52,600 nt of DNA, taken from the NCBI GenBank assembly GCA_947570625.1, contig CANOUP010000012.1, positions 1 through 52,600 on the forward strand, read 5' to 3'. Below the pieces are notes generated by a model, which had not been told where the DNA came from, did no database searches, and was given only the letters and a program-made list of their open reading frames with translations. Positions 1-52,600 of the stretch are shown in pieces. Made by a program: the position numbers and the translations under genes. How positions within the stretch are numbered: position 1 is the first letter of the stretch; every line of letters starts with the position of its first letter. The stretch comes from an uncultured Clostridia bacterium. Lineage in GTDB: Bacteria; Bacillota; Clostridia; Christensenellales; Borkfalkiaceae.

Positions 1-447
1 GACGGGGAGCACAGCAAACGCGTCGTCGACCCGCACACGCTCATTTACAAACAAGGCATATGGTACGTCTACGCTTTCTGTCATACAAAGCAGACTTTCC
101 GCACCTTTAAAATAGGCAGGATAAAGTCGGCGTCGTTCACGGGCGAAACCTTCGTAAAAAAAGCCGTATCCCGCGAAGAAACGGATTTGAGTTTTAACTA
201 CCCCGCGGAAAAGCTTGTCGACGTGACGTTCGGGATTGAAAAGAGCTCGCTCGCCGACGCGGAGGACTGGCTGGGCATAGACAATATCGAACCTCGCGGT
301 GAAGGCTTTATCGCTAGCCTTTCGCTCCCCGACGACGAAGGGCTTGTAAACAAAATTTTAAGTTACGGCGGAAAAGTGAAAGTTCTCGAACCGCAGAATT
401 TGAAGGAACGCGTTATAGAAACCGCCCGCAAGATAGCAAACCAATAA
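1..447 (+). CDS. WYL-domain transcriptional regulator, 3' part
   Basis: Reading frame 1 is open from the first base of the window to the TAA at 445-447, so the gene begins upstream and only about 148 C-terminal residues are visible. The visible part contains the WYL-type core: an Arg-Val-Val-Asp-Pro-His start, the WYVYAFC aromatic strand, and FRTFKIGRI. It is followed by a WCX-type C-terminal extension. Proteins of this family usually carry an N-terminal DNA-binding HTH and use the WYL domain to sense a ligand, often nucleic acid. The HTH, target and ligand cannot be seen here. It is the only plus-strand gene before position 10.8 kb and ends at a strong terminator. Confidence 0.8.
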   Translation, partial: DGEHSKRVVDPHTLIYKQGIWYVYAFCHTKQTFRTFKIGRIKSASFTGETFVKKAVSREETDLSFNYPAEKLVDVTFGIEKSSLADAEDWLGIDNIEPRGEGFIASLSLPDDEGLVNKILSYGGKVKVLEPQNLKERVIETARKIANQ

Positions 448-450
448 AAA

Positions 451-482
451 AAAGCTCTCAAACAAATTGTTTGAGAGCTTTT
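451..482. terminator. Bidirectional rho-independent terminator
   Basis: Perfect 15-bp inverted repeat (arms 451-465 and 468-482, 2-nt loop) flanked by an A-run on the left and a T-run on the right. It can therefore stop the WYL gene on the plus strand and the operon ending with the aldose epimerase gene on the minus strand. Confidence 0.85.
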
Positions 483-526
483 AACTATATATTTTATCCC
501 TATGAAGCGTGGAAGCTTTATATATT

Positions 527-1348
527 TTAAACTTTGTTTATTTCGAGAGTGAAAGTAAAGTCTTTGCCTTTTTCGTCGGCAAAGTTTATAAAAGGTTTCT
601 GTGACAGCTCCGACGGGCTGTTAAGGCAGTCGCTTATTCCCCACCAGGGTTCAACGCAGATATAGTCGCCTCCGTCCTCGTTGCTCCAAAACGCATAGAC
701 GGGGCAGTCCGCCCTGTACGTGTACTTATAGCCGTCGCCCGTTTCCGCCGTTACGGCTCCGCCCGACAGCCCGCTTATGCGGAAAGTTTTGTATTTTTTG
801 AAAAACTCCTTGTTTGCGACAAAGCGTTTAAGGGTATCCAGTTTTACGGGCTCTTCCCCGTCCAGCGGATAGAAAACGGGCGATTCCTCGTGTTCGAACT
901 CTATTACCGCTTCACCGCCCGGCGCAATCATACCGGGGTGACCGCCGACGTAGAAGGGGATTTTTCCGTTAGGCGACTGTACGCTGTATGTAATTTCTAT
1001 CTTGTTCTTTTTTAATTTATATGTGATTTTGAAATCGAAATCGTAAGGATAAGTTTTGCGGGTTACCGCGTTGGAGGTGAGTTCGAGCGTAAGTTTATCC
1101 AATCCTATGTCCGCCAGCGCGAATTCCGCGTATCTTGCAACGCCGTGCGATTTGGGCGAATAGGTCTTGCCCTCTGCGGTGTAGTCTTCGGCGTGTCCCA
1201 CTACGGGAAAAATTACTATATCCTGGCTCCGCCAGTATTCGCTCCCCTGCCATAACCTCTCCTCGCCGAGATAGTTAATCGACGTCATACTGCCTCCGTC
1301 CGAATTGACGGAAAGAGTAATGTACTTGTTCTTGATTATATAAATCAT
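527..1348 (-). CDS. Aldose 1-epimerase family protein (LacX/GalM-like)
   Basis: 273-residue protein of the galactose-mutarotase-like superfamily, which interconverts alpha and beta anomers of sugars or sugar phosphates. Family signs are the early ITSINYLGEE-like strand, FPVVGHAED, the YVGGHPGM segment holding the usual active-site His, and the late CVEPWWG. It is shorter and more divergent than the second mutarotase in this window (galM), resembling the LacX/YihR-type branch, so the exact sugar is unknown. The ATG is preceded by GGAGAAAG. It starts 42 nt after hinT with no clear promoter between, so it is probably the last gene of the mgtC operon, ending at the terminator at 451-482. Confidence 0.8.
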   Translation of the reverse strand: MIYIIKNKYITLSVNSDGGSMTSINYLGEERLWQGSEYWRSQDIVIFPVVGHAEDYTAEGKTYSPKSHGVARYAEFALADIGLDKLTLELTSNAVTRKTYPYDFDFKITYKLKKNKIEITYSVQSPNGKIPFYVGGHPGMIAPGGEAVIEFEHEESPVFYPLDGEEPVKLDTLKRFVANKEFFKKYKTFRISGLSGGAVTAETGDGYKYTYRADCPVYAFWSNEDGGDYICVEPWWGISDCLNSPSELSQKPFINFADEKGKDFTFTLEINKV

Positions 1349-1390
1349 ACTTTCTCCTGATATAAATTTTAAGCGTCTGTATTTATGGTA

Positions 1391-1729
1391 TTACCAGGGC
1401 AGAGTTTCACCGCCGAGTATATGTATATGCAGATGAAACACCGTCTGACCCGCGTCCTCGCCCTGATTGATTATAAGGCGGTAACCGTTCGACAGTCCGT
1501 TTTCGGCGGCTATCTGCGGAATTTTCAAAAGCATGTATTTAAGCAGTTCGGCGCGTTCGCCATCCATTTCGGAAAGAAGCTTGAAATGGTCCTTGCCTAT
1601 CGCAAGCAGATGTATCTTTGCCTTAGGCTCTATGTCTTTGAACACGAGCATTTTATCGTCCTCGTAAACCTTAGACGAAGGGATTGCCCCGTCTATGATT
1701 TTACAGAAAATACAGTTACTGTCCTTCAT
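1391..1729 (-). CDS. hinT: HIT family nucleotide hydrolase (HinT-like)
   Basis: 112-residue histidine-triad protein. HinT-type enzymes hydrolyse the phosphoramidate of AMP-lysine or other adenosine phosphoramidates. The triad HLHIH lies at residues 99-103, within the usual FHLHIHILGG, and the N-terminal CIFC (residues 6-9) is the zinc-binding pair found in many Firmicutes members. The length is typical (about 110-115). GAGAGGTAAA upstream serves as ribosome site. It starts 4 nt after prsW. Position downstream of prmA-rsmE-mtaB is the common clostridial order, interrupted here by prsW. Confidence 0.9.
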   Translation of the reverse strand: MKDSNCIFCKIIDGAIPSSKVYEDDKMLVFKDIEPKAKIHLLAIGKDHFKLLSEMDGERAELLKYMLLKIPQIAAENGLSNGYRLIINQGEDAGQTVFHLHIHILGGETLPW

Positions 1730-1733
1730 TTTT

Positions 1734-3302
1734 CTATTTACCTCTCAATTTAATTCTGAACGCGACGAGTATGACGGTACAGAATACCGAAACCGCTGTT
1801 CCCGCGGCGCAAAGCCCTATCAGATACGCGTAGCCTTCGAAATCTTCCGCGTCAATTATGGCGGTAACCGTGCCGTCCTCGTTATACCTGTAATCCCTGA
1901 GTTCGGCGGTATTGACCTCGAACAGCTGCACTTTTTCATTGCCGAACACGTATTCCCGCGAATAATGTCTGCTGTAAAATCCGCCCGACTCCAACCCGAC
2001 GTAAACGCTTTCAAGTTCGCCCGCGCCGTTTCCGTCGATATAATAGCCGTAATAAAATTCTCCGTCAATGCCCGGGATATCTTCCCTTTGCACGGCGTAA
2101 GCCAGCTCGCCTTCTATATACCTCAGCTCGACGTTGTTCCCGTCGGGGTCGTACGGCCTCGAACGGTCGGGGTTTAGCTCGTATCCGGCCTGAACGTAAT
2201 TTATAAACTCTTCTTTATCGGCAAACTCGCGCGCGGTATACTCTATACCTATCGGAAGCGCGCACAGCAGTAAAACGATTACCGAGAGAATACCGCTCGT
2301 CAGCGCGAAAGTTAACGAAGCCGCATTCGTATAACGCATCCGTTCGCCCATTTGCTTGGCTTCGCAGATTATTTTTTCGTTGACGCTGGTCAGGTCGACT
2401 TCCTGCGCGAGCGAGCGCACGCGCGACACATGCACGACGGCTATATTGATAGACACGGCAACGGCGATGCATGCGATTATATCAAGAGTCTGCACCCAGC
2501 CTTCGACGGGAAAGTCCCAGCATATGTGTATAACCACACTCGACGCAAGCACGAAAAGGCTGAACGAGCGGTAAGGCCTTTTAAAAATACAGAAAGCCCA
2601 ACCGATTACGCCCGTCCACAGCGCGTGCGTGCAAAGCGACGATAGCCCTCTGTCAACGAACAGAATTATTATATTCTGTATATCGCTGCTGTAAAACTTG
2701 ACGAATTTGTCCGAGTAATAGAAGATATAACCCATATCCTCTATTACGGAAAAGCCCGCGCCGACCGAAGCGGCGATTATATAGCACGCGTAAGGGTTCT
2801 TCTGTTTAAAGATTATTATAGCTACCATCGCGGGCACTGCCTTACATATTTCTTCGACAAGCCCCGCAATAACCGCGCTGACCCAGGGGTTGCCCGACTT
2901 TATAAGCGCATAACCGAGCTGGCTTAATACGCCCGAAGCCGTTCCGCCCACGACAAGCACGGCAAACAAAACGAAAATCCCGATGTCGCGCTTGGGATAA
3001 AGTTCGTACAAAAGAATTATGAACGGCACCGTAAACGTGACTCCGCCGAGGAAAGTTACCGACGGCACGTACAGCATATTTCCCGTAAGGCGCAAAACGA
3101 GCACGTTTACCGTGAACAGCACAAAAAGGGCGAGAAATGCGCGGACGTACAGAAAGGGGAACGCGCCCGTCACTCCGCTGTTGTCCTCGTTCAGTCCGCG
3201 CGAAAAAATTTCCCTGTACTCCGCTTTTGAGTGGGCACGGAAAGTTTCCTTAAAATAATATACGATTTTCGCGCGCGCAACGGCGCTTTTAAATTTATTC
3301 AT
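1734..3302 (-). CDS. prsW: PrsW-family intramembrane protease with extracytoplasmic C-terminal insert
   Basis: A multi-pass membrane protein, 522 residues from the ATG at 3302, which overlaps the mtaB stop by 8 nt; an upstream in-frame TTG at 3314 is less likely. The PrsW glutamic-protease motifs are present: GLVEEICKAVP near residue 147, GAGFSVIEDMGY near 181, then conserved His in HALWTGVIGW and HICWDFP. The family cleaves anti-sigma factors in the membrane (PrsW on RsiW in Bacillus). Unlike the roughly 220-residue Bacillus protein, this one continues after the core with a linker, a hydrophobic segment, a polar domain of about 130 residues and a final membrane helix. Its target is unknown; an ECF/anti-sigma pair exists at 18.5-19.7 kb but is not linked. 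Confidence 0.85.
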   Translation of the reverse strand: MNKFKSAVARAKIVYYFKETFRAHSKAEYREIFSRGLNEDNSGVTGAFPFLYVRAFLALFVLFTVNVLVLRLTGNMLYVPSVTFLGGVTFTVPFIILLYELYPKRDIGIFVLFAVLVVGGTASGVLSQLGYALIKSGNPWVSAVIAGLVEEICKAVPAMVAIIIFKQKNPYACYIIAASVGAGFSVIEDMGYIFYYSDKFVKFYSSDIQNIIILFVDRGLSSLCTHALWTGVIGWAFCIFKRPYRSFSLFVLASSVVIHICWDFPVEGWVQTLDIIACIAVAVSINIAVVHVSRVRSLAQEVDLTSVNEKIICEAKQMGERMRYTNAASLTFALTSGILSVIVLLLCALPIGIEYTAREFADKEEFINYVQAGYELNPDRSRPYDPDGNNVELRYIEGELAYAVQREDIPGIDGEFYYGYYIDGNGAGELESVYVGLESGGFYSRHYSREYVFGNEKVQLFEVNTAELRDYRYNEDGTVTAIIDAEDFEGYAYLIGLCAAGTAVSVFCTVILVAFRIKLRGK

Positions 3303-4503
3303 CCGCTTCGGCAATGACTCCGTCTTTATAAAGCTGTTTGAGTTTCACTCTGTATCTTCCGCCCGCCGCCAGCGTACCCTTGACGTAAACGCGGATATAG
3401 TTGCCGGTATAACCGCAGGTATAGCCCTGCGCGCAGTCCTCGGCTATTATTTCGTAAACATAGCCCAACCTCTTTTTCATATACTCTTCGGCGCACTCCG
3501 CGCCCGCGGAAAGCAGACGGTGAAGACGCTCTGACTTTACTTCGGGGGGCAGGTCTTTGAGTTTGTACGCAACCGTGCCTTCCCTCGGGGAAAACGCAAA
3601 CGCGTGCACGCGCGCAAAACACGCTTCCCTGATTATTGACAGACTTTCTTTAAAATCTTCTTCCGTTTCGGTTGCAAACCCCGCAATTATATCGGTTGTT
3701 ATCGAAGCGTCGGGAAAATGTTTATAGATTAGCCCGCACTTTGCAAGATATTCTTCCCGCCCGTAATGCCTGTTCATGCTTTTAAGCACGCGTGAGCTTC
3801 CGCTTTGGAGCGACAGGTGAAACTGCGGTGCGAAATCTTCCAGCCCTTCGAGCGCCCGCAAAAGCTCTTCTGTTATAACTCCGCATTCCAGCGACCCCAG
3901 CCTTACGCGCTTTTTAATGCCGTAGAGTGCGCGGACCAGATTTTCCAGCCCGCCCTCGTACGAGGAAATGTTTATGCCGTTTAAAACGATTTCCGGACAC
4001 GCCGTCGCCCGAGCTTCCTCTGCGACGTCGCTTACCGGGCGGGAAACTTCCCTGCCCCTCAGATAAGGAATAATACAGTATGAGCAGAAATTGTTGCACC
4101 CGTCCTGAATTTTGATAAAGGCGCGCGTTTTGGTCTGTTTGGGATAGGGCAGAACGTCCGCGCCCGCGCCGTACGCTTGCTTGAAGGCTTTAAGCACTTC
4201 TTCCTTTTTCCTCGCGCCCGTTACGAACTTAACGCCTTTTTTCAAAAAGCTTTCCCTGTCCTTTTCGGAAGCGCACCCGCAGACGAAAATGTCGGCTTGC
4301 GGATTGAACTTTCTGACCCTCGCTATAAGCTGGCGGCTCTTTTTTTCCGCTTCGCGCGTGACGGCGCACGTATTCAAAACGTAGGCGTCGGCGTAGGAAA
4401 GTCTGTCGTCCGTAAGAAAACCCGCTTCTTCCAGCCCCGCCATAATAGAGGCCGATTCGACCTCGTTGACTTTACAGCCGAGAGTAAATACGACCGCCTT
4501 CAT
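3295..4503 (-). CDS. mtaB: tRNA t6A37 methylthiotransferase MtaB
   Basis: 402-residue radical-SAM methylthiotransferase that converts t6A37 to ms2t6A37 in ANN-decoding tRNAs. The N-terminal UPF0004 cluster cysteines are C10, C46 and C75/C77. The radical-SAM motif CNNFCSYC (C136, C140, C143) is followed by IIPYLRGREVSRP. A basic C-terminal region corresponds to the TRAM domain. The N-terminus TLGCKVNEVES is typical of MtaB rather than MiaB or RimO. It is translationally coupled to rsmE: the ATG overlaps the rsmE TGA as ATGA (4500-4503). Confidence 0.92.
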   Translation of the reverse strand: MKAVVFTLGCKVNEVESASIMAGLEEAGFLTDDRLSYADAYVLNTCAVTREAEKKSRQLIARVRKFNPQADIFVCGCASEKDRESFLKKGVKFVTGARKKEEVLKAFKQAYGAGADVLPYPKQTKTRAFIKIQDGCNNFCSYCIIPYLRGREVSRPVSDVAEEARATACPEIVLNGINISSYEGGLENLVRALYGIKKRVRLGSLECGVITEELLRALEGLEDFAPQFHLSLQSGSSRVLKSMNRHYGREEYLAKCGLIYKHFPDASITTDIIAGFATETEEDFKESLSIIREACFARVHAFAFSPREGTVAYKLKDLPPEVKSERLHRLLSAGAECAEEYMKKRLGYVYEIIAEDCAQGYTCGYTGNYIRVYVKGTLAAGGRYRVKLKQLYKDGVIAEADE

Positions 4504-5228
4504 TTAAGTTCACCCAGCGCGAACGCCGTTACCGAAAGCAGGCTTATCGCCGCGGTTTCGGCGCGGAGTATGCGTTTGCCGAGCGTTATTCCCGAAAAGC
4601 CCGTTCTCTTTGCAAGGGCGTATTCTGCTTCGGAGAACCCGCCTTCGCTACCCACGACTATTGCCGCAGAGCCCTCGATTTTAGAAATATCGGCTTCGGA
4701 AACGGTAATAAATTCGCAAGCGAAAAGCTTATTGGCGTAATTACGGGCCGATTCCAGCGCGTCGGCGAGAGTTTTGAACCAGACGACTTCGGGCGCGCGC
4801 GAACGCATACACTGTTTGCATGCCTCGCGCGATACTTTGTTAAGCCGTTCCAGCTTGTTTTCGTTTATATATGCCGAACAGTATTCGGAAGAAAATACGG
4901 CTATTTTACTTGCGCCCAGCTCGCAGGCTTTCTGCACCACCAGCTCGGTCTTGTCACCCTTCAACGCTCCGCACAGAAGATAGATGTCGGCGGCAGGTTC
5001 TCTCTCTCCCGCTTCCGCTTTGACTATGTGCGCGGTAAGGCTCTTTTTGTCTATCTTTGCGACCACCGCGGTATATTCGTTTCCGCTGTCGTCGAGCAGA
5101 ATTATTTCGGTCCCCTCTTCGACGCGCTGTACGGTCTTTGCGTGGATAAATTCGTCCCCGCTTAAAACAACTTCCGTTTCGCGGGGGTAATCTATTTTAT
5201 CCGTAAAAAATCTTCTGCGTCCGCTCAT
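4500..5228 (-). CDS. rsmE: 16S rRNA (uracil1498-N3)-methyltransferase
   Basis: 242 residues from the ATG at 5228, which overlaps the prmA stop as ATGA; an upstream in-frame codon at 5252 lies inside prmA and is rejected. This SPOUT (knotted) methyltransferase modifies U1498 in helix 44 of 16S rRNA using SAM. The knot motifs are visible: KACELGA at 100-106, GSEGGFSEAE near 193-202 and LGKRILRAETA at 216-226. Length is normal for the family. It is cotranscribed with prmA and mtaB, the usual Firmicutes arrangement. Confidence 0.93.
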   Translation of the reverse strand: MSGRRRFFTDKIDYPRETEVVLSGDEFIHAKTVQRVEEGTEIILLDDSGNEYTAVVAKIDKKSLTAHIVKAEAGEREPAADIYLLCGALKGDKTELVVQKACELGASKIAVFSSEYCSAYINENKLERLNKVSREACKQCMRSRAPEVVWFKTLADALESARNYANKLFACEFITVSEADISKIEGSAAIVVGSEGGFSEAEYALAKRTGFSGITLGKRILRAETAAISLLSVTAFALGELK

Positions 5229-6166
5229 GCTCTGAATGACAGGGCGAACCATTCGCCGTCCTTAATTTGTTTATCCAAAGAAAGCCCCTGCGCGGTAAAT
5301 GCGGTAAGAACGCTTTGAAGTCTGCTCTCTATAATACCGCTCAAAATCAGCACGCCGCCCGCTTTCAGGTTTTTGGGTATTGAGGGCGCAAGACGGCATA
5401 AAATTTCCGCCGTAATATTTGCAAGCATAATATCGCCCCTTATGTCCGCGCTTTCGAGAAGGTCTGAACGGCTGACTTTGACTTTGCCGTCTACTCCGTT
5501 TATTTTACAGTTGTGCCCGGCGCTTTTTACGGCGATATCGTCTATATCGGTGAGATAGGCGAACTTTGCGCCCAGCTTCACGGCGGCTATGCCCAGTATT
5601 CCGCTTCCGCACCCGACGTCTATGCATACCGACTGCGGGGTAAGGTATTCCTGTAAAAGCTTTAAACACATTGACGTGGTTTCGTGCTCGCCCGTGCCGA
5701 AAGCCATATTGTTGTCAAGCTTTACGACTTCTTCGCCCGCCTTCTTTTCATACTCTATCCATTCGGGGCAGACAACTATCTTACCGCCTATGTGCAGGGG
5801 GCGGAAGTGCTTGCGCCAGATTTCCAGCCAGTCGTCGCCCTCTATCTGCTTGTTGGTCATTTCAAGCGTGCCGAAATTTATATAGCCCCTGCCGTTTGAA
5901 ACGGCTTCCTCCGCGTCCTCGCGTATACGCGGAAGCACGGCGGGAGTTTCGTCAAGCGAAATAAAAGCTTTGACGAGAACGTCGCCCCTGTCCTCGGTGA
6001 GGCTTTCGTCCATATAGTCCCAGTACATAGCCTTATCCTCGCGCAGGGCGATTACGTCCTTAACGTCGGAAATGGCTACTCCGTAATTTGTATACCGCCA
6101 GAGTATGTCGGCGATTATTTCACTGCCCTCGTTCGTGGTGTGCACTGTAAGTTCCGTAAATTTCAT
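5225..6166 (-). CDS. prmA: Ribosomal protein L11 methyltransferase
   Basis: 313-residue class I SAM-dependent methyltransferase. PrmA trimethylates amino groups of ribosomal protein L11. The family motif AFGTGEHETT is at 155-164 and SAM-binding motif I, VGCGSGILGIAA, at 184-195; the post-motif MLANITAEIL carries the substrate-binding N-[IL]. The ATG overlaps the mgtC stop by one base (TAATG), indicating coupling. dnaJ, often upstream of prmA, is absent here; mgtC takes its place. Confidence 0.93.
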   Translation of the reverse strand: MKFTELTVHTTNEGSEIIADILWRYTNYGVAISDVKDVIALREDKAMYWDYMDESLTEDRGDVLVKAFISLDETPAVLPRIREDAEEAVSNGRGYINFGTLEMTNKQIEGDDWLEIWRKHFRPLHIGGKIVVCPEWIEYEKKAGEEVVKLDNNMAFGTGEHETTSMCLKLLQEYLTPQSVCIDVGCGSGILGIAAVKLGAKFAYLTDIDDIAVKSAGHNCKINGVDGKVKVSRSDLLESADIRGDIMLANITAEILCRLAPSIPKNLKAGGVLILSGIIESRLQSVLTAFTAQGLSLDKQIKDGEWFALSFRA

Positions 6167-6822
6167 TATCTGTCGCTCTCGGTTTTTTCTACTGAAATAA
6201 CAAAAGGGTAATCGTTCACCGCGTTGCGTATAAACGACGCGTCAACCTGACGTTTGCTGTGTATCACAGCCGAATACACTATGTCGCCGTCCTGCCTTTC
6301 GGCTTTGAAATCGGTAAAATTGGTAATATCGAAAAGGTTTTTTATTACGTCGGGACAGTCGTCCGTCGGGCTTTTGAAAACCACTTTAATTTCGTTGTAG
6401 TGTCTGTCCTTGAATATCTTCAAGGGGATATGGAATATGAGCTGAACGACTATTACAATCAGCGCACCGCCCAGCGCGACGTAGTACATACCCGCGCCGA
6501 CAGCCATTCCTATGGCGGCGGTCAGCCATATTCCCGCCGCGGACGTAAGCCCGTGCACCGACTGTTCGCGGTATAAAATCATGCCCGCGCCGATGAAGCT
6601 TATGCCCGAAACCACCTGGGAAGCTATACGCGACGCGTCGAAATTTGCGGTATCGCCGAAGCCGTACTTCGATATGAGCATAAAGATGCACGCGCCCGCC
6701 GCAACTACCGCGTGGGTGCGTATTCCGCCCACTTTAAGGCGGAGCTGACGCTCGATGCCTATTACAAAACCCAGCCCGACAGCCAGTAAAATACGTAAAA
6801 GATATTCAACCCACTCGGGCAT
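6166..6822 (-). CDS. MgtC/SapB family membrane protein
   Basis: 218-residue inner-membrane protein with an N-terminal hydrophobic domain of several helices and a C-terminal soluble domain of about 75 residues. The MgtC/SapB signature GFVIGIERQLRLKVGGIRTH near the N-terminus is clear. Family members are linked to Mg2+ limitation, acid tolerance or membrane-potential control; the role here is not known. The start at 6822 is chosen because GAGAGGTG lies correctly before this ATG; an ATG five codons upstream overlaps that site. It is the first gene of the operon, with its own promoter. Confidence 0.88.
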   Translation of the reverse strand: MPEWVEYLLRILLAVGLGFVIGIERQLRLKVGGIRTHAVVAAGACIFMLISKYGFGDTANFDASRIASQVVSGISFIGAGMILYREQSVHGLTSAAGIWLTAAIGMAVGAGMYYVALGGALIVIVVQLIFHIPLKIFKDRHYNEIKVVFKSPTDDCPDVIKNLFDITNFTDFKAERQDGDIVYSAVIHSKRQVDASFIRNAVNDYPFVISVEKTESDR

Positions 6823-6850
6823 AGTTTCACCTCTCATTTAATGTATTATG

Positions 6851-6879
6851 ATTTTATCACTAATAGCATTGAAACGCAA
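6851..6879 (-). promoter_or_regulatory. SigA-type promoter of the mgtC-prmA operon
   Basis: On the minus strand, -35 TTGCGT (6874-6879), a 17-bp spacer, and -10 TAAAAT (6851-6856). Transcription would start near 6844, giving a leader of about 22 nt that contains the mgtC ribosome site. Confidence 0.75.
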
Positions 6880-6898
6880 GTAATTTTAAAGCAAAGTA

Positions 6899-6921
6899 AA
6901 ACGGCCCTTAAAGAGCCGTTT
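6899..6921 (-). terminator. Probable terminator after the flavoprotein gene
   Basis: A 7-bp stem (AAACGGC/GCCGTTT) with a 9-nt loop; on the minus strand the stem ends in a short T-rich stretch. It lies just past the stop of the flavoprotein gene. Confidence 0.6.
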
Positions 6922-6924
6922 GAT

Positions 6925-7779
6925 TTATTTTTTGAGTTCCGCCAGATACTCGACCGCCGAGTGTGCGGCAGAGTTGCCTTCGCCCGCGGATTTTATATAC
7001 TGATACGGTCTGCCGGTACAGTCGCCCGCGGCGAATATGCCGGGGATGTTGGTGCGGTAATTCCTGTCGACCTTGATATGCCCGTCCTCCACAGCCAGCC
7101 CGTGCACGAGCGACGACGGCGACACCGCGCCCTTTAATATGAACATACCGTCTATATCCAGCTCTCCGCCCTTGAATTCTACCCGTTCGAGCCGGGTACC
7201 GCCCGTAAGCTTTAATGGCGTTTTCATTACCGTTTCGGCTTTTTCAGACTTTATTTCGTAACCGCGGTACAGCGGAAACACATAAGTTTTTTGCGCGATT
7301 TCGGCGAGATACTCTATTTCGTGCTCATACCTTTTATCCGTGCAGAGCACGCCTATCGTTTTGCCCTTGTACAAAAAACCGTCGCACGTCGCGCAATAGC
7401 TTACTCCCCTGCCGACAAACGTTTCTTCGCCGGCAATCGGCTTGACGCTTTCCACGCCTATGCAGAGTATTACGGTTTTCGCTTCGAACTGCTTGTCGCG
7501 CGCGAGAAGCGTGAAATAACCGTCAGTTTCGTAAACGCCGTTCACTACTTCTTCCGTCAGAGTTATCCCCATGCCTTCGTAATGGTTCTGAAAAGTCCAG
7601 GCAAGCGCACTGCCCGTTATATCGGGAAGTCCCGGATAATTTCTTACAAGTTCCGCCTGTCCGACTTTTTTAGAAACGGGCTCGCTCGCCAGCCATATAA
7701 AGTTTTTACCCAGCGCTTTTAACGTAAGTACTGCTGAAACGCCGGCGGGTCCGCTTCCTATCACGGCTGTATCGTACAT
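6925..7779 (-). CDS. Thioredoxin-reductase-like flavoprotein without an NADPH motif
   Basis: 284-residue two-domain flavoprotein of the thioredoxin reductase fold. The FAD-binding GSGPAG is at 8-13, the redox-active CATC at 129-132, and the second FAD motif GIFAAGDCTGRPYQ at 248-260, followed by KSAGEGNSAA. The segment that should hold the NADPH-binding GGGNSA reads IGVLCTDKRYEHE (142-154), and the HRR-type 2'-phosphate-binding motif downstream is also absent. The protein is about 20-30 residues shorter than TrxB. This suggests an electron donor other than NADPH, for example ferredoxin as in clostridial flavin ferredoxin-thioredoxin reductases. It lies directly behind a ferredoxin-type hydrogenase. 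AGAGGTAG precedes the ATG. Donor identity is inference. Confidence 0.8.
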   Translation of the reverse strand: MYDTAVIGSGPAGVSAVLTLKALGKNFIWLASEPVSKKVGQAELVRNYPGLPDITGSALAWTFQNHYEGMGITLTEEVVNGVYETDGYFTLLARDKQFEAKTVILCIGVESVKPIAGEETFVGRGVSYCATCDGFLYKGKTIGVLCTDKRYEHEIEYLAEIAQKTYVFPLYRGYEIKSEKAETVMKTPLKLTGGTRLERVEFKGGELDIDGMFILKGAVSPSSLVHGLAVEDGHIKVDRNYRTNIPGIFAAGDCTGRPYQYIKSAGEGNSAAHSAVEYLAELKK

Positions 7780-7826
7780 CTTTCTACCTCTTTTAACTGC
7801 ACTATTGACTTTTACGCCTATTTTTA

Positions 7827-7847
7827 AACCCCGCGCGAAGCGGGGTT
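7827..7847 (-). terminator. Hairpin between hydrogenase and flavoprotein genes (weak terminator)
   Basis: 8-bp GC-rich stem AACCCCGC/GCGGGGTT with a 5-nt loop, 6 nt past the hydrogenase stop. On the minus strand only three T follow, so termination would be partial and read-through into the flavoprotein gene is plausible. Confidence 0.4.
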
Positions 7848-7852
7848 ACGCA

Positions 7853-9367
7853 TTAATTCATTCTGGTAAGCTTTTCAGCCAAATCTTCCATTTCCTTGGG
7901 CGGAAGCTTTGTTTCGCTCGCCTTGACGGTCTGTTCGACCACTATTTTCGCGCGCTCGGGCGGGATAATGGTTCCCACTCCCGCGACGCACCCGCCGGGA
8001 CAGCCCATACCTTCGATAAGATATCCGTTAAGTTTACCTGCCTTGGCAAGCATCAATATTTTCTTACAGTCGGCAAGCCCTTCGGCGTGCTGTATTTTTA
8101 CATCGGTCTGAGGATAATACTCTTTTATGCACTGCTCTATCGCGCTGGCGACCCCGCCCGAACAGGCGTATCCCCTGCCCGCGCCCGTCGCCTCGATACG
8201 TACGGGAAGCTCTTCCAGCTCTTCGAGTTTAAGCCCCTTGGCGTCGAACATTCCGGCAAGTTCTTCAAACGTAATAACAAAGTCGACATAGCTTCTTACG
8301 GTTCTGCGGGAAGCTTCCAGCTTCTTGGCGGCGCACGGTCCTATGAACACCACCCTCGCGTCGGGACGCTTGACCTTAATCGAGCGCGCCGTCGCAACCA
8401 TAGGCGTAAGCTCTTCCGACACTTCCGACGCAAGGTCGGGGAACTGCTTTTTAACGAGCACCGCCCACGCGGGACAACAGCTTGTAAAAAGGAAGGGAAG
8501 TTCGCCCGTCGCAACCTTGTCGGCATAGTGGTGCGCTTCGGCTATACAGCCGACGTCCGCGCCGACGGCGACTTCGTACACGTCTTTAAAGCCCAGCGCA
8601 AGCAAAGCGGACTTCATTTTGCCCGGCGTAACCTTGGGTCCGAACTGACCTATAATCGCGGGAGCTACCGCCGCGACGATTTCGTCGCCCTTCTTTATTG
8701 CCTGGATAAGCTGGTATATCTGAGATTTGTCGGCAATCGCCCCGAAAGGACAGGCTGACATGCACTGGCCGCAGGCGACGCACTTATCGTTGTCTATGTG
8801 CGCCCTTCCGTAAAAATCGGTGGAAATCGCCTTTACCCCGCAGGCCGCCGAACAGGGGCGTATATGGTGCGCGATTGCGTCGTAGGGGCAGGAAGCTTTA
8901 CATCTTCCGCACTTTATGCATTTGGACTGGTCTATGAACGATTTGCCGTCTACTATCGAAACCGCGCCTTTGGGACAGCTCTTTATGCAGGAGTGCGCTA
9001 CGCAGTTACGGCACTGGTCGGAAACAACGTACTCGTTATCCGAACACTTGTCGCATGCCGACGGTATTACCTGCATAAGGGGCGGTTCGTAATATTTTTC
9101 GGCTATATTGCTTTTATCCACGCCCGCCGTGATATGCACGGGCTTGTTTGCGGGACGAAGCGAAAGCCCCATTGCAAGGCGCACTCTTTCGGAAGCTATC
9201 TGCCTTTCGCGGTATATGCTTTCGCGGTATTTGGGGACTTCGTCGGGGGTGATTTTAAAGGGTATTTCTTCCAGGTCGCTGGAAGGATTGTCCGACTCGT
9301 ACGCGACGCGCGCGACTTCGGTAAAAATTTTTCTTCTTAAATCGGTTACTACGCTCTGACTTTTCAT
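7853..9367 (-). CDS. Monomeric [FeFe] hydrogenase, group-B-like
   Basis: 504-residue iron hydrogenase, making or oxidising H2 with ferredoxin. H-cluster motifs are intact: TSCCPAW (295-301), GPCAAKK (343-349) and GMGCPGGC (453-460). The N-terminal half carries several Cys-rich ferredoxin-type clusters, including CIKCGRCKASCP (150-161) and CVACGQCMSACP (196-207), with extra cysteines at about 105-131 and 172-176. The N-terminal segment with ERQIASERVRLAMG is typical of the monomeric group B enzymes rather than of NuoG-like or electron-bifurcating ones. No hydE/F/G maturase lies in the window. AAGGAGAG precedes the ATG and a strong promoter lies just upstream. The group assignment is by motif memory only. 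Confidence 0.88.
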   Translation of the reverse strand: MKSQSVVTDLRRKIFTEVARVAYESDNPSSDLEEIPFKITPDEVPKYRESIYRERQIASERVRLAMGLSLRPANKPVHITAGVDKSNIAEKYYEPPLMQVIPSACDKCSDNEYVVSDQCRNCVAHSCIKSCPKGAVSIVDGKSFIDQSKCIKCGRCKASCPYDAIAHHIRPCSAACGVKAISTDFYGRAHIDNDKCVACGQCMSACPFGAIADKSQIYQLIQAIKKGDEIVAAVAPAIIGQFGPKVTPGKMKSALLALGFKDVYEVAVGADVGCIAEAHHYADKVATGELPFLFTSCCPAWAVLVKKQFPDLASEVSEELTPMVATARSIKVKRPDARVVFIGPCAAKKLEASRRTVRSYVDFVITFEELAGMFDAKGLKLEELEELPVRIEATGAGRGYACSGGVASAIEQCIKEYYPQTDVKIQHAEGLADCKKILMLAKAGKLNGYLIEGMGCPGGCVAGVGTIIPPERAKIVVEQTVKASETKLPPKEMEDLAEKLTRMN

Positions 9368-9396
9368 AATATTATACTCTCCTTAAAGCTTGAAAT

Positions 9397-9425
9397 ATTA
9401 TAACATATATCGCGGAGCTTTTCAA
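9397..9425 (-). promoter_or_regulatory. SigA-type extended -10 promoter of the hydrogenase gene
   Basis: Minus strand: -35 TTGAAA (9420-9425), 17-bp spacer, TG-N-TATAAT with the -10 at 9397-9402. Predicted leader about 23 nt with an AAGGAGAG ribosome site. Confidence 0.85.
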
Positions 9426-9444
9426 TATCTTAAAGGGCTTTTCA

Positions 9445-9487
9445 TAAAAAAATTTAAGACCGCAGAGGGTTATCCCCGCGCGGTCTT
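9445..9487 (-). terminator. Terminator after the Wzz-like gene
   Basis: 8-bp stem AAGACCGC/GCGGTCTT (arms 9456-9463 and 9480-9487) with a 16-nt loop, followed on the minus strand by AAATTTTTTTA. Confidence 0.75.
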
Positions 9488-9494
9488 TATAAGT

Positions 9495-10757
9495 TTATTC
9501 GCTTTTCTCTTCTTCTGCGGAAGCATTCGCCTTGGCTTTGGCTTCGGCTTTTTTAAGCTTGGTTCTGCCTACGATATACGCAACAATAAGCGATACCGCG
9601 ACGGCAAGTATAAGGCTTAAAAGCACGGACATTACAATTCCCATTCCCGACCTGAGCTCGACGATATTCGCGCTTGCAAAGCTTACCGAAGTGAGTTTTA
9701 CGTATATGGCGCTGGAAACTTCGGCAAAGTCCTTAGTAAGCTGTTCGACCTTGTTCTCTATCGATGCGACGGTTTTCGTGAAATTATCGTCGACGATACC
9801 GTGAGTCGCGTAATTGTGGTAATCCTGTTTTCTCTGTTTAAGCTCTTCCACGAGTTTGGACTGGTTTAAAACTTCGCCGACGGTCGTGATTATCGACGAC
9901 GTGCCTCCCTCGTTGCCGGTACCTTTTAAAATATTGAGAGTCTGCTCTTCGATAGCCAGCTGTCTTTCGGTTTCCTTTTCGGCTATTTCGTATTTATCGC
10001 GCGAGTCGGAATTTTTAATATAGAATCTTGTGCTGGCTTCCGTCCTGCAATTTTTTATAGTGCCGTTCTGGATAAACACGTCGAGGTTGGATTTATAAGC
10101 AAGAAGCGTCTTAGAGCCGTTTACTACGAAGTTTGCGCCGTACGACTTGATGTAATCGTCGTAAATGGCGTTAAGATAATTGACCTGGTTTTCAAGGAAA
10201 TCGAACTCGATATCGTACATAATCGTTTCCTTTGCGGAAGTGATGTACATATCGTAATCGATATTCATACTGCTTATATAATTATAAGGAATATTTGTTA
10301 TATCGACAAGGAAGTCGCGCGCAAGGTCTGCGCTTTTAAAGTATTTTGAAGATGCGCTTACCGTATACGAAGCGTCTACGGTCTGCTGTTCTTCGGGAGC
10401 GGTTTCCGTTCTCGAAACGGATATTGAGCCCGAACGGAGCATACCCGCAACGTTGATGTCTTTATACTTATCGTCGGAATTTTTAACCGCATTGAGGTTT
10501 TCCGATGATATCAAGTCGGAATAATAGAAAATTTTACCGTCGGGATAAACATACGACAGCGGAGAATTGGACGCGCCCGGCAATTGAAGCACGAATGTTA
10601 CGGAATATGATGAAGTAAATTTTCCGTAAAGATACAGCCCCACCGTTCCGACGACGAAAATCGCCGCGGCAAGAATAAGGGCAAGCCATTTCTGTGAAAA
10701 TATAGTGCGAAATACGTCGCCGAAAGTTGTACCGTTTTCTTCTATTTGTTCTTCCAT
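9495..10757 (-). CDS. Wzz/chain-length-determinant-like membrane protein
   Basis: 420 residues with the layout of polysaccharide co-polymerases: a short cytoplasmic N-terminus, a membrane helix at about 25-50, a long extracytoplasmic region of about 320 residues with helical, coiled-coil-prone stretches, a second membrane helix near 375-400, and a charged Lys/Ala/Glu-rich tail. Such proteins set glycan chain length together with a polymerase or a tyrosine kinase. No kinase, flippase or glycosyltransferase lies nearby, so it is an orphan and the assignment is by topology and weak similarity. The tail has no Walker motif. It is divergently transcribed from spoIIE. Confidence 0.6.
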   Translation of the reverse strand: MEEQIEENGTTFGDVFRTIFSQKWLALILAAAIFVVGTVGLYLYGKFTSSYSVTFVLQLPGASNSPLSYVYPDGKIFYYSDLISSENLNAVKNSDDKYKDINVAGMLRSGSISVSRTETAPEEQQTVDASYTVSASSKYFKSADLARDFLVDITNIPYNYISSMNIDYDMYITSAKETIMYDIEFDFLENQVNYLNAIYDDYIKSYGANFVVNGSKTLLAYKSNLDVFIQNGTIKNCRTEASTRFYIKNSDSRDKYEIAEKETERQLAIEEQTLNILKGTGNEGGTSSIITTVGEVLNQSKLVEELKQRKQDYHNYATHGIVDDNFTKTVASIENKVEQLTKDFAEVSSAIYVKLTSVSFASANIVELRSGMGIVMSVLLSLILAVAVSLIVAYIVGRTKLKKAEAKAKANASAEEEKSE

Positions 10758-10796
10758 AATTTTCCTGAAATTTCTCCAATATATTTTTTCTACTTA

Positions 10797-10825
10797 ATTC
10801 TACACATTTAGTGAATTTCTGTCAA
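10797..10825 (-). promoter_or_regulatory. SigA-type promoter of the Wzz-like gene
   Basis: Minus strand: consensus -35 TTGACA (10820-10825), 17-bp spacer, -10 TAGAAT (10797-10802). It lies within the region upstream of spoIIE, so the two divergent promoters abut. Confidence 0.8.
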
Positions 10826-10846
10826 TCGTTTGAAAGTGAAATAATG

Positions 10847-10852
10847 TATAAT
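10847..10852 (+). promoter_or_regulatory. Possible -10 box of spoIIE
   Basis: TATAAT on the plus strand, six bases before the ATG at 10859. No good -35 exists 17 bp upstream. In Bacillus the spoIIE promoter is Spo0A-activated with an unusual spacing; the sequence TGTCAAT at 10820-10826 resembles a Spo0A box only partly (5 of 7). Confidence 0.4.
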
Positions 10853-10858
10853 CGTTCT

Positions 10859-13111
10859 ATGCCTGTCAAGATAAACACGAAAAGCGTACTTCTTTATACC
10901 GCTTATACCGCGGCATTGATATTACTGAATAAAACCGTTGACGGCGTTCCGCTTTCGATAGGGCTTTACTTTGCCATGCTTTTATGCGGAACGAATATTT
11001 TTCTTACTCCCGCTCTCTATATGCTGGGGGCGATTATTCATTTAAGGCTTATTACCTGCCTTTTAAGCATTTTCGAAGGCGCGTTTTTGTGCGTAATAAC
11101 CTTCATTTACAGACGGTGCGGAAAGAAAATACATATCGAAGCCGTCGTTTACATATTAATCGCCCTTGCACCTTACATAGCATTCGCGCCCGTAGGCGCT
11201 GTCGACCTTATACAAAACGAATATATTTTGAAGGGCATAGCTTCGGCAGGAGCGGCGCTTTTTACTTATTTCTGTTTCAAAACGGTATACGCGCTAATTT
11301 ACAGGACTATGCGGTGCCGTCTTAAAGAGGACGAGCTTTTGTGCTGTACCGTGACGTTCGCCGCCGTAGGAACGGGATTTTACAATATTGCGGGCGTACA
11401 TGCCTACACAGCGTTCGCGGCCGGCGCAATAGTTCTGTGCGCAAGACTTTTAAGAAATCCTTCAGCAATAATCGTTGCGCTTATCCTTGCTTTCCCGCCC
11501 GCAATTTCGGCGTTCTCGCTTACGCCCGTAACCGTATACGTTATCGGCGCTTCTGCTTCCCTGCTGTTTTCGGGAGCGGGCAGAGCTTCAAGCGGACTTA
11601 TTACCGGCGCGCTGGCTTCCGCATACCTGTATTTTACGGGCGGATTCGACTGTCCTCCGCTCATCATCGCAGTCAGGGTTCTCATTATATTGTGTTTCAT
11701 AATTCCGCCTTCTATTCCTTCCGACAAATATATGCGCGCGGTAAAAGACCGCCTTACGGTGACGCAAGTGCTTTCCGACACGGCGGTTGAAAGAAGCCGA
11801 AGACGCACGGGCGACAAGCTTTACAGGATATCCGAAGTTTTCCGCGAAATAGAGTGCGCGTTCAAAGCGCTCGACGAAAATATCGACGACGGCGCGGTGC
11901 GCGCGCGTATGCTTTCCGAGCTCAAAGAAAAATGCTGTAAAAACTGCGAACGCGCTAAAAAATGCGCGAATACGAAAGTATATTCCGGCTTTGCCAAACT
12001 CATAGACGCGGGTTGCGTCAAAGGCAAGGTAAACCTTATCGACCTGCCCTCTGAAATAACGCTGAACTGCACGGCGCCGGCAGAGGTGCTGGCAAGGCTG
12101 AACGTTCTTTTGGCAGAGTACAGGAGATATATGACGGAAGCCGAAAACGCGTGCAGCGGACGCGCCCTGCTTGCCGAACAGGCTAGGGGAGTCGCCGACG
12201 TTATGAAATCCTGCGCGGTGGATCTTTGCACTGCCCCGGGCGAGGACAACCGCATGAGCGCAAACATTATTACCGCGCTCTCCACCCGCGGAATTTCCTG
12301 CCCGGAACTGTTCGTAAACGGCGACGGCGAAGTATGCGCGGTCGTCTGCGGGAAAGCCGACGCGGACTGCGTATGCGAAGTGATTTCCCTCACGCTTAAA
12401 AGAAAATACGCGCTTAAAGACGTAATATGCTACGACAGCGAAAAACGCTGTTACATATTCGGTGCGCCGCCGAGGTTAGACGCGGCTTTCGGCGTTGCAT
12501 ACGAAATCAAGAACGGCGAAAAAGTTTCAGGCGACACCCACACAGTAATACGCATAAACGAACACAGCTTTCTTATGGCGCTGTCGGACGGTATGGGAAG
12601 CGGAGAATACGCGCGCAAAGTTTCGTCAACGGCTATTTCGCTTATCGAAGCGTTTTACCGCGCGGAAATGCCCGAGGGCACTGTGCTTAAAACCATCAAC
12701 AAACTTCTTTCCTTCAACCGCGACGAACGTTTTACCTGCATAGACATAGCGGCGGTAAACCTCGAATCGGGCATTGCCGACTTCGTCAAGATAGGTTCGC
12801 CTGCGGGCGTAATAATCAGGGAAGGCGAAATAAAAATTTTAGAAAGCGCAAGCCTGCCCCTCGGCATACTCGACAACCTGAAACCCACGGTCTGTTCGGA
12901 ACAGCTTAAAAACGGCGATATCGTCGTCTTTATGAGCGACGGCATTACGTCGGCTTTTCCTTCCTCGACCGAACTGTACGAATTTATGCGCGAGCTTAAA
13001 CCGCTTAACCCGCAAAACCTTGCCGACAAAATACTTGCGGGAGCGAAAGCCAGAACCAAAAAGACAGCCGACGATATGACCGTGCTTTGTACGCGAATTT
13101 TCGAAAAATAA
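10859..13111 (+). CDS. spoIIE: Stage II sporulation protein E (PP2C phosphatase)
   Basis: 750 residues from the ATG at 10859. SpoIIE sits at the polar septum and dephosphorylates SpoIIAA to activate sigma-F in the forespore. The first 300 or so residues are hydrophobic with multiple membrane helices. A central region carries the conserved cysteine cluster CCKNCERAKKC. The C-terminal PP2C domain shows SDGMGSGEYARK, FMSDGITSAF and the metal-binding ADDMT. Length is slightly below the 827 of Bacillus. Possible starts are 10811 (GTG), 10844 (ATG, weak GAAAGTGA before it) and 10859; I prefer 10859, six bases after a TATAAT, but 10844 remains possible. It stands alone, divergent from the Wzz-like gene and ending at a shared terminator. 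Confidence 0.93.
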   Translation: MPVKINTKSVLLYTAYTAALILLNKTVDGVPLSIGLYFAMLLCGTNIFLTPALYMLGAIIHLRLITCLLSIFEGAFLCVITFIYRRCGKKIHIEAVVYILIALAPYIAFAPVGAVDLIQNEYILKGIASAGAALFTYFCFKTVYALIYRTMRCRLKEDELLCCTVTFAAVGTGFYNIAGVHAYTAFAAGAIVLCARLLRNPSAIIVALILAFPPAISAFSLTPVTVYVIGASASLLFSGAGRASSGLITGALASAYLYFTGGFDCPPLIIAVRVLIILCFIIPPSIPSDKYMRAVKDRLTVTQVLSDTAVERSRRRTGDKLYRISEVFREIECAFKALDENIDDGAVRARMLSELKEKCCKNCERAKKCANTKVYSGFAKLIDAGCVKGKVNLIDLPSEITLNCTAPAEVLARLNVLLAEYRRYMTEAENACSGRALLAEQARGVADVMKSCAVDLCTAPGEDNRMSANIITALSTRGISCPELFVNGDGEVCAVVCGKADADCVCEVISLTLKRKYALKDVICYDSEKRCYIFGAPPRLDAAFGVAYEIKNGEKVSGDTHTVIRINEHSFLMALSDGMGSGEYARKVSSTAISLIEAFYRAEMPEGTVLKTINKLLSFNRDERFTCIDIAAVNLESGIADFVKIGSPAGVIIREGEIKILESASLPLGILDNLKPTVCSEQLKNGDIVVFMSDGITSAFPSSTELYEFMRELKPLNPQNLADKILAGAKARTKKTADDMTVLCTRIFEK

Positions 13112-13114
13112 TTT

Positions 13115-13144
13115 AACCGCCGTGCGCATAAGCGCACGGCGGTT
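13115..13144. terminator. Terminator shared by spoIIE and malQ
   Basis: Perfect 13-bp stem (13115-13127 / 13132-13144) with ATAA loop between convergent genes; on the plus strand followed by TTTATTTTTAT, on the minus strand by a looser T-rich stretch. Confidence 0.85.
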
Positions 13145-13149
13145 TATTT

Positions 13150-14652
13150 TTATCTGTTAAGTCCGTCTATCATTTTGCGGAGAATTGCCGTATCCCTGCG
13201 GGAAGGCAGGCTTTCGAGCATAAACTGCCAGTTGCCCCCGACGGTGGACGGCGTATTCATTCTGTAACGTGTATCGAGGCACATTATGTCCTGCACGGGC
13301 AGAACGGCTATTCTCGAAGGCGACGCAAGCGCGCACACGCACATTGCCGTTGCCGAATCCTCCCTCGATACGAAAGGATACTGCGCCCCTTCGCTTTTAA
13401 GAGCCTGTCTTAACGACTTTTTGAAGCTTCTGAACTGCTCTTCCGTCATTTCGTTTATAAACCCGAGCGTCGTGTCGTTATCGTGCGTGCCCGTGTAGAT
13501 GACGGAATTGTCGTCAGTGTTGACGGGCAGATAAGGATTATCCTCTTTGCCGTCGAACGCAAACTGCAAAACCTTCATGCCGGGGAACCCCGTCCTCTCC
13601 CTAAGACGGTGGACGCCGCTGTCGATCGCGCCCAAATCTTCGGCAATAATTTCTATTTCGCCCAGTCTGCGCTTGACTTCGCTGAACAGTCTGAGCCCCG
13701 GTCCCGCAAGCCACTCGCCCGTCTTTGCGGTATCGCTGTCGGCGGGTACGGAATAATATCTGTCGAAACCGCGGAAATGGTCTATACGTATTATATCGTA
13801 CATTTGCGACGCCTTTTCCATGCGTTTGAGCCACCAGTCGTAATTGTCTGCCTGCATCGCTTCCCAGTCGTACAGCGGGTTGCCCCACAGCTGTCCGTCC
13901 TCCGAAAAGTAATCGGGCGGAACACCCGCTACGGTTTCGGGTTTAAGGTTTTTATCGAGTTTGAAAAGCGAAGGGTTTCCCCACACGTCCGCAGAATCGT
14001 ATGCGACGTACAGGGGAATATCGCCTATTATCTTTATCCCGAGGGAATTGACGTAATTTTTCAGCGTTTTCCACTGCTTGAAAAATATGTACTGGATAAA
14101 CTGCCAGAAGAGGTAATCGCTCTTGTAAACGGAACGTTTGAATTCGAGTATGGCTAATTTTTCTTTGAATTTATAAGCGTCGGGGAAGGTGTCGAAAGTA
14201 CCGCCGTACCTCGATTTCAACGACATAAACAATGCGTAAACGTCATATTCCCCGCTTTCCACAAAGGACGTAAAGTCCTTGTTTTTTACGTTGAAACGCG
14301 CGTACGCAAGCCGGAGAAGATTGTACCGCGTTTCGTAAAGCGCGGAATAGTCTACCTTGCCCGCGGGCGCTTCCGCCGATTTCAGTTCTTCTTCGTCCAG
14401 AAGCCCTTCCTCTTTGAGCGCCTTCAAATCTATGAAGTACGGGTTGCCCGAATTACAGCTTACCGACGAATACGGACTGTCGCCGTAACCCGTCTGCACG
14501 AGCGGAAGAATCTGCCAGTACTTGACGTGAGCATTCTTCAAAAGGCGCGCAAACTCGTAAGCTTCGTCGCCGAGCGAACCTATTCCGTACTTTCCGGGAA
14601 GCGATGAAATATGACAGAGAACTCCTGCCCCCCTTTCGTAAATACCTTGCAT
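13150..14652 (-). CDS. malQ: 4-alpha-glucanotransferase
   Basis: 500-residue GH77 amylomaltase that transfers alpha-1,4-glucan segments between maltodextrins. The signature N-terminus HISSLPGKYGIGSLGDEAYE and WQILPLVQTGYGDSPY are present. Catalytic elements are visible: IIRIDHFRGF (nucleophile Asp), IIAEDLG (acid/base Glu) and YTGTHDND (third Asp). Full family length. AAGGGG precedes the ATG and it follows dapL by 19 nt, so it is probably cotranscribed with pyrG-dapL. No glycogen or maltose genes are adjacent. Confidence 0.95.
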   Translation of the reverse strand: MQGIYERGAGVLCHISSLPGKYGIGSLGDEAYEFARLLKNAHVKYWQILPLVQTGYGDSPYSSVSCNSGNPYFIDLKALKEEGLLDEEELKSAEAPAGKVDYSALYETRYNLLRLAYARFNVKNKDFTSFVESGEYDVYALFMSLKSRYGGTFDTFPDAYKFKEKLAILEFKRSVYKSDYLFWQFIQYIFFKQWKTLKNYVNSLGIKIIGDIPLYVAYDSADVWGNPSLFKLDKNLKPETVAGVPPDYFSEDGQLWGNPLYDWEAMQADNYDWWLKRMEKASQMYDIIRIDHFRGFDRYYSVPADSDTAKTGEWLAGPGLRLFSEVKRRLGEIEIIAEDLGAIDSGVHRLRERTGFPGMKVLQFAFDGKEDNPYLPVNTDDNSVIYTGTHDNDTTLGFINEMTEEQFRSFKKSLRQALKSEGAQYPFVSREDSATAMCVCALASPSRIAVLPVQDIMCLDTRYRMNTPSTVGGNWQFMLESLPSRRDTAILRKMIDGLNR

Positions 14653-14671
14653 AATTCCCCTTAAAGGCTTA

Positions 14672-15853
14672 TCAGCCGAAAAGTTTTTCTATCCTTGCAA
14701 CGGCTTCGGCAGTCACGCGCTCGCTTCCGAACGCAGTCAGGCGGAAATAACCCTCGCCGTTTTCGCCGAAGCCCGCGCCGGGCGTTCCGACGACCTGTGC
14801 GTTATTCAAAAGATAGTCGAAAAATTCCCAACTGCCCATTCCGCCGGGACATTTAAGCCATATGTACGGCGAATTTTTTCCGCCCGTATACCATATGCCC
14901 AGTCTGTCCATGCAGTCTGCTATTAGCTTTGCGTTGCGCCTGTAAAAGGCGATGTTTTCTTTAATCTGTCTTTGTCCTTCCTGCGTAAACACGGCTTCCG
15001 CGCCCCTCTGGACTATGTAAGGCACGCCGTTGAACTTTGTCGACTGCCTGCGGAGCCACATCTTGTTTACGTTGAGCCCGTCTTTTTCAAGCTCGCGGGG
15101 GATTACCGTGTAACCGCACCTTGTGCCCGTAAAGCCCGCTATTTTGGAGAACGAACAAAACTCTATCGCGCACGTTCTCGCGCCTTCAATCTGAAACACC
15201 GAACGCGCGACGTCCTTTTCGGTAATGAAACACTCGTATGCGGCGTCGTACAGTATGACCGCGCCGAGCTTGTTTGCATAGTCCACCCACTCTTTGAGCT
15301 GTGCGGTCGAATAGGACGCGCCCGTCGGATTGTTGGGCGAACATATATAAATTATATCGGCCTTAACCTTATAATCGGGCATAGGCAGAAAGCCGTTGCC
15401 GGCGTTGGCGCAGGCATAAATCACCTTTCTTCCCGCCATAAGGTTGGTATCGACGTAAACGGGATACACTGGGTCGGGTACGAGCACGGTGTTCTGCTTT
15501 GCGAATAAATCGAGAATATTTCCAAGGTCGGACTTAGCCCCGTCGGAAACGAAAATTTCGTCGGAAGCAACGTTTACGCCGTAACTTGCATAGTAATTCT
15601 TGATAGCGTCCCTGAGGAAGCCGTAACCCTCGTAAGGGCCGTAACCTCTGAAAGTAGCGCTGTCCGCCATTTCGTCGACGGCTTTGTGCAAAGCGTCTAT
15701 AACGGCGGGAACGAGCGGAAGGGTAACGTCGCCTATACCCAGTTTTAAAACCTGTTTATCGGGGTGAGACGACGCGTAAGCGGAAGCCCTTGCCCCCACT
15801 TCGGCAAAGAGATAGCTCTCTTTTATATCGTTGAAATTTCTATTTAACTCCAT
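14672..15853 (-). CDS. dapL: LL-diaminopimelate aminotransferase
   Basis: 393-residue PLP-dependent class I/II aminotransferase. DapL converts tetrahydrodipicolinate plus glutamate directly to LL-DAP, bypassing the acylated intermediates of the DapD/C/E route. Signs are the DapL-type N-terminus LFAEVGARASAY, GIGDVTLPL, FRGYGPYEGYGFLRDAI, and the PLP-lysine segment FSKIAGFTGTRCGY. Its ATG follows the pyrG TAA with no gap (TAAATG), so translation is likely coupled. The product is the substrate of DapF, encoded just upstream of pyrG, so both late meso-DAP steps lie together. Confidence 0.94.
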   Translation of the reverse strand: MELNRNFNDIKESYLFAEVGARASAYASSHPDKQVLKLGIGDVTLPLVPAVIDALHKAVDEMADSATFRGYGPYEGYGFLRDAIKNYYASYGVNVASDEIFVSDGAKSDLGNILDLFAKQNTVLVPDPVYPVYVDTNLMAGRKVIYACANAGNGFLPMPDYKVKADIIYICSPNNPTGASYSTAQLKEWVDYANKLGAVILYDAAYECFITEKDVARSVFQIEGARTCAIEFCSFSKIAGFTGTRCGYTVIPRELEKDGLNVNKMWLRRQSTKFNGVPYIVQRGAEAVFTQEGQRQIKENIAFYRRNAKLIADCMDRLGIWYTGGKNSPYIWLKCPGGMGSWEFFDYLLNNAQVVGTPGAGFGENGEGYFRLTAFGSERVTAEAVARIEKLFG

Positions 15854-17458
15854 TTAATTACGACCTTTCGAATATAAGACGGCGTGTCTTATGAATTCGC
15901 GAAATATAGGATGCGCCGACTGGGGGCGCGATTTGAATTCGGGATGAAACTGAACGCCGATATAGAAGTCGTTAGCGGGAATTTCGACGGCTTCTACCAA
16001 AAGCCCGTCCGGCGAAGTGCCCGCAATCTTCATACCCGCTTTTTCCGTTTCTTCGCGGTAATCGTTGTTGAATTCGTATCTGTGGCGGTGGCGTTCGGAA
16101 ACTTCTTCACTGCCGTACGACTCTCTCATTATATCGCCGATAACTTTGCAAGGATACGCGCCTAAACGCATTGTTCCGCCCATTTTTACGCCCTGCTGGT
16201 CGGGCATCAAATCTATTACGCAATGTTTGGAATGGGGGTCGAATTCCGACGAGTTGGCGTCCTGGTATCCCAAAACGTTTCTCGCGTATTCTATTACCGC
16301 CGTCTGCATGCCGAGGCAGATTCCGAAGTAAGGAATATTGTTTTCGCGCGCATATTTGGCGCAGAGTATCATACCCTCTATTCCGCGGTTGCCGAAGCCC
16401 CCGGGAACGATTATTCCGTCCATGCCCTTTAAAAGCTTACTTACGTTCTGGGAAGTCGTTTCCTCGGTGTCGACCCACTTAATCTCGACCTTCGCTTCGT
16501 TTTCATATCCCGCGTGCGCAAGCGCCTCCGCAACGGACAGGTACGCGTCGTGAAGCTGAACGTACTTTCCGCAGAGCGCGATTTTTACCGTCTTGTCGCG
16601 CGCGTCTATTCTGCCGAGCATTCTGTTCCACTCGGTAAGGTCTATAACCCGCGGATCGAGTTTGAGCCGTTTGCAGACAATTTCAGAAAAATTGCTCTCT
16701 TCGAGCATTATGGGGCACTGGTAGAGCACCGGAAGGGTAAGGTTTTCAAGACAGCACTCGGGTTCCACGTTGCAGAACATAGCTATCTTTTCCTTTACGT
16801 CCTTAGGCATAGGCTTGTCGACGCGCGCCATAATTATATCGGGGTTGATTCCCATTCCCTGCAATTCCTTGACAGAGTGCTGTGTGGGTTTGGACTTGAA
16901 CTCTTCCGAGCCCGAAATGTACGGCACGAGGGTCACGTGTATGAAACAGGAGTTGTCCCTGCCCACTTCCCTTGCAACCTGTCTTATCGCCTCTATAAAG
17001 GGCTGGCTTTCTATATCGCCTATCGTTCCGCCGATTTCGGTTATAACCACGTCGGCGTTGGTCGTCTTGCCGACGTTGTATATAAAGGTTTTTATTTCAT
17101 TGGTTACGTGGGGAATAACCTGCACCGTCTGTCCGAGGTATTCGCCGTTACGCTCTTTATTGAGAACGTTCCAGTATACCTTGCCCGTAGTGAGGTTGGA
17201 ATACTTGTTTAAATTTTCGTCGATGAACCTCTCGTAGTGTCCGAGGTCAAGGTCGGTTTCCGCGCCGTCGTCGGTGACGAAAACTTCGCCGTGCTGGAAG
17301 GGGCTCATCGTGCCGGGGTCGATATTGATATAGGGGTCGAGCTTCTGCGAAGCTACCTTATATCCCCTGCACTTCAAAAGTCTGCCCAGCGAAGCGGCCG
17401 TAATACCCTTTCCCAAACCCGATACTACACCGCCCGTAACGAAAATGTATTTAGTCAT
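15854..17458 (-). CDS. pyrG: CTP synthase
   Basis: 534-residue glutamine-dependent amidotransferase that converts UTP to CTP. The N-terminal synthetase domain opens with [20 protein letters not shown]. The C-terminal class I GATase domain has the nucleophile in FGICLGMQ and the HPEFKSRP His-Glu pair. Length is standard. GGAGAAGAG precedes the ATG. The roughly 41-nt leader does not show the initial G-run and attenuator used for CTP-sensitive pyrG control in Bacillus, so regulation is probably different here. Confidence 0.96.
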
Positions 17459-17505
17459 AATCTCTTCTCCAACCTGTATAATTACAATGTTTTACAATCC
17501 AAATC

Positions 17506-17534
17506 ATTATAACACAGCGTCGGCTCAATTGCAA
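17506..17534 (-). promoter_or_regulatory. Extended -10 promoter of pyrG overlapping a large palindrome
   Basis: Minus strand: -35 TTGCAA (17529-17534), 17-bp spacer, TG-N-TATAAT with -10 at 17506-17511. The -35 lies in the loop of the inverted repeat at 17516-17550, and most of the spacer is one arm of it. Confidence 0.75.
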
Positions 17535-17550
17535 GAATTGAGCCGACGCT
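17516..17550 (+). terminator. 15-bp palindrome between dapF and pyrG; terminator form faces plus strand
   Basis: Perfect inverted repeat (17516-17530 / 17536-17550, loop GCAAG). A T-run follows it on the plus strand, whereas the genes on both sides read on the minus strand, where no T-run follows. It may act as an operator for pyrG, as a partial dapF terminator, or as a terminator of antisense transcription. Confidence 0.55.
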
Positions 17551-17570
17551 TTTTAAATAATTTTATTTTA

Positions 17571-18404
17571 TCAGAGCTCTATATCGCCTGTAAACACAAG
17601 CTCCGCCCCGCCCGTCATATACACCGTTTCGTCCGTGTAAACGATTTTCAAATCGCCGCCGAGAAGGTGTACGGTTATTTCCGCGCCCTTATCGCAGTAA
17701 CCGTTTAAAACGCTTGCGACCGCAACGGCGCACGCGCCCGTACCGCAGGCGTAAGTTTCTCCGCTTCCGCGCTCCCATACGCGCATTTTAAGCTCGTTCT
17801 TGCCTACCTTTTTAACAAACTCCGTGTTAACCCTTTCGGGGAAAACCTTGTGGTTTTCGAACAGTCTGCCCAGCCCCTCCACGTCTGTTTTATCGGGGTC
17901 GGCAAACACTACGCAGTGGGGATTTCCCATCGAAACGAGCGTGACGTTATATGTTTTCCCGCCGACTTCCAAAGGATAACCGACAACCCTGTCCCCGCCG
18001 ATGAGCGAAGGGATTTTACATCCTTCGAGCACGGCTTGACCCATATCGGCTTTTACGCTTTCTACCTTGCCTCCGCGCCCGAAAAAATATTCGAGTTTCT
18101 TTATTCCCGACAGCGTTTCGACTGTGCAGGTATTTCCCTTTACGTAACCCAAATCGCGCGCAAGCTTGCCTACGCACCTTATGCCGTTACCGCACATTTT
18201 GCCTTCCGAACCGTCCGCGTTGAACATACGCATTCTGCAATCGGCTTTATCCGAGGCGCAGAGCAGTATTACGCCGTCGCCCCCTATACCGAAGCGCCTG
18301 TCCGAAAGCCGTACGGAAAGTTGAGCCGGATTTTCTATTTCGCCCTTCATACAGTCGAAATATATGTAGTCGTTGCCTATACCGTGCATTTTATAAAATT
18401 TCAT
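17571..18404 (-). CDS. dapF: Diaminopimelate epimerase
   Basis: 277 residues from the ATG at 18404, giving the classic N-terminus MKFYKMHGIGNDY. DapF interconverts LL- and meso-DAP with two cysteines as acid and base; both are seen, in MCGNGIRC and in ACGTGACAVA. The longer frame begins with a TTG inside the promoter and is rejected. There is no Shine-Dalgarno: the -10 box ends seven bases before the ATG, so the message should be leaderless. It is divergent from the ECF sigma gene. Confidence 0.95.
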   Translation of the reverse strand: MKFYKMHGIGNDYIYFDCMKGEIENPAQLSVRLSDRRFGIGGDGVILLCASDKADCRMRMFNADGSEGKMCGNGIRCVGKLARDLGYVKGNTCTVETLSGIKKLEYFFGRGGKVESVKADMGQAVLEGCKIPSLIGGDRVVGYPLEVGGKTYNVTLVSMGNPHCVVFADPDKTDVEGLGRLFENHKVFPERVNTEFVKKVGKNELKMRVWERGSGETYACGTGACAVAVASVLNGYCDKGAEITVHLLGGDLKIVYTDETVYMTGGAELVFTGDIEL

Positions 18405-18411
18405 ATATCCG

Positions 18412-18440
18412 ATTATAAACTTTTTGTAAACCGTTTGCAA
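18412..18440 (-). promoter_or_regulatory. dapF promoter, leaderless geometry
   Basis: Minus strand: -35 TTGCAA (18435-18440), 17-bp spacer, -10 TATAAT (18412-18417), then seven bases to the dapF ATG. Confidence 0.8.
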
Positions 18441-18449
18441 CTAAAAGTA

Positions 18450-18478
18450 TTGACAAATAAGAAAACCTGTTACAAAAT
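18450..18478 (+). promoter_or_regulatory. ECF sigma gene promoter, leaderless geometry
   Basis: Plus strand: -35 TTGACA (18450-18455), 17-bp spacer, -10 CAAAAT (18473-18478, 4 of 6), then six bases to the ATG at 18485. It lies back to back with the dapF promoter, the two -35 boxes being nine bases apart. Confidence 0.6.
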
Positions 18479-18484
18479 ATATTT

Positions 18485-19027
18485 ATGGCCGAAAACGACG
18501 GAAAAAAACTGAATAATCTTATACTCTCCGTCGCGGACGGCTATGCGGACTGCCTTGACGGTATTTACGAAATCGCGGGCGGGCAGATGTACGCAATCGC
18601 GTGTTCGATTGCGGGGAGAGAATATGCCGAGGACGTTCTGCACGACAGTTTCGTAAAGATTGCGCGCTTTGCGGGCAGGTACAAGGACGGCACAAACGCG
18701 CGGGGCTGGCTTTTAAAGATTGTGCGCAACACCGCGCTAGACTTCGTGCGGACGATAAAGGCGCGCACGGCAGTCAGCACGGACGAACTTTTCAGCCTGT
18801 CGTCCGACAGGTATTCGCCCGAAAAAACCGAATCCGCGATTGCGCTGGAACAGGCTCTCTCCAAGCTCGAAGACGCCGAACGCACGGCGATTTATTGCAC
18901 TTATTATCTGGATATGAGCGTGCGGGAAACCGCCCGCGCGATGAAAATAAGCAAATCCGCGGTTCAGAGAATATTAGATAAAGCCGAAAACAAATTGAAA
19001 TCACTGCTTGACGGCGGGACAAATTGA
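18485..19027 (+). CDS. ECF-type RNA polymerase sigma factor
   Basis: 180-residue sigma-70 family factor of the extracytoplasmic-function size class. Region 2 is seen in AEDVLHDSFVKIARFAGRYK followed by NARGWLLKIVRNTALDFVR; region 4 is the HTH from LEDAERTAIYCTYYLDMS to ISKSAVQRILDKAENKLKSLL. Region 3 is absent, as expected. It heads a three-gene plus-strand operon with a membrane protein (probable anti-sigma) 27 nt downstream and a VWA lipoprotein. No ribosome site precedes the ATG; leaderless translation is likely. The promoter looks SigA-type, so autoregulation is not evident. Confidence 0.9.
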   Translation: MAENDGKKLNNLILSVADGYADCLDGIYEIAGGQMYAIACSIAGREYAEDVLHDSFVKIARFAGRYKDGTNARGWLLKIVRNTALDFVRTIKARTAVSTDELFSLSSDRYSPEKTESAIALEQALSKLEDAERTAIYCTYYLDMSVRETARAMKISKSAVQRILDKAENKLKSLLDGGTN

Positions 19028-19054
19028 CCGCCGAAAACGTTTATAAGGTAGAAG

Positions 19055-19744
19055 ATGAAAGACAAAAGACTTGAAAAAGAGTTCGGAGAGTATTTCAAAG
19101 GCGTACAGACTCCCGAAGGAATAACAGACGGCGCAAAAAAATACGTCAAGCCAAAAAGGACGTTCCTGCCGAAATTTATTAAGTACTCTGCGGTTACGGC
19201 AAGCTGTATCGCAATTGCCGTTTCGGCGGTGTTTTTCGCGCGCGGTCTGCAAAACCGGTTCCCTGCGGGCGACTCATCTCCCGCCCCGCCCCCGCGGTAC
19301 GAAATTTTCGGCGACGGCGATTTGTCGTCTGTCAAGACGGACGCCTATTCCCTTCCCGACTCCGAAAACCTTAAATTAATAAAAAGGTTCGCGCTTATGC
19401 CCAACGCGCAGGTGGAAAACTGTTCGGCGGGTTATCTCGGCGGAGAACTGGCGCTGTTTACCGCGCAGATAAATTTCATTTATAACCTCCGAAGGTACGA
19501 AGCGCAAGTATTTATAGAGTTCGACAGCTCGGTGCTTTACTCCCCTCTCGAAGAATATCTGACGGGCGAAAAAAATGTTTACCGCGGTATGGAATATCGT
19601 ATTACGCAGACGACAGCCCAAAACGGCGAACCCGAATACAGGCTGTGCACTGTACGCGGCAACGCCCGCTATTGTATGGACATAATTTCCTCCGCGCCCG
19701 ACGCATATATTGCTTTTCTGGAAATAATTTCAAATAATTTTTAA
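19055..19744 (+). CDS. Single-pass membrane protein, probable anti-sigma factor
   Basis: 229 residues: a charged cytoplasmic N-terminus of about 40, one membrane helix at about 42-65 (YSAVTASCIAIAVSAVFFA), a Pro-rich linker and an extracytoplasmic domain of about 150. AAGGTAG precedes the ATG. The gene follows an ECF sigma gene, which is the usual place for its anti-sigma factor. The N-terminus lacks the HxxxCxxC zinc anti-sigma motif, so the call rests on topology and position. The outer domain resembles nothing I recognise. Confidence 0.6.
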   Translation: MKDKRLEKEFGEYFKGVQTPEGITDGAKKYVKPKRTFLPKFIKYSAVTASCIAIAVSAVFFARGLQNRFPAGDSSPAPPPRYEIFGDGDLSSVKTDAYSLPDSENLKLIKRFALMPNAQVENCSAGYLGGELALFTAQINFIYNLRRYEAQVFIEFDSSVLYSPLEEYLTGEKNVYRGMEYRITQTTAQNGEPEYRLCTVRGNARYCMDIISSAPDAYIAFLEIISNNF

Positions 19745-19808
19745 AACCGCGGGACAAATGCGCGTTTTGTATCGTTTATATTACAAAAGCAATCAAGCGG
19801 GGTGTATT

Positions 19809-21293
19809 ATGAAAAAACGTATTTTATTAACTTTTGTTTCGCTTCTGGCGGGCGCAGGGCTGTGCTTTTCGGCTTGCTCGGGTTATGACGGCGGTTACGG
19901 CGGAAGGGGCGAAATATTTTACCCGTCCGCAGACGGAAACGCAAACGGCGGCAACTATCAGTACGGCGATATAATCGAACAGGATTTTTGCAATGTAAGC
20001 GAAAGCCCTTCCTCCTACTTCTCTCTCGACAGAAACACGGCGTCGTACTCGCTCGTGCGTAGCCAGATTGAAAACGGTTTGACAATCGCGCCCGATTCCG
20101 TTCGCATCGAAGAGCTGATAAATTACTTCGACTACTCCTTCGGCGGTCCCGCGGACGAAGCCGTAAGCGTCGGCGGATACCTTTCCGCCTGTCCATGGAA
20201 CGAAGAAAACAGCCTTATGCTCGCGGGAGTCAAAACTAAGGATTTCGATTTGTCGCAAACAAACGGCAACTACGTTTTCTTAATAGACGTTTCGGGTTCG
20301 ATGTCGGGCGACGCAAGACTGGAGCTTGCGAAAAAGGGGCTCTATATGCTCCTGGATAACCTGACTGACAACGACGTCGTTTCGATAGTGACCTACGCAA
20401 GCGGAGTAGAAACGGTTGCGGACGGTGGCGAGTGCACGCAGAGCGGTAAAGAGCAGTTAAAGTCAAAGATAGCCAAACTCAGCGCGCACGGCGCGACAAG
20501 CGGAGGCGACGGGCTCGAACGCGCATACAACATAGCGCAGAAGCATTTTATAACGGGAGGCAATAACCGCGTTATAATAATTTCCGACGGCGATTTCAAC
20601 GTAGGCATATCCGACCTTGACGAACTTAAAGAATTTATTCAGATTAAAGCCGACGGCGGAGTCTTTCTTTCGGCAATAGGCGTTGGTCTGGGCAATATGC
20701 GCGACGATTTGATGGAAACGCTGGCGCGGAACGGAAACGGCAATTACGCGTACCTTGACAGCGAGTACGAGGCGAAGAAAGTTTTCGTCGACGAGCTTAA
20801 CGGCACTTTGAAAACCGTTGCTAAGGATGCAAAAGCGAGCGTCACATTTACAGAAAACGTAGAAAAATACAGGCTTATCGGGTACGACACCAAACTCATT
20901 TCCGCGGACGATTTCCAAAACGAGGATACCGACGCGGGCGAAATAGGAAGCGGGCTGTGCGTTACCGCCCTCTACGAGATAAAACTTAAAGAAGGCGCCG
21001 GAAAAATCGCCGATATAGAAGTAAGATACAAGGACGCCGACGCGGAAGAAAAACAGCAGTCTAAAAAAGTCGAAGTAACCGCTTCAACGCCTTCCTGCGA
21101 GGATTTGAGTTTTATAAGCTGTGTGGCCGAATTCGGGCTGGTACTGCGCAAATCCAAATACAGGGGCGAAGCCGACCTTGAAAACGTGTTAGAACGGCTT
21201 GAAAGTATGGACGCATACTTATCTGACGACGAATACAAAACGCAGTTTTGCGAACTTGTAAAAAAGGCAATCGCAACAGGTTTCTACGGTTAA
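19809..21293 (+). CDS. Secreted VWA-domain protein (YfbK-like), probable lipoprotein
   Basis: 494 residues from the ATG at 19809, chosen because GGGGTG precedes it and it gives a clean signal peptide, MKKRILLTFVSLLAGAG. A Cys follows at residue 23 in CFSAC, an imperfect lipobox (Phe at -3). A Gly-rich linker leads to the YfbK-type N-terminal domain (YFSLDRNTASYSLVR, RIEELINYFDY), then a VWA domain with a complete MIDAS (DVSGSMS, a Thr in GATSGG, and the Asp of IISDGDFN), then a YfbK-type C-terminal domain. VWA domains bind partners through a metal ion. It is the likely target or sensor arm of the upstream sigma/anti-sigma pair. Confidence 0.82.
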   Translation: MKKRILLTFVSLLAGAGLCFSACSGYDGGYGGRGEIFYPSADGNANGGNYQYGDIIEQDFCNVSESPSSYFSLDRNTASYSLVRSQIENGLTIAPDSVRIEELINYFDYSFGGPADEAVSVGGYLSACPWNEENSLMLAGVKTKDFDLSQTNGNYVFLIDVSGSMSGDARLELAKKGLYMLLDNLTDNDVVSIVTYASGVETVADGGECTQSGKEQLKSKIAKLSAHGATSGGDGLERAYNIAQKHFITGGNNRVIIISDGDFNVGISDLDELKEFIQIKADGGVFLSAIGVGLGNMRDDLMETLARNGNGNYAYLDSEYEAKKVFVDELNGTLKTVAKDAKASVTFTENVEKYRLIGYDTKLISADDFQNEDTDAGEIGSGLCVTALYEIKLKEGAGKIADIEVRYKDADAEEKQQSKKVEVTASTPSCEDLSFISCVAEFGLVLRKSKYRGEADLENVLERLESMDAYLSDDEYKTQFCELVKKAIATGFYG

Positions 21294-21327
21294 AAAAAAG
21301 CGCCCCGCTTAAAATAAGCGGGGCGCT
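21292..21327. terminator. Terminator between the VWA gene and purA
   Basis: 12-bp stem (21299-21310 / 21316-21327), loop AAAAT. Eight T follow on the minus strand, so it is strong for purA; on the plus strand the tail is weaker. Confidence 0.85.
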
Positions 21328-21333
21328 GATTAT

Positions 21334-22611
21334 TTATAATTTTATGTAAGCGTCGCGCTCTGCGCCGACGGATACGTATTTAATCTTACACGAACACAGT
21401 TTTTCGAGAAGACGGATATAGTCCAAAGCTTCTTTGGGCAAATCCTCTTTCCTTCTGCATTCCGCAAGACTGCAATGCCAGCCCTTGACTTTTTCGAACA
21501 CGGGCTTGCACTTATCCAGCACGTCGGTGAAAGGGAAATCGTCAATCACTTTGCCGTCGAGCTCGTAATGCGTGCATATCTCTATTTCTTCGTAATCGTC
21601 GAGAACGTCGAGTTTGGTAAGGGCAATTTCGTCCGCGCCCTGACAGCGTATTCCGTAGCGGGAAGCGACCGCGTCGAAGGGTCCCACCCTTCTCGGTCTG
21701 CCCGTTGCCGCGCCGTACTCTCCGCCGAGTTTGCGCAGTCTTTCCGCCTCTTCGCCGAAATATTCGCAGGTAAAGGGTCCTTCGCCCACACAGCTGGAAT
21801 AAGCCTTCATAATGCCTATCGAGTTGTTGAGTTTAAGGTTGGGAACGCCCGCGCCGATAGGCGCGTACGCGGCGATTGTAGACGACGAAGAAGTATAAGG
21901 CACGATACCGTAATCTATATCGCGGAGCGCGCCGAGCTGGGCTTCGAACATAATATTCTTACCCGCTTCCTCTGCGGAGTTGAGATAAAGCCCCGTATCT
22001 ACGACGTAAGGCGCAAGCTTTTTACCGTACGTTTCGAAATATTCAATCATTTCTTCGACGGTGACTGGGTCGAAGCCGTAAGCCTTTATCGTCATATTTT
22101 TCCATACGACTATATCGGGCAGACGCTTATACATAAGCTCGGTATTGAGAAGTTCGCCCATGCGGAAAACTTTTTTCATATACTTGTCGGCGTAAACGGG
22201 AGCTATGCCCCTGCGCGTCGAACCGTAGGGTTTGCCCGTCGCCTTGGTGAGTCTGTCCTCTTCCATAATATCCTGCAAAACGTTGTAGGGCATTGTTATT
22301 ACGGCTTTGTCGCTGATTTTGAGATTTGCGGGCGAAATTTCAATACCGCCTTCGCGCAGTCTTTCGATTTCATTGCAAAGGTGTTTTAAATCGATAACCA
22401 TTCCGGGGCCCATAACGTTGACGACTCCCTCGCGCAGTATGCCCGAAGGCAGAAGGTTTAAAACAAACCTGCCCCTGTCGTTGATGACGGTATGACCGGC
22501 GTTGTTTCCGCCCTGATAACGGCAGACGATGTCGAAATCGCGGGAAAGAAGGTCAACCATTCTCCCCTTGCCCTCGTCGCCCCAGTTGATTCCACAGATA
22601 CTTGTAAGCAT
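21334..22611 (-). CDS. purA: Adenylosuccinate synthetase
   Basis: 425 residues from the ATG at 22611, chosen for its AGAGGTAAG ribosome site; ten extra upstream codons are in frame but lack one. The enzyme joins IMP and aspartate with GTP in AMP synthesis. Motifs: WGDEGKGRMVDLL, GGNNAGHTV, and the late STR-region. Stands alone between its own promoter and a terminator. Length is normal for the family. Confidence 0.96.
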   Translation of the reverse strand: MLTSICGINWGDEGKGRMVDLLSRDFDIVCRYQGGNNAGHTVINDRGRFVLNLLPSGILREGVVNVMGPGMVIDLKHLCNEIERLREGGIEISPANLKISDKAVITMPYNVLQDIMEEDRLTKATGKPYGSTRRGIAPVYADKYMKKVFRMGELLNTELMYKRLPDIVVWKNMTIKAYGFDPVTVEEMIEYFETYGKKLAPYVVDTGLYLNSAEEAGKNIMFEAQLGALRDIDYGIVPYTSSSSTIAAYAPIGAGVPNLKLNNSIGIMKAYSSCVGEGPFTCEYFGEEAERLRKLGGEYGAATGRPRRVGPFDAVASRYGIRCQGADEIALTKLDVLDDYEEIEICTHYELDGKVIDDFPFTDVLDKCKPVFEKVKGWHCSLAECRRKEDLPKEALDYIRLLEKLCSCKIKYVSVGAERDAYIKL

Positions 22612-22650
22612 TTTCTTACCTCTATTTATATTGTTTAACAAACATTATAT

Positions 22651-22679
22651 ATTATAGTTTATATAAGCAAATTAGTCAA
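22651..22679 (-). promoter_or_regulatory. purA promoter
   Basis: Minus strand: -35 TTGACT (22674-22679), 17-bp spacer, -10 TATAAT (22651-22656). Predicted leader about 33 nt, too short for a purine riboswitch. Confidence 0.85.
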
Positions 22680-22690
22680 GTGTAATTGAA

Positions 22691-22716
22691 AAAATCCCGC
22701 CGGACGGCGGGATTTT
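22691..22716 (-). terminator. Terminator after glnN
   Basis: 12-bp stem (22691-22702 / 22705-22716) with a 2-nt loop, followed by six T on the minus strand. Confidence 0.85.
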
Positions 22717-22718
22717 TA

Positions 22719-24800
22719 TTATTTGACACTGTACAGTATATCGAAGTAAACGGGATAAGGCCAGCAGTCCGACGAAGTAAGCGTTTCCATTTCGTCGACA
22801 ATCTTTCTCAGCTCCTCCATATCGGGAACTATGACGTGCGCCATCGCCTGCGACGCGGGAAGCACGTCCGACTTGTCAATGCCTTTAAGGTGCTCTTCCA
22901 GCCTGTCGACGGCTTCGCTTGCGCCGTCATTGAGTTCGGAAAGCTTTTTAATCAGCCCGCTTTCCGTCTTGCAGGGCAGGTTTGAAGAAACCGCGCTTTT
23001 CGCCGAAAGGTCACGGCATAGCTTGCCGATAAATGAAGAAACCGCGGGGATAATGTCGCGTTTAGCCATTTCAATCATCGTCAGAGCTTCGATATTGATA
23101 ATTTTGATATAGTTTTCCAGCCTTATGTCCGCGCGGGCGATTGCTTCCGCCCTGTTGAAAACGCCCTGCCTTACGAACACTTCTACGTTTTCGTCCTCGT
23201 AGCACACGGGGACCGCGTCCGCAGTGTTCTTGTGGTTCAAAAGTCCGCGCTTCAACGCTTCGGGCTCCCATTCGGGTCCGTAACCGTCGTGATTGAAGAT
23301 AATGCGGTAATGTGCTTTAAGCTCCCTTTCAATCACCTTGTTTACGGCGGATTCTATATCCTTTTTGCCTTCGAGTTCGTCCGCAAACTTTGCGAACGCG
23401 TCGGCGACTATGGTGTTGAGGCAGATATTGGCGTCGGCGACGTTCGCCTGCGAACCCAGCATCCTGAACTCGAACTTGTTGCCCGTAAACGCAAAGGGCG
23501 ACGTCCTGTTTCTGTCCGTTGCGTCCTTGGGGAAAATGGGGCTTTCCGGGACGCCTATCGAGCCTTCCGACGCCTTGCCCGCAACGTAGTTTTCACCCTT
23601 GACGATGCTGTCCACAAGCGCGCCGAGCTGGTCGCCGAGATATACCGAAATTATAGCGGGCGGGGCTTCGTCCGCGCCCAGCCTGTGGTCGTTGCCCGCC
23701 GACGCGACGGAAGCGCGCAGCACGCCCTGATAGTCGTCTACCGCCTTTATTACAGCCGTAAGCACCAGTTTGAAAAGCGTGTTGCTTTCGGGCGATGCGC
23801 CGGGATTGAGAAGGTTTAGCCCCGTGTCCGTCGAAAGCGACCAGTTGTTGTGTTTACCGCTTCCGTTTATGCCTTTAAAGGGTTTTTCGTGAAGAAGGCA
23901 GGCAAGCCCGTGACGGTGCGCAACCTTTTTCATAAGCTCCATAGTCAACATATTCGTATCCACCGCGACGTTGGTCGTCGAGAATACGGGCGCCATTTCG
24001 TGCTGTGCGGGCGCGACCTCGTTGTGCTTGGTCTTGGAAAAAATGCCGTAGCTCCACAGCTCGCTGTCCAAATCGCGCATAAACTCTGCGATTTCGGGTT
24101 TTAATACTCCGAAATAGTGGTCTTCCAGCTCCTGTCCGCGGGATACGGGCGCGCCGAAAAGCGTTCTGCCCGTCAGCTGTAAATCCTTGCGCTTGAAGTA
24201 CGTTTCCTCCGAAACGAGAAAATACTCCTGCTCGGGACCCACTGCCGTAGAAACCTTTTTGCAGTCAATGCCGAAAAGCTTTAAAATTCTTTTCGCCTGC
24301 TTGTCGATAGCCGTCATCGAGCGCAGAAGGGGCGACTTGTTGTCCAGCGTTTCGCCCGTATACGAAACGAAAATAGTAGGTATGTAGAGAGTGCCTTCCT
24401 TTACGAACGCAGGCGACGTAGGGTCCCACGCGGTATAACCGCGCGCCATGTAAGTTGCGCGGGAACCGCCCGAAGGGAAGCTGGAAGCGTCCGACTCGCC
24501 GATTATAAGGCTTTTGCCCGTAAGGCGCATAATCACCCTGTCGCCCTCGGGTTCGATGAAACTGTCGTGTTTTTCCGCGGTGAGCCCCGTCAAAGGCTGA
24601 AACCAGTGCGTGTAATGGGTGGCGCCCTTCGACACAGCCCACTTTTTCATAGCCGAAGCAACCGTGCCCGCAATAGAGATATCCAGACGCTTGCCCGCCT
24701 CTATCGTGGCGCGCAGAGCTTTGTACACTTCGCTGGGCAGAGTTTCCTTCTGCACGCTGTCGTTGAAAACGTTTTCGCCGAACATTTCGGGAAGGTTCAT
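22719..24800 (-). CDS. glnN: Type III glutamine synthetase
   Basis: 693 residues, the length of the GSIII class (about 700) rather than GSI (about 450). It makes glutamine from glutamate, ammonia and ATP. N-terminal NLPEMFGENVFND, HYTHWFQPLTG, EKHDSF and the central GPEQEYFLV and NKHNEVAPAQHE-like segments (here KHNEVAPAQHEMAPVF) mark the class; GSGKHNNWS carries catalytic-region residues. AAAGGAGAAAA precedes the ATG. It is monocistronic, with a near-perfect promoter. No GlnR or PII gene is adjacent, and I see no obvious nitrogen-regulatory repeat upstream. Confidence 0.95.
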   Translation of the reverse strand: MNLPEMFGENVFNDSVQKETLPSEVYKALRATIEAGKRLDISIAGTVASAMKKWAVSKGATHYTHWFQPLTGLTAEKHDSFIEPEGDRVIMRLTGKSLIIGESDASSFPSGGSRATYMARGYTAWDPTSPAFVKEGTLYIPTIFVSYTGETLDNKSPLLRSMTAIDKQAKRILKLFGIDCKKVSTAVGPEQEYFLVSEETYFKRKDLQLTGRTLFGAPVSRGQELEDHYFGVLKPEIAEFMRDLDSELWSYGIFSKTKHNEVAPAQHEMAPVFSTTNVAVDTNMLTMELMKKVAHRHGLACLLHEKPFKGINGSGKHNNWSLSTDTGLNLLNPGASPESNTLFKLVLTAVIKAVDDYQGVLRASVASAGNDHRLGADEAPPAIISVYLGDQLGALVDSIVKGENYVAGKASEGSIGVPESPIFPKDATDRNRTSPFAFTGNKFEFRMLGSQANVADANICLNTIVADAFAKFADELEGKKDIESAVNKVIERELKAHYRIIFNHDGYGPEWEPEALKRGLLNHKNTADAVPVCYEDENVEVFVRQGVFNRAEAIARADIRLENYIKIINIEALTMIEMAKRDIIPAVSSFIGKLCRDLSAKSAVSSNLPCKTESGLIKKLSELNDGASEAVDRLEEHLKGIDKSDVLPASQAMAHVIVPDMEELRKIVDEMETLTSSDCWPYPVYFDILYSVK

Positions 24801-24830
24801 AAATTTTCTCCTTTAAACTTGTACATTGAA

Positions 24831-24859
24831 ATTATATTTGTTTTAAGCACGGCTGTCAA
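24831..24859 (-). promoter_or_regulatory. glnN promoter, full consensus
   Basis: Minus strand: TTGACA (24854-24859), 17-bp spacer, TATAAT (24831-24836): both hexamers match the sigma-70 consensus exactly. Leader about 24 nt. Confidence 0.9.
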
Positions 24860-24861
24860 AC

Positions 24862-24879
24862 AAATGGCGTTAGCCGTTT
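24862..24879 (-). terminator. Weak hairpin after the dinB gene
   Basis: AAATGGC/GCCGTTT with one C-A mismatch (on the minus strand) and a 4-nt loop, followed by TTG. Lies between the polymerase stop and the glnN -35 box; termination would be poor. Confidence 0.3.
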
Positions 24880-24913
24880 TTAATGTTTTGTATAATCACA
24901 GCTTATATTGCCT

Positions 24914-26218
24914 TTACTCTTCGGGATAATCTATTTTACCCGGCTTTATAAGGTGCGAATTTTTAATGTCGTTATGCATTTCGTCGGGCTCTTCGGAAAC
25001 TATTCCCCGCTGCAACTTGTCGTAGCCGTGTTTTTTTCTTATCGCGTCGACGCACCTTTCCACCGCTTCGCGCTTTTTGTAGTCGCCCGCTTCCTCGTCG
25101 AAAGTCAGTTGCGAAGCGCCGTTATCGAAGCCCGAAACCGTAACGCCGAGCGAACGTATCTTAAAAGGCGGGGTATAATTTTTGACGAAAAGCGCGTACG
25201 CGTGTTCGGCGATTTCACCGCACAGCGCGGTGTGCCTGACCTTTTTCTGCACGGAAAAATCGCTTAAATCTGAATTTCTTACCCATAAGTGGACGGTATC
25301 CGCAAGCCCCTGACCCGATTCTCTCAGTCTTGACGCTACGCTTTCGGACAGAACGTACAAAAGCCTTTTGACCCTGCGAAGATTTGTCACGTCCTGGGCG
25401 TAGGTGCAGGAATTGCCTATCGACTTCATTGCACGCTTGTCGTCCATATGGCGGACCGGGTCGCCGTCCTCTCCACGCGCGTTTTTAAGAAGCGTCTGCC
25501 CGACCTTGCCGAATACGGAAATAATTTTACCGTCGTCAGCCTCGGCGAGTTTGCCTATCGTGGTAAGCCCCATATCCCGCAGTTTGCTCTTAGTTGCTCC
25601 GCCCACAAAAAGCAAATCCTCGACGGGCAGGCCGAAAACTATGTCCTTATAACCCGCCTTGGAAATAACCGTGGTGCCGTCGGGCTTCTTTAAATCCGAA
25701 CCCAGTTTCGCGTAGACTTTGTTGAACGACACGCCGACGGAAACGGTGACGCCGAGCTCGGATTTTACAGCGTTTCTTATCACGTCGCCCATATGCTTTA
25801 AAAATTCTTCCGAATATGTTTTTTCGCCTGCGTGTTCGGAATACTTTTCGCCCTTGTATTCGGGAAAAAGCAGGGTGCTTTTTGTAAGGTCCAGCCAGCA
25901 CTCGTCTATGCCGTAGCTTTCAATCAAATCGGTATAACGCGCGTAGATTGCGCGCACGCGTCTGGAATAATCGATGTACAGTCCGAAGCGGGGCGGAACG
26001 ATTACTATATCGGGGCATTTTTTCTGCGCCTGCCATATAGTGTCGCCCGTTTTGACGCCCTTCTTTTTTGCTTCCTCACTCTTTGCAAGCACTATTCCGT
26101 GCCTTAACTCCTTGCTCCCGCACACCGCTACGGGTTTGCCCGCGAGCGCGGGATTGAGCTTTTTTTCGACGGAAGCGTAAAAATTATTCAAATCGGAATG
26201 TATTACAATTCTTTCCAT
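24914..26218 (-). CDS. dinB: Y-family DNA polymerase (Pol IV/DinB type)
   Basis: 434-residue translesion polymerase. The N-terminus HSDLNNFYASVE holds the first metal-binding Asp and the steric-gate Phe; the second metal pair is in SYGIDECWLDLT, a variant of the SIDEAYLD motif. Helix-hairpin-helix (VGGATKSKLRDMGLTTIGKL) and little-finger domains follow. It is longer than E. coli DinB (351) because of a C-terminal tail. I see no clear SOS box at the promoter. No ribosome site precedes the ATG, which lies six bases after the -10 box. The start agrees with the conserved family N-terminus. Confidence 0.9.
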   Translation of the reverse strand: MERIVIHSDLNNFYASVEKKLNPALAGKPVAVCGSKELRHGIVLAKSEEAKKKGVKTGDTIWQAQKKCPDIVIVPPRFGLYIDYSRRVRAIYARYTDLIESYGIDECWLDLTKSTLLFPEYKGEKYSEHAGEKTYSEEFLKHMGDVIRNAVKSELGVTVSVGVSFNKVYAKLGSDLKKPDGTTVISKAGYKDIVFGLPVEDLLFVGGATKSKLRDMGLTTIGKLAEADDGKIISVFGKVGQTLLKNARGEDGDPVRHMDDKRAMKSIGNSCTYAQDVTNLRRVKRLLYVLSESVASRLRESGQGLADTVHLWVRNSDLSDFSVQKKVRHTALCGEIAEHAYALFVKNYTPPFKIRSLGVTVSGFDNGASQLTFDEEAGDYKKREAVERCVDAIRKKHGYDKLQRGIVSEEPDEMHNDIKNSHLIKPGKIDYPEE

Positions 26219-26224
26219 AACTTT

Positions 26225-26253
26225 ATTTTAACATATTGCCGAAAAAAACGCAA
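26225..26253 (-). promoter_or_regulatory. dinB promoter, leaderless geometry
   Basis: Minus strand: -35 TTGCGT (26248-26253), 17-bp spacer, TG-N-TAAAAT with the -10 at 26225-26230, then six bases to the ATG. The -35 lies just behind the T-tract of the aroA terminator. Confidence 0.75.
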
Positions 26254-26258
26254 AATAA

Positions 26259-26278
26259 AACCCCGTAAATGCGGGGTT
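26259..26278 (-). terminator. aroA terminator
   Basis: 7-bp stem AACCCCG/CGGGGTT with 6-nt loop; TTTTATTTT follows on the minus strand. The stem begins within the last base of the aroA stop codon, an unusually tight arrangement. Confidence 0.8.
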
Positions 26279-27492
26279 CAGGTAAGCTCCGCAATTACGC
26301 CGTCAAGTACCGAGAAATAATCCTTGAAGGTTTTGGAACACACCTCCGCGTCCTCTATTACCACACCGTCGGCGCGCAGTCCCGTCACGGCAAAGCTCAT
26401 TGCGACGCGGTGGTCGCCGAAGGTGCGTATGCGAGCGGGTTTAGGCTGTGAAGGATATATTTTTATTCCGTCCTCGCGCTCTTCGCACCTTACGCCCATA
26501 GCCGTAAGATTTTCGTACATTGCGCGTATCCTGTCGCATTCCTGTCCGCGGATATGTGCTATACCGCATATTTCAGTCGGACCGGAAAAATAAGGAGCGA
26601 TTGCCGAAAGGGTGAGAGCCTGGTCGGAATATGCGCCCATATTCACGCGTCCGCCGTCGAAATTTTCAATAAGCCTGATAAATTTCATATCGCCCTGCAT
26701 ACTTTCGGACGAAATACCTTCGACGCATATGCGCGTACCCAGCACCCTGTTAATTGCATAGAAGTACGCACCCGCCGAAACGTCGGGCTCTATTGTATAG
26801 TTCCTTGCCGTATACTTGCCCGAAACCGCATATGCGCCGTCATTCACTACCTGCGCACCGAACGAGCGCATCATTTTAACGGTCATTTCCGCGTAATCGA
26901 GCCCGTGACTGCCGACCGTATTTATTTTATACGGTCTGTCCGCGCAGACCGAAGCCATTAAAAGCGCGGAAAGAAACTGACTGCTTTTGCTTATGTCCGC
27001 AGTGACGCCGTCCGCGCACGCCGAAGTACCCCTTATTATAAACGGAAAGGAATTTTCCTTTTCTAAAAAAGTAAACTTTGCGCCCAGACTTTCAAGCGCC
27101 TTGACGAGCGGCGCGACGGGACGTTTTTTCATCTGTTCGGAACAGCATACGGTAAATTCGCCGTTGTTCAAAGCGAGAACTGCGGGAAGAAAGCGCCCCG
27201 CCGTGCCTGCGCTTCCCACGTTTATTTTTGCGCGGGTTACGGGGAGTTTTCCGCCACAGCCCTTTATCCTGAGAGCTTGTCCGTCCGTACGGCAGTCTAT
27301 GCCCAGCTCTTTAAGACAGTTTAAAAAAGTTGCGCAGTCGTCCGAAAACTGCGCGCCGTATAAAACGCTTTCACCTTCGGCAAGCGCAGAAATCAGCATT
27401 GCGCGCGCCGTAATACTCTTAGAGCCGGGCACGCGCACGCTTACGCTTTTGTTATTCGTTTTGCCGTAAATGTTTTTAACCGCGTAATCCAT
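26278..27492 (-). CDS. aroA: 3-phosphoshikimate 1-carboxyvinyltransferase (EPSP synthase)
   Basis: 404-residue shikimate-pathway enzyme joining shikimate-3-phosphate and PEP. Seen: VRVPGSKSITARAMLISAL near the N-terminus, NVGSAGTAGRFLPA in place of the usual GNAGTA-R-F (Ser for Asn), KSSQFLSALLMA, and GDHRVAMSFAVTGL near the end. Slightly shorter than the usual 420-430. It starts one base after the trhP stop, with a weak purine-rich site AAGAAGAAAG. No other aro gene is in the window; it is the last gene of the RNase J operon. Confidence 0.92.
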   Translation of the reverse strand: MDYAVKNIYGKTNNKSVSVRVPGSKSITARAMLISALAEGESVLYGAQFSDDCATFLNCLKELGIDCRTDGQALRIKGCGGKLPVTRAKINVGSAGTAGRFLPAVLALNNGEFTVCCSEQMKKRPVAPLVKALESLGAKFTFLEKENSFPFIIRGTSACADGVTADISKSSQFLSALLMASVCADRPYKINTVGSHGLDYAEMTVKMMRSFGAQVVNDGAYAVSGKYTARNYTIEPDVSAGAYFYAINRVLGTRICVEGISSESMQGDMKFIRLIENFDGGRVNMGAYSDQALTLSAIAPYFSGPTEICGIAHIRGQECDRIRAMYENLTAMGVRCEEREDGIKIYPSQPKPARIRTFGDHRVAMSFAVTGLRADGVVIEDAEVCSKTFKDYFSVLDGVIAELT

Positions 27493-27493
27493 A

Positions 27494-28684
27494 TTACTTT
27501 CTTCTTCTTAAAATGTCGCCCGCGTTCAGAGCATAAGGGCAGTTGATTGAATAGTGCTCCTGTACGAGCTTACAGTCGGAAACTTTTTCTCCCGCCGACG
27601 TTTCGGCGCTTTCCACGATAAAGCTTTTTCCGAAATTTTCCGAAGGCGAAAGTACTTCCAGCCTGTCGCCCACGGCAAAGCGCGTGCGCATTTCTACGAC
27701 GGCGGAGCCCTCTTTTGCGGAAATAACGTTGCCTATGTAATCGCACCCGCCCTTTGTCTGGCTGTCGGAATAATTGACCGTGCCAGAATTTGCGCCGAGC
27801 GCGTAAGCCGTGGTGTAGTCGCGGTGCGCGGAAGCGAGAAGTTCGCTTTCGACCGTTGAGTCGAATCCTCCGTCCATACATCTGCGGTAAGCGTTGATGA
27901 CGGTGGCAAGGTAATACTCCGACTTCATTCTGCCCTCTATTTTAAACGAGCAAACGCCCGCCCTTTCAAGTTCGGAAAGGTGCGCGGACATATTCAAATC
28001 CTTGCTGTTGAATATGTATGTGCCCCGTCCGTCCTCTTCCACGTCCAGATAACCGCCGTCGGGGGAGTCGCTCTTTTTTACGCTGTAATTCCACCTGCAC
28101 GCCTGTACGCACTCGCCCCTGTTGGACGGGCGTGACGCAAGGTAATCGGACAAAAGGCACCTGCCCGAATACGATATACACATTGCGCCGTGCACAAATG
28201 TTTCAAGCTCCATACGCGGTTCGAAAGCGTGTATTTCGGAAATTTCTTCAAGCGAAAGCTCCCTCGCGAGGATTGCCCTGCTTGCGCCCTGTTCGTAAAA
28301 AAATTTCACCGCGTATTTGTTGGTCAGGTTTGCCTGCGTAGAGATATGCACGGGCAGGGAAGGCGCGCTCTTTTTGGCCGCGTAAAAAGCCCCGCTGTCG
28401 GAAACAATTACCGCGTCGGCTCTTACTTCCGCAAGATACGAAAAATAGTCCTCCATGAGCGCGAGGTCGCTGTTTTTTGCGAATATATTTGCCGTAACGT
28501 ATACTTTTTTGCCCAGTCCGTGTGCGAACGCGACTGCCGAAGCAAGTTCTTCACGCGTGAAGTTATCGGCAAAAGAGCGGAGGGAAAAATCCTTTCCGCC
28601 TATGTACACGGCGTCCGCGCCGAAATAGAACGCGGTTTTAAGTTTTGCGTAATTGCCCGCGGGGGCTAAAAGTTCAGCTTTCAT
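27494..28684 (-). CDS. trhP: U32-family tRNA hydroxylation protein TrhP-like
   Basis: 396 residues from the ATG at 28684, which overlaps the upstream methyltransferase stop as ATGA; a long in-frame extension to 28786 runs through that gene and is rejected. The U32 signature is clear: ELLAPAGNYAKLKTAFYFGADAVYIGG, and the Cys-rich MCISYSGRCLLSDYL with GECVQACRW. Once called collagenase-like peptidases, members YegQ/TrhP (E. coli) and YrrN/YrrO (Bacillus) are needed to form 5-hydroxyuridine at tRNA position 34. Pairing with a YrrM-like methyltransferase supports that role over a protease or the 23S-modifying RlhA. Bacillus has two tandem U32 genes; only one is here. Confidence 0.85.
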   Translation of the reverse strand: MKAELLAPAGNYAKLKTAFYFGADAVYIGGKDFSLRSFADNFTREELASAVAFAHGLGKKVYVTANIFAKNSDLALMEDYFSYLAEVRADAVIVSDSGAFYAAKKSAPSLPVHISTQANLTNKYAVKFFYEQGASRAILARELSLEEISEIHAFEPRMELETFVHGAMCISYSGRCLLSDYLASRPSNRGECVQACRWNYSVKKSDSPDGGYLDVEEDGRGTYIFNSKDLNMSAHLSELERAGVCSFKIEGRMKSEYYLATVINAYRRCMDGGFDSTVESELLASAHRDYTTAYALGANSGTVNYSDSQTKGGCDYIGNVISAKEGSAVVEMRTRFAVGDRLEVLSPSENFGKSFIVESAETSAGEKVSDCKLVQEHYSINCPYALNAGDILRRRK

Positions 28685-29346
28685 ATTTTTACGGATAAGG
28701 CGACTCCGTCGCCTATATTGAGTATCGTGGTGCCGAGTTCTTCGTCGGAGGTCACTGCGTCGAGGTATTCCCTTACGTGCGTGCAAAGCATTCTGCGCTT
28801 AGGCGGAACAGGCGTTTCGCCCGTTATCCAGCCGTACAGCAAGACGTCGTCCGCGACGAGCGTTCCGCCCTTTTTCAAAAGCTGTTTCAGACGGGGCAGG
28901 TATTTGACGTACTGCACTTTCGCGCAGTCGAGAAAGATAAAGTCGTACTCTTTGTCAAGCTTTTGTATTTCTTCGCCCGCGTCGCCTAAAACGGCGCAGA
29001 CCCTGCCGTCCAGCCCCAGAGATGAAAAATTTGCGCAAGCTTCCCTGTAAAATTTTTCGTCGCGCTCGATTGTGGTAAGGCGCGCGGAAGGGCTTGAAAA
29101 TAGCATTACCGCTCCCGAAATTCCTACCGCCGTGCCCAGTTCGAGAATATTTTCGGGCTTGACCGCAAGCACGAGATTTTTCAGAAAACCTGTCGTTTCA
29201 TCGTCGGCGGTTGGTATTCCGCGCGAAAACGCGCTTTCCCGCAATTTTTCTATGCAATCGGGAAGGCGGACTTTGTTCAAAGGCGCCGTGCACGACTTTT
29301 TTTCGCCCTTAGAGGTGTCGTTGTGCGCGTAGCTGTAACTATCCAT
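28681..29346 (-). CDS. trmR: tRNA 5-hydroxyuridine-34 O-methyltransferase TrmR-like
   Basis: 221-residue SAM-dependent class I O-methyltransferase of the COMT/YrrM family. Motif I is ILELGTAVGISGAVML; FDFIFLDCAK-like motif reads YDFIFLDCAK, and TLVADDVLLYG follows. YrrM of Bacillus (TrmR) methylates ho5U34 to mo5U34 in tRNA; the overlap with a trhP gene is the same order as yrrM-yrrN-yrrO and makes this the best call. A small-molecule catechol substrate cannot be excluded from sequence alone. It starts 3 nt after the RNase J stop. Confidence 0.82.
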   Translation of the reverse strand: MDSYSYAHNDTSKGEKKSCTAPLNKVRLPDCIEKLRESAFSRGIPTADDETTGFLKNLVLAVKPENILELGTAVGISGAVMLFSSPSARLTTIERDEKFYREACANFSSLGLDGRVCAVLGDAGEEIQKLDKEYDFIFLDCAKVQYVKYLPRLKQLLKKGGTLVADDVLLYGWITGETPVPPKRRMLCTHVREYLDAVTSDEELGTTILNIGDGVALSVKI

Positions 29347-29349
29347 ATT

Positions 29350-31143
29350 TTAAAGTTCTACGACCACCGGCACGATTAACGGCGACTGTTTGGTCTTTTT
29401 CATCAAATAGTTTCTAAGACTGCGCTTTATTACGCGCTTCAACTCGTCGATTGTTCCGCGCGCCAAATCGTAACTTTCGATTGTACGTAGAATAACCTCG
29501 CGTATTTCTTTATTATAGTCGCGGTGGAAGTCGAACACGAAACCGCGGGAATTGATTGCGGGCTCGCCGACAACTTCACCGCCAGAAACGGCGACGGACA
29601 CGATAAACAGCCCCTCTTCCGAAAGCTGGCGCCTGTCCTCTATGACCATACTCGCCTTTTCGTCCTCTATGCCCTCCCCGTCGATAAGGCGGGAACCCGC
29701 CTGAACGTTTTCAACGCGCCTAATTCCGTTAGACGTAACCTCTATACAGTTGCCTATTTCGGGTATGAACGCGCGGTTTTCGGGCATACCCAGCTGTTCG
29801 GCGAGCTGTAAATGCTTTTTAAGGTGTCTGTACTCGCCGTGCACGGGTATGAAATATTTGGGCTTTAACAGGGTGTGCATTATTTTATGCTCTTCCTGAC
29901 AGGCGTGACCTGATACGTGTATCTTTTCAAGACTTTCGTAAACGACGTCAGCGCCCCTTCTGTAAAGGTTGTTTATTACCCTGTACACAAGTTTTTCGTT
30001 GCCGGGAATAGGCGAAGCCGAAATAATGACAGTGTCGTTTTTGCCCACGGTGACCTGCGGATTATCGCCGTTTGCCATTCTCGTAAGCGCGCTCATCGGT
30101 TCGCCCTGACTGCCCGTCGATACTACGACAAGTTCGCTGTCCTTTAAATTTTTGGTCTTGCTTATATCGACCAGAACGCCGTCCGGGATTTTTATTTCGC
30201 CTATCTTTTCGGCGGCTTCTACGACGTTGAGCATACTTCTGCCCGAAAGCGCGGCCTTGCGCCCGTACTTTGCGGCCAGGTCGATTATCTGTTGAAGGCG
30301 GTGCACGTTGGAAGCGAACGTCGCAACGATAAGCCTTCTGTCGGCGTTTTCTGAAAACAGCCTGTCAAGCGTCGTGCCAACGACGGTTTCGCTCATCGTA
30401 AAGCCCGCGCGCTCGATATTAGTGCTTTCGCCCATATATAAAAGAACGCCCGAAGTGCCAGTTTCCGATATGGTTTTAAGGTCGATAGGTTCGCCCGCGA
30501 CAGGCGTCAAATCGATTTTGAAATCTCCGCTGTGGAAGATTACTCCCTGCGGGGTTTCTATTGAAAACGCAAGCGAGCCCGCTATGGAGTGGTTTACGTT
30601 TACGGGATGAATTTTGAAACAGCCCATCTGTACGGTATGTCCGGGCGCAATGGTTATCAGCTTCGCGTCGTTTATGCGGTGCTCCCTGAGCTTGTTGTCG
30701 ACGAGCGCAAGCGTAAGCTTGGTTCCCGCGACGGGTATTTTAAGCTCCTTTAAAAGATAGGGCACTCCGCCGATATGGTCCTCGTGTCCGTGCGTGAGTA
30801 TCACACCGCGGACTTTGGATTTATTTTCGATAAGGTAGGTGATATCGGGCACGATTAAATCGAAGCCCGGCGTTTCGTCCGTGGGGAATATCGCGCCCGC
30901 GTCGATGATGATTATATCGTCCCCGCATTCAAGCGCCGTCATATTTTTGCCTATCTCGCCCACGCCGCCGAGAAACACTATTCTCACAGGCGGAATTTTT
31001 CTTTTAACGCGCTTTACGTTCTTCAATACCGGCGCGCGTTCGGGCGTTTTTTCAGTAAATTTACGCTTGTCCCCGCCTTTTCTCGAAGGCGGACGGCGCA
31101 TTTTGCCCCTGTTTGTCGTTTTGTTGTTTTCGTTGTTTTCCAC
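29350..31143 (-). CDS. rnj: Ribonuclease J
   Basis: 597 residues from the GTG at 31143; this start has AGGAG six bases before it, whereas the ATG seven codons upstream has none. Metallo-beta-lactamase/beta-CASP exo/endonuclease for mRNA decay and rRNA maturation. Metal motif HGHEDH, then SGDFK, STGSQGEP and the C-terminal HVSGHACQEE-type motif; C-terminal dimerisation domain present. A basic, Lys/Arg-rich N-terminal tail of about 50 residues precedes the catalytic core, as in some clostridial homologues. It follows the giant repeat gene, separated by a hairpin, and leads trmR-trhP-aroA. Confidence 0.95.
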   Translation of the reverse strand: MENNENNKTTNRGKMRRPPSRKGGDKRKFTEKTPERAPVLKNVKRVKRKIPPVRIVFLGGVGEIGKNMTALECGDDIIIIDAGAIFPTDETPGFDLIVPDITYLIENKSKVRGVILTHGHEDHIGGVPYLLKELKIPVAGTKLTLALVDNKLREHRINDAKLITIAPGHTVQMGCFKIHPVNVNHSIAGSLAFSIETPQGVIFHSGDFKIDLTPVAGEPIDLKTISETGTSGVLLYMGESTNIERAGFTMSETVVGTTLDRLFSENADRRLIVATFASNVHRLQQIIDLAAKYGRKAALSGRSMLNVVEAAEKIGEIKIPDGVLVDISKTKNLKDSELVVVSTGSQGEPMSALTRMANGDNPQVTVGKNDTVIISASPIPGNEKLVYRVINNLYRRGADVVYESLEKIHVSGHACQEEHKIMHTLLKPKYFIPVHGEYRHLKKHLQLAEQLGMPENRAFIPEIGNCIEVTSNGIRRVENVQAGSRLIDGEGIEDEKASMVIEDRRQLSEEGLFIVSVAVSGGEVVGEPAINSRGFVFDFHRDYNKEIREVILRTIESYDLARGTIDELKRVIKRSLRNYLMKKTKQSPLIVPVVVEL

Positions 31144-31175
31144 TTTAATCTCCTGTCGGGTCATTCACATTAAAC

Positions 31176-31201
31176 GGGGGTTGATGAAAAAATCAACCCC
31201 C
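31176..31201 (-). terminator. Hairpin between the giant gene and RNase J
   Basis: Perfect 10-bp stem GGGGGTTGAT/ATCAACCCCC with a 6-nt loop, 11 nt past the giant gene's stop. Only three T follow on the minus strand, so it may be a partial terminator or an mRNA 3'-end stabiliser in front of rnj. Confidence 0.5.
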
Positions 31202-31212
31202 ATCTTCCTTAG

Positions 31213-34200
31213 TTATTTCTTTCTTACGTCCTTTACAAGACCGTCGTCGATAAGTTCTTCGATAGTTTCGTAAGGATACATCGACGCATAGTCGCGGTCG
31301 GGAATTTCTCTCTTTTCGCCGTTGCGCTTAGCAAGCATTTCGTCGATGAGCCTTATAGCCTTTCTCACGCCGAGGGCGCTCTTCACCTTTACCATCATAG
31401 GCGTGCCCGCTACGGACTTGTTGTCCGAAACGTCGAGGTGGTGATATACGGAAGTCTTGTATTCGTTGGGGTCAAGCGCGAGGTATAAGCAAAGCGTTTT
31501 ACCGCGTATCTTCATTCTCGCAATCGTTTCCCTGCCCTTGTTGAAGCGTTCCGCACCCCACGCGACGTTGGAGTTGACCTTTCTGTAAGACAGAAGCGCA
31601 TGCTTGACTTCGCCGTAATACTGCTTGTAATCGTCGTTGGACTGAATAATTCTCGCAATGAAACTGCGCTTGAACTTCATCATATTTTCGAAGTCGACGC
31701 CGTCCCTGAACTCCGAGCCTTCGCCCGGCATAAGTTCGTCGTCGGAGAACGCGTCCATATCGAGCACGTCGATTAAGAAATCTTCCTCGTCGTCTTCCTC
31801 TTCCTCGTCTTCGCCGAACTCTTCCTCGGCGGGAACGGCGGGTTGAAGCACTGTTTCAACCTTTTCTTGAACGGGTTCTTCAACGGGTTCTTCCTCTATA
31901 TCTTCGACGATATCGCTTACCGTAACAAGCTCTTCCTCTTCTTCCTGCATTTCGGCAACGGCGGAAGGCTGTGAAACAGCCGCTTCTTCAACCGCTTTGA
32001 CGACAGCTCCGCTTGCAAGCATTGCCTTAATCTGGGCTACGTCCTCTTCGAATTTGGAATAGCGCGCTTCGCCGTCTTCCTCCGTGTTTGCGGTAAGATT
32101 GGAAATTTTCTCTTCCACGCTGTCAAGACGTTCGGAAACTCTCCTTTCGACTTCGCTTGCAACCGCTTCCGAAAGCGCCGTGTAGTCCTCTTCGATAACG
32201 CCTTCGCACTTCTCTTCGACTTCCTCTACGGCAACCGCCTCGTTTAATCTTGCAATGTTCTCTTCGAGGTTTTCAAGGCGGGAAGCGACCCTTCTCTCTA
32301 CTTCCGACGCGACCGCTTCCGAAAGCGCCGTGTAATCCTCTTCCGCAACTTCTTCCGCGCTATCCTCGTCCTCGCTTGCGGTTATAACTTCGTTTATTCT
32401 CGAAATGTTTTCTTCGACCGTTTCGAGGCGGGGCAGTACCCTTCTCTCAACTTCCGACGCAACCGCTTCCGAAAGCGCCGTGTAGTCTTCTTCCGCAACT
32501 TCTTCCGCGGTTTCCCCATCTTCGCTTGCGGTTATAGCTTCGTTTATTCTCGAAATGTTTTCTTCGACCGTTTCGAGGCGGGGAAGTACCCTTCTCTCTA
32601 CTTCCGACGCAACCGCTTCCGAAAGAGCCGTGTAGTCCTCTTCTATGATTTCTTCGGCGTCGCCGTACTCTTCGTACTCTGCCGAGGCAATCGCTTCGTT
32701 TATCTTTGCAATGTTCTCTTCTACCGTTTCAAGACGGGAAGCAACTCTCCTCTCGACTTCCGACGCGACTGCTTCCGAAAGCGCGGTGTAATCGCTTTCT
32801 TCGGCTTCTTCCTCGTCGCCGTATTCGACTTCTTCGGGAGAAACCGCCTCGTTTATTCTCGCGATGTTTTCGTCAACGCTATCGAAACGGTGCGCGACCC
32901 TCTTTTCGACTTCCGACGCGACCGCTTCCGAAAGCGCGGTGTAATCGCTTTCTTCGGCATCGTCGGCGGGCAGTGAACAGACGGTTTCGTTTATTCTTGC
33001 AATGCTTTCTTCAAGGCTGTCGAAGCGGTAGGAAATTCTCTTTTCCAACTCTTCGGCAACGGCTTCGGAAATGCCCGTGCGGTCCTCGTCCTCGCTGAGA
33101 ACTTCGTATTCCTCGTATTCGGGCACGTCGTCCTCGGCGGTCATTATATCGGTAAGGCTGAGTATGCTTGCCTGCATTCCGTCGAGTTTTTCGCTTATAC
33201 CGCGCTGAACTTCGCTTGCGACAATGAGCGAAAGGTTAGTAATCTTCGCGTCGGAGAATTCGGAAGCGGTTTCCTCCGCACCCGTGCGAACCGCATCGGT
33301 AATTCGCGAAATGCTCTCTTCCATACTGTCAAGACGGTAGGAAACGCGCTTTTCTACCTCGCTTGCTACTGCTTCGGAAAGAACGGAATAATCTTCTTCC
33401 TCCGCGCTTTCTTCCGCTTCGCCTTCTTCGGAAGCAATCATATCCGAAAGCCTTGCGATATTTTCCTCGATTCCCGTAAGTCGGGATACGACTTCCGTAA
33501 ACGGATCTTCCTCTTCGTACTCTTCTTCGGTCTGTCCGTCTTCGTATTCTTCCTCGTCGGCGGGCGCTATAAGCTCGGTAAGCTTGGCAATGTTTTCTTC
33601 CATACCGTCAAGGCGGGAAGCGACTCCCTTTTCGATTTCCGCGGCTACTACTTCGGAAAGAAGGGCGTACTCGTCGACGGTTTCCTCTTCTTCGGAAACC
33701 TCTTCGGTATATTCTTCATCATCCGCTTCGGCTTCATCCTCTTCGGGGGTCATAAGCTCTGTGAGCTTGGCAATATTTTCTTCAATGCCTTCGAGGCGTT
33801 CGGAAACTCTTCTCTCGACCTCGCCGGCGACAGCCTCGGAAAGTTCGGTGTAACTTCCGTCCTCTTCCTCTGTTTCGTCTTCCGCGCTCTCGCTTTCTCC
33901 GGAAAGTTCAAGCTCTTCCTCTTCCGCTTCTTCGGAAGCGAGGTAATCAGCGATTTTAGCTACATTCTCCTCAACGCCCGCAAGACGCGCGCCGACTTTT
34001 TCGAGTTCGGCGGTCAGATTTTCGGGAACTGCCGTATATCCTTCGGAAGGCTGAATATATTCTTCGCGTTCTTCCGCGTATTCTTCCTGCGTTTCTTCCG
34101 CGGAAAGAAGTTCGGTAATTCTGCCTATATTTTCTTCTACGCTGTCAAGACGTTCGGAAACTCTCTTTTCCACTTCGCTTGCGACTGCTTCGGAAAGGGC

Positions 34201-36759
34201 GGTGTAATCCTCTTCGATAATTTCTTCGGAGTAAGCTTCTTCCGCTTCTTCGGGAACGTCTATAAGCTCGGTAAGGCGGTTGAGTCCGTCCTCGACCTTG
34301 TCGAAACGGCTTGCCGTGCTCTTTTCAATCTCTTCCGCGACTATTTCGGAAATTCTCGAATAGTCGTCCTCGGGCCGCGCTTCCTCATTATCGACGGTGT
34401 TATCGTCAATGCGCGCGATTATATCCGAAAGCTTTTGAAGGTTTTCTTCAACCCTGTCGAAGCGCGCGTCCGTACCGCGGGTAATTTCTTCGGAAACGAG
34501 CTCGGTAATCCTTGCGATACCGTCGTCGTCTATTACTATGTCGTAGTCGTGGTCTTCCTGCGATTCGATAAGTCTTTCGGTTATCGTATTGCAAATGCCG
34601 TCACTGTCGACGGAGGGCGCGGGTATCGCGCTTACGACGTCTATGACTGCGCCCGTAATCTTATCGGTAATCTCTTCCGTATCGAATTCGGGCAGGTAGT
34701 TGGAAAGCACGGCCGCCGCCTTGTCGGCTATTGCGTCCTCGTTTATTCCCGCGACGGTAATCTTCTCGCTTATACGTTCCGCCATTTCCTCGTAATCGGG
34801 AGCGTTGACGGCGGCAAGGTCGAGCGCCTCGCGCAATTTGTCGGCGATTATGCCCGAAATCATATTATAGTCGAGGTTGTCCGCTATGCCCTTGGATATG
34901 GACGAACAGCCCTCGTCGTCTACGAGAATTTCAAAATCCTCGGCTTTGAGCGAACCGACTTTAAGCGAAATCGCGTCGGCAAGCTCTTCCTCGTCCACGT
35001 CGTAAGGCGTGTAGCTCTGCTGTACCGCGGTATTGCTTATCTTATCCGCAATGCGCTGTGCAAGCGCTTCCTCGTCGATTGACGCCGGAACGGATACGGC
35101 GGAAGCGAACACCTGCGGATTGTACGCGCCGAGTTTGCCGGCAATCTTTTCCGCAAGTTCTTCGCCGTCGATGTCGTTTACGACAGCGGGCGCAAGTTCT
35201 TTCTGTGCTTCGGAAGAGTTGAGCCTTTGGGCAATCTTATCCGCAAGCTCGTCGCTGTCTATATCGGCGGCGGGCGTAATCTCCTCGGCGGGGTTGAGTT
35301 CTGCAAGCCTTCCCGCGATTCTGTCCGCAAGCTCGGCTTCGTCGGGGAAGCTCTTCTCTTCGGGTCTGAGCTCGCAGACGCGCTCGGCAATCTTTTCGAC
35401 AAGCGCCTGCTCGTCGAATAAGGGAGCTTTTTCCGCGCTCTGCTTTTCGGCGTTTTCGCCGAGAATATCGGCAACCTGTTTAGCTATATAGTCAGCGTCG
35501 ACAGACACGTTTACGTTAGCGGGTTCGGGTTCGGGTATGACAATGCGGGACACCACTTTCGAAGCAATGTAATCTGCGTCGACGGAAACATTGACGTTGG
35601 GCGCTTCGGCTTCGGGAATTATAATCTGTTCCGCCACTCTCGAAGCGATGTAATCGGGCGAAATAACTTCGCGCGAGGATATGAGCGACGCAATCTTTTC
35701 CGCAAGCTTGTCGTAATCGATTTCCTTCTCTTCCCTGACGACCGTCTGGACGGGCGCGGGTATGGGCGCAACCGCAACCTGGGGCTGTTGACGGAATGCG
35801 GGCGCGTTCTTTCCCGACTCGTACGCGTACTGTTCTACGCGCATGGAAAGTATTTCGAACTTATCCGCAAGCATAGAGTGAGCGCTTTCGCTTCTCCTCA
35901 GCTGTTCGGATATACGGTTGAGCTTGTCGAAAACATCGGTAAAATCGTCGGAATCGCGGGTGACGACCTTTTCGGTAACCCTTTCGGATACTCTGCCCGA
36001 AAGCTCGGCATACGCGCGCTCGTTTTTCCGTATCTGGTCGGAAAGCGAATCGAGCTTTGTCATAACCGCCGTCAAATCGACGACCGCGGGCTGAACGGCA
36101 ACCGACGGCGAAACCGCGGGCTGTTCGGTGCGTTCGAGGGTATTAAGGCGGGTAGAAATAGCGTCGAGTTTGTCGAGTACGGACGTAAGGTCTACGGAGG
36201 GAGCTTCGCCCTTTTCCGAAGCGGGCACGTACGCACCGCTCGACGTGAATGCGGAGATTACGTCAAGCCTGTTGGACAGCTCGTTGTAAAGCTCGGTACT
36301 CCTTTTCCCGTGCTCTGCGATTTCCGTAAGTTTATCGGCTATGGTGGAATAGTTGTCCCCGCTCTTTTTGGTCTGTTCGGACACGTCGTTTAGCCTGTCC
36401 GCAAAACCCGTCATTGCGTCCTCGCGGACTTTTGCCTGTTCCGAAAGCTCGGTTATCTTTTCGGCAAGTCCCGCGTATATATTCTCGCTCTGTTTGGCGA
36501 GATACAAAAGCTCCTGTTTGAGCGCGGAATTTTCGCCTTGAAGCTGAGCGAACAGTTCGCTGTTCCTCGTTACGACGTCGGACGAGTCCATATTGCCCTT
36601 ACCGAAAAGGGCTATCGCCTCCTCGATTTTCGAAACGGCGATTCTGGTCTGTTCGACCAACTCCTCCTGTCTGGCGGCAAGATTGTGCGTATTTTTGATT
36701 ATAATGTCCGCTTTCTTGGGACCGCCCGCGTAATCGGGTTCGTTTTTATCGTATGGCAT
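31213..36759 (-). CDS. Giant acidic repeat protein (1848 aa) with conserved C-terminal domain
   Basis: I recognise no named function. Four regions are seen. Residues 1-345: coiled-coil-prone, heptad-like, with repeating ADKLTEIAE-type segments. About 345-740: roughly 15 short amphipathic repeats of the form EELADKIAxRL separated by Pro/Val/Asp-rich linkers. About 741-1558: 16 units of the pattern DYTALSEAVASEVERRV then RLETVEENIARINEAI, joined by Glu-rich spacers. About 1560-1690: a very acidic linker. Residues 1690-1848: a globular basic domain (SFIARIIQS, IRGKTLCLYLALDP) that I recall in other uncharacterised clostridial proteins. No signal peptide or membrane helix, so it is probably cytoplasmic, perhaps scaffold-like. 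GAGGTGGAG precedes the ATG. Its role is not known. Confidence 0.85.
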   Translation of the reverse strand: MPYDKNEPDYAGGPKKADIIIKNTHNLAARQEELVEQTRIAVSKIEEAIALFGKGNMDSSDVVTRNSELFAQLQGENSALKQELLYLAKQSENIYAGLAEKITELSEQAKVREDAMTGFADRLNDVSEQTKKSGDNYSTIADKLTEIAEHGKRSTELYNELSNRLDVISAFTSSGAYVPASEKGEAPSVDLTSVLDKLDAISTRLNTLERTEQPAVSPSVAVQPAVVDLTAVMTKLDSLSDQIRKNERAYAELSGRVSERVTEKVVTRDSDDFTDVFDKLNRISEQLRRSESAHSMLADKFEILSMRVEQYAYESGKNAPAFRQQPQVAVAPIPAPVQTVVREEKEIDYDKLAEKIASLISSREVISPDYIASRVAEQIIIPEAEAPNVNVSVDADYIASKVVSRIVIPEPEPANVNVSVDADYIAKQVADILGENAEKQSAEKAPLFDEQALVEKIAERVCELRPEEKSFPDEAELADRIAGRLAELNPAEEITPAADIDSDELADKIAQRLNSSEAQKELAPAVVNDIDGEELAEKIAGKLGAYNPQVFASAVSVPASIDEEALAQRIADKISNTAVQQSYTPYDVDEEELADAISLKVGSLKAEDFEILVDDEGCSSISKGIADNLDYNMISGIIADKLREALDLAAVNAPDYEEMAERISEKITVAGINEDAIADKAAAVLSNYLPEFDTEEITDKITGAVIDVVSAIPAPSVDSDGICNTITERLIESQEDHDYDIVIDDDGIARITELVSEEITRGTDARFDRVEENLQKLSDIIARIDDNTVDNEEARPEDDYSRISEIVAEEIEKSTASRFDKVEDGLNRLTELIDVPEEAEEAYSEEIIEEDYTALSEAVASEVEKRVSERLDSVEENIGRITELLSAEETQEEYAEEREEYIQPSEGYTAVPENLTAELEKVGARLAGVEENVAKIADYLASEEAEEEELELSGESESAEDETEEEDGSYTELSEAVAGEVERRVSERLEGIEENIAKLTELMTPEEDEAEADDEEYTEEVSEEEETVDEYALLSEVVAAEIEKGVASRLDGMEENIAKLTELIAPADEEEYEDGQTEEEYEEEDPFTEVVSRLTGIEENIARLSDMIASEEGEAEESAEEEDYSVLSEAVASEVEKRVSYRLDSMEESISRITDAVRTGAEETASEFSDAKITNLSLIVASEVQRGISEKLDGMQASILSLTDIMTAEDDVPEYEEYEVLSEDEDRTGISEAVAEELEKRISYRFDSLEESIARINETVCSLPADDAEESDYTALSEAVASEVEKRVAHRFDSVDENIARINEAVSPEEVEYGDEEEAEESDYTALSEAVASEVERRVASRLETVEENIAKINEAIASAEYEEYGDAEEIIEEDYTALSEAVASEVERRVLPRLETVEENISRINEAITASEDGETAEEVAEEDYTALSEAVASEVERRVLPRLETVEENISRINEVITASEDEDSAEEVAEEDYTALSEAVASEVERRVASRLENLEENIARLNEAVAVEEVEEKCEGVIEEDYTALSEAVASEVERRVSERLDSVEEKISNLTANTEEDGEARYSKFEEDVAQIKAMLASGAVVKAVEEAAVSQPSAVAEMQEEEEELVTVSDIVEDIEEEPVEEPVQEKVETVLQPAVPAEEEFGEDEEEEDDEEDFLIDVLDMDAFSDDELMPGEGSEFRDGVDFENMMKFKRSFIARIIQSNDDYKQYYGEVKHALLSYRKVNSNVAWGAERFNKGRETIARMKIRGKTLCLYLALDPNEYKTSVYHHLDVSDNKSVAGTPMMVKVKSALGVRKAIRLIDEMLAKRNGEKREIPDRDYASMYPYETIEELIDDGLVKDVRKK
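32085..34540 (-). repeat. Tandem repeat array of 16 coiled-coil units inside the giant gene
   Basis: Sixteen degenerate units of about 36 conserved residues plus acidic spacers. The 3'-proximal ones (32085 to about 32970) have a near-constant period of 150 bp; segments starting at 32341 and 32491 differ at only about 10 of 150 bases by eye, pointing to recent duplication. Units farther 5' are older and one (near 33470) is truncated. Confidence 0.85.
34540..35720 (-). repeat. Older short-helix repeats (ELADKIA type) inside the giant gene
   Basis: About 15 diverged copies of a 10-12 residue amphipathic helix such as ELADKIAQRL, ELAEKIAGKL, YIASRVAEQI and ALAQRIADKI, separated by linkers of 10-40 residues. 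Two linkers repeat almost exactly (NVNVSVDADYIA). Confidence 0.7.
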
Positions 36760-36791
36760 ACTCCACCTCTGAATACTTATAATAAAAGTCT

Positions 36792-36820
36792 ATTATATAG
36801 TTTACACCAAATTATATTAA
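36792..36820 (-). promoter_or_regulatory. Possible promoter of the giant gene
   Basis: Minus strand: -35 TTAATA (36815-36820, 4 of 6), 17-bp spacer, -10 TATAAT (36792-36797), in a very AT-rich stretch. Confidence 0.45.
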
Positions 36821-36993
36821 AAGTAAATATAATTATTAATTTTTTTTGGCGTTTTTTCAAAATTTTTCCCGTTAACTCCGACATAGTACGGGGTGTAGCA
36901 AAATTTTCCAACAAAAAAACAGCCGAATAAAAAGACTTTGCGCGGTTCATAATATTTTAAAAATAAATATTTGCCGACACGGAGGATAAACTT

Positions 36994-37158
36994 ATGGCAA
37001 AGAAAAAAATAGTTAAACTTACCGACGAACAGTATATAAAATATATAACCAGCCTTAAAAACGACCCCGCTCTTTACGGCGCGGACGGTGAAATGACAGT
37101 ACCCGACAGCATAAAACCCGCCGATAACCGCAATACAAACCGCAGGGGCGAAGATTAA
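36994..37158 (+). CDS. Small protein of 54 residues next to spoIVA
   Basis: ATG at 36994 with a strong GGAGGATAAACTT site before it; stop TAA at 37156. The product begins MAKKKIVKLTDEQYIKYI, is hydrophilic, Lys-rich at the start and Asn/Arg-rich at the end, and has no cysteine or membrane segment. The good ribosome site and sensible codon use support a real gene. It is convergent with spoIVA and shares its terminator. It does not look like an alpha/beta-type SASP. The 230 bases upstream (36760-36993) are AT-rich and hold no other gene that I can see; TTGCGC near 36940 may be part of a promoter. Confidence 0.6.
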   Translation: MAKKKIVKLTDEQYIKYITSLKNDPALYGADGEMTVPDSIKPADNRNTNRRGED

Positions 37159-37164
37159 AAATAC

Positions 37165-37192
37165 GGGCGGACGCAGTACGTTGCGTCCGCCC
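37165..37192. terminator. Terminator between the small gene and spoIVA
   Basis: Perfect 11-bp stem GGGCGGACGCA/TGCGTCCGCCC with a 6-nt loop between convergent genes. T-runs are short on both sides. Confidence 0.7.
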
Positions 37193-37207
37193 TTGATTTA
37201 TATAATT

Positions 37208-38683
37208 TTACAGTAAAATGCAGATAACTCCTCCGCGCCCCTCGTTGACTATTCTGGTTATGGCGCGGCGCATTTTCGCCTTCGTGTCGTCGTGCATACC
37301 CGACACCTTGCCCGAAAGCCCTTCCTTGACCATACCGCGCAGGGACTTGCCGAACACGTTGGTTTCCCACATGCCGTCGGGGTTGGTTTCGAAGCCGTTC
37401 ATCATACCCTGAACAATGCCTTCGCTCTGCCTTGCACTGCCCATTATGGGGCTGACTTCGCCCGTTACGTCTATCTTAACTATATGATAGCTGGGCGCAG
37501 TGGCTTTTAGCTTAATGCCCATCGTACCGCCCTTATTTACGACCTGGGGCTGTTCGAGCGTCATATCCTCGTCGTCGGGCTGGACTATGCCGTAGCCGTT
37601 GACCCTTGCGCATTCGAGGGCGTCCTTTATTTTGTCGTAACCCTTCTTAGCTTCGGCTGTTCCGCGGACGTAGCGCATAAGCGTGCCCTCGTCGGAAATT
37701 TTGTCGCCCGCGATTTCGGACAGCATATCGAAGAAAATTCCGTCGGCGGGACAGGCGGTTATCTGCGCCTTTCCGTCGGAAAGATTTAAGCTGACGCTTC
37801 CCTCTTCCTTCCAGTATGCGCAGTCCGCGAACATTCCGTCGAACGCGGAGCAGTCTTTCATTTTACATATCTTGGGCGCGACCGCGCGCACTTTGCCGAA
37901 CAGTTCGGAAATAGCGGAACAGTCGGGCGAAAGGTATCTCATCCAGTCGGGAACGGAAATATCGAAAGACGTTACGGGGAATTCGAACAGCACCGCTTTG
38001 AGTATGTTCATAAGTCCTTCCGCATCTAATTTTTCGCAGTTGACGGCTATTACCGTATTCGAATATTTGGCTTCGAGCTCTTCTTTAAGCGCCTTTGAAG
38101 CGCCCGACGAAGGGTCGGCGCAGTTGAGCACTATGACGAAAGGTTTGCCTATTTCTTTAAGGCTGTTTACAGTGCGCTCTTCCGCCTTTACGTAGCCCTG
38201 TCTGGGAATTTCCGCAATGCTTCCGTCCGTCGTCACGAGTATCCCTATCGTGGAGTGCTCCCTTATAACCCGCTCAGTGCCCAGCTCCGCCGCCTTCTCG
38301 AAGGGAAGAGGTTCGCTACTCCATGGGGTGTTTACGAGGCGGGGCTTGCCGTCCTCTTCAAAGCCCGAAGCGCCTTCGGTTATAAAACCGACGCAGTCGA
38401 CGAGTCTGACGTTCGCCGAAGCGTTTTCAATCTTTACTTCCGCCGCCTTCGCGGGTACGAACTTAGGTTCCGTCGTCATTACGATTTTACCCGAAGCGGA
38501 CTGTGGAAGTTCGTCGGTCATTACCGTCTTGGCGTTGCCGTCCGCGACGTTGGGAATAACCAGCTCGGTCATAAATTTTTTGATAAGTGTGGACTTGCCC
38601 GTTCTGACAGGTCCGACTACGCCAATATAAATATCTCCGCCGCTCCGTCCGGCAATGTCTTCGTAAACGTTGTAATCAACCAT
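37208..38683 (-). CDS. spoIVA: Stage IV sporulation protein A (spore coat ATPase)
   Basis: 491 residues, the typical length of SpoIVA (492 in Bacillus). It is a TRAFAC-class ATPase that polymerises on the forespore surface as the base layer of the coat. Walker A GPVRTGKST lies at 24-32, with N-terminus YEDIAGRSGGDIYIGVVG; the DCVGF segment fits Walker B, and VLNCADP is an NKxD-like element. The C-terminal end GRGGVICILL matches the membrane-docking tail read by SpoVM. GGAGGCGG precedes the ATG. A sigma-E promoter is expected, but I could not read one with confidence. With spoIIE it indicates an endospore-forming lineage. Confidence 0.95.
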   Translation of the reverse strand: MVDYNVYEDIAGRSGGDIYIGVVGPVRTGKSTLIKKFMTELVIPNVADGNAKTVMTDELPQSASGKIVMTTEPKFVPAKAAEVKIENASANVRLVDCVGFITEGASGFEEDGKPRLVNTPWSSEPLPFEKAAELGTERVIREHSTIGILVTTDGSIAEIPRQGYVKAEERTVNSLKEIGKPFVIVLNCADPSSGASKALKEELEAKYSNTVIAVNCEKLDAEGLMNILKAVLFEFPVTSFDISVPDWMRYLSPDCSAISELFGKVRAVAPKICKMKDCSAFDGMFADCAYWKEEGSVSLNLSDGKAQITACPADGIFFDMLSEIAGDKISDEGTLMRYVRGTAEAKKGYDKIKDALECARVNGYGIVQPDDEDMTLEQPQVVNKGGTMGIKLKATAPSYHIVKIDVTGEVSPIMGSARQSEGIVQGMMNGFETNPDGMWETNVFGKSLRGMVKEGLSGKVSGMHDDTKAKMRRAITRIVNEGRGGVICILL

Positions 38684-38760
38684 ATCCGCCTCCGCAAAAA
38701 CTATGTGTACAATAACTTATTTTTTTTTGCGCGGTTTTAGAACGCTTAATGCGAAAAAAT

Positions 38761-38796
38761 AAAAAAAGCTTTCCCCTCTGCCCGGGGGAAAGCTTT
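38761..38796 (-). terminator. Terminator of the gal/esterase operon
   Basis: 12-bp stem (38765-38776 / 38785-38796) with an 8-nt loop, followed on the minus strand by TTTTTTTATTTTTT. It ends the nine-gene operon after galM. Confidence 0.88.
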
Positions 38797-38806
38797 TACC
38801 GTATTA

Positions 38807-39763
38807 TTAATCGAATTTATAAGTTACGCCGTAAGACGTCTTTACGCCCGCTTTCAGATAAGGCGTTTGGAACTCTGCGCAGTTGACCGCGTCGGGCCAG
38901 AACTGGGGTTCGAGGCAGAAGCCGTAACCTCCGCCCTGTCCGTTCTGCGCCGAAGGTCCGCCGACGTAAAGCTGTATGCCGGGAAGGTTCGTTTCCACCC
39001 TCATCGTTATCCCGCTCTTGTCGGCAACCGCCTTAACCGCTTCACCGCCGTTAAGACAGAAGTTGTGGTCGTATGTCTTTCCGCCCAGCTTTGCGTAGTC
39101 CGCGCCTATCTTCTTGCCCGCCCTGAAATCGAGCGGGGTTCCCTCTACCTTTTCGGTATGTCCGAGGGGGATGAGAATATCGTCCGTCGGGGTGTAGCAA
39201 TCGGCGTTTATTTTAAGCACGGTGTCCATAACGGGTCCCCCGCCGTTGAGGTTGAAGTATGCGTGGCAGGTGGGCGAGAAAAGCGTATCCGCGTCGCTGA
39301 GACCGGTATATGTGATTTTAATGCCCTTGCCTTCGAGTTCGAACTCAGCCGTAAATTCCAGCCTGCCGGGGAAGCCCATATCGCCGTCCGCGCTCACGAG
39401 CGAAAGCACAAGCTTTTCGCCCTTTATTTCCGCGTCGAAAAAGCGCTTGTCGAAGCCCTTTACCCCGCCGTGCAGACAGGTGGTTCCTTCGTTTGAGGAA
39501 ATGCTGTATTCCTTACCGCCGAGCGTGAAACGCGAGTTTGAAATTCTGTTTGCAACCCTGCCCACGGTAACGCCGCAGTAAGAACGGCTGTTTACGTAGT
39601 TTGCAATGCTGTTGTATCCGACGAGCACGTTAACCCCGCCGACCTCCAAAAAGTTGAGAATACCGCCGAAATCGGTAATTCCCGCCTTTATCTTTCCGTT
39701 GTCGAGAGTATAGAGATAAACGTCCCTGCCCTCGTAATTATCGAACAGTGTTTTTGTAACCAT
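38807..39763 (-). CDS. galM: Aldose 1-epimerase (galactose mutarotase)
   Basis: 318 residues. Converts beta- to alpha-D-galactose for galactokinase. Full-length GalM features: GRVANRISNSRF (substrate Arg), TTCLHGGVKGFDK with active-site His, LFSPTCHAYFNLNGGG with the second His, and a late LEPQFWPDAVN with the catalytic Glu. GGAGAAAC precedes the ATG. It follows galK by 16 nt and is the last gene of the operon. It is clearly distinct from the shorter epimerase at 527-1348. Confidence 0.94.
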   Translation of the reverse strand: MVTKTLFDNYEGRDVYLYTLDNGKIKAGITDFGGILNFLEVGGVNVLVGYNSIANYVNSRSYCGVTVGRVANRISNSRFTLGGKEYSISSNEGTTCLHGGVKGFDKRFFDAEIKGEKLVLSLVSADGDMGFPGRLEFTAEFELEGKGIKITYTGLSDADTLFSPTCHAYFNLNGGGPVMDTVLKINADCYTPTDDILIPLGHTEKVEGTPLDFRAGKKIGADYAKLGGKTYDHNFCLNGGEAVKAVADKSGITMRVETNLPGIQLYVGGPSAQNGQGGGYGFCLEPQFWPDAVNCAEFQTPYLKAGVKTSYGVTYKFD

Positions 39764-39779
39764 TGTCTGTTTCTCCGCA

Positions 39780-40901
39780 TTAAATTTTTTCTACGGTTAT
39801 GCCGTCGGAAATATCGGTCGTATAGAATTCCGCGGTGTAGCCCGTCTGTTTGTAATATGTGTCGGCGACGTAATTTTTGAACTCTTCAACATGCTTGGTC
39901 TTAACTATCGAAATGGTGCACCCGCCGAAGCCACCGCCCGTCATACGCGAACCGACGCAGGCGTAATGGTTCTGCGCCGCGAACGCAAGCGCGTCGAGCT
40001 CTTTGCCCGTCACTTCGAAATCCTCTTTAAGCGAAAGGTGGGAAGCGTTTAAAAGCTTGCCGAGCATTTCTATTTTGCCCGCCTTCATTGCCTGTACGGC
40101 TACGCGCACGCGTTCGCACTCGCTGATTACGTGGGTGGCGCGCTTTTTAAGCACGTGCGGAAGCATTACCGAATATTTTTTGAATTGCGCGAGCGTCAGT
40201 TCGGCAAGGCACTTTACGTCCAGCCTGGACTGTAAAGCCTTCAACGCTTCTTCCGTCTGCGCGCGGCGCTCGTTGTACTTGCTTTCAACCAGATTGTGCG
40301 GTTTTTTGCAGTTTGTTATCACGAACGAGTACTCGCCGAGAGATATAGGTATGTAGTCGCATTCCAGCGTCTTGCAGTCGAGAAGCATTGCGTGCCCCTT
40401 TTTACCGCAAGCCGAAGCGTACTGGTCCATTATTCCGCAGTTTACGCCCGCGAACTCGCGCTCCGCCTGCTGCGCTTTAAGCGCGACGTCGACGGGGTCG
40501 AACTCTTCGCCCGCAACCGTAGCAAGCGCGGTTATAGTGGAAACTTCTATCGCCGCCGAAGAGGAAAGCCCGCTTCCGAACGGCACGGTGCAGTCCATAT
40601 GCAAATCGCACCCGATAACCTTATGCCCCGCGCGCTTCCACATAAGCGCGCTTCCCGCCTGGTAGTTGCCGTATTTAAGGTCTTTATAGCTTTCGAGTTT
40701 TCCGATGTCGAGGGTCACGCTGTCGGGAAGCGTGGTCCAGGTAAGATTGATTTTGTCCGTACCGTTAGGACGAGCGTAAACGGTATTTTTAAGCGACAGC
40801 GCCGCGGGCATTACTTTGCCCCCGCAGTAGTCGACGTGTTCTCCTATAATGTTTACGCGTCCCGCGGCGGACACTTTGTACTCATAGTCTTTGATGTTCA
40901 T
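39780..40901 (-). CDS. galK: Galactokinase
   Basis: 373 residues from the ATG at 40901, overlapping the galT stop as ATGA; an in-frame extension to 40988 runs through galT and is rejected. GHMP-family kinase phosphorylating galactose at C1. Family motifs: GRVNIIGEHVDY (galactokinase signature), VPFGSGLSSSAAIE (ATP-binding) and TGGGFGGCTISIV. Translationally coupled to galT. Confidence 0.95.
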   Translation of the reverse strand: MNIKDYEYKVSAAGRVNIIGEHVDYCGGKVMPAALSLKNTVYARPNGTDKINLTWTTLPDSVTLDIGKLESYKDLKYGNYQAGSALMWKRAGHKVIGCDLHMDCTVPFGSGLSSSAAIEVSTITALATVAGEEFDPVDVALKAQQAEREFAGVNCGIMDQYASACGKKGHAMLLDCKTLECDYIPISLGEYSFVITNCKKPHNLVESKYNERRAQTEEALKALQSRLDVKCLAELTLAQFKKYSVMLPHVLKKRATHVISECERVRVAVQAMKAGKIEMLGKLLNASHLSLKEDFEVTGKELDALAFAAQNHYACVGSRMTGGGFGGCTISIVKTKHVEEFKNYVADTYYKQTGYTAEFYTTDISDGITVEKI

Positions 40902-42265
40902 AATTGCGTATACCCCAGTTCGTTTAAAAATCTTACGGTCTGCCCTCTGTCCTTGAACACCGCCGTATTGCCGAGAATTCTCTTGCATATACTGCCCAGT
41001 TCTTTCTGCATTGCAGAGTGCGCGCCGGTTTTTTCCTTTTCGTAAACAGCCTTGGTTTCATCGTAAACAAGTCTGAATTCTTCAAGCTCTTCCGTAAGCG
41101 GTTTTCCGCTTTCGATAAGCTTTTCTATTTCGCCGAGCTGTTCTTCGAGCCTGCCGGGAAGTATGAAAAGCCCCTGCGCCTCGATAAGCCCTATACTCTC
41201 CTTCTTTATAACGTGGAATTCGGGGTGCGCGTGGAACACTCCGTCGGGATAGCGTTCGCTCGTTATGTTCGAGCGGAGTATCAGGCTCATCTCGTATCCG
41301 CGCTCCGTCTTTACGACCGTGGGCGAAACCGCGTTGTGCACGCCTTCGCCGTCCTCGGCGGTTATGCCGAGCTCTTTGTCCGTAAAGCTTACCCACTTCT
41401 TTCTTATCTCTTCGCAGGCGCGCTCTATCGTCTGCCTGCTGTGCGAAACTATTCTTATAACCGTGCCTTCCCAGTCGACGACTTCGGCCGCCGCGTCCGC
41501 AAACTTGGGATTTTTAAGCGTGACCGCCGCCCCGGCTTTGTGCATGGGCAGAATTTCGCCTCCGCCCTGGTAGTGGTCGTGCGCGAGCACGCTTCCGCCT
41601 ATCCTCGGAAGGGGCGCGTTGCAGCCTATGAAGTAGTGCGGGAACGTATCGACGAAATCCATTAATTTGGTAAACGTAGACGCGTCGACGTGCATTGGTA
41701 TGTGATCGCAGTTGACGGCTATGCCGTGTTCGCTAAAATAGCCGTAAGGCGAATACTGCCAGAACCAGTTCTCCCCGCCCAGCTTTAAATCTACCGTTCT
41801 CAGCGTATGCTTCCCGCGGGGAGCGAACCCTTCGTTTTCACGGCATATTACGCACTTTGCAAACCCGCCGTCCACGCTGTTGCCCTTTGCCGCCTTTTTG
41901 GGGTCGCGGAATTCGGGCTTTGCCTTGTTTATGGTAATTACCAGCCCTTCGGAATCGAAACGCGGGTTTTTGTCGAGCACGGCTTTTTTGACGTAATCGT
42001 TTTTAACGCAGTAGTTGTAAAGCCAGTCCGTCGCCGTCTTCGAACTTTTCTTTAACAGTTCGGAAAATTTGGCGTTCACCTCTGACGGGAGCAGGCTGAG
42101 CGCGCCGTACACCTCGTCGCGTTCGTCCGCGGTCATCTCCTCTCCGCTGTCGGAAAGAATTTCGAGAATACGGTTTCTGACGTAATACGCGTTTCTTTCG
42201 TCGAGTTCGAGATTTTGTTTTGCGTAGCCGATTAAATCGTCCGCAGTCTTTAATATTTCTTTCAC
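40898..42265 (-). CDS. galT: UDP-glucose-hexose-1-phosphate uridylyltransferase, Firmicutes type
   Basis: 455 residues, the long Firmicutes (class II) GalT rather than the roughly 350-residue E. coli type. It exchanges UMP between UDP-glucose and galactose-1-phosphate. Supporting segments: CVICRENEGFAPRGKHTLR, WFWQYSPYGYF, HDHYQGG and PEFHVIKKE. Its ATG overlaps the HAD gene stop (ATGA). galE, needed to recycle UDP-galactose, is not in the window. Confidence 0.94.
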   Translation of the reverse strand: MKEILKTADDLIGYAKQNLELDERNAYYVRNRILEILSDSGEEMTADERDEVYGALSLLPSEVNAKFSELLKKSSKTATDWLYNYCVKNDYVKKAVLDKNPRFDSEGLVITINKAKPEFRDPKKAAKGNSVDGGFAKCVICRENEGFAPRGKHTLRTVDLKLGGENWFWQYSPYGYFSEHGIAVNCDHIPMHVDASTFTKLMDFVDTFPHYFIGCNAPLPRIGGSVLAHDHYQGGGEILPMHKAGAAVTLKNPKFADAAAEVVDWEGTVIRIVSHSRQTIERACEEIRKKWVSFTDKELGITAEDGEGVHNAVSPTVVKTERGYEMSLILRSNITSERYPDGVFHAHPEFHVIKKESIGLIEAQGLFILPGRLEEQLGEIEKLIESGKPLTEELEEFRLVYDETKAVYEKEKTGAHSAMQKELGSICKRILGNTAVFKDRGQTVRFLNELGYTQL

Positions 42266-42921
42266 TTGTCCTCACCTTTTGATTGTATTGAATCTATTAT
42301 ACCGGGAATTTCCCTAAGACTTGCCGCCGTGTAATCGCTGAAAGCAAAGCTCTGTTCGACGGACGCGTTTTCGGCGCGGTAGCCTATGCTTGTAAGCCCT
42401 GCTGATTTCGCCGACCGCATGCCCGCGTCGGAGTCCTCGATTGAAACGGCTTCGCAGGGGCTTACCCCGCACAGCGCGCAAGCTTTCAGATATATGTCGG
42501 GCGCGGGTTTAAGATTTTCCACCTCGTCCCCGCAGACCGTGTGTTTAAAATATTTATCCAGCCCGAAGTGCTTTAAAAGCGCCTCGACGTAATCTCTGTC
42601 CGAAGAAGAAGCCAGCGCAAGCACAAACCCCTTTTTCGTAAGCTTGACGAGTGTTTCGATCGCGCCGTCGGCAGGCTGTACCGACGAAGCCATAACCTCC
42701 CGCGCGACCTCAAAAAGGTTGCGCTTTGCAAGCTCTTCTACGCCGATATTCAGGTTATAGCTTTTCACTATCCCGCCCCAGAACGTGCGGAGCGATATTC
42801 CGACAAAGTCGTTGTCCGCGGTAACGCCGAGCTCGTCCAGCATTTCCGCGCGCTTTGCGGAATGAAAAGGTTCGGTATCGGCAAGCGTTCCGTCGAAATC
42901 GAATATAACCGCTTTAATCAT
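42262..42921 (-). CDS. HAD-superfamily hydrolase, beta-phosphoglucomutase-like
   Basis: 219 residues, subclass IA HAD. Motif I DFDGTLADTEPFH (catalytic Asp 8 and 10), motif II ALASSSD, motif III Lys in ENLKPAPDIYL, motif IV SIEDSDAGMRSA. The pattern resembles beta-phosphoglucomutases and sugar phosphatases (PgmB/YniC type). Between an ATP-grasp gene and galT, it probably handles a sugar phosphate in the same pathway, but the substrate cannot be read. It starts 5 nt after the ATP-grasp stop and overlaps galT by 4 nt. Confidence 0.85.
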   Translation of the reverse strand: MIKAVIFDFDGTLADTEPFHSAKRAEMLDELGVTADNDFVGISLRTFWGGIVKSYNLNIGVEELAKRNLFEVAREVMASSVQPADGAIETLVKLTKKGFVLALASSSDRDYVEALLKHFGLDKYFKHTVCGDEVENLKPAPDIYLKACALCGVSPCEAVSIEDSDAGMRSAKSAGLTSIGYRAENASVEQSFAFSDYTAASLREIPGIIDSIQSKGEDK

Positions 42922-42926
42922 TTTTT

Positions 42927-44114
42927 TCAGCGCACTTCCAGCACTTCGGCATAGAACTGCTTCATCTCTTTTTCGGTTGCGAAAGACGCTACGTATAAAG
43001 TGTTGCCCATAGTGTTGCTAAGCGCTTCGGGCACCCTCGCAACCGTCTTTATGTTTGCGGAGAATCTGTCGAGTATATCCTGCTCGGAATACGCGAAGTC
43101 TTTGCCGTCCCTCCTGCCCGCAAACGCGCAGTAGTATTTTTCGCCCGTCGGACACAGCGTACTGTCGTAAGCTATCATATCCGCCCAGATTTTGTATACG
43201 TTGGTGCTGTTGGCATAGTTCATCATATCGGGCGAAATGCCCCCGCTCGGGCGCATGTTCACTTCTAACGCGACAATCTCGCCCTTTTTGCCTATGTGCT
43301 GGTCGCGCGTAAGGCGGAAAAACTCGAAATGCACGAAACGCGACTTCGCGCCGAACGCTTTTACAGTGCTTCTGCCCTTTTCCAGAACTTCTTCGAACGG
43401 CTGTTTCAATATATAGAAAACGCAATTGCCTCCGCCGTTAACGACGTCCATAAGCGAGTCGGGCGTTACGTTGCCCGTTTCGAACAGGGGGTTGCCCTTG
43501 CTGTCGATAACCGCGTCGTAAGTGACCACTTCTCCCGCGATGTATTCTTCCATTATGTACTGGACGGAAGATTTGGTTTCGAAAAATTCTTCCAGCTCTT
43601 TATCGTTTTTAATCCTGCGCGTGTCCGCCGCGCCCACGCCGTTATCGGGCTTGACGATTACGGGATAACCCGTTTCGTCGATGAATTTACGGCATCCGGC
43701 ATAATTTTTGACAAGACAGTATCTTGCAGTTTTTACGCCCGCTTTCTGAAAATACTTTTTCATCTGCGACTTGAACTTTATTTTTTTAACGTCCTTTTTC
43801 ATAAAGCCCGTTTTTACGTTGAACGCGGTGCGCAGACAGGCGTCGCGCTCTATCCAGTACTCGTTGTTGCTTTCGATAAAATCTATTTCGCCGTACTTGA
43901 ACGCGAAAAACGCGACGGCTCTGTACACTTCGTCGTAATTTTCAAGGCTGGAAACATAGTAATATTCGTTTAAAGAAGCCCTGAGCACGCCGTCCAGCGC
44001 GTCGTAAGGGCAGTCGCCTATTCCTAAAACGTTAATGCCGTTGTTCTTTAATTCCCTGCAAAAATATTTGTAGTTTTCGGGGAAATTGGGTGAGATAAAA
44101 ATAAAGTTTTTCAT
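42927..44114 (-). CDS. ATP-grasp domain ligase of unknown substrate
   Basis: 395 residues from the ATG at 44114, preceded by GGGAGGT; an in-frame GTG seven codons earlier overlaps that site. N-terminal pre-ATP-grasp Rossmann-like part (FIFISPNFPENY), ATP-grasp lysine loop YPVIVKPDNGVGAADTRR, YIMEEYIAGEVVTYDAV, and the metal-binding VALEVNMRPSGG. Such enzymes ligate a carboxylate to an amine or thiol through an acyl phosphate. Homologues of this kind often sit beside alpha/beta hydrolases in clostridial genomes, as here. The product is not known. Confidence 0.82.
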   Translation of the reverse strand: MKNFIFISPNFPENYKYFCRELKNNGINVLGIGDCPYDALDGVLRASLNEYYYVSSLENYDEVYRAVAFFAFKYGEIDFIESNNEYWIERDACLRTAFNVKTGFMKKDVKKIKFKSQMKKYFQKAGVKTARYCLVKNYAGCRKFIDETGYPVIVKPDNGVGAADTRRIKNDKELEEFFETKSSVQYIMEEYIAGEVVTYDAVIDSKGNPLFETGNVTPDSLMDVVNGGGNCVFYILKQPFEEVLEKGRSTVKAFGAKSRFVHFEFFRLTRDQHIGKKGEIVALEVNMRPSGGISPDMMNYANSTNVYKIWADMIAYDSTLCPTGEKYYCAFAGRRDGKDFAYSEQDILDRFSANIKTVARVPEALSNTMGNTLYVASFATEKEMKQFYAEVLEVR

Positions 44115-44146
44115 TGTATTGCGACCTCCCGTCACATTGATATTGA

Positions 44147-44905
44147 TTACGTCCCGTTCACGAACCCCAGCGCGCGCATAAAGAAAGGTATCTGCTTTTC
44201 CCAGCTCGCCTCCGAGTGAGTTCCTCCCGCGACTATTCTTGCCGTAACCGCTACGTCTTTATCCATAAGCGCGGATACGGTATCGCGGAATATAATTTTC
44301 TGTCCTTCGTGGTTTTTGAATTCTTTGCTTCCGTAATCGGTATACAGCACGGTGTCCTTACGGAAAGCGCCTTTCGCGACGAAAGGCGGCACTCCTCCGT
44401 AAACCCACAGACTGGGCGAAAGCGCCGCGCCCAGCGAAAAATATCTGTTGTAGACGGATAAAGCGTAAAGCGTCATCAGCCCGCCCATCGAACTGCCTCC
44501 GATTGCGGTATGCTTTCTGTCGGGCAATGTCATGTATGCGCTGTCTATGTACGGCTTGAACGTTCCCGTAAGCCACTGCATATATTTTCTGCCCTTACCC
44601 TTTATTTCGCTTCCGCGGAAAGAAAAGTTCACGGGCGAATATTCCGAAAGCCTGCAATTGCCTTCTTTATTGCATTCGACCGAAGCTATTATAAGCGGTA
44701 CGGCGTTTTCGTCGAGATACTTTTTCAATCCCCAGCTCTTGCCGTACGTCGCCTGCGAGTCGAAAAACAGGTTATGCCCGTCGAACATATACATTACGGG
44801 ATATCGGATGTTGCTTTTGCCGTAGTCCTCGGGAAGATAGATATAAGCCTTTCTCTTCTTGTCTCCCGAAACCGCGGGCAACGCTACTTCAAGCTCGTCA
44901 ATCAT
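44147..44905 (-). CDS. Alpha/beta-hydrolase esterase (esterase D/Fes-like)
   Basis: 252 residues, family of putative esterases (COG2819-like). YPVMYMFDGHNLF near the N-terminus and the nucleophile Ser139 in GGSSMGG; a late GGTHSEASWEKQIP supplies the His. No signal peptide, so cytoplasmic. It overlaps the preceding lipase-like gene by 8 nt (ATGATTGA), which suggests coupled synthesis. Likely removes an acyl group from a sugar or small molecule imported by the cell; substrate unknown. Confidence 0.85.
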   Translation of the reverse strand: MIDELEVALPAVSGDKKRKAYIYLPEDYGKSNIRYPVMYMFDGHNLFFDSQATYGKSWGLKKYLDENAVPLIIASVECNKEGNCRLSEYSPVNFSFRGSEIKGKGRKYMQWLTGTFKPYIDSAYMTLPDRKHTAIGGSSMGGLMTLYALSVYNRYFSLGAALSPSLWVYGGVPPFVAKGAFRKDTVLYTDYGSKEFKNHEGQKIIFRDTVSALMDKDVAVTARIVAGGTHSEASWEKQIPFFMRALGFVNGT

Positions 44906-45833
44906 CGGCTTTGCCAGAGTGCTTTTCGAAGAAGGCGATAAGGTCGCCGTACACCTGTTCTTTGCAGTCGTCGTTTAAAATTTCGTGACGGCAGTCGTCG
45001 TACAGGGTAATGGAAACGTCCTTTACCGCGTATTCGATAAATTTGTTTTTCGCCTTTATTACGCCCTTGCCGTAGTCGCCGACGGGGTCCATTGCGCCCG
45101 CGACGAAGTATACAGGCAGGTTCTTGGGGGTGCGGTCGAGCACTTTGGAAGAACAAGCCTGTTTTATTATATTGAAAAGGAAATTGTAGCCGTTGTCGGT
45201 AAAATCGAAACCGCAGAGCGCGTCGCTCTCGTACGCGTCAACGTTTTCAGGGTTTTTCGAAAGCCAGTCGTTCGCCGTGCGGGCGGGCGCGAATTTTTTG
45301 TTGTAGCTTCCGAACGCAAGCTTTTTAATCATCTTGCTCCTGTGCTTCCAACCGCAGAAAAGCGCGTTCATTCTTACGAGGAACAGCGCGGAGTCCAGCG
45401 TGAACCTGTTTTTGAAGCCCGTGCCCATTATCACGGCGCCGGCAAATTCCTTGCCGTAAAGCGATATATATTTACGGCATATGAACGAACCCATACTGTG
45501 CCCGAGCACGAAGTAAGGCTTGCCCTCGGTCTGCTTTTTGACGGCGAGATTGAGCGCGCGTATGTCCGAAAGCACGATGTCAACGTCGCGTTGTTTGGTG
45601 AAATAGCCCAGCTCGTTTTCGGACTTTACCGACTGTCCGTGACCGAGGTGGTCGTCCGCGCAGACGAGATAGCCCTTAGAAGCGAGAAACTCGGCAAACG
45701 GCGCGTAACGTTCGGCGTACTCGCACATACCGTGGATAATCTGAACGACGCCCTTTATTTCGCCTTCGGGCTTCCATATGCAAGCGTGAATATCGGTAAC
45801 TCCGTCGTGCGACGGAAAGTAAACGTTTTCCAT
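44898..45833 (-). CDS. Alpha/beta hydrolase, monoacylglycerol-lipase-like
   Basis: 311 residues of the serine aminopeptidase S33/Hydrolase_4 family (lysophospholipase or monoacylglycerol lipase type). Oxyanion segment QIIHGMCEYAERY, ADDHLGHGQS, nucleophile Ser113 in GHSMGS, late Asp in GAMDPVGDYG and His in DCRHEILND. No signal peptide. Lies 16 nt after the panE-like gene. Together with the two other hydrolases of the operon it points to an acylated substrate. Confidence 0.87.
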   Translation of the reverse strand: MENVYFPSHDGVTDIHACIWKPEGEIKGVVQIIHGMCEYAERYAPFAEFLASKGYLVCADDHLGHGQSVKSENELGYFTKQRDVDIVLSDIRALNLAVKKQTEGKPYFVLGHSMGSFICRKYISLYGKEFAGAVIMGTGFKNRFTLDSALFLVRMNALFCGWKHRSKMIKKLAFGSYNKKFAPARTANDWLSKNPENVDAYESDALCGFDFTDNGYNFLFNIIKQACSSKVLDRTPKNLPVYFVAGAMDPVGDYGKGVIKAKNKFIEYAVKDVSITLYDDCRHEILNDDCKEQVYGDLIAFFEKHSGKADD

Positions 45834-45849
45834 AAAATAACCTGTCCTC

Positions 45850-46857
45850 TTATTTGTTTAAAAGTATTTCCGCGTTCAAGGGAGAAATGCTCCTCTCTCC
45901 GCGTTCTATTTCGTGCGCCATTTCGATGACCGCATCGTTAACGGGCGTTTCGACGCCGAATTTGTTGCCCAGACGCTGTATTACGCCGTTGACGAAATCC
46001 ACGTCGCACTTCTTGCCCTGCGACAAATCGAAGTACATACCCGACATAAGTTTCTTGTGCCCCGACATTGCCAACGGCAGAAGGCGCAGGGCAACGAATT
46101 TTTTGAAGCCGCCTTTGTACTTGAATATGCTTACTATATTGTGCCCCTGAATGGGTTCCAGCACAACCCCGCACTCTTCGGCGACGGCAAACGCCTCGTT
46201 AAGAAGTTTAAGCGCAAGTTCCTTGGTCGCTTTCTTTCTCGCAACTTCTCCGAACGTATAGCCCGTAATTGCCGACAGAGGGGATAATGCCGAGTTGAGC
46301 GCAAGCTTAGCCCAGCGCGCGCCGAAAAAGTTTTCTTCAACCGTGACTTTGCCCGCGCACTGCAAATATTCCTTGACCGCGTTAAGGTGACGTGCGGTAC
46401 CGTGCATTGAGCCGAGCGCGAATGTCATCTTGCTTTTCTTGGAGGTCAGCGCCGCGACGCCCTCGGTAACAGTGCTCGCGCCCCAGGCGACAGCACAGCC
46501 CAGACAGCGTTTACCGCCTACGGCTTCGATAACCGACGGCTCGGGGAGCCCGTTCTGCATAGTGCATATAACCCCGTCGTCCGCCAGAAAGTCGCGTAGG
46601 GTGGCGAGTATCTTCGAGTTTTCGCGCTGTTTGGTCATAAGGAATATTATATCGTACACGCCAGTCATCTCGTCGGGGGTAAGCGCGTTGACGTTAACCG
46701 TAAAGTTGTCGTTGCCGACTATGCGCGCACCGTTCTCGTTGAGCGCCGCAACCTGACCCGCGTTTCGGGTTATCAGGTCAATCTGTTTTCCGTTAGCCGC
46801 TATGTACGCGCCGAGCAGCGTCCCCATTGCGCCCGCGCCGTATATTGCAACCCTCAT
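45850..46857 (-). CDS. 2-dehydropantoate 2-reductase family protein
   Basis: 335 residues of the ApbA/PanE family. N-terminal NADPH-binding GAGAMG (7-12), FLMTKQ, ICTMQNGLPE, and a C-terminal helical domain with the conserved Lys in ARWAKLALNSALSPLSAITG. PanE makes pantoate for coenzyme A, but paralogues reduce other 2-oxo acids; neither panB nor panC is near, and the gene overlaps an SGNH hydrolase (ATGA), so a different oxo-acid substrate is possible. Slightly longer than PanE of E. coli (303). Confidence 0.85.
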   Translation of the reverse strand: MRVAIYGAGAMGTLLGAYIAANGKQIDLITRNAGQVAALNENGARIVGNDNFTVNVNALTPDEMTGVYDIIFLMTKQRENSKILATLRDFLADDGVICTMQNGLPEPSVIEAVGGKRCLGCAVAWGASTVTEGVAALTSKKSKMTFALGSMHGTARHLNAVKEYLQCAGKVTVEENFFGARWAKLALNSALSPLSAITGYTFGEVARKKATKELALKLLNEAFAVAEECGVVLEPIQGHNIVSIFKYKGGFKKFVALRLLPLAMSGHKKLMSGMYFDLSQGKKCDVDFVNGVIQRLGNKFGVETPVNDAVIEMAHEIERGERSISPLNAEILLNK

Positions 46858-47999
46858 TTATTAATTCCTCCGAATGCAAGCTCCGCCATTTTCACGTAAG
46901 CCTCTTCGGCCGGGTGAAGGTGGTCTCCGCTGTCGTAATTTGGTTTAAACGCGCAAGGGTTTTCTTCCGATTTGAGGATTTCCTCGAAATCGAGCACTCC
47001 GTCCGCACCCTTGCAATTTTTCAAATAGCGGTTGAACGCGTTTTTCAGTTCTTCCCTGAACGGCGCGTACGTCCGCCAGCCGTATATTGGAAGCAACGTC
47101 CCCAAAAGCACTTTAAGCCCGTACTTAACGGCAATAGCTATATAGTATTCGATACCCTCGGCAAGCTGTTCCGCCGTAGGTAAATCCGACATAGGTCTGA
47201 ACGGGTTGACGTCCGTGCCGACGGGGTGGATTATATCGTTAATGCCCTGCTGGATAATTACAGTATCCGCTCCGCTGACAGATGAAATTTCGCGTTCGAA
47301 TCGGTTCTTGCCGGACAGCCCGTAACTTTCGTATGTAATGCACTTGTATTCCCTTAATATGCGCGTTCCGCTCGCCGCCCTTCTCACCACCGCCGTGCGG
47401 TTGTAAGGGTCGTCCATGCAAAGCTTTGCAAGATAGTCGGGCCAGCTCTGGGAAGTTATCGAATCGCCGTAACATATCACACAGCGGTTGTCGTCCTCCG
47501 TAAAGACGTCTACGCCCGTAAGAAAATAGTAAGTATTCGTAGTGCGCGTTGTATCGAGCGGAAGCGCCGGCGACAAAGTGCGGTCGCCCAGCGAAAAGAA
47601 ACCGCCCGAAAGCGGGCCTGTGATAACCACCGCCGAACGCATAAGCGTGAAACCGTCCAGGTATATGCTTACCGTAATCTTCGAGCATTTTTCGACGGTA
47701 AACGGTATTTCGTCGGAAACTATTTCTCCGCCGGCGGGGATTGTAACGCGTTCGCTTCCGCCGAAGGTAACGCACACCGCGCTCTTTTCATCTATCTCCC
47801 TTTGCGTCAAAGCATAGGCAAGACTTACTCTCGCAAGGACGACGGGTTCGGTTCCGCAGAAGTTGGAAAAATGCAGGCGTACTCTTTTACCGCCGAGAGC
47901 GCACGTCACGGGATAACGCAAAGTTACTGCGCGCGCGTACGTTTCGGGACGCCGTTCGGCAACGGACGTTGCGTTGCCCCAGACAGTGACCCATTTCAT
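46854..47999 (-). CDS. SGNH/GDSL hydrolase (carbohydrate esterase-like)
   Basis: 381 residues: an N-terminal beta-rich domain of about 165 and a C-terminal SGNH domain. Block I YGDSIT with Ser180, block III QQGINDI (Gly and Asn), block V DHLHPAE (Asp and His). This two-domain plan is seen in carbohydrate esterases and lipase-like acetylesterases. There is no signal peptide, so it probably acts in the cytoplasm. AAGGACGG precedes the ATG. First gene of the nine-gene operon. Confidence 0.87.
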   Translation of the reverse strand: MKWVTVWGNATSVAERRPETYARAVTLRYPVTCALGGKRVRLHFSNFCGTEPVVLARVSLAYALTQREIDEKSAVCVTFGGSERVTIPAGGEIVSDEIPFTVEKCSKITVSIYLDGFTLMRSAVVITGPLSGGFFSLGDRTLSPALPLDTTRTTNTYYFLTGVDVFTEDDNRCVICYGDSITSQSWPDYLAKLCMDDPYNRTAVVRRAASGTRILREYKCITYESYGLSGKNRFEREISSVSGADTVIIQQGINDIIHPVGTDVNPFRPMSDLPTAEQLAEGIEYYIAIAVKYGLKVLLGTLLPIYGWRTYAPFREELKNAFNRYLKNCKGADGVLDFEEILKSEENPCAFKPNYDSGDHLHPAEEAYVKMAELAFGGINK

Positions 48000-48066
48000 A
48001 TATGTCCGTCCTTAAATATCAAGTTGCCCATCGTCGATTTCAGCGTATACTCTCCCACAGTTATTA

Positions 48067-48095
48067 ATTTTAACACAACACAATTTATTTTGCAA
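48067..48095 (-). promoter_or_regulatory. Promoter of the esterase/gal operon
   Basis: Minus strand: -35 TTGCAA (48090-48095), 17-bp spacer, TG-N-TAAAAT with -10 at 48067-48072. The leader of about 60 nt is the longest in the window and could carry an operator or a short regulatory structure; I see no clear inverted repeat in it. Confidence 0.75.
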
Positions 48096-48110
48096 CAAAC
48101 TGCGTGCAAA

Positions 48111-48145
48111 ATAAAGCGCGCTTTTTCAAAAAAAGCGCGCTTTAT
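48111..48145 (-). terminator. Terminator after the DUF378 gene
   Basis: 16-bp perfect stem (48111-48126 / 48130-48145) with a 3-nt loop; TTTATTTTG closes the minus-strand end. It lies just upstream of the esterase operon promoter. Confidence 0.85.
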
Positions 48146-48151
48146 CATACG

Positions 48152-48400
48152 TTATTCCGCATGCTGTTCGCTTGCGCGTTCACCGCGCATTCTCAGCCTT
48201 AATCCGTGTCCCGAAATTATGGGCGAGATTATAAGCCATACGGCCGCGAGCGTGATTATCACGTACGTGATTATCGAGCCCGCCGTTCTGGGCCCCTGGA
48301 ATAACCAGCCTACGAGGTTGAAATCGAATATTCCGTAAAGCCCCCAGTTGACCGCGCCGAGAAGAACAAGCACGTAAGAAATTATATTTGCTATTACCAT
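48152..48400 (-). CDS. DUF378 family small membrane protein
   Basis: 82 residues with two membrane helices (about 5-28 and 42-62) and the DUF378 signature VLVLLGAVNWGLYGIFDFNL. A charged tail follows. Function unknown across the family. GAGGAGAG precedes the ATG. It lies 97 nt after hpt, beyond the hpt terminator, so it may have its own weak promoter. Confidence 0.88.
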   Translation of the reverse strand: MVIANIISYVLVLLGAVNWGLYGIFDFNLVGWLFQGPRTAGSIITYVIITLAAVWLIISPIISGHGLRLRMRGERASEQHAE

Positions 48401-48453
48401 ATTTCTCTCCTCGGGTTAAGTATGCGCAGACGCAGAGTATATATTCGCAAAAA

Positions 48454-48487
48454 AATACTATGGCGGTTAAGGCACCGCCGTAGTATT
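48454..48487 (-). terminator. hpt terminator
   Basis: 14-bp stem with one C-A mismatch (48454-48467 / 48474-48487), 6-nt loop, seven T on the minus strand. Confidence 0.82.
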
Positions 48488-48497
48488 CGTAAAAGTT

Positions 48498-49037
48498 TTA
48501 TTTTTCGTATACGCTTCTCTTCAAAATGCCTATGTACGGAAGCGAACGGTACATTTCGTTGTAGTCCAGCCCGTAGCCGATTACAAACTCGTTTTCTATA
48601 TCGAAACAGTTGTAGTCGGGGGCTATGTCGTACTCGCGCCTGTCCTTCTTGTTTAAAAGCGTGACTATCATTACGGACTCCGCGCCCCTTTCCTTAAACA
48701 ACTCTTTCAGGTTGGCAAGCGTGAAACCGCTGTCGATAATGTCCTCGACGATAATTACGTCCCTGCCCTTCACGTCCCTGTCAAGGTCCTTCTTGATGTT
48801 GAGCTTCCCGGACGAAACCGTACCCGTGCCGTACGACGAAACCGCCATAAAGTCAAGCTCCACGGGCACCGTAAGATGACGGATAAAGTCCGCATAGAAG
48901 ATTATGCTTCCCTTTAAAATTCCGACCACAAGCGGACGCTTGCCCTCGTATACCCTGTCTACCTGTTCGGCGATTTCCTTCACGCGAGAGCGAAGCTGTT
49001 CCTCGGTAAGCATTATTCTTTCGCAATCTTTATGCAT
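48498..49037 (-). CDS. hpt: Hypoxanthine phosphoribosyltransferase
   Basis: 179 residues. Salvages hypoxanthine (and guanine) to IMP/GMP with PRPP. The PRPP loop VEDIIDSGFTL, the early LKGSIIFYADF, the flexible-loop SSYGTGTVSSG and the C-terminal FVIGYGLDYNE-RSLPYIGIL are all typical. AAAGGAGAG precedes the ATG. In Firmicutes hpt usually follows tilS directly and precedes ftsH; here three genes separate it from tilS and ftsH is missing. Confidence 0.95.
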   Translation of the reverse strand: MHKDCERIMLTEEQLRSRVKEIAEQVDRVYEGKRPLVVGILKGSIIFYADFIRHLTVPVELDFMAVSSYGTGTVSSGKLNIKKDLDRDVKGRDVIIVEDIIDSGFTLANLKELFKERGAESVMIVTLLNKKDRREYDIAPDYNCFDIENEFVIGYGLDYNEMYRSLPYIGILKRSVYEK

Positions 49038-49074
49038 GATTCTCTCCTTTGTATATAAAGAAATTATTTATAAG

Positions 49075-49410
49075 TTAAAAATTCGCGCCGTCCCAGCCCC
49101 AGTTTTCCACGCTGTGGTAGGTGACGTAAACGTTAGCCCCGCTTATACCCAGCTCGCTTTCAAGCAGGTTGCAGATAAATTCCGTCATCTTCTCGTACGA
49201 AGGCGACGAACCGAACAGGCTGACGGAAACGTACGCGCCCTTGTCCAGCTTTTTACCCGCGAAATACAAATCGTAGCCGTCGCATATCCCGACCATAAGA
49301 TAACTTTCGGGCTTGCGTATTATCGAAACGGCTTTGCCGAGTTCGGATTTCAGCGTTTCTTTCTGCGCGTCGGTTAGCGTCTGTGTAAGTTTACAATCGA
49401 TAAAAGGCAT
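49075..49410 (-). CDS. MIF/phenylpyruvate tautomerase family protein
   Basis: 111 residues, tautomerase superfamily, MIF branch (about 115). After Met removal the catalytic Pro would be residue 1 (MPFIDCKL). The C-terminal YHSVENWGWDGANF matches the MIF-type NVGWNN-F ending. Bacterial homologues have keto-enol tautomerase activity; host-directed roles known for parasite MIFs are speculation here. AAGGAGAAA precedes the ATG; 15 nt after the preceding gene. Confidence 0.88.
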   Translation of the reverse strand: MPFIDCKLTQTLTDAQKETLKSELGKAVSIIRKPESYLMVGICDGYDLYFAGKKLDKGAYVSVSLFGSSPSYEKMTEFICNLLESELGISGANVYVTYHSVENWGWDGANF

Positions 49411-49425
49411 ATATTTCTCCTTAAA

Positions 49426-50598
49426 TTAAAATTCGAAAAGTTCGGTTTTTTTATCCGACGAGTGCAGGCAAGCGACGCACAGACAGCAGTCCGCGTCCGC
49501 AAGCTTACTGCATTTGCCGTCTTTTATTGCGAATATGCGCTTGCCGTTGGTCGCGATTATCGTACCGTCGGGCAATATATCATAGTCGGCTATTCCGCTC
49601 TTTATTACCTTTCCGCTTTCGACTTCCGCTATCTGCCAGGAAAGCGGGATAAAACCGTAATCGTGTTTGTCCTTTCTCGCGTTGCGTTTCTGCTCCTTTT
49701 GGGCGTTGATTATATTGCCCTTGACATATTCTTTACGGCTGTCGTATTCCCTGCCCTTCGCGGGGTTGCTTCCGCCCGAAGCGAGGCTCTTGCCCGTAAA
49801 CGCCCTTACGAAAACGTTTATGAAATTAGCTATAGCCTGTATTATACGGAAGGGTATCAAAAGTATTTCGACCAACGGATTGGGTTTTTTCTCTTTGGCG
49901 GGTATTCTTACGGCGTACAGCTTGCCGTCGTATGTAATAGGTTTAATGTAACCGTATTTTTCGGAAACCGCGACTTCCTCTATTTCCAGCGCGGACAGAT
50001 CGAGCCTGCAAACGGCGCCGTTGGAATATCCCGCAAAATTACCGTTCATATCCCTGCCGACCCCTCGCGAGGTAAAATATATTACGTTTGCGTCGTCGGG
50101 CGAAATAAAGGGATATTCGTCCAGCGTATCCCCGTCGGTAACCGAACGCCAGTCGCCGCTTTCAAGGTCGAAAACAGCTATATCGGAGTTATAGCCGTTT
50201 CGCCTTACCGACGTTGCCAGCACATTTGAGTTCGCGTCCAGACAACCGCCGGAAAACACGTAATCGACGGAATTTATAACGTGGGTTTCCCCGCCCTTTT
50301 CGTCATACGGATTTGTCTTGTAAATGCCCGAAGTTCCGTTTACCGAAAAAGAGTAAACCGCCTGAAAATCCTTATCGGGATACACGCCGTTAATCGTTTC
50401 GTTAAAGGATATGTCCTCGGCATCGGGATGTTCGTCGCCCCTGAACCTTGCGCCTTCCCCGCTGTGTTTCCAGCTCTTTGCACGTTCGGCGTTTATGGAA
50501 GCCGCCTTGAATTTCTCGATAAACTTACTGTTTTTGCGCGTAATTTTTCCGTCGTCATAAACGCATATATCCGAGCCGTCGGAAAAAAGAAATTTCAC
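49426..50598 (-). CDS. Uncharacterised beta-propeller-like protein with internal hydrophobic segment
   Basis: 390 residues beginning at a GTG with AAAGGA nine bases upstream. Residues 1-225 carry repeated beta-rich segments (VYSFSVNGTSGIYKTN, DIAVFDLESGDWRSVTDGD, YPFISPDDANVIYFTSRG) like TolB or WD-type blades. Residues about 245-275 are hydrophobic (VEILLIPFRIIQAIANFI), followed by a basic stretch. The last 80 residues return to blade-like sequence and hold a Cys cluster (CCLCVAC). No signal peptide. I do not recognise the family. Cotranscribed with tilS and hpt. Confidence 0.65.
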   Translation of the reverse strand: MKFLFSDGSDICVYDDGKITRKNSKFIEKFKAASINAERAKSWKHSGEGARFRGDEHPDAEDISFNETINGVYPDKDFQAVYSFSVNGTSGIYKTNPYDEKGGETHVINSVDYVFSGGCLDANSNVLATSVRRNGYNSDIAVFDLESGDWRSVTDGDTLDEYPFISPDDANVIYFTSRGVGRDMNGNFAGYSNGAVCRLDLSALEIEEVAVSEKYGYIKPITYDGKLYAVRIPAKEKKPNPLVEILLIPFRIIQAIANFINVFVRAFTGKSLASGGSNPAKGREYDSRKEYVKGNIINAQKEQKRNARKDKHDYGFIPLSWQIAEVESGKVIKSGIADYDILPDGTIIATNGKRIFAIKDGKCSKLADADCCLCVACLHSSDKKTELFEF

Positions 50599-50611
50599 TT
50601 TATGCCGTCCT

Positions 50612-51130
50612 TTATTTGGATTTTATAAGCTCGCCGTTTCTGTCGAACACATAGTGCGCCTCGCCGAAAAAGCTTATAAATCCCGCAAACACGTAATCTA
50701 TGTCCTTGCCGTATTTTTTTACGGCTTTTTTTGCGTTTTCGACGCTCGGTTCGAGATTGAACACTCCCGAATAAAAGTCGATGCAGTCGCCGTTCCCGTC
50801 GAAAAATTCTATATCGAATGCATGGTCCATAACGGTATAAAGCTTCTTGATGAAGTTTTCAAGCCCCTTTTCTCCCATTCTGTCCCATACTCCGTCTTCC
50901 TCGGAATAATCGTCGTCAACGTAATCCCAGAAGCGCATCGTCCTGTCTCCGCCGTCAAGCCTTACGGCAATAGTCTTATCCGTCTTTACGGACTTGACGT
51001 ATACGAAAACGGGCTCGGGATATTTGAAGTCGGGGCAGGAAAGAGAAAGTCTTTCATCCTCGCTGAGCCCGGCAATCAGAAGCTTTTTGTATTTTTCCTC
51101 CGCTTCCAGAATTTCGCTTATGTTATGCAT
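50612..51130 (-). CDS. Hypothetical acidic protein
   Basis: 172 residues from the ATG at 51130, with GGGAG upstream inside tilS; it overlaps the tilS end by 8 nt. Acidic, soluble, rich in Asp, Tyr and Phe; no Cys-motif or membrane segment. The C-terminal half alternates predicted helix and strand (NAKKAVKKYGKDIDYVFAGF). I do not recognise it. Tight coupling to tilS and to the next gene suggests a real, expressed protein. Confidence 0.7.
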   Translation of the reverse strand: MHNISEILEAEEKYKKLLIAGLSEDERLSLSCPDFKYPEPVFVYVKSVKTDKTIAVRLDGGDRTMRFWDYVDDDYSEEDGVWDRMGEKGLENFIKKLYTVMDHAFDIEFFDGNGDCIDFYSGVFNLEPSVENAKKAVKKYGKDIDYVFAGFISFFGEAHYVFDRNGELIKSK

Positions 51131-52415
51131 TTGTTTTATCTCCCGTTTGTTTATCGCTTCGCGCGCATACCGCATATACGGTTTGGCGCGTTTCGTCCGT
51201 CACCTTTATTTTATCCGAAATTTCATAACCGCATACGGCGAGAATTTCGCCGCCGTCCGCAATCAGCGGAATCCCGCCCCGCAGACGGAGAGGAATTTTT
51301 TTGTCCGTGAACCAGTCGCCCAAATTTTTAGTGCCCCCGCCGTACTTGGTGAATCTGTCGCCCGCACGCATTGTCCTTACGACTGCGGACTGCGGTATCT
51401 TGCCGTAATCGAATTTAAGCGCCCTGCCTTCGGGCGGGTTTTTTGAAAACGTAATTACGTATTCCCCGAACGCTCCGCCGAACGAGCGGAAGGGAATTTC
51501 GTCCGCAATTGCGCCGCCGTCCTCGGTTATTACTATTCTACCTTTTTCACTGTAAGCCGTCAACCCAAGAAAACCGAATTTTTTACCGTTTTCGGCAAAT
51601 TGAAGTTCGTACAGTCTTTCCGCCGTTGCCGACGTGTAATCTTTTCTGCCGAAAATATCCTTGACGGCTTTGACCGCCGTACGCCTGAATATTACTTTCT
51701 CTTTGCAGAAGTTCAGCGCGACGGCTCCGTTTTCGTGAACAATAAGACCGCGTTCGCGTATGATTGAGTCGAAATACTCCTCGTCCTCGCCTGCAAGACG
51801 GGAAAAGCGGTAAACGGCTTTCGACGCGCCGGGCACGGCTTTTTCAAGCTCGGGCAGGACGTTATGTCTTATCATATTGCGCGTATAATCGTCGGTAAAG
51901 TTTGTTTCGTCCTCGACGTAAGGAATACCGTTGGCGCGGACATATTCGGCTATCTGCGCGCGGGTACAGCCAATAAAAGGACGTATTATCTTACCGCCTT
52001 CGGTTATGCCAGTAAGCCCCGAAAGCGCGCTTCCGCGGGCGAGGTTGAAAAGGACGGTTTCCGCGTTGTCGTCGAGGTGATGCGCCGTAGCAACGCAGTC
52101 CGCCCCGCTCTTCTCCATAGCCTCGGCATAGCAGTCCAACCGCCATTGCCTTGCACTGCTTTCCGTGCGCCGTTCGTCCGTGTTCCACTCGAAACACATG
52201 AGGGGAACGCCGAGCTCCGCGCAGTACTGTTTAACAAACCTGCTGTCCCTGTCGGAAGTAACCCCGCGCATTCTGTGGTTACAGTTAAGCGCGCATACGG
52301 TTATCGAATATTCCAAGCAATGTTTATAAAGATAATGCACAAGCGCGGTCGAGTCCATTCCGCCCGAAACGGCGACGCAAATCTTCATTCCCGTATATTT
52401 AGTCAAATCCGTCAT
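51123..52415 (-). CDS. tilS: tRNA(Ile)-lysidine synthetase
   Basis: 430-residue PP-loop ATPase that changes C34 of the CAU-anticodon tRNA-Ile to lysidine. PP-loop SGGMDST at 17-23, NCNHRMRG, ATAHHLDDNAETVLFNLARG and NFTDDYTRNMIRHNVLPEL are all typical; a C-terminal substrate domain follows, ending near TKYGGGTKNLGDWFTDKKIP. No ribosome site; the ATG is six bases from the -10 box. Divergent from tRNA-fMet. Confidence 0.95.
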   Translation of the reverse strand: MTDLTKYTGMKICVAVSGGMDSTALVHYLYKHCLEYSITVCALNCNHRMRGVTSDRDSRFVKQYCAELGVPLMCFEWNTDERRTESSARQWRLDCYAEAMEKSGADCVATAHHLDDNAETVLFNLARGSALSGLTGITEGGKIIRPFIGCTRAQIAEYVRANGIPYVEDETNFTDDYTRNMIRHNVLPELEKAVPGASKAVYRFSRLAGEDEEYFDSIIRERGLIVHENGAVALNFCKEKVIFRRTAVKAVKDIFGRKDYTSATAERLYELQFAENGKKFGFLGLTAYSEKGRIVITEDGGAIADEIPFRSFGGAFGEYVITFSKNPPEGRALKFDYGKIPQSAVVRTMRAGDRFTKYGGGTKNLGDWFTDKKIPLRLRGGIPLIADGGEILAVCGYEISDKIKVTDETRQTVYAVCARSDKQTGDKTNA

Positions 52416-52421
52416 ATCAAA

Positions 52422-52450
52422 AGTATATCATACACTTCACTGCGTTGCAA
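52422..52450 (-). promoter_or_regulatory. tilS promoter, leaderless geometry
   Basis: Minus strand: -35 TTGCAA (52445-52450), 17-bp spacer, -10 TATACT (52422-52427), then six bases to the ATG at 52415. Confidence 0.8.
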
Positions 52451-52493
52451 GAGCAAATTAAAATAAAATTTATTATAATTACCTTAAAAACAG

Positions 52494-52522
52494 TTGACAA
52501 AATAAGTTTTATCTAATAGAAT
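52494..52522 (+). promoter_or_regulatory. tRNA-fMet promoter
   Basis: Plus strand: TTGACA (52494-52499), 17-bp spacer, TAGAAT (52517-52522). Start near 52529, about 21 nt before the mature tRNA. Confidence 0.8.
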
Positions 52523-52549
52523 AAGATAGCCTTGAACCGAGGCGGTTAT

Positions 52550-52600
<51 letters not shown>

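Follow-up and report, generated by a model that had tools for sequence, protein, structure and literature searches.

The window analysed here, 52,600 nt of contig CANOUP010000012.1 from an uncultured Clostridia bacterium of the family Borkfalkiaceae, contains a gene (hereafter X) for a long acidic coiled-coil protein that lies directly upstream of rnj, the gene for RNase J. The same arrangement was found in all 92 orthologues inspected (92/92), which represent four or more genera. The two ends of the protein are fixed and the arms between them are variable. We tentatively propose, at somewhat less than an even chance, that X is a soluble cytoplasmic scaffold or tether of the RNase J locus. X had been singled out in a preliminary description of the window made from its letters alone; that observation is correct, and stronger than originally put. 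The features of the locus are collected in Table 1.

Table 1. Gene X and its surroundings (positions in the window; residues are those of X).
Feature	Position	Strand	Remarks
rnj (RNase J), basic N-terminal tail	29350..31143	(-)	directly downstream of X
Hairpin, inverted repeat GGGGGTTGAT..ATCAACCCCC	31176..31201	(-)	between X and rnj, in most relatives
Gene X	31213..36759	(-)	ORF, ATG start; 1848-aa acidic coiled-coil protein
C-terminal DUF5655-like domain, the head (residues 1691-1848)	31213..31689	(-)	net charge +9; profile comparison
Acidic stretch preceding the head	31690..32073	(-)	residues 1601-1690: 44% D/E, net -38
Variable arm 2, 16-unit coiled-coil array, period about 50 aa	32074..34518	(-)	span from core to C-terminal domain varies
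150-bp unit, copy A of recent pair	32341..32490	(-)	10 differences in 150 bp relative to copy B
150-bp unit, copy B of recent pair	32491..32640	(-)	in-frame partner of copy A
Central conserved core (residues about 613-747)	34519..34923	(-)	anchor motifs in orthologues
Variable arm 1, ELADKIA-type short helices (residues about 340-612)	34924..35742	(-)	span from N motif to core varies
N-terminal module (residues 1-180), motifs KKADxIL and ELxYLAxQSExIY	36220..36759	(-)	motifs retained in most orthologues
Putative promoter-like sites ahead of X, three at 10/12 consensus positions	36792..36860	(-)	scan, sigma-70-like
Small ORF, 54 aa, between spoIVA and X	36994..37158	(+)	tblastn homologue in 43/81 loci, in 41 opposite to X
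Terminator-like hairpin between spoIVA and X	37165..37192	(.)	stem of 11-12 pairs, both strands
spoIVA	37208..38683	(-)	ORF; named from sequence

Architecture and predicted location of the X protein

The preliminary description placed two repeat families, about 15 ELADKIA helices and 16 coil units, in a single ORF, and both counts were reproduced. A unit HMM detected 15 coil units, to which one truncated unit near residue 1080 can be added by eye. About 16 ELADKIA-type helices were counted by eye between residues 345 and 760 (a strict regular expression finds 5). In each coil unit about 36 residues look helical and an acidic linker comes after them; the hydrophobic period averages 3.7 over the 15 units. 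The C-terminal domain had been called basic, and its net charge stands against one of -297 for the entire protein; residues 341-740, the region of arm 1, contribute -56. All X orthologues printed are acidic (18-29% D/E), and most of the printed sister-genus proteins contain, by eye, a Y-x3-QN-x2-IY-type motif. A variable arm in front of a fixed cytoplasmic head was rightly recognised at the outset, but the second arm, the core, the link to RNase J and the relation to DUF5655 were missed; there are two variable arms, separated in most species by a conserved third block.

No signal peptide and no transmembrane (TM) helix were found in the X of the window, whose maximum 19-residue hydropathy is 1.35, in agreement with the early preference for a cytoplasmic protein over an adhesin. 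The marks of a surface adhesin (signal peptide, anchor, TM helix) are absent from it, and an adhesin origin was dropped because the window protein has neither export signal nor anchor. A 19-residue stretch with a hydropathy of at least 1.6 occurs in 12/71 X orthologues (1.61-2.32). Since these values lie below those of the TM helices of paralogues (2.59-3.61), membrane contact is unlikely for these 12 as well. Judged by its sequence, X is probably cytoplasmic, soluble and not exported. A phage origin was also rejected: the sole confirmed relative from a viral collection (L154, IMGVR_UViG_3300032007_003637) is a surface-type protein with two head copies, and its contig may be host DNA or a prophage flank.

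The association of X with rnj

Among the close orthologues (L074-L149, 70-96% identical in the head and not individually assigned to genus), rnj is the next gene downstream in 71/71 loci with at least 700 nt of sequence after X. It also adjoins X in 4/4 more distant loci (L150-L153, 47-52% in the head) and in 17/17 best-scoring matches from three further genera in the family. Adjacency to an RNase gene across lineages, as expected of an RNase-associated scaffold, was thus found. No rnj was seen beside three lower-scoring matches (L284, L288 and L289). At L284 (3547-3978, genome G730) the head lies in a 659-aa frame that, by eye, starts like an ABC-transporter ATPase, either an unusual fusion or a frame artefact. 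The gap between X and rnj has a median of 93 nt (range 13-818) and is no longer than 150 nt in 56/75 loci; these values are lower bounds because the leftmost start codon was used. In the window, rnj likely starts with the GTG at 31143 rather than with the listed ATG at 31164, an AGGAG being located 7 nt before the GTG and comparable starts (MENN, MERE, LENQ) being present in relatives.

The RNase J encoded beside X carries an N-terminal tail with a net charge of +10 to +27 in the 65 loci compared; that of the window is K/R-rich, with +14 when counted from the listed ATG. The corresponding 65 X proteins range from -33 to -249. Such opposite charges suggest a special case of the RNase J scaffold, in which the acidic arms would bind the basic tail and thereby form a condensate or sequester RNase J. 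Consistent with this, a tail of 59-137 aa was present in 6/6 loci with a head upstream. The tails of 19 parsed loci with no head upstream were mostly at most 25 aa, the exceptions being a long tail of +24 in L233, which is of the same family, and a 55-aa tail of +5 (no motif was obtained in this survey for L227, L236, L239 and L247, and L226 was parsed wrongly). However, neither the charge nor the length of X correlates with the tail of RNase J (Spearman -0.03, p 0.83, and 0.19, p 0.12, respectively; n = 65). Moreover, a basic tail with no X upstream occurs in 13/15 loci parsed from a further set that was picked largely for long RNase J frames (here L258, L259, L261, L266 and L267 gave no motif), and one X-less tailed locus (L233/L268) belongs to the same family. 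Even the nearly armless X of about 337 aa has a tailed RNase J downstream. Matching of charge between the arms and the tail was rejected on these grounds, and a polyanionic partner of this kind is quite improbable. Several other families of the order also have K/R-rich RNase J tails, and many lack them.

A hairpin separates X from rnj (Table 1). Perfect stems of at least 8 bp were found in 53/75 X-rnj loci, compared with a mean of 1.1 and a maximum of 4 in 100 mononucleotide shuffles. If G-U pairs are allowed, 73/75 loci contain a stem, with 56 different 5' arms (a count with no shuffle control), and in some loci (e.g. L076, L083, L121) the best hairpin differs from the GGGGGTT element. A T-rich tail (at least 5 T in the 9 following bases) follows 41/73 of these hairpins, which could therefore be full terminators that split X from rnj. 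Gaps of tens of bases leave little room for a promoter, and for this reason we infer that X and rnj share a transcript which is partly terminated or processed; full termination at the hairpin, combined with an rnj promoter inside X, may also occur. The hairpin is possibly an attenuator or RNA-processing site linked to the control of RNase J. No match at the Rfam gathering threshold was found within the window. A short tandem repeat with the palindromic core AAAGCGCGCTTT is present elsewhere in the window, at 48107-48147.

The association of X with spoIVA

The preliminary description located X between spoIVA and the RNase J operon and judged a cytoplasmic or spore-associated scaffold more likely than an adhesin. 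The adjacency holds, but an opposed small ORF and a terminator-like hairpin set spoIVA apart, so that a spoIVA-X operon is unlikely. A shared operon with spoIVA, as might be expected of a sporulation protein, was not found, and the adjacency in relatives is loose and incomplete. Among the close orthologues with 1300 nt or more of sequence ahead of X, spoIVA was upstream in 36/54, at a distance of 440-3276 nt, and was not in the available upstream stretch of the other 18/54. It also lies upstream of X in one sister-genus locus (L286). The source organism itself plausibly sporulates: its genome contains a Spo0A_C match, and a published study (PMC11536998) discusses MAGs of the Borkfalkiaceae as potential sporulators. 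Only the neighbourhood ties X to sporulation. Against a spore role, the promoter-like sites ahead of X (13 in the scanned region, 5.7 expected) are sigma-70-like, the only type covered by the scan, and the rnj adjacency is both tighter and deeper than the link to spoIVA (71/71 compared with 36/54). A spore-coat or forespore scaffold expressed together with spoIVA is not supported, and is very unlikely.

Length variation and the repeat array

Lengths were measured between anchor motifs in the window and 80 further loci (81 rows), and arm and core lengths were taken only from rows in which both anchor motifs were detected. Two rows, L074 (181 aa; run of N) and L099 (157 aa; near a contig edge), were excluded from length claims, and eight are open at the 5' end (L076, L084, L101, L104, L113, L127, L142 and L149). 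In 81/81 rows the head runs to the C-terminus over 149-158 aa. Measured from the DDDGC-type to the DYDIVID-type motif, the core spans 93-163 aa where both are present. Across the orthologues with both anchors, arm 1 (N motif to core) ranges from 178 to 604 aa and arm 2 (core to C-terminal domain) from 115 to 980 aa. The 5'-complete close orthologues are 593 to 1848 aa long. An even shorter, rnj-adjacent X of about 337 aa was found in a genome of the same genus (G591); it comprises the N motif, about two short helices and a head 64% identical to that of the window, and both the core and the coil array are absent. Rnj-adjacent X within the genus thus extends over about five-fold in length, from about 337 to 1848 aa.

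The number of coil units is equally variable. The unit HMM built from the window, where it counts 15, found 8, 8, 7, 6 and 4 units in five near relatives and a single unit in thirteen others; in the remaining 62/81 frames, some of which are fragments and some of which are built from other unit types, none was detected. In L074, the sequence flanking the run of N contains at least 12 coil units. The repeat number is not fixed among the orthologues compared, which upholds the original reading of the array as variable. Unit types differ from lineage to lineage: the array of L097 (= L045), for example, is built of other units, and that of L075, which among relatives with a complete gene is the closest (95% identical in the head, 1715 aa, on the same contig as L034), is constructed differently. 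Given unit counts from 15 to none, together with these other unit types, the array is lineage-specific and, as far as the sequences tell, tolerated at widely differing lengths.

Tandem Repeats Finder reported a repeat with a period of 150 (4.2 copies, 80% matches, score 649) at 32159-32790. Within it lie the two units that had been described as an offset pair at 32341 and 32491 with about ten differences; both the 150-bp offset and the differences were confirmed, and the units are in frame. Their 102-bp cores are 96% identical, compared with 79-80% for the flanking next units, which points to a recent gain and supports the suggestion that the array has recently changed in length. The source assembly is a MAG (38 contigs, 1.72 Mb, 91.9% completeness) and L074, the closest relative (96% in the C-terminal domain), has a 100-base run of N inside its array, so the exact unit count in the window is uncertain. 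Units of the window are more alike among themselves (0.68) than across genomes (0.60). In four relatives units are more alike between genomes (0.80-0.85) than within, and in L075 the two are nearly equal. The nearest neighbour came from the unit's own genome for 16/47 units (shuffle mean 8.6, maximum 17). Strong within-genome homogenisation was rejected, as the effect is modest and lies inside the shuffle range.

The array may have grown by slippage in a near-neutral fashion, with only the N motif and the head being of consequence. This explanation, which is compatible with the other readings, fits the single unit of thirteen orthologues beside the 15 of the window, the natural version of about 337 aa and the differences in unit type between lineages. 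It is at odds with the preserved reading frame, the coil-like period of the units and the acidity of all printed orthologues, and we regard it as a possibility well short of even. The early notion of an adjustable spacer in front of a fixed head survives in that the array is variable and the head fixed and non-repetitive. The word adjustable does not: because a natural orthologue lacks both core and coil array, the length of the arms looks tolerated rather than tuned.

The head domain and its relation to DUF5655

That the protein has no recognised function, as first described, remains true of the databases searched. None of the Pfam or NCBIfam models scored the head above its cut-off. A PDB sequence search with the head returned no convincing relative, the best match (E 0.0038) being a designed repeat protein of which no individual stretch passed. 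A weak Pfam hint to YjbR (PF04237, E 0.032) was rejected, as its hhalign score of 12.6 is below the shuffle maximum of 19.9. No paper on X was found among the literature matches listed, which is not proof that none exists, and no paper using the word DUF5655 was found in the literature searched.

Run over 398 genomes of the phylum, our head profile (A1) gave only five weak hits (E 2.7e-5 to 9.6e-4) besides the own genome. These five are frames of about 300 aa that are DUF5655-like by eye, and three of them (L156, L159 and a locus in G072) exceed the Pfam cut-off. Comparison of the head with the DUF5655 relatives found by this profile using hhalign gave 97.1, 96.5 and 96.7% (scores 68.1, 61.4 and 63.1). 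The score of 63.1 compares with a maximum of 21.4 in 200 column shuffles and with 11.8 for a reversed profile. Six DUF5655 domains chosen by Pfam gave 94.3% and a score of 50.1 (shuffle maximum 23.8, n = 100); these had been extracted using an HMM of the first relatives, with a possible bias towards the first set, and L213, whose genome was already used via our own profile, was omitted. The alignments cover about 106-112 columns, along which the conserved blocks ([L]YLxLDP, RDV, EVRI-type strand, A..LI) succeed one another in the same order. We conclude from this profile-level homology that the head is a distant relative of Pfam DUF5655 (PF18899). Nevertheless, the Pfam model (curated cut-off 24 bits) matches neither X, its head nor 7 representative heads, none of the DUF5655 matches listed across 41 genomes is at a known head locus, and a plain HMM of the head family detects the Pfam-chosen sequences only weakly (best E 0.015). 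The head is therefore named DUF5655-like rather than a member. In the two DUF5655 relatives that were scanned, a weak NucS-like N-terminal match was found, and the DUF5655-type proteins at L157 and L159 adjoin type I restriction-modification genes, by eye from the translations.

Distribution and paralogues of the head

A close X head (70-100% identity) was found in 37/37 same-genus genomes including the own genome, some of which are only 67-80% complete, and profile matches in 10/10 and 19/19 same-genus genomes (sets that overlap each other and the 37). Beyond the genus, the head domain is widespread in the order: it is present in 136/151 genomes of the family and in 139/297 genomes drawn from the order (42/125 genera), often in multiple copies.

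All 19 of the 5'-complete paralogous proteins examined contain an N-terminal TM helix, with more K/R after the helix than before it in 18/19. The K/R-rich side of a TM helix is, by the positive-inside rule, the cytoplasmic one. The K/R excess would therefore place the head on the cytoplasmic side in the paralogues examined and, by analogy, the head of X would be cytoplasmic too. Three paralogues were scanned for Pfam partner domains, which are Big_3, Divergent InlB B-repeat and ribosomal L15/L27A-type. The last is in an own-genome paralogue (L002, 940-2511), where it is C-terminal (PF00828, E 2.3e-10) and combined with a TM helix and a DUF5655-like domain; L154 has the same combination by eye. 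At L067 (634-10234), a small TM protein follows each of two large surface-type repeat proteins (1705 and 940 aa), and one of these small proteins carries a DUF5655-like head.

The paralogues suggest another role for X, as the soluble member of a head-sharing set and a general cytoskeletal or envelope-linked scaffold that cross-links heads or a common ligand, its place beside rnj being incidental operon conservation. The breadth and multiplicity of the head in the order, the membrane anchors of every paralogue examined and the nature of the partner domains all favour it, as does the finding that two of the own genome's three head paralogues adjoin surface-type proteins. However, it leaves the rnj adjacency in 92/92 orthologues unexplained. 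Moreover, X heads of the genus are 64-95% identical to the window head and those of paralogues 22-44%, so that X forms a line of its own. On balance we regard such an envelope-linked role as rather unlikely.

A possible role at the RNase J locus

In the RNase J scaffold that we tentatively favour, the N-terminal coil of X would oligomerise the protein and the arms would hold its ends apart, wrapping them in negative charge. The partner bound by the DUF5655-like head would most likely belong to RNase J-dependent RNA turnover. A single transcript probably covers X and rnj, and the hairpin, by partly terminating or processing it, would set the ratio of the two products. Units of the array would be gained and lost through slippage or unequal exchange, the resulting length being tolerated and not tuned. 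The tight and deep synteny with rnj, and the fixed ends with variable arms, speak for the scaffold. Against it, neighbourhood is not interaction, the gap to rnj can reach 818 nt, the charge and length of X do not track the tail, tails occur without X, and spoIVA too is upstream of X in another genus (L286). Taken further, X would found a new class of separately encoded RNase J scaffold, in which a polyanionic coiled-coil rod with a DUF5655-like head organises mRNA decay in Borkfalkiaceae and the length of the rod evolves almost freely; in this full form we consider the proposal unlikely.

These data give an apparently undescribed protein, present in every searched genome of an uncultured gut genus, a testable place at the RNase J locus, and they link a widespread cytoplasmic domain without a name to DUF5655. 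The orthologues moreover constitute a natural length series, with one conserved pair of ends, in which to ask whether the length of a scaffold matters in RNA decay.

Lastly, X can be compared with known systems. Repeat surface adhesins of Gram-positive bacteria contain long tandem repeats with lineage-specific copy number. X shares the long variable repeats, but in the window it has none of their export or membrane signals. The RNase J of Helicobacter pylori has a 132-residue N-terminal extension that is predicted to be disordered and is a possible driver of condensates (PMC10700544); this organism belongs to another phylum, and the relevant passages of that paper mention no X-like gene. The C-terminal scaffold of RNase E, with its BR-bodies, is, in the published passages on it, a disordered scaffold tied to a major RNase, and in this respect resembles X. 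In RNase E, however, the scaffold is within the RNase chain, whereas X is a separate upstream gene with coiled-coil repeats and a putative partner. X is assembled from known kinds of parts.
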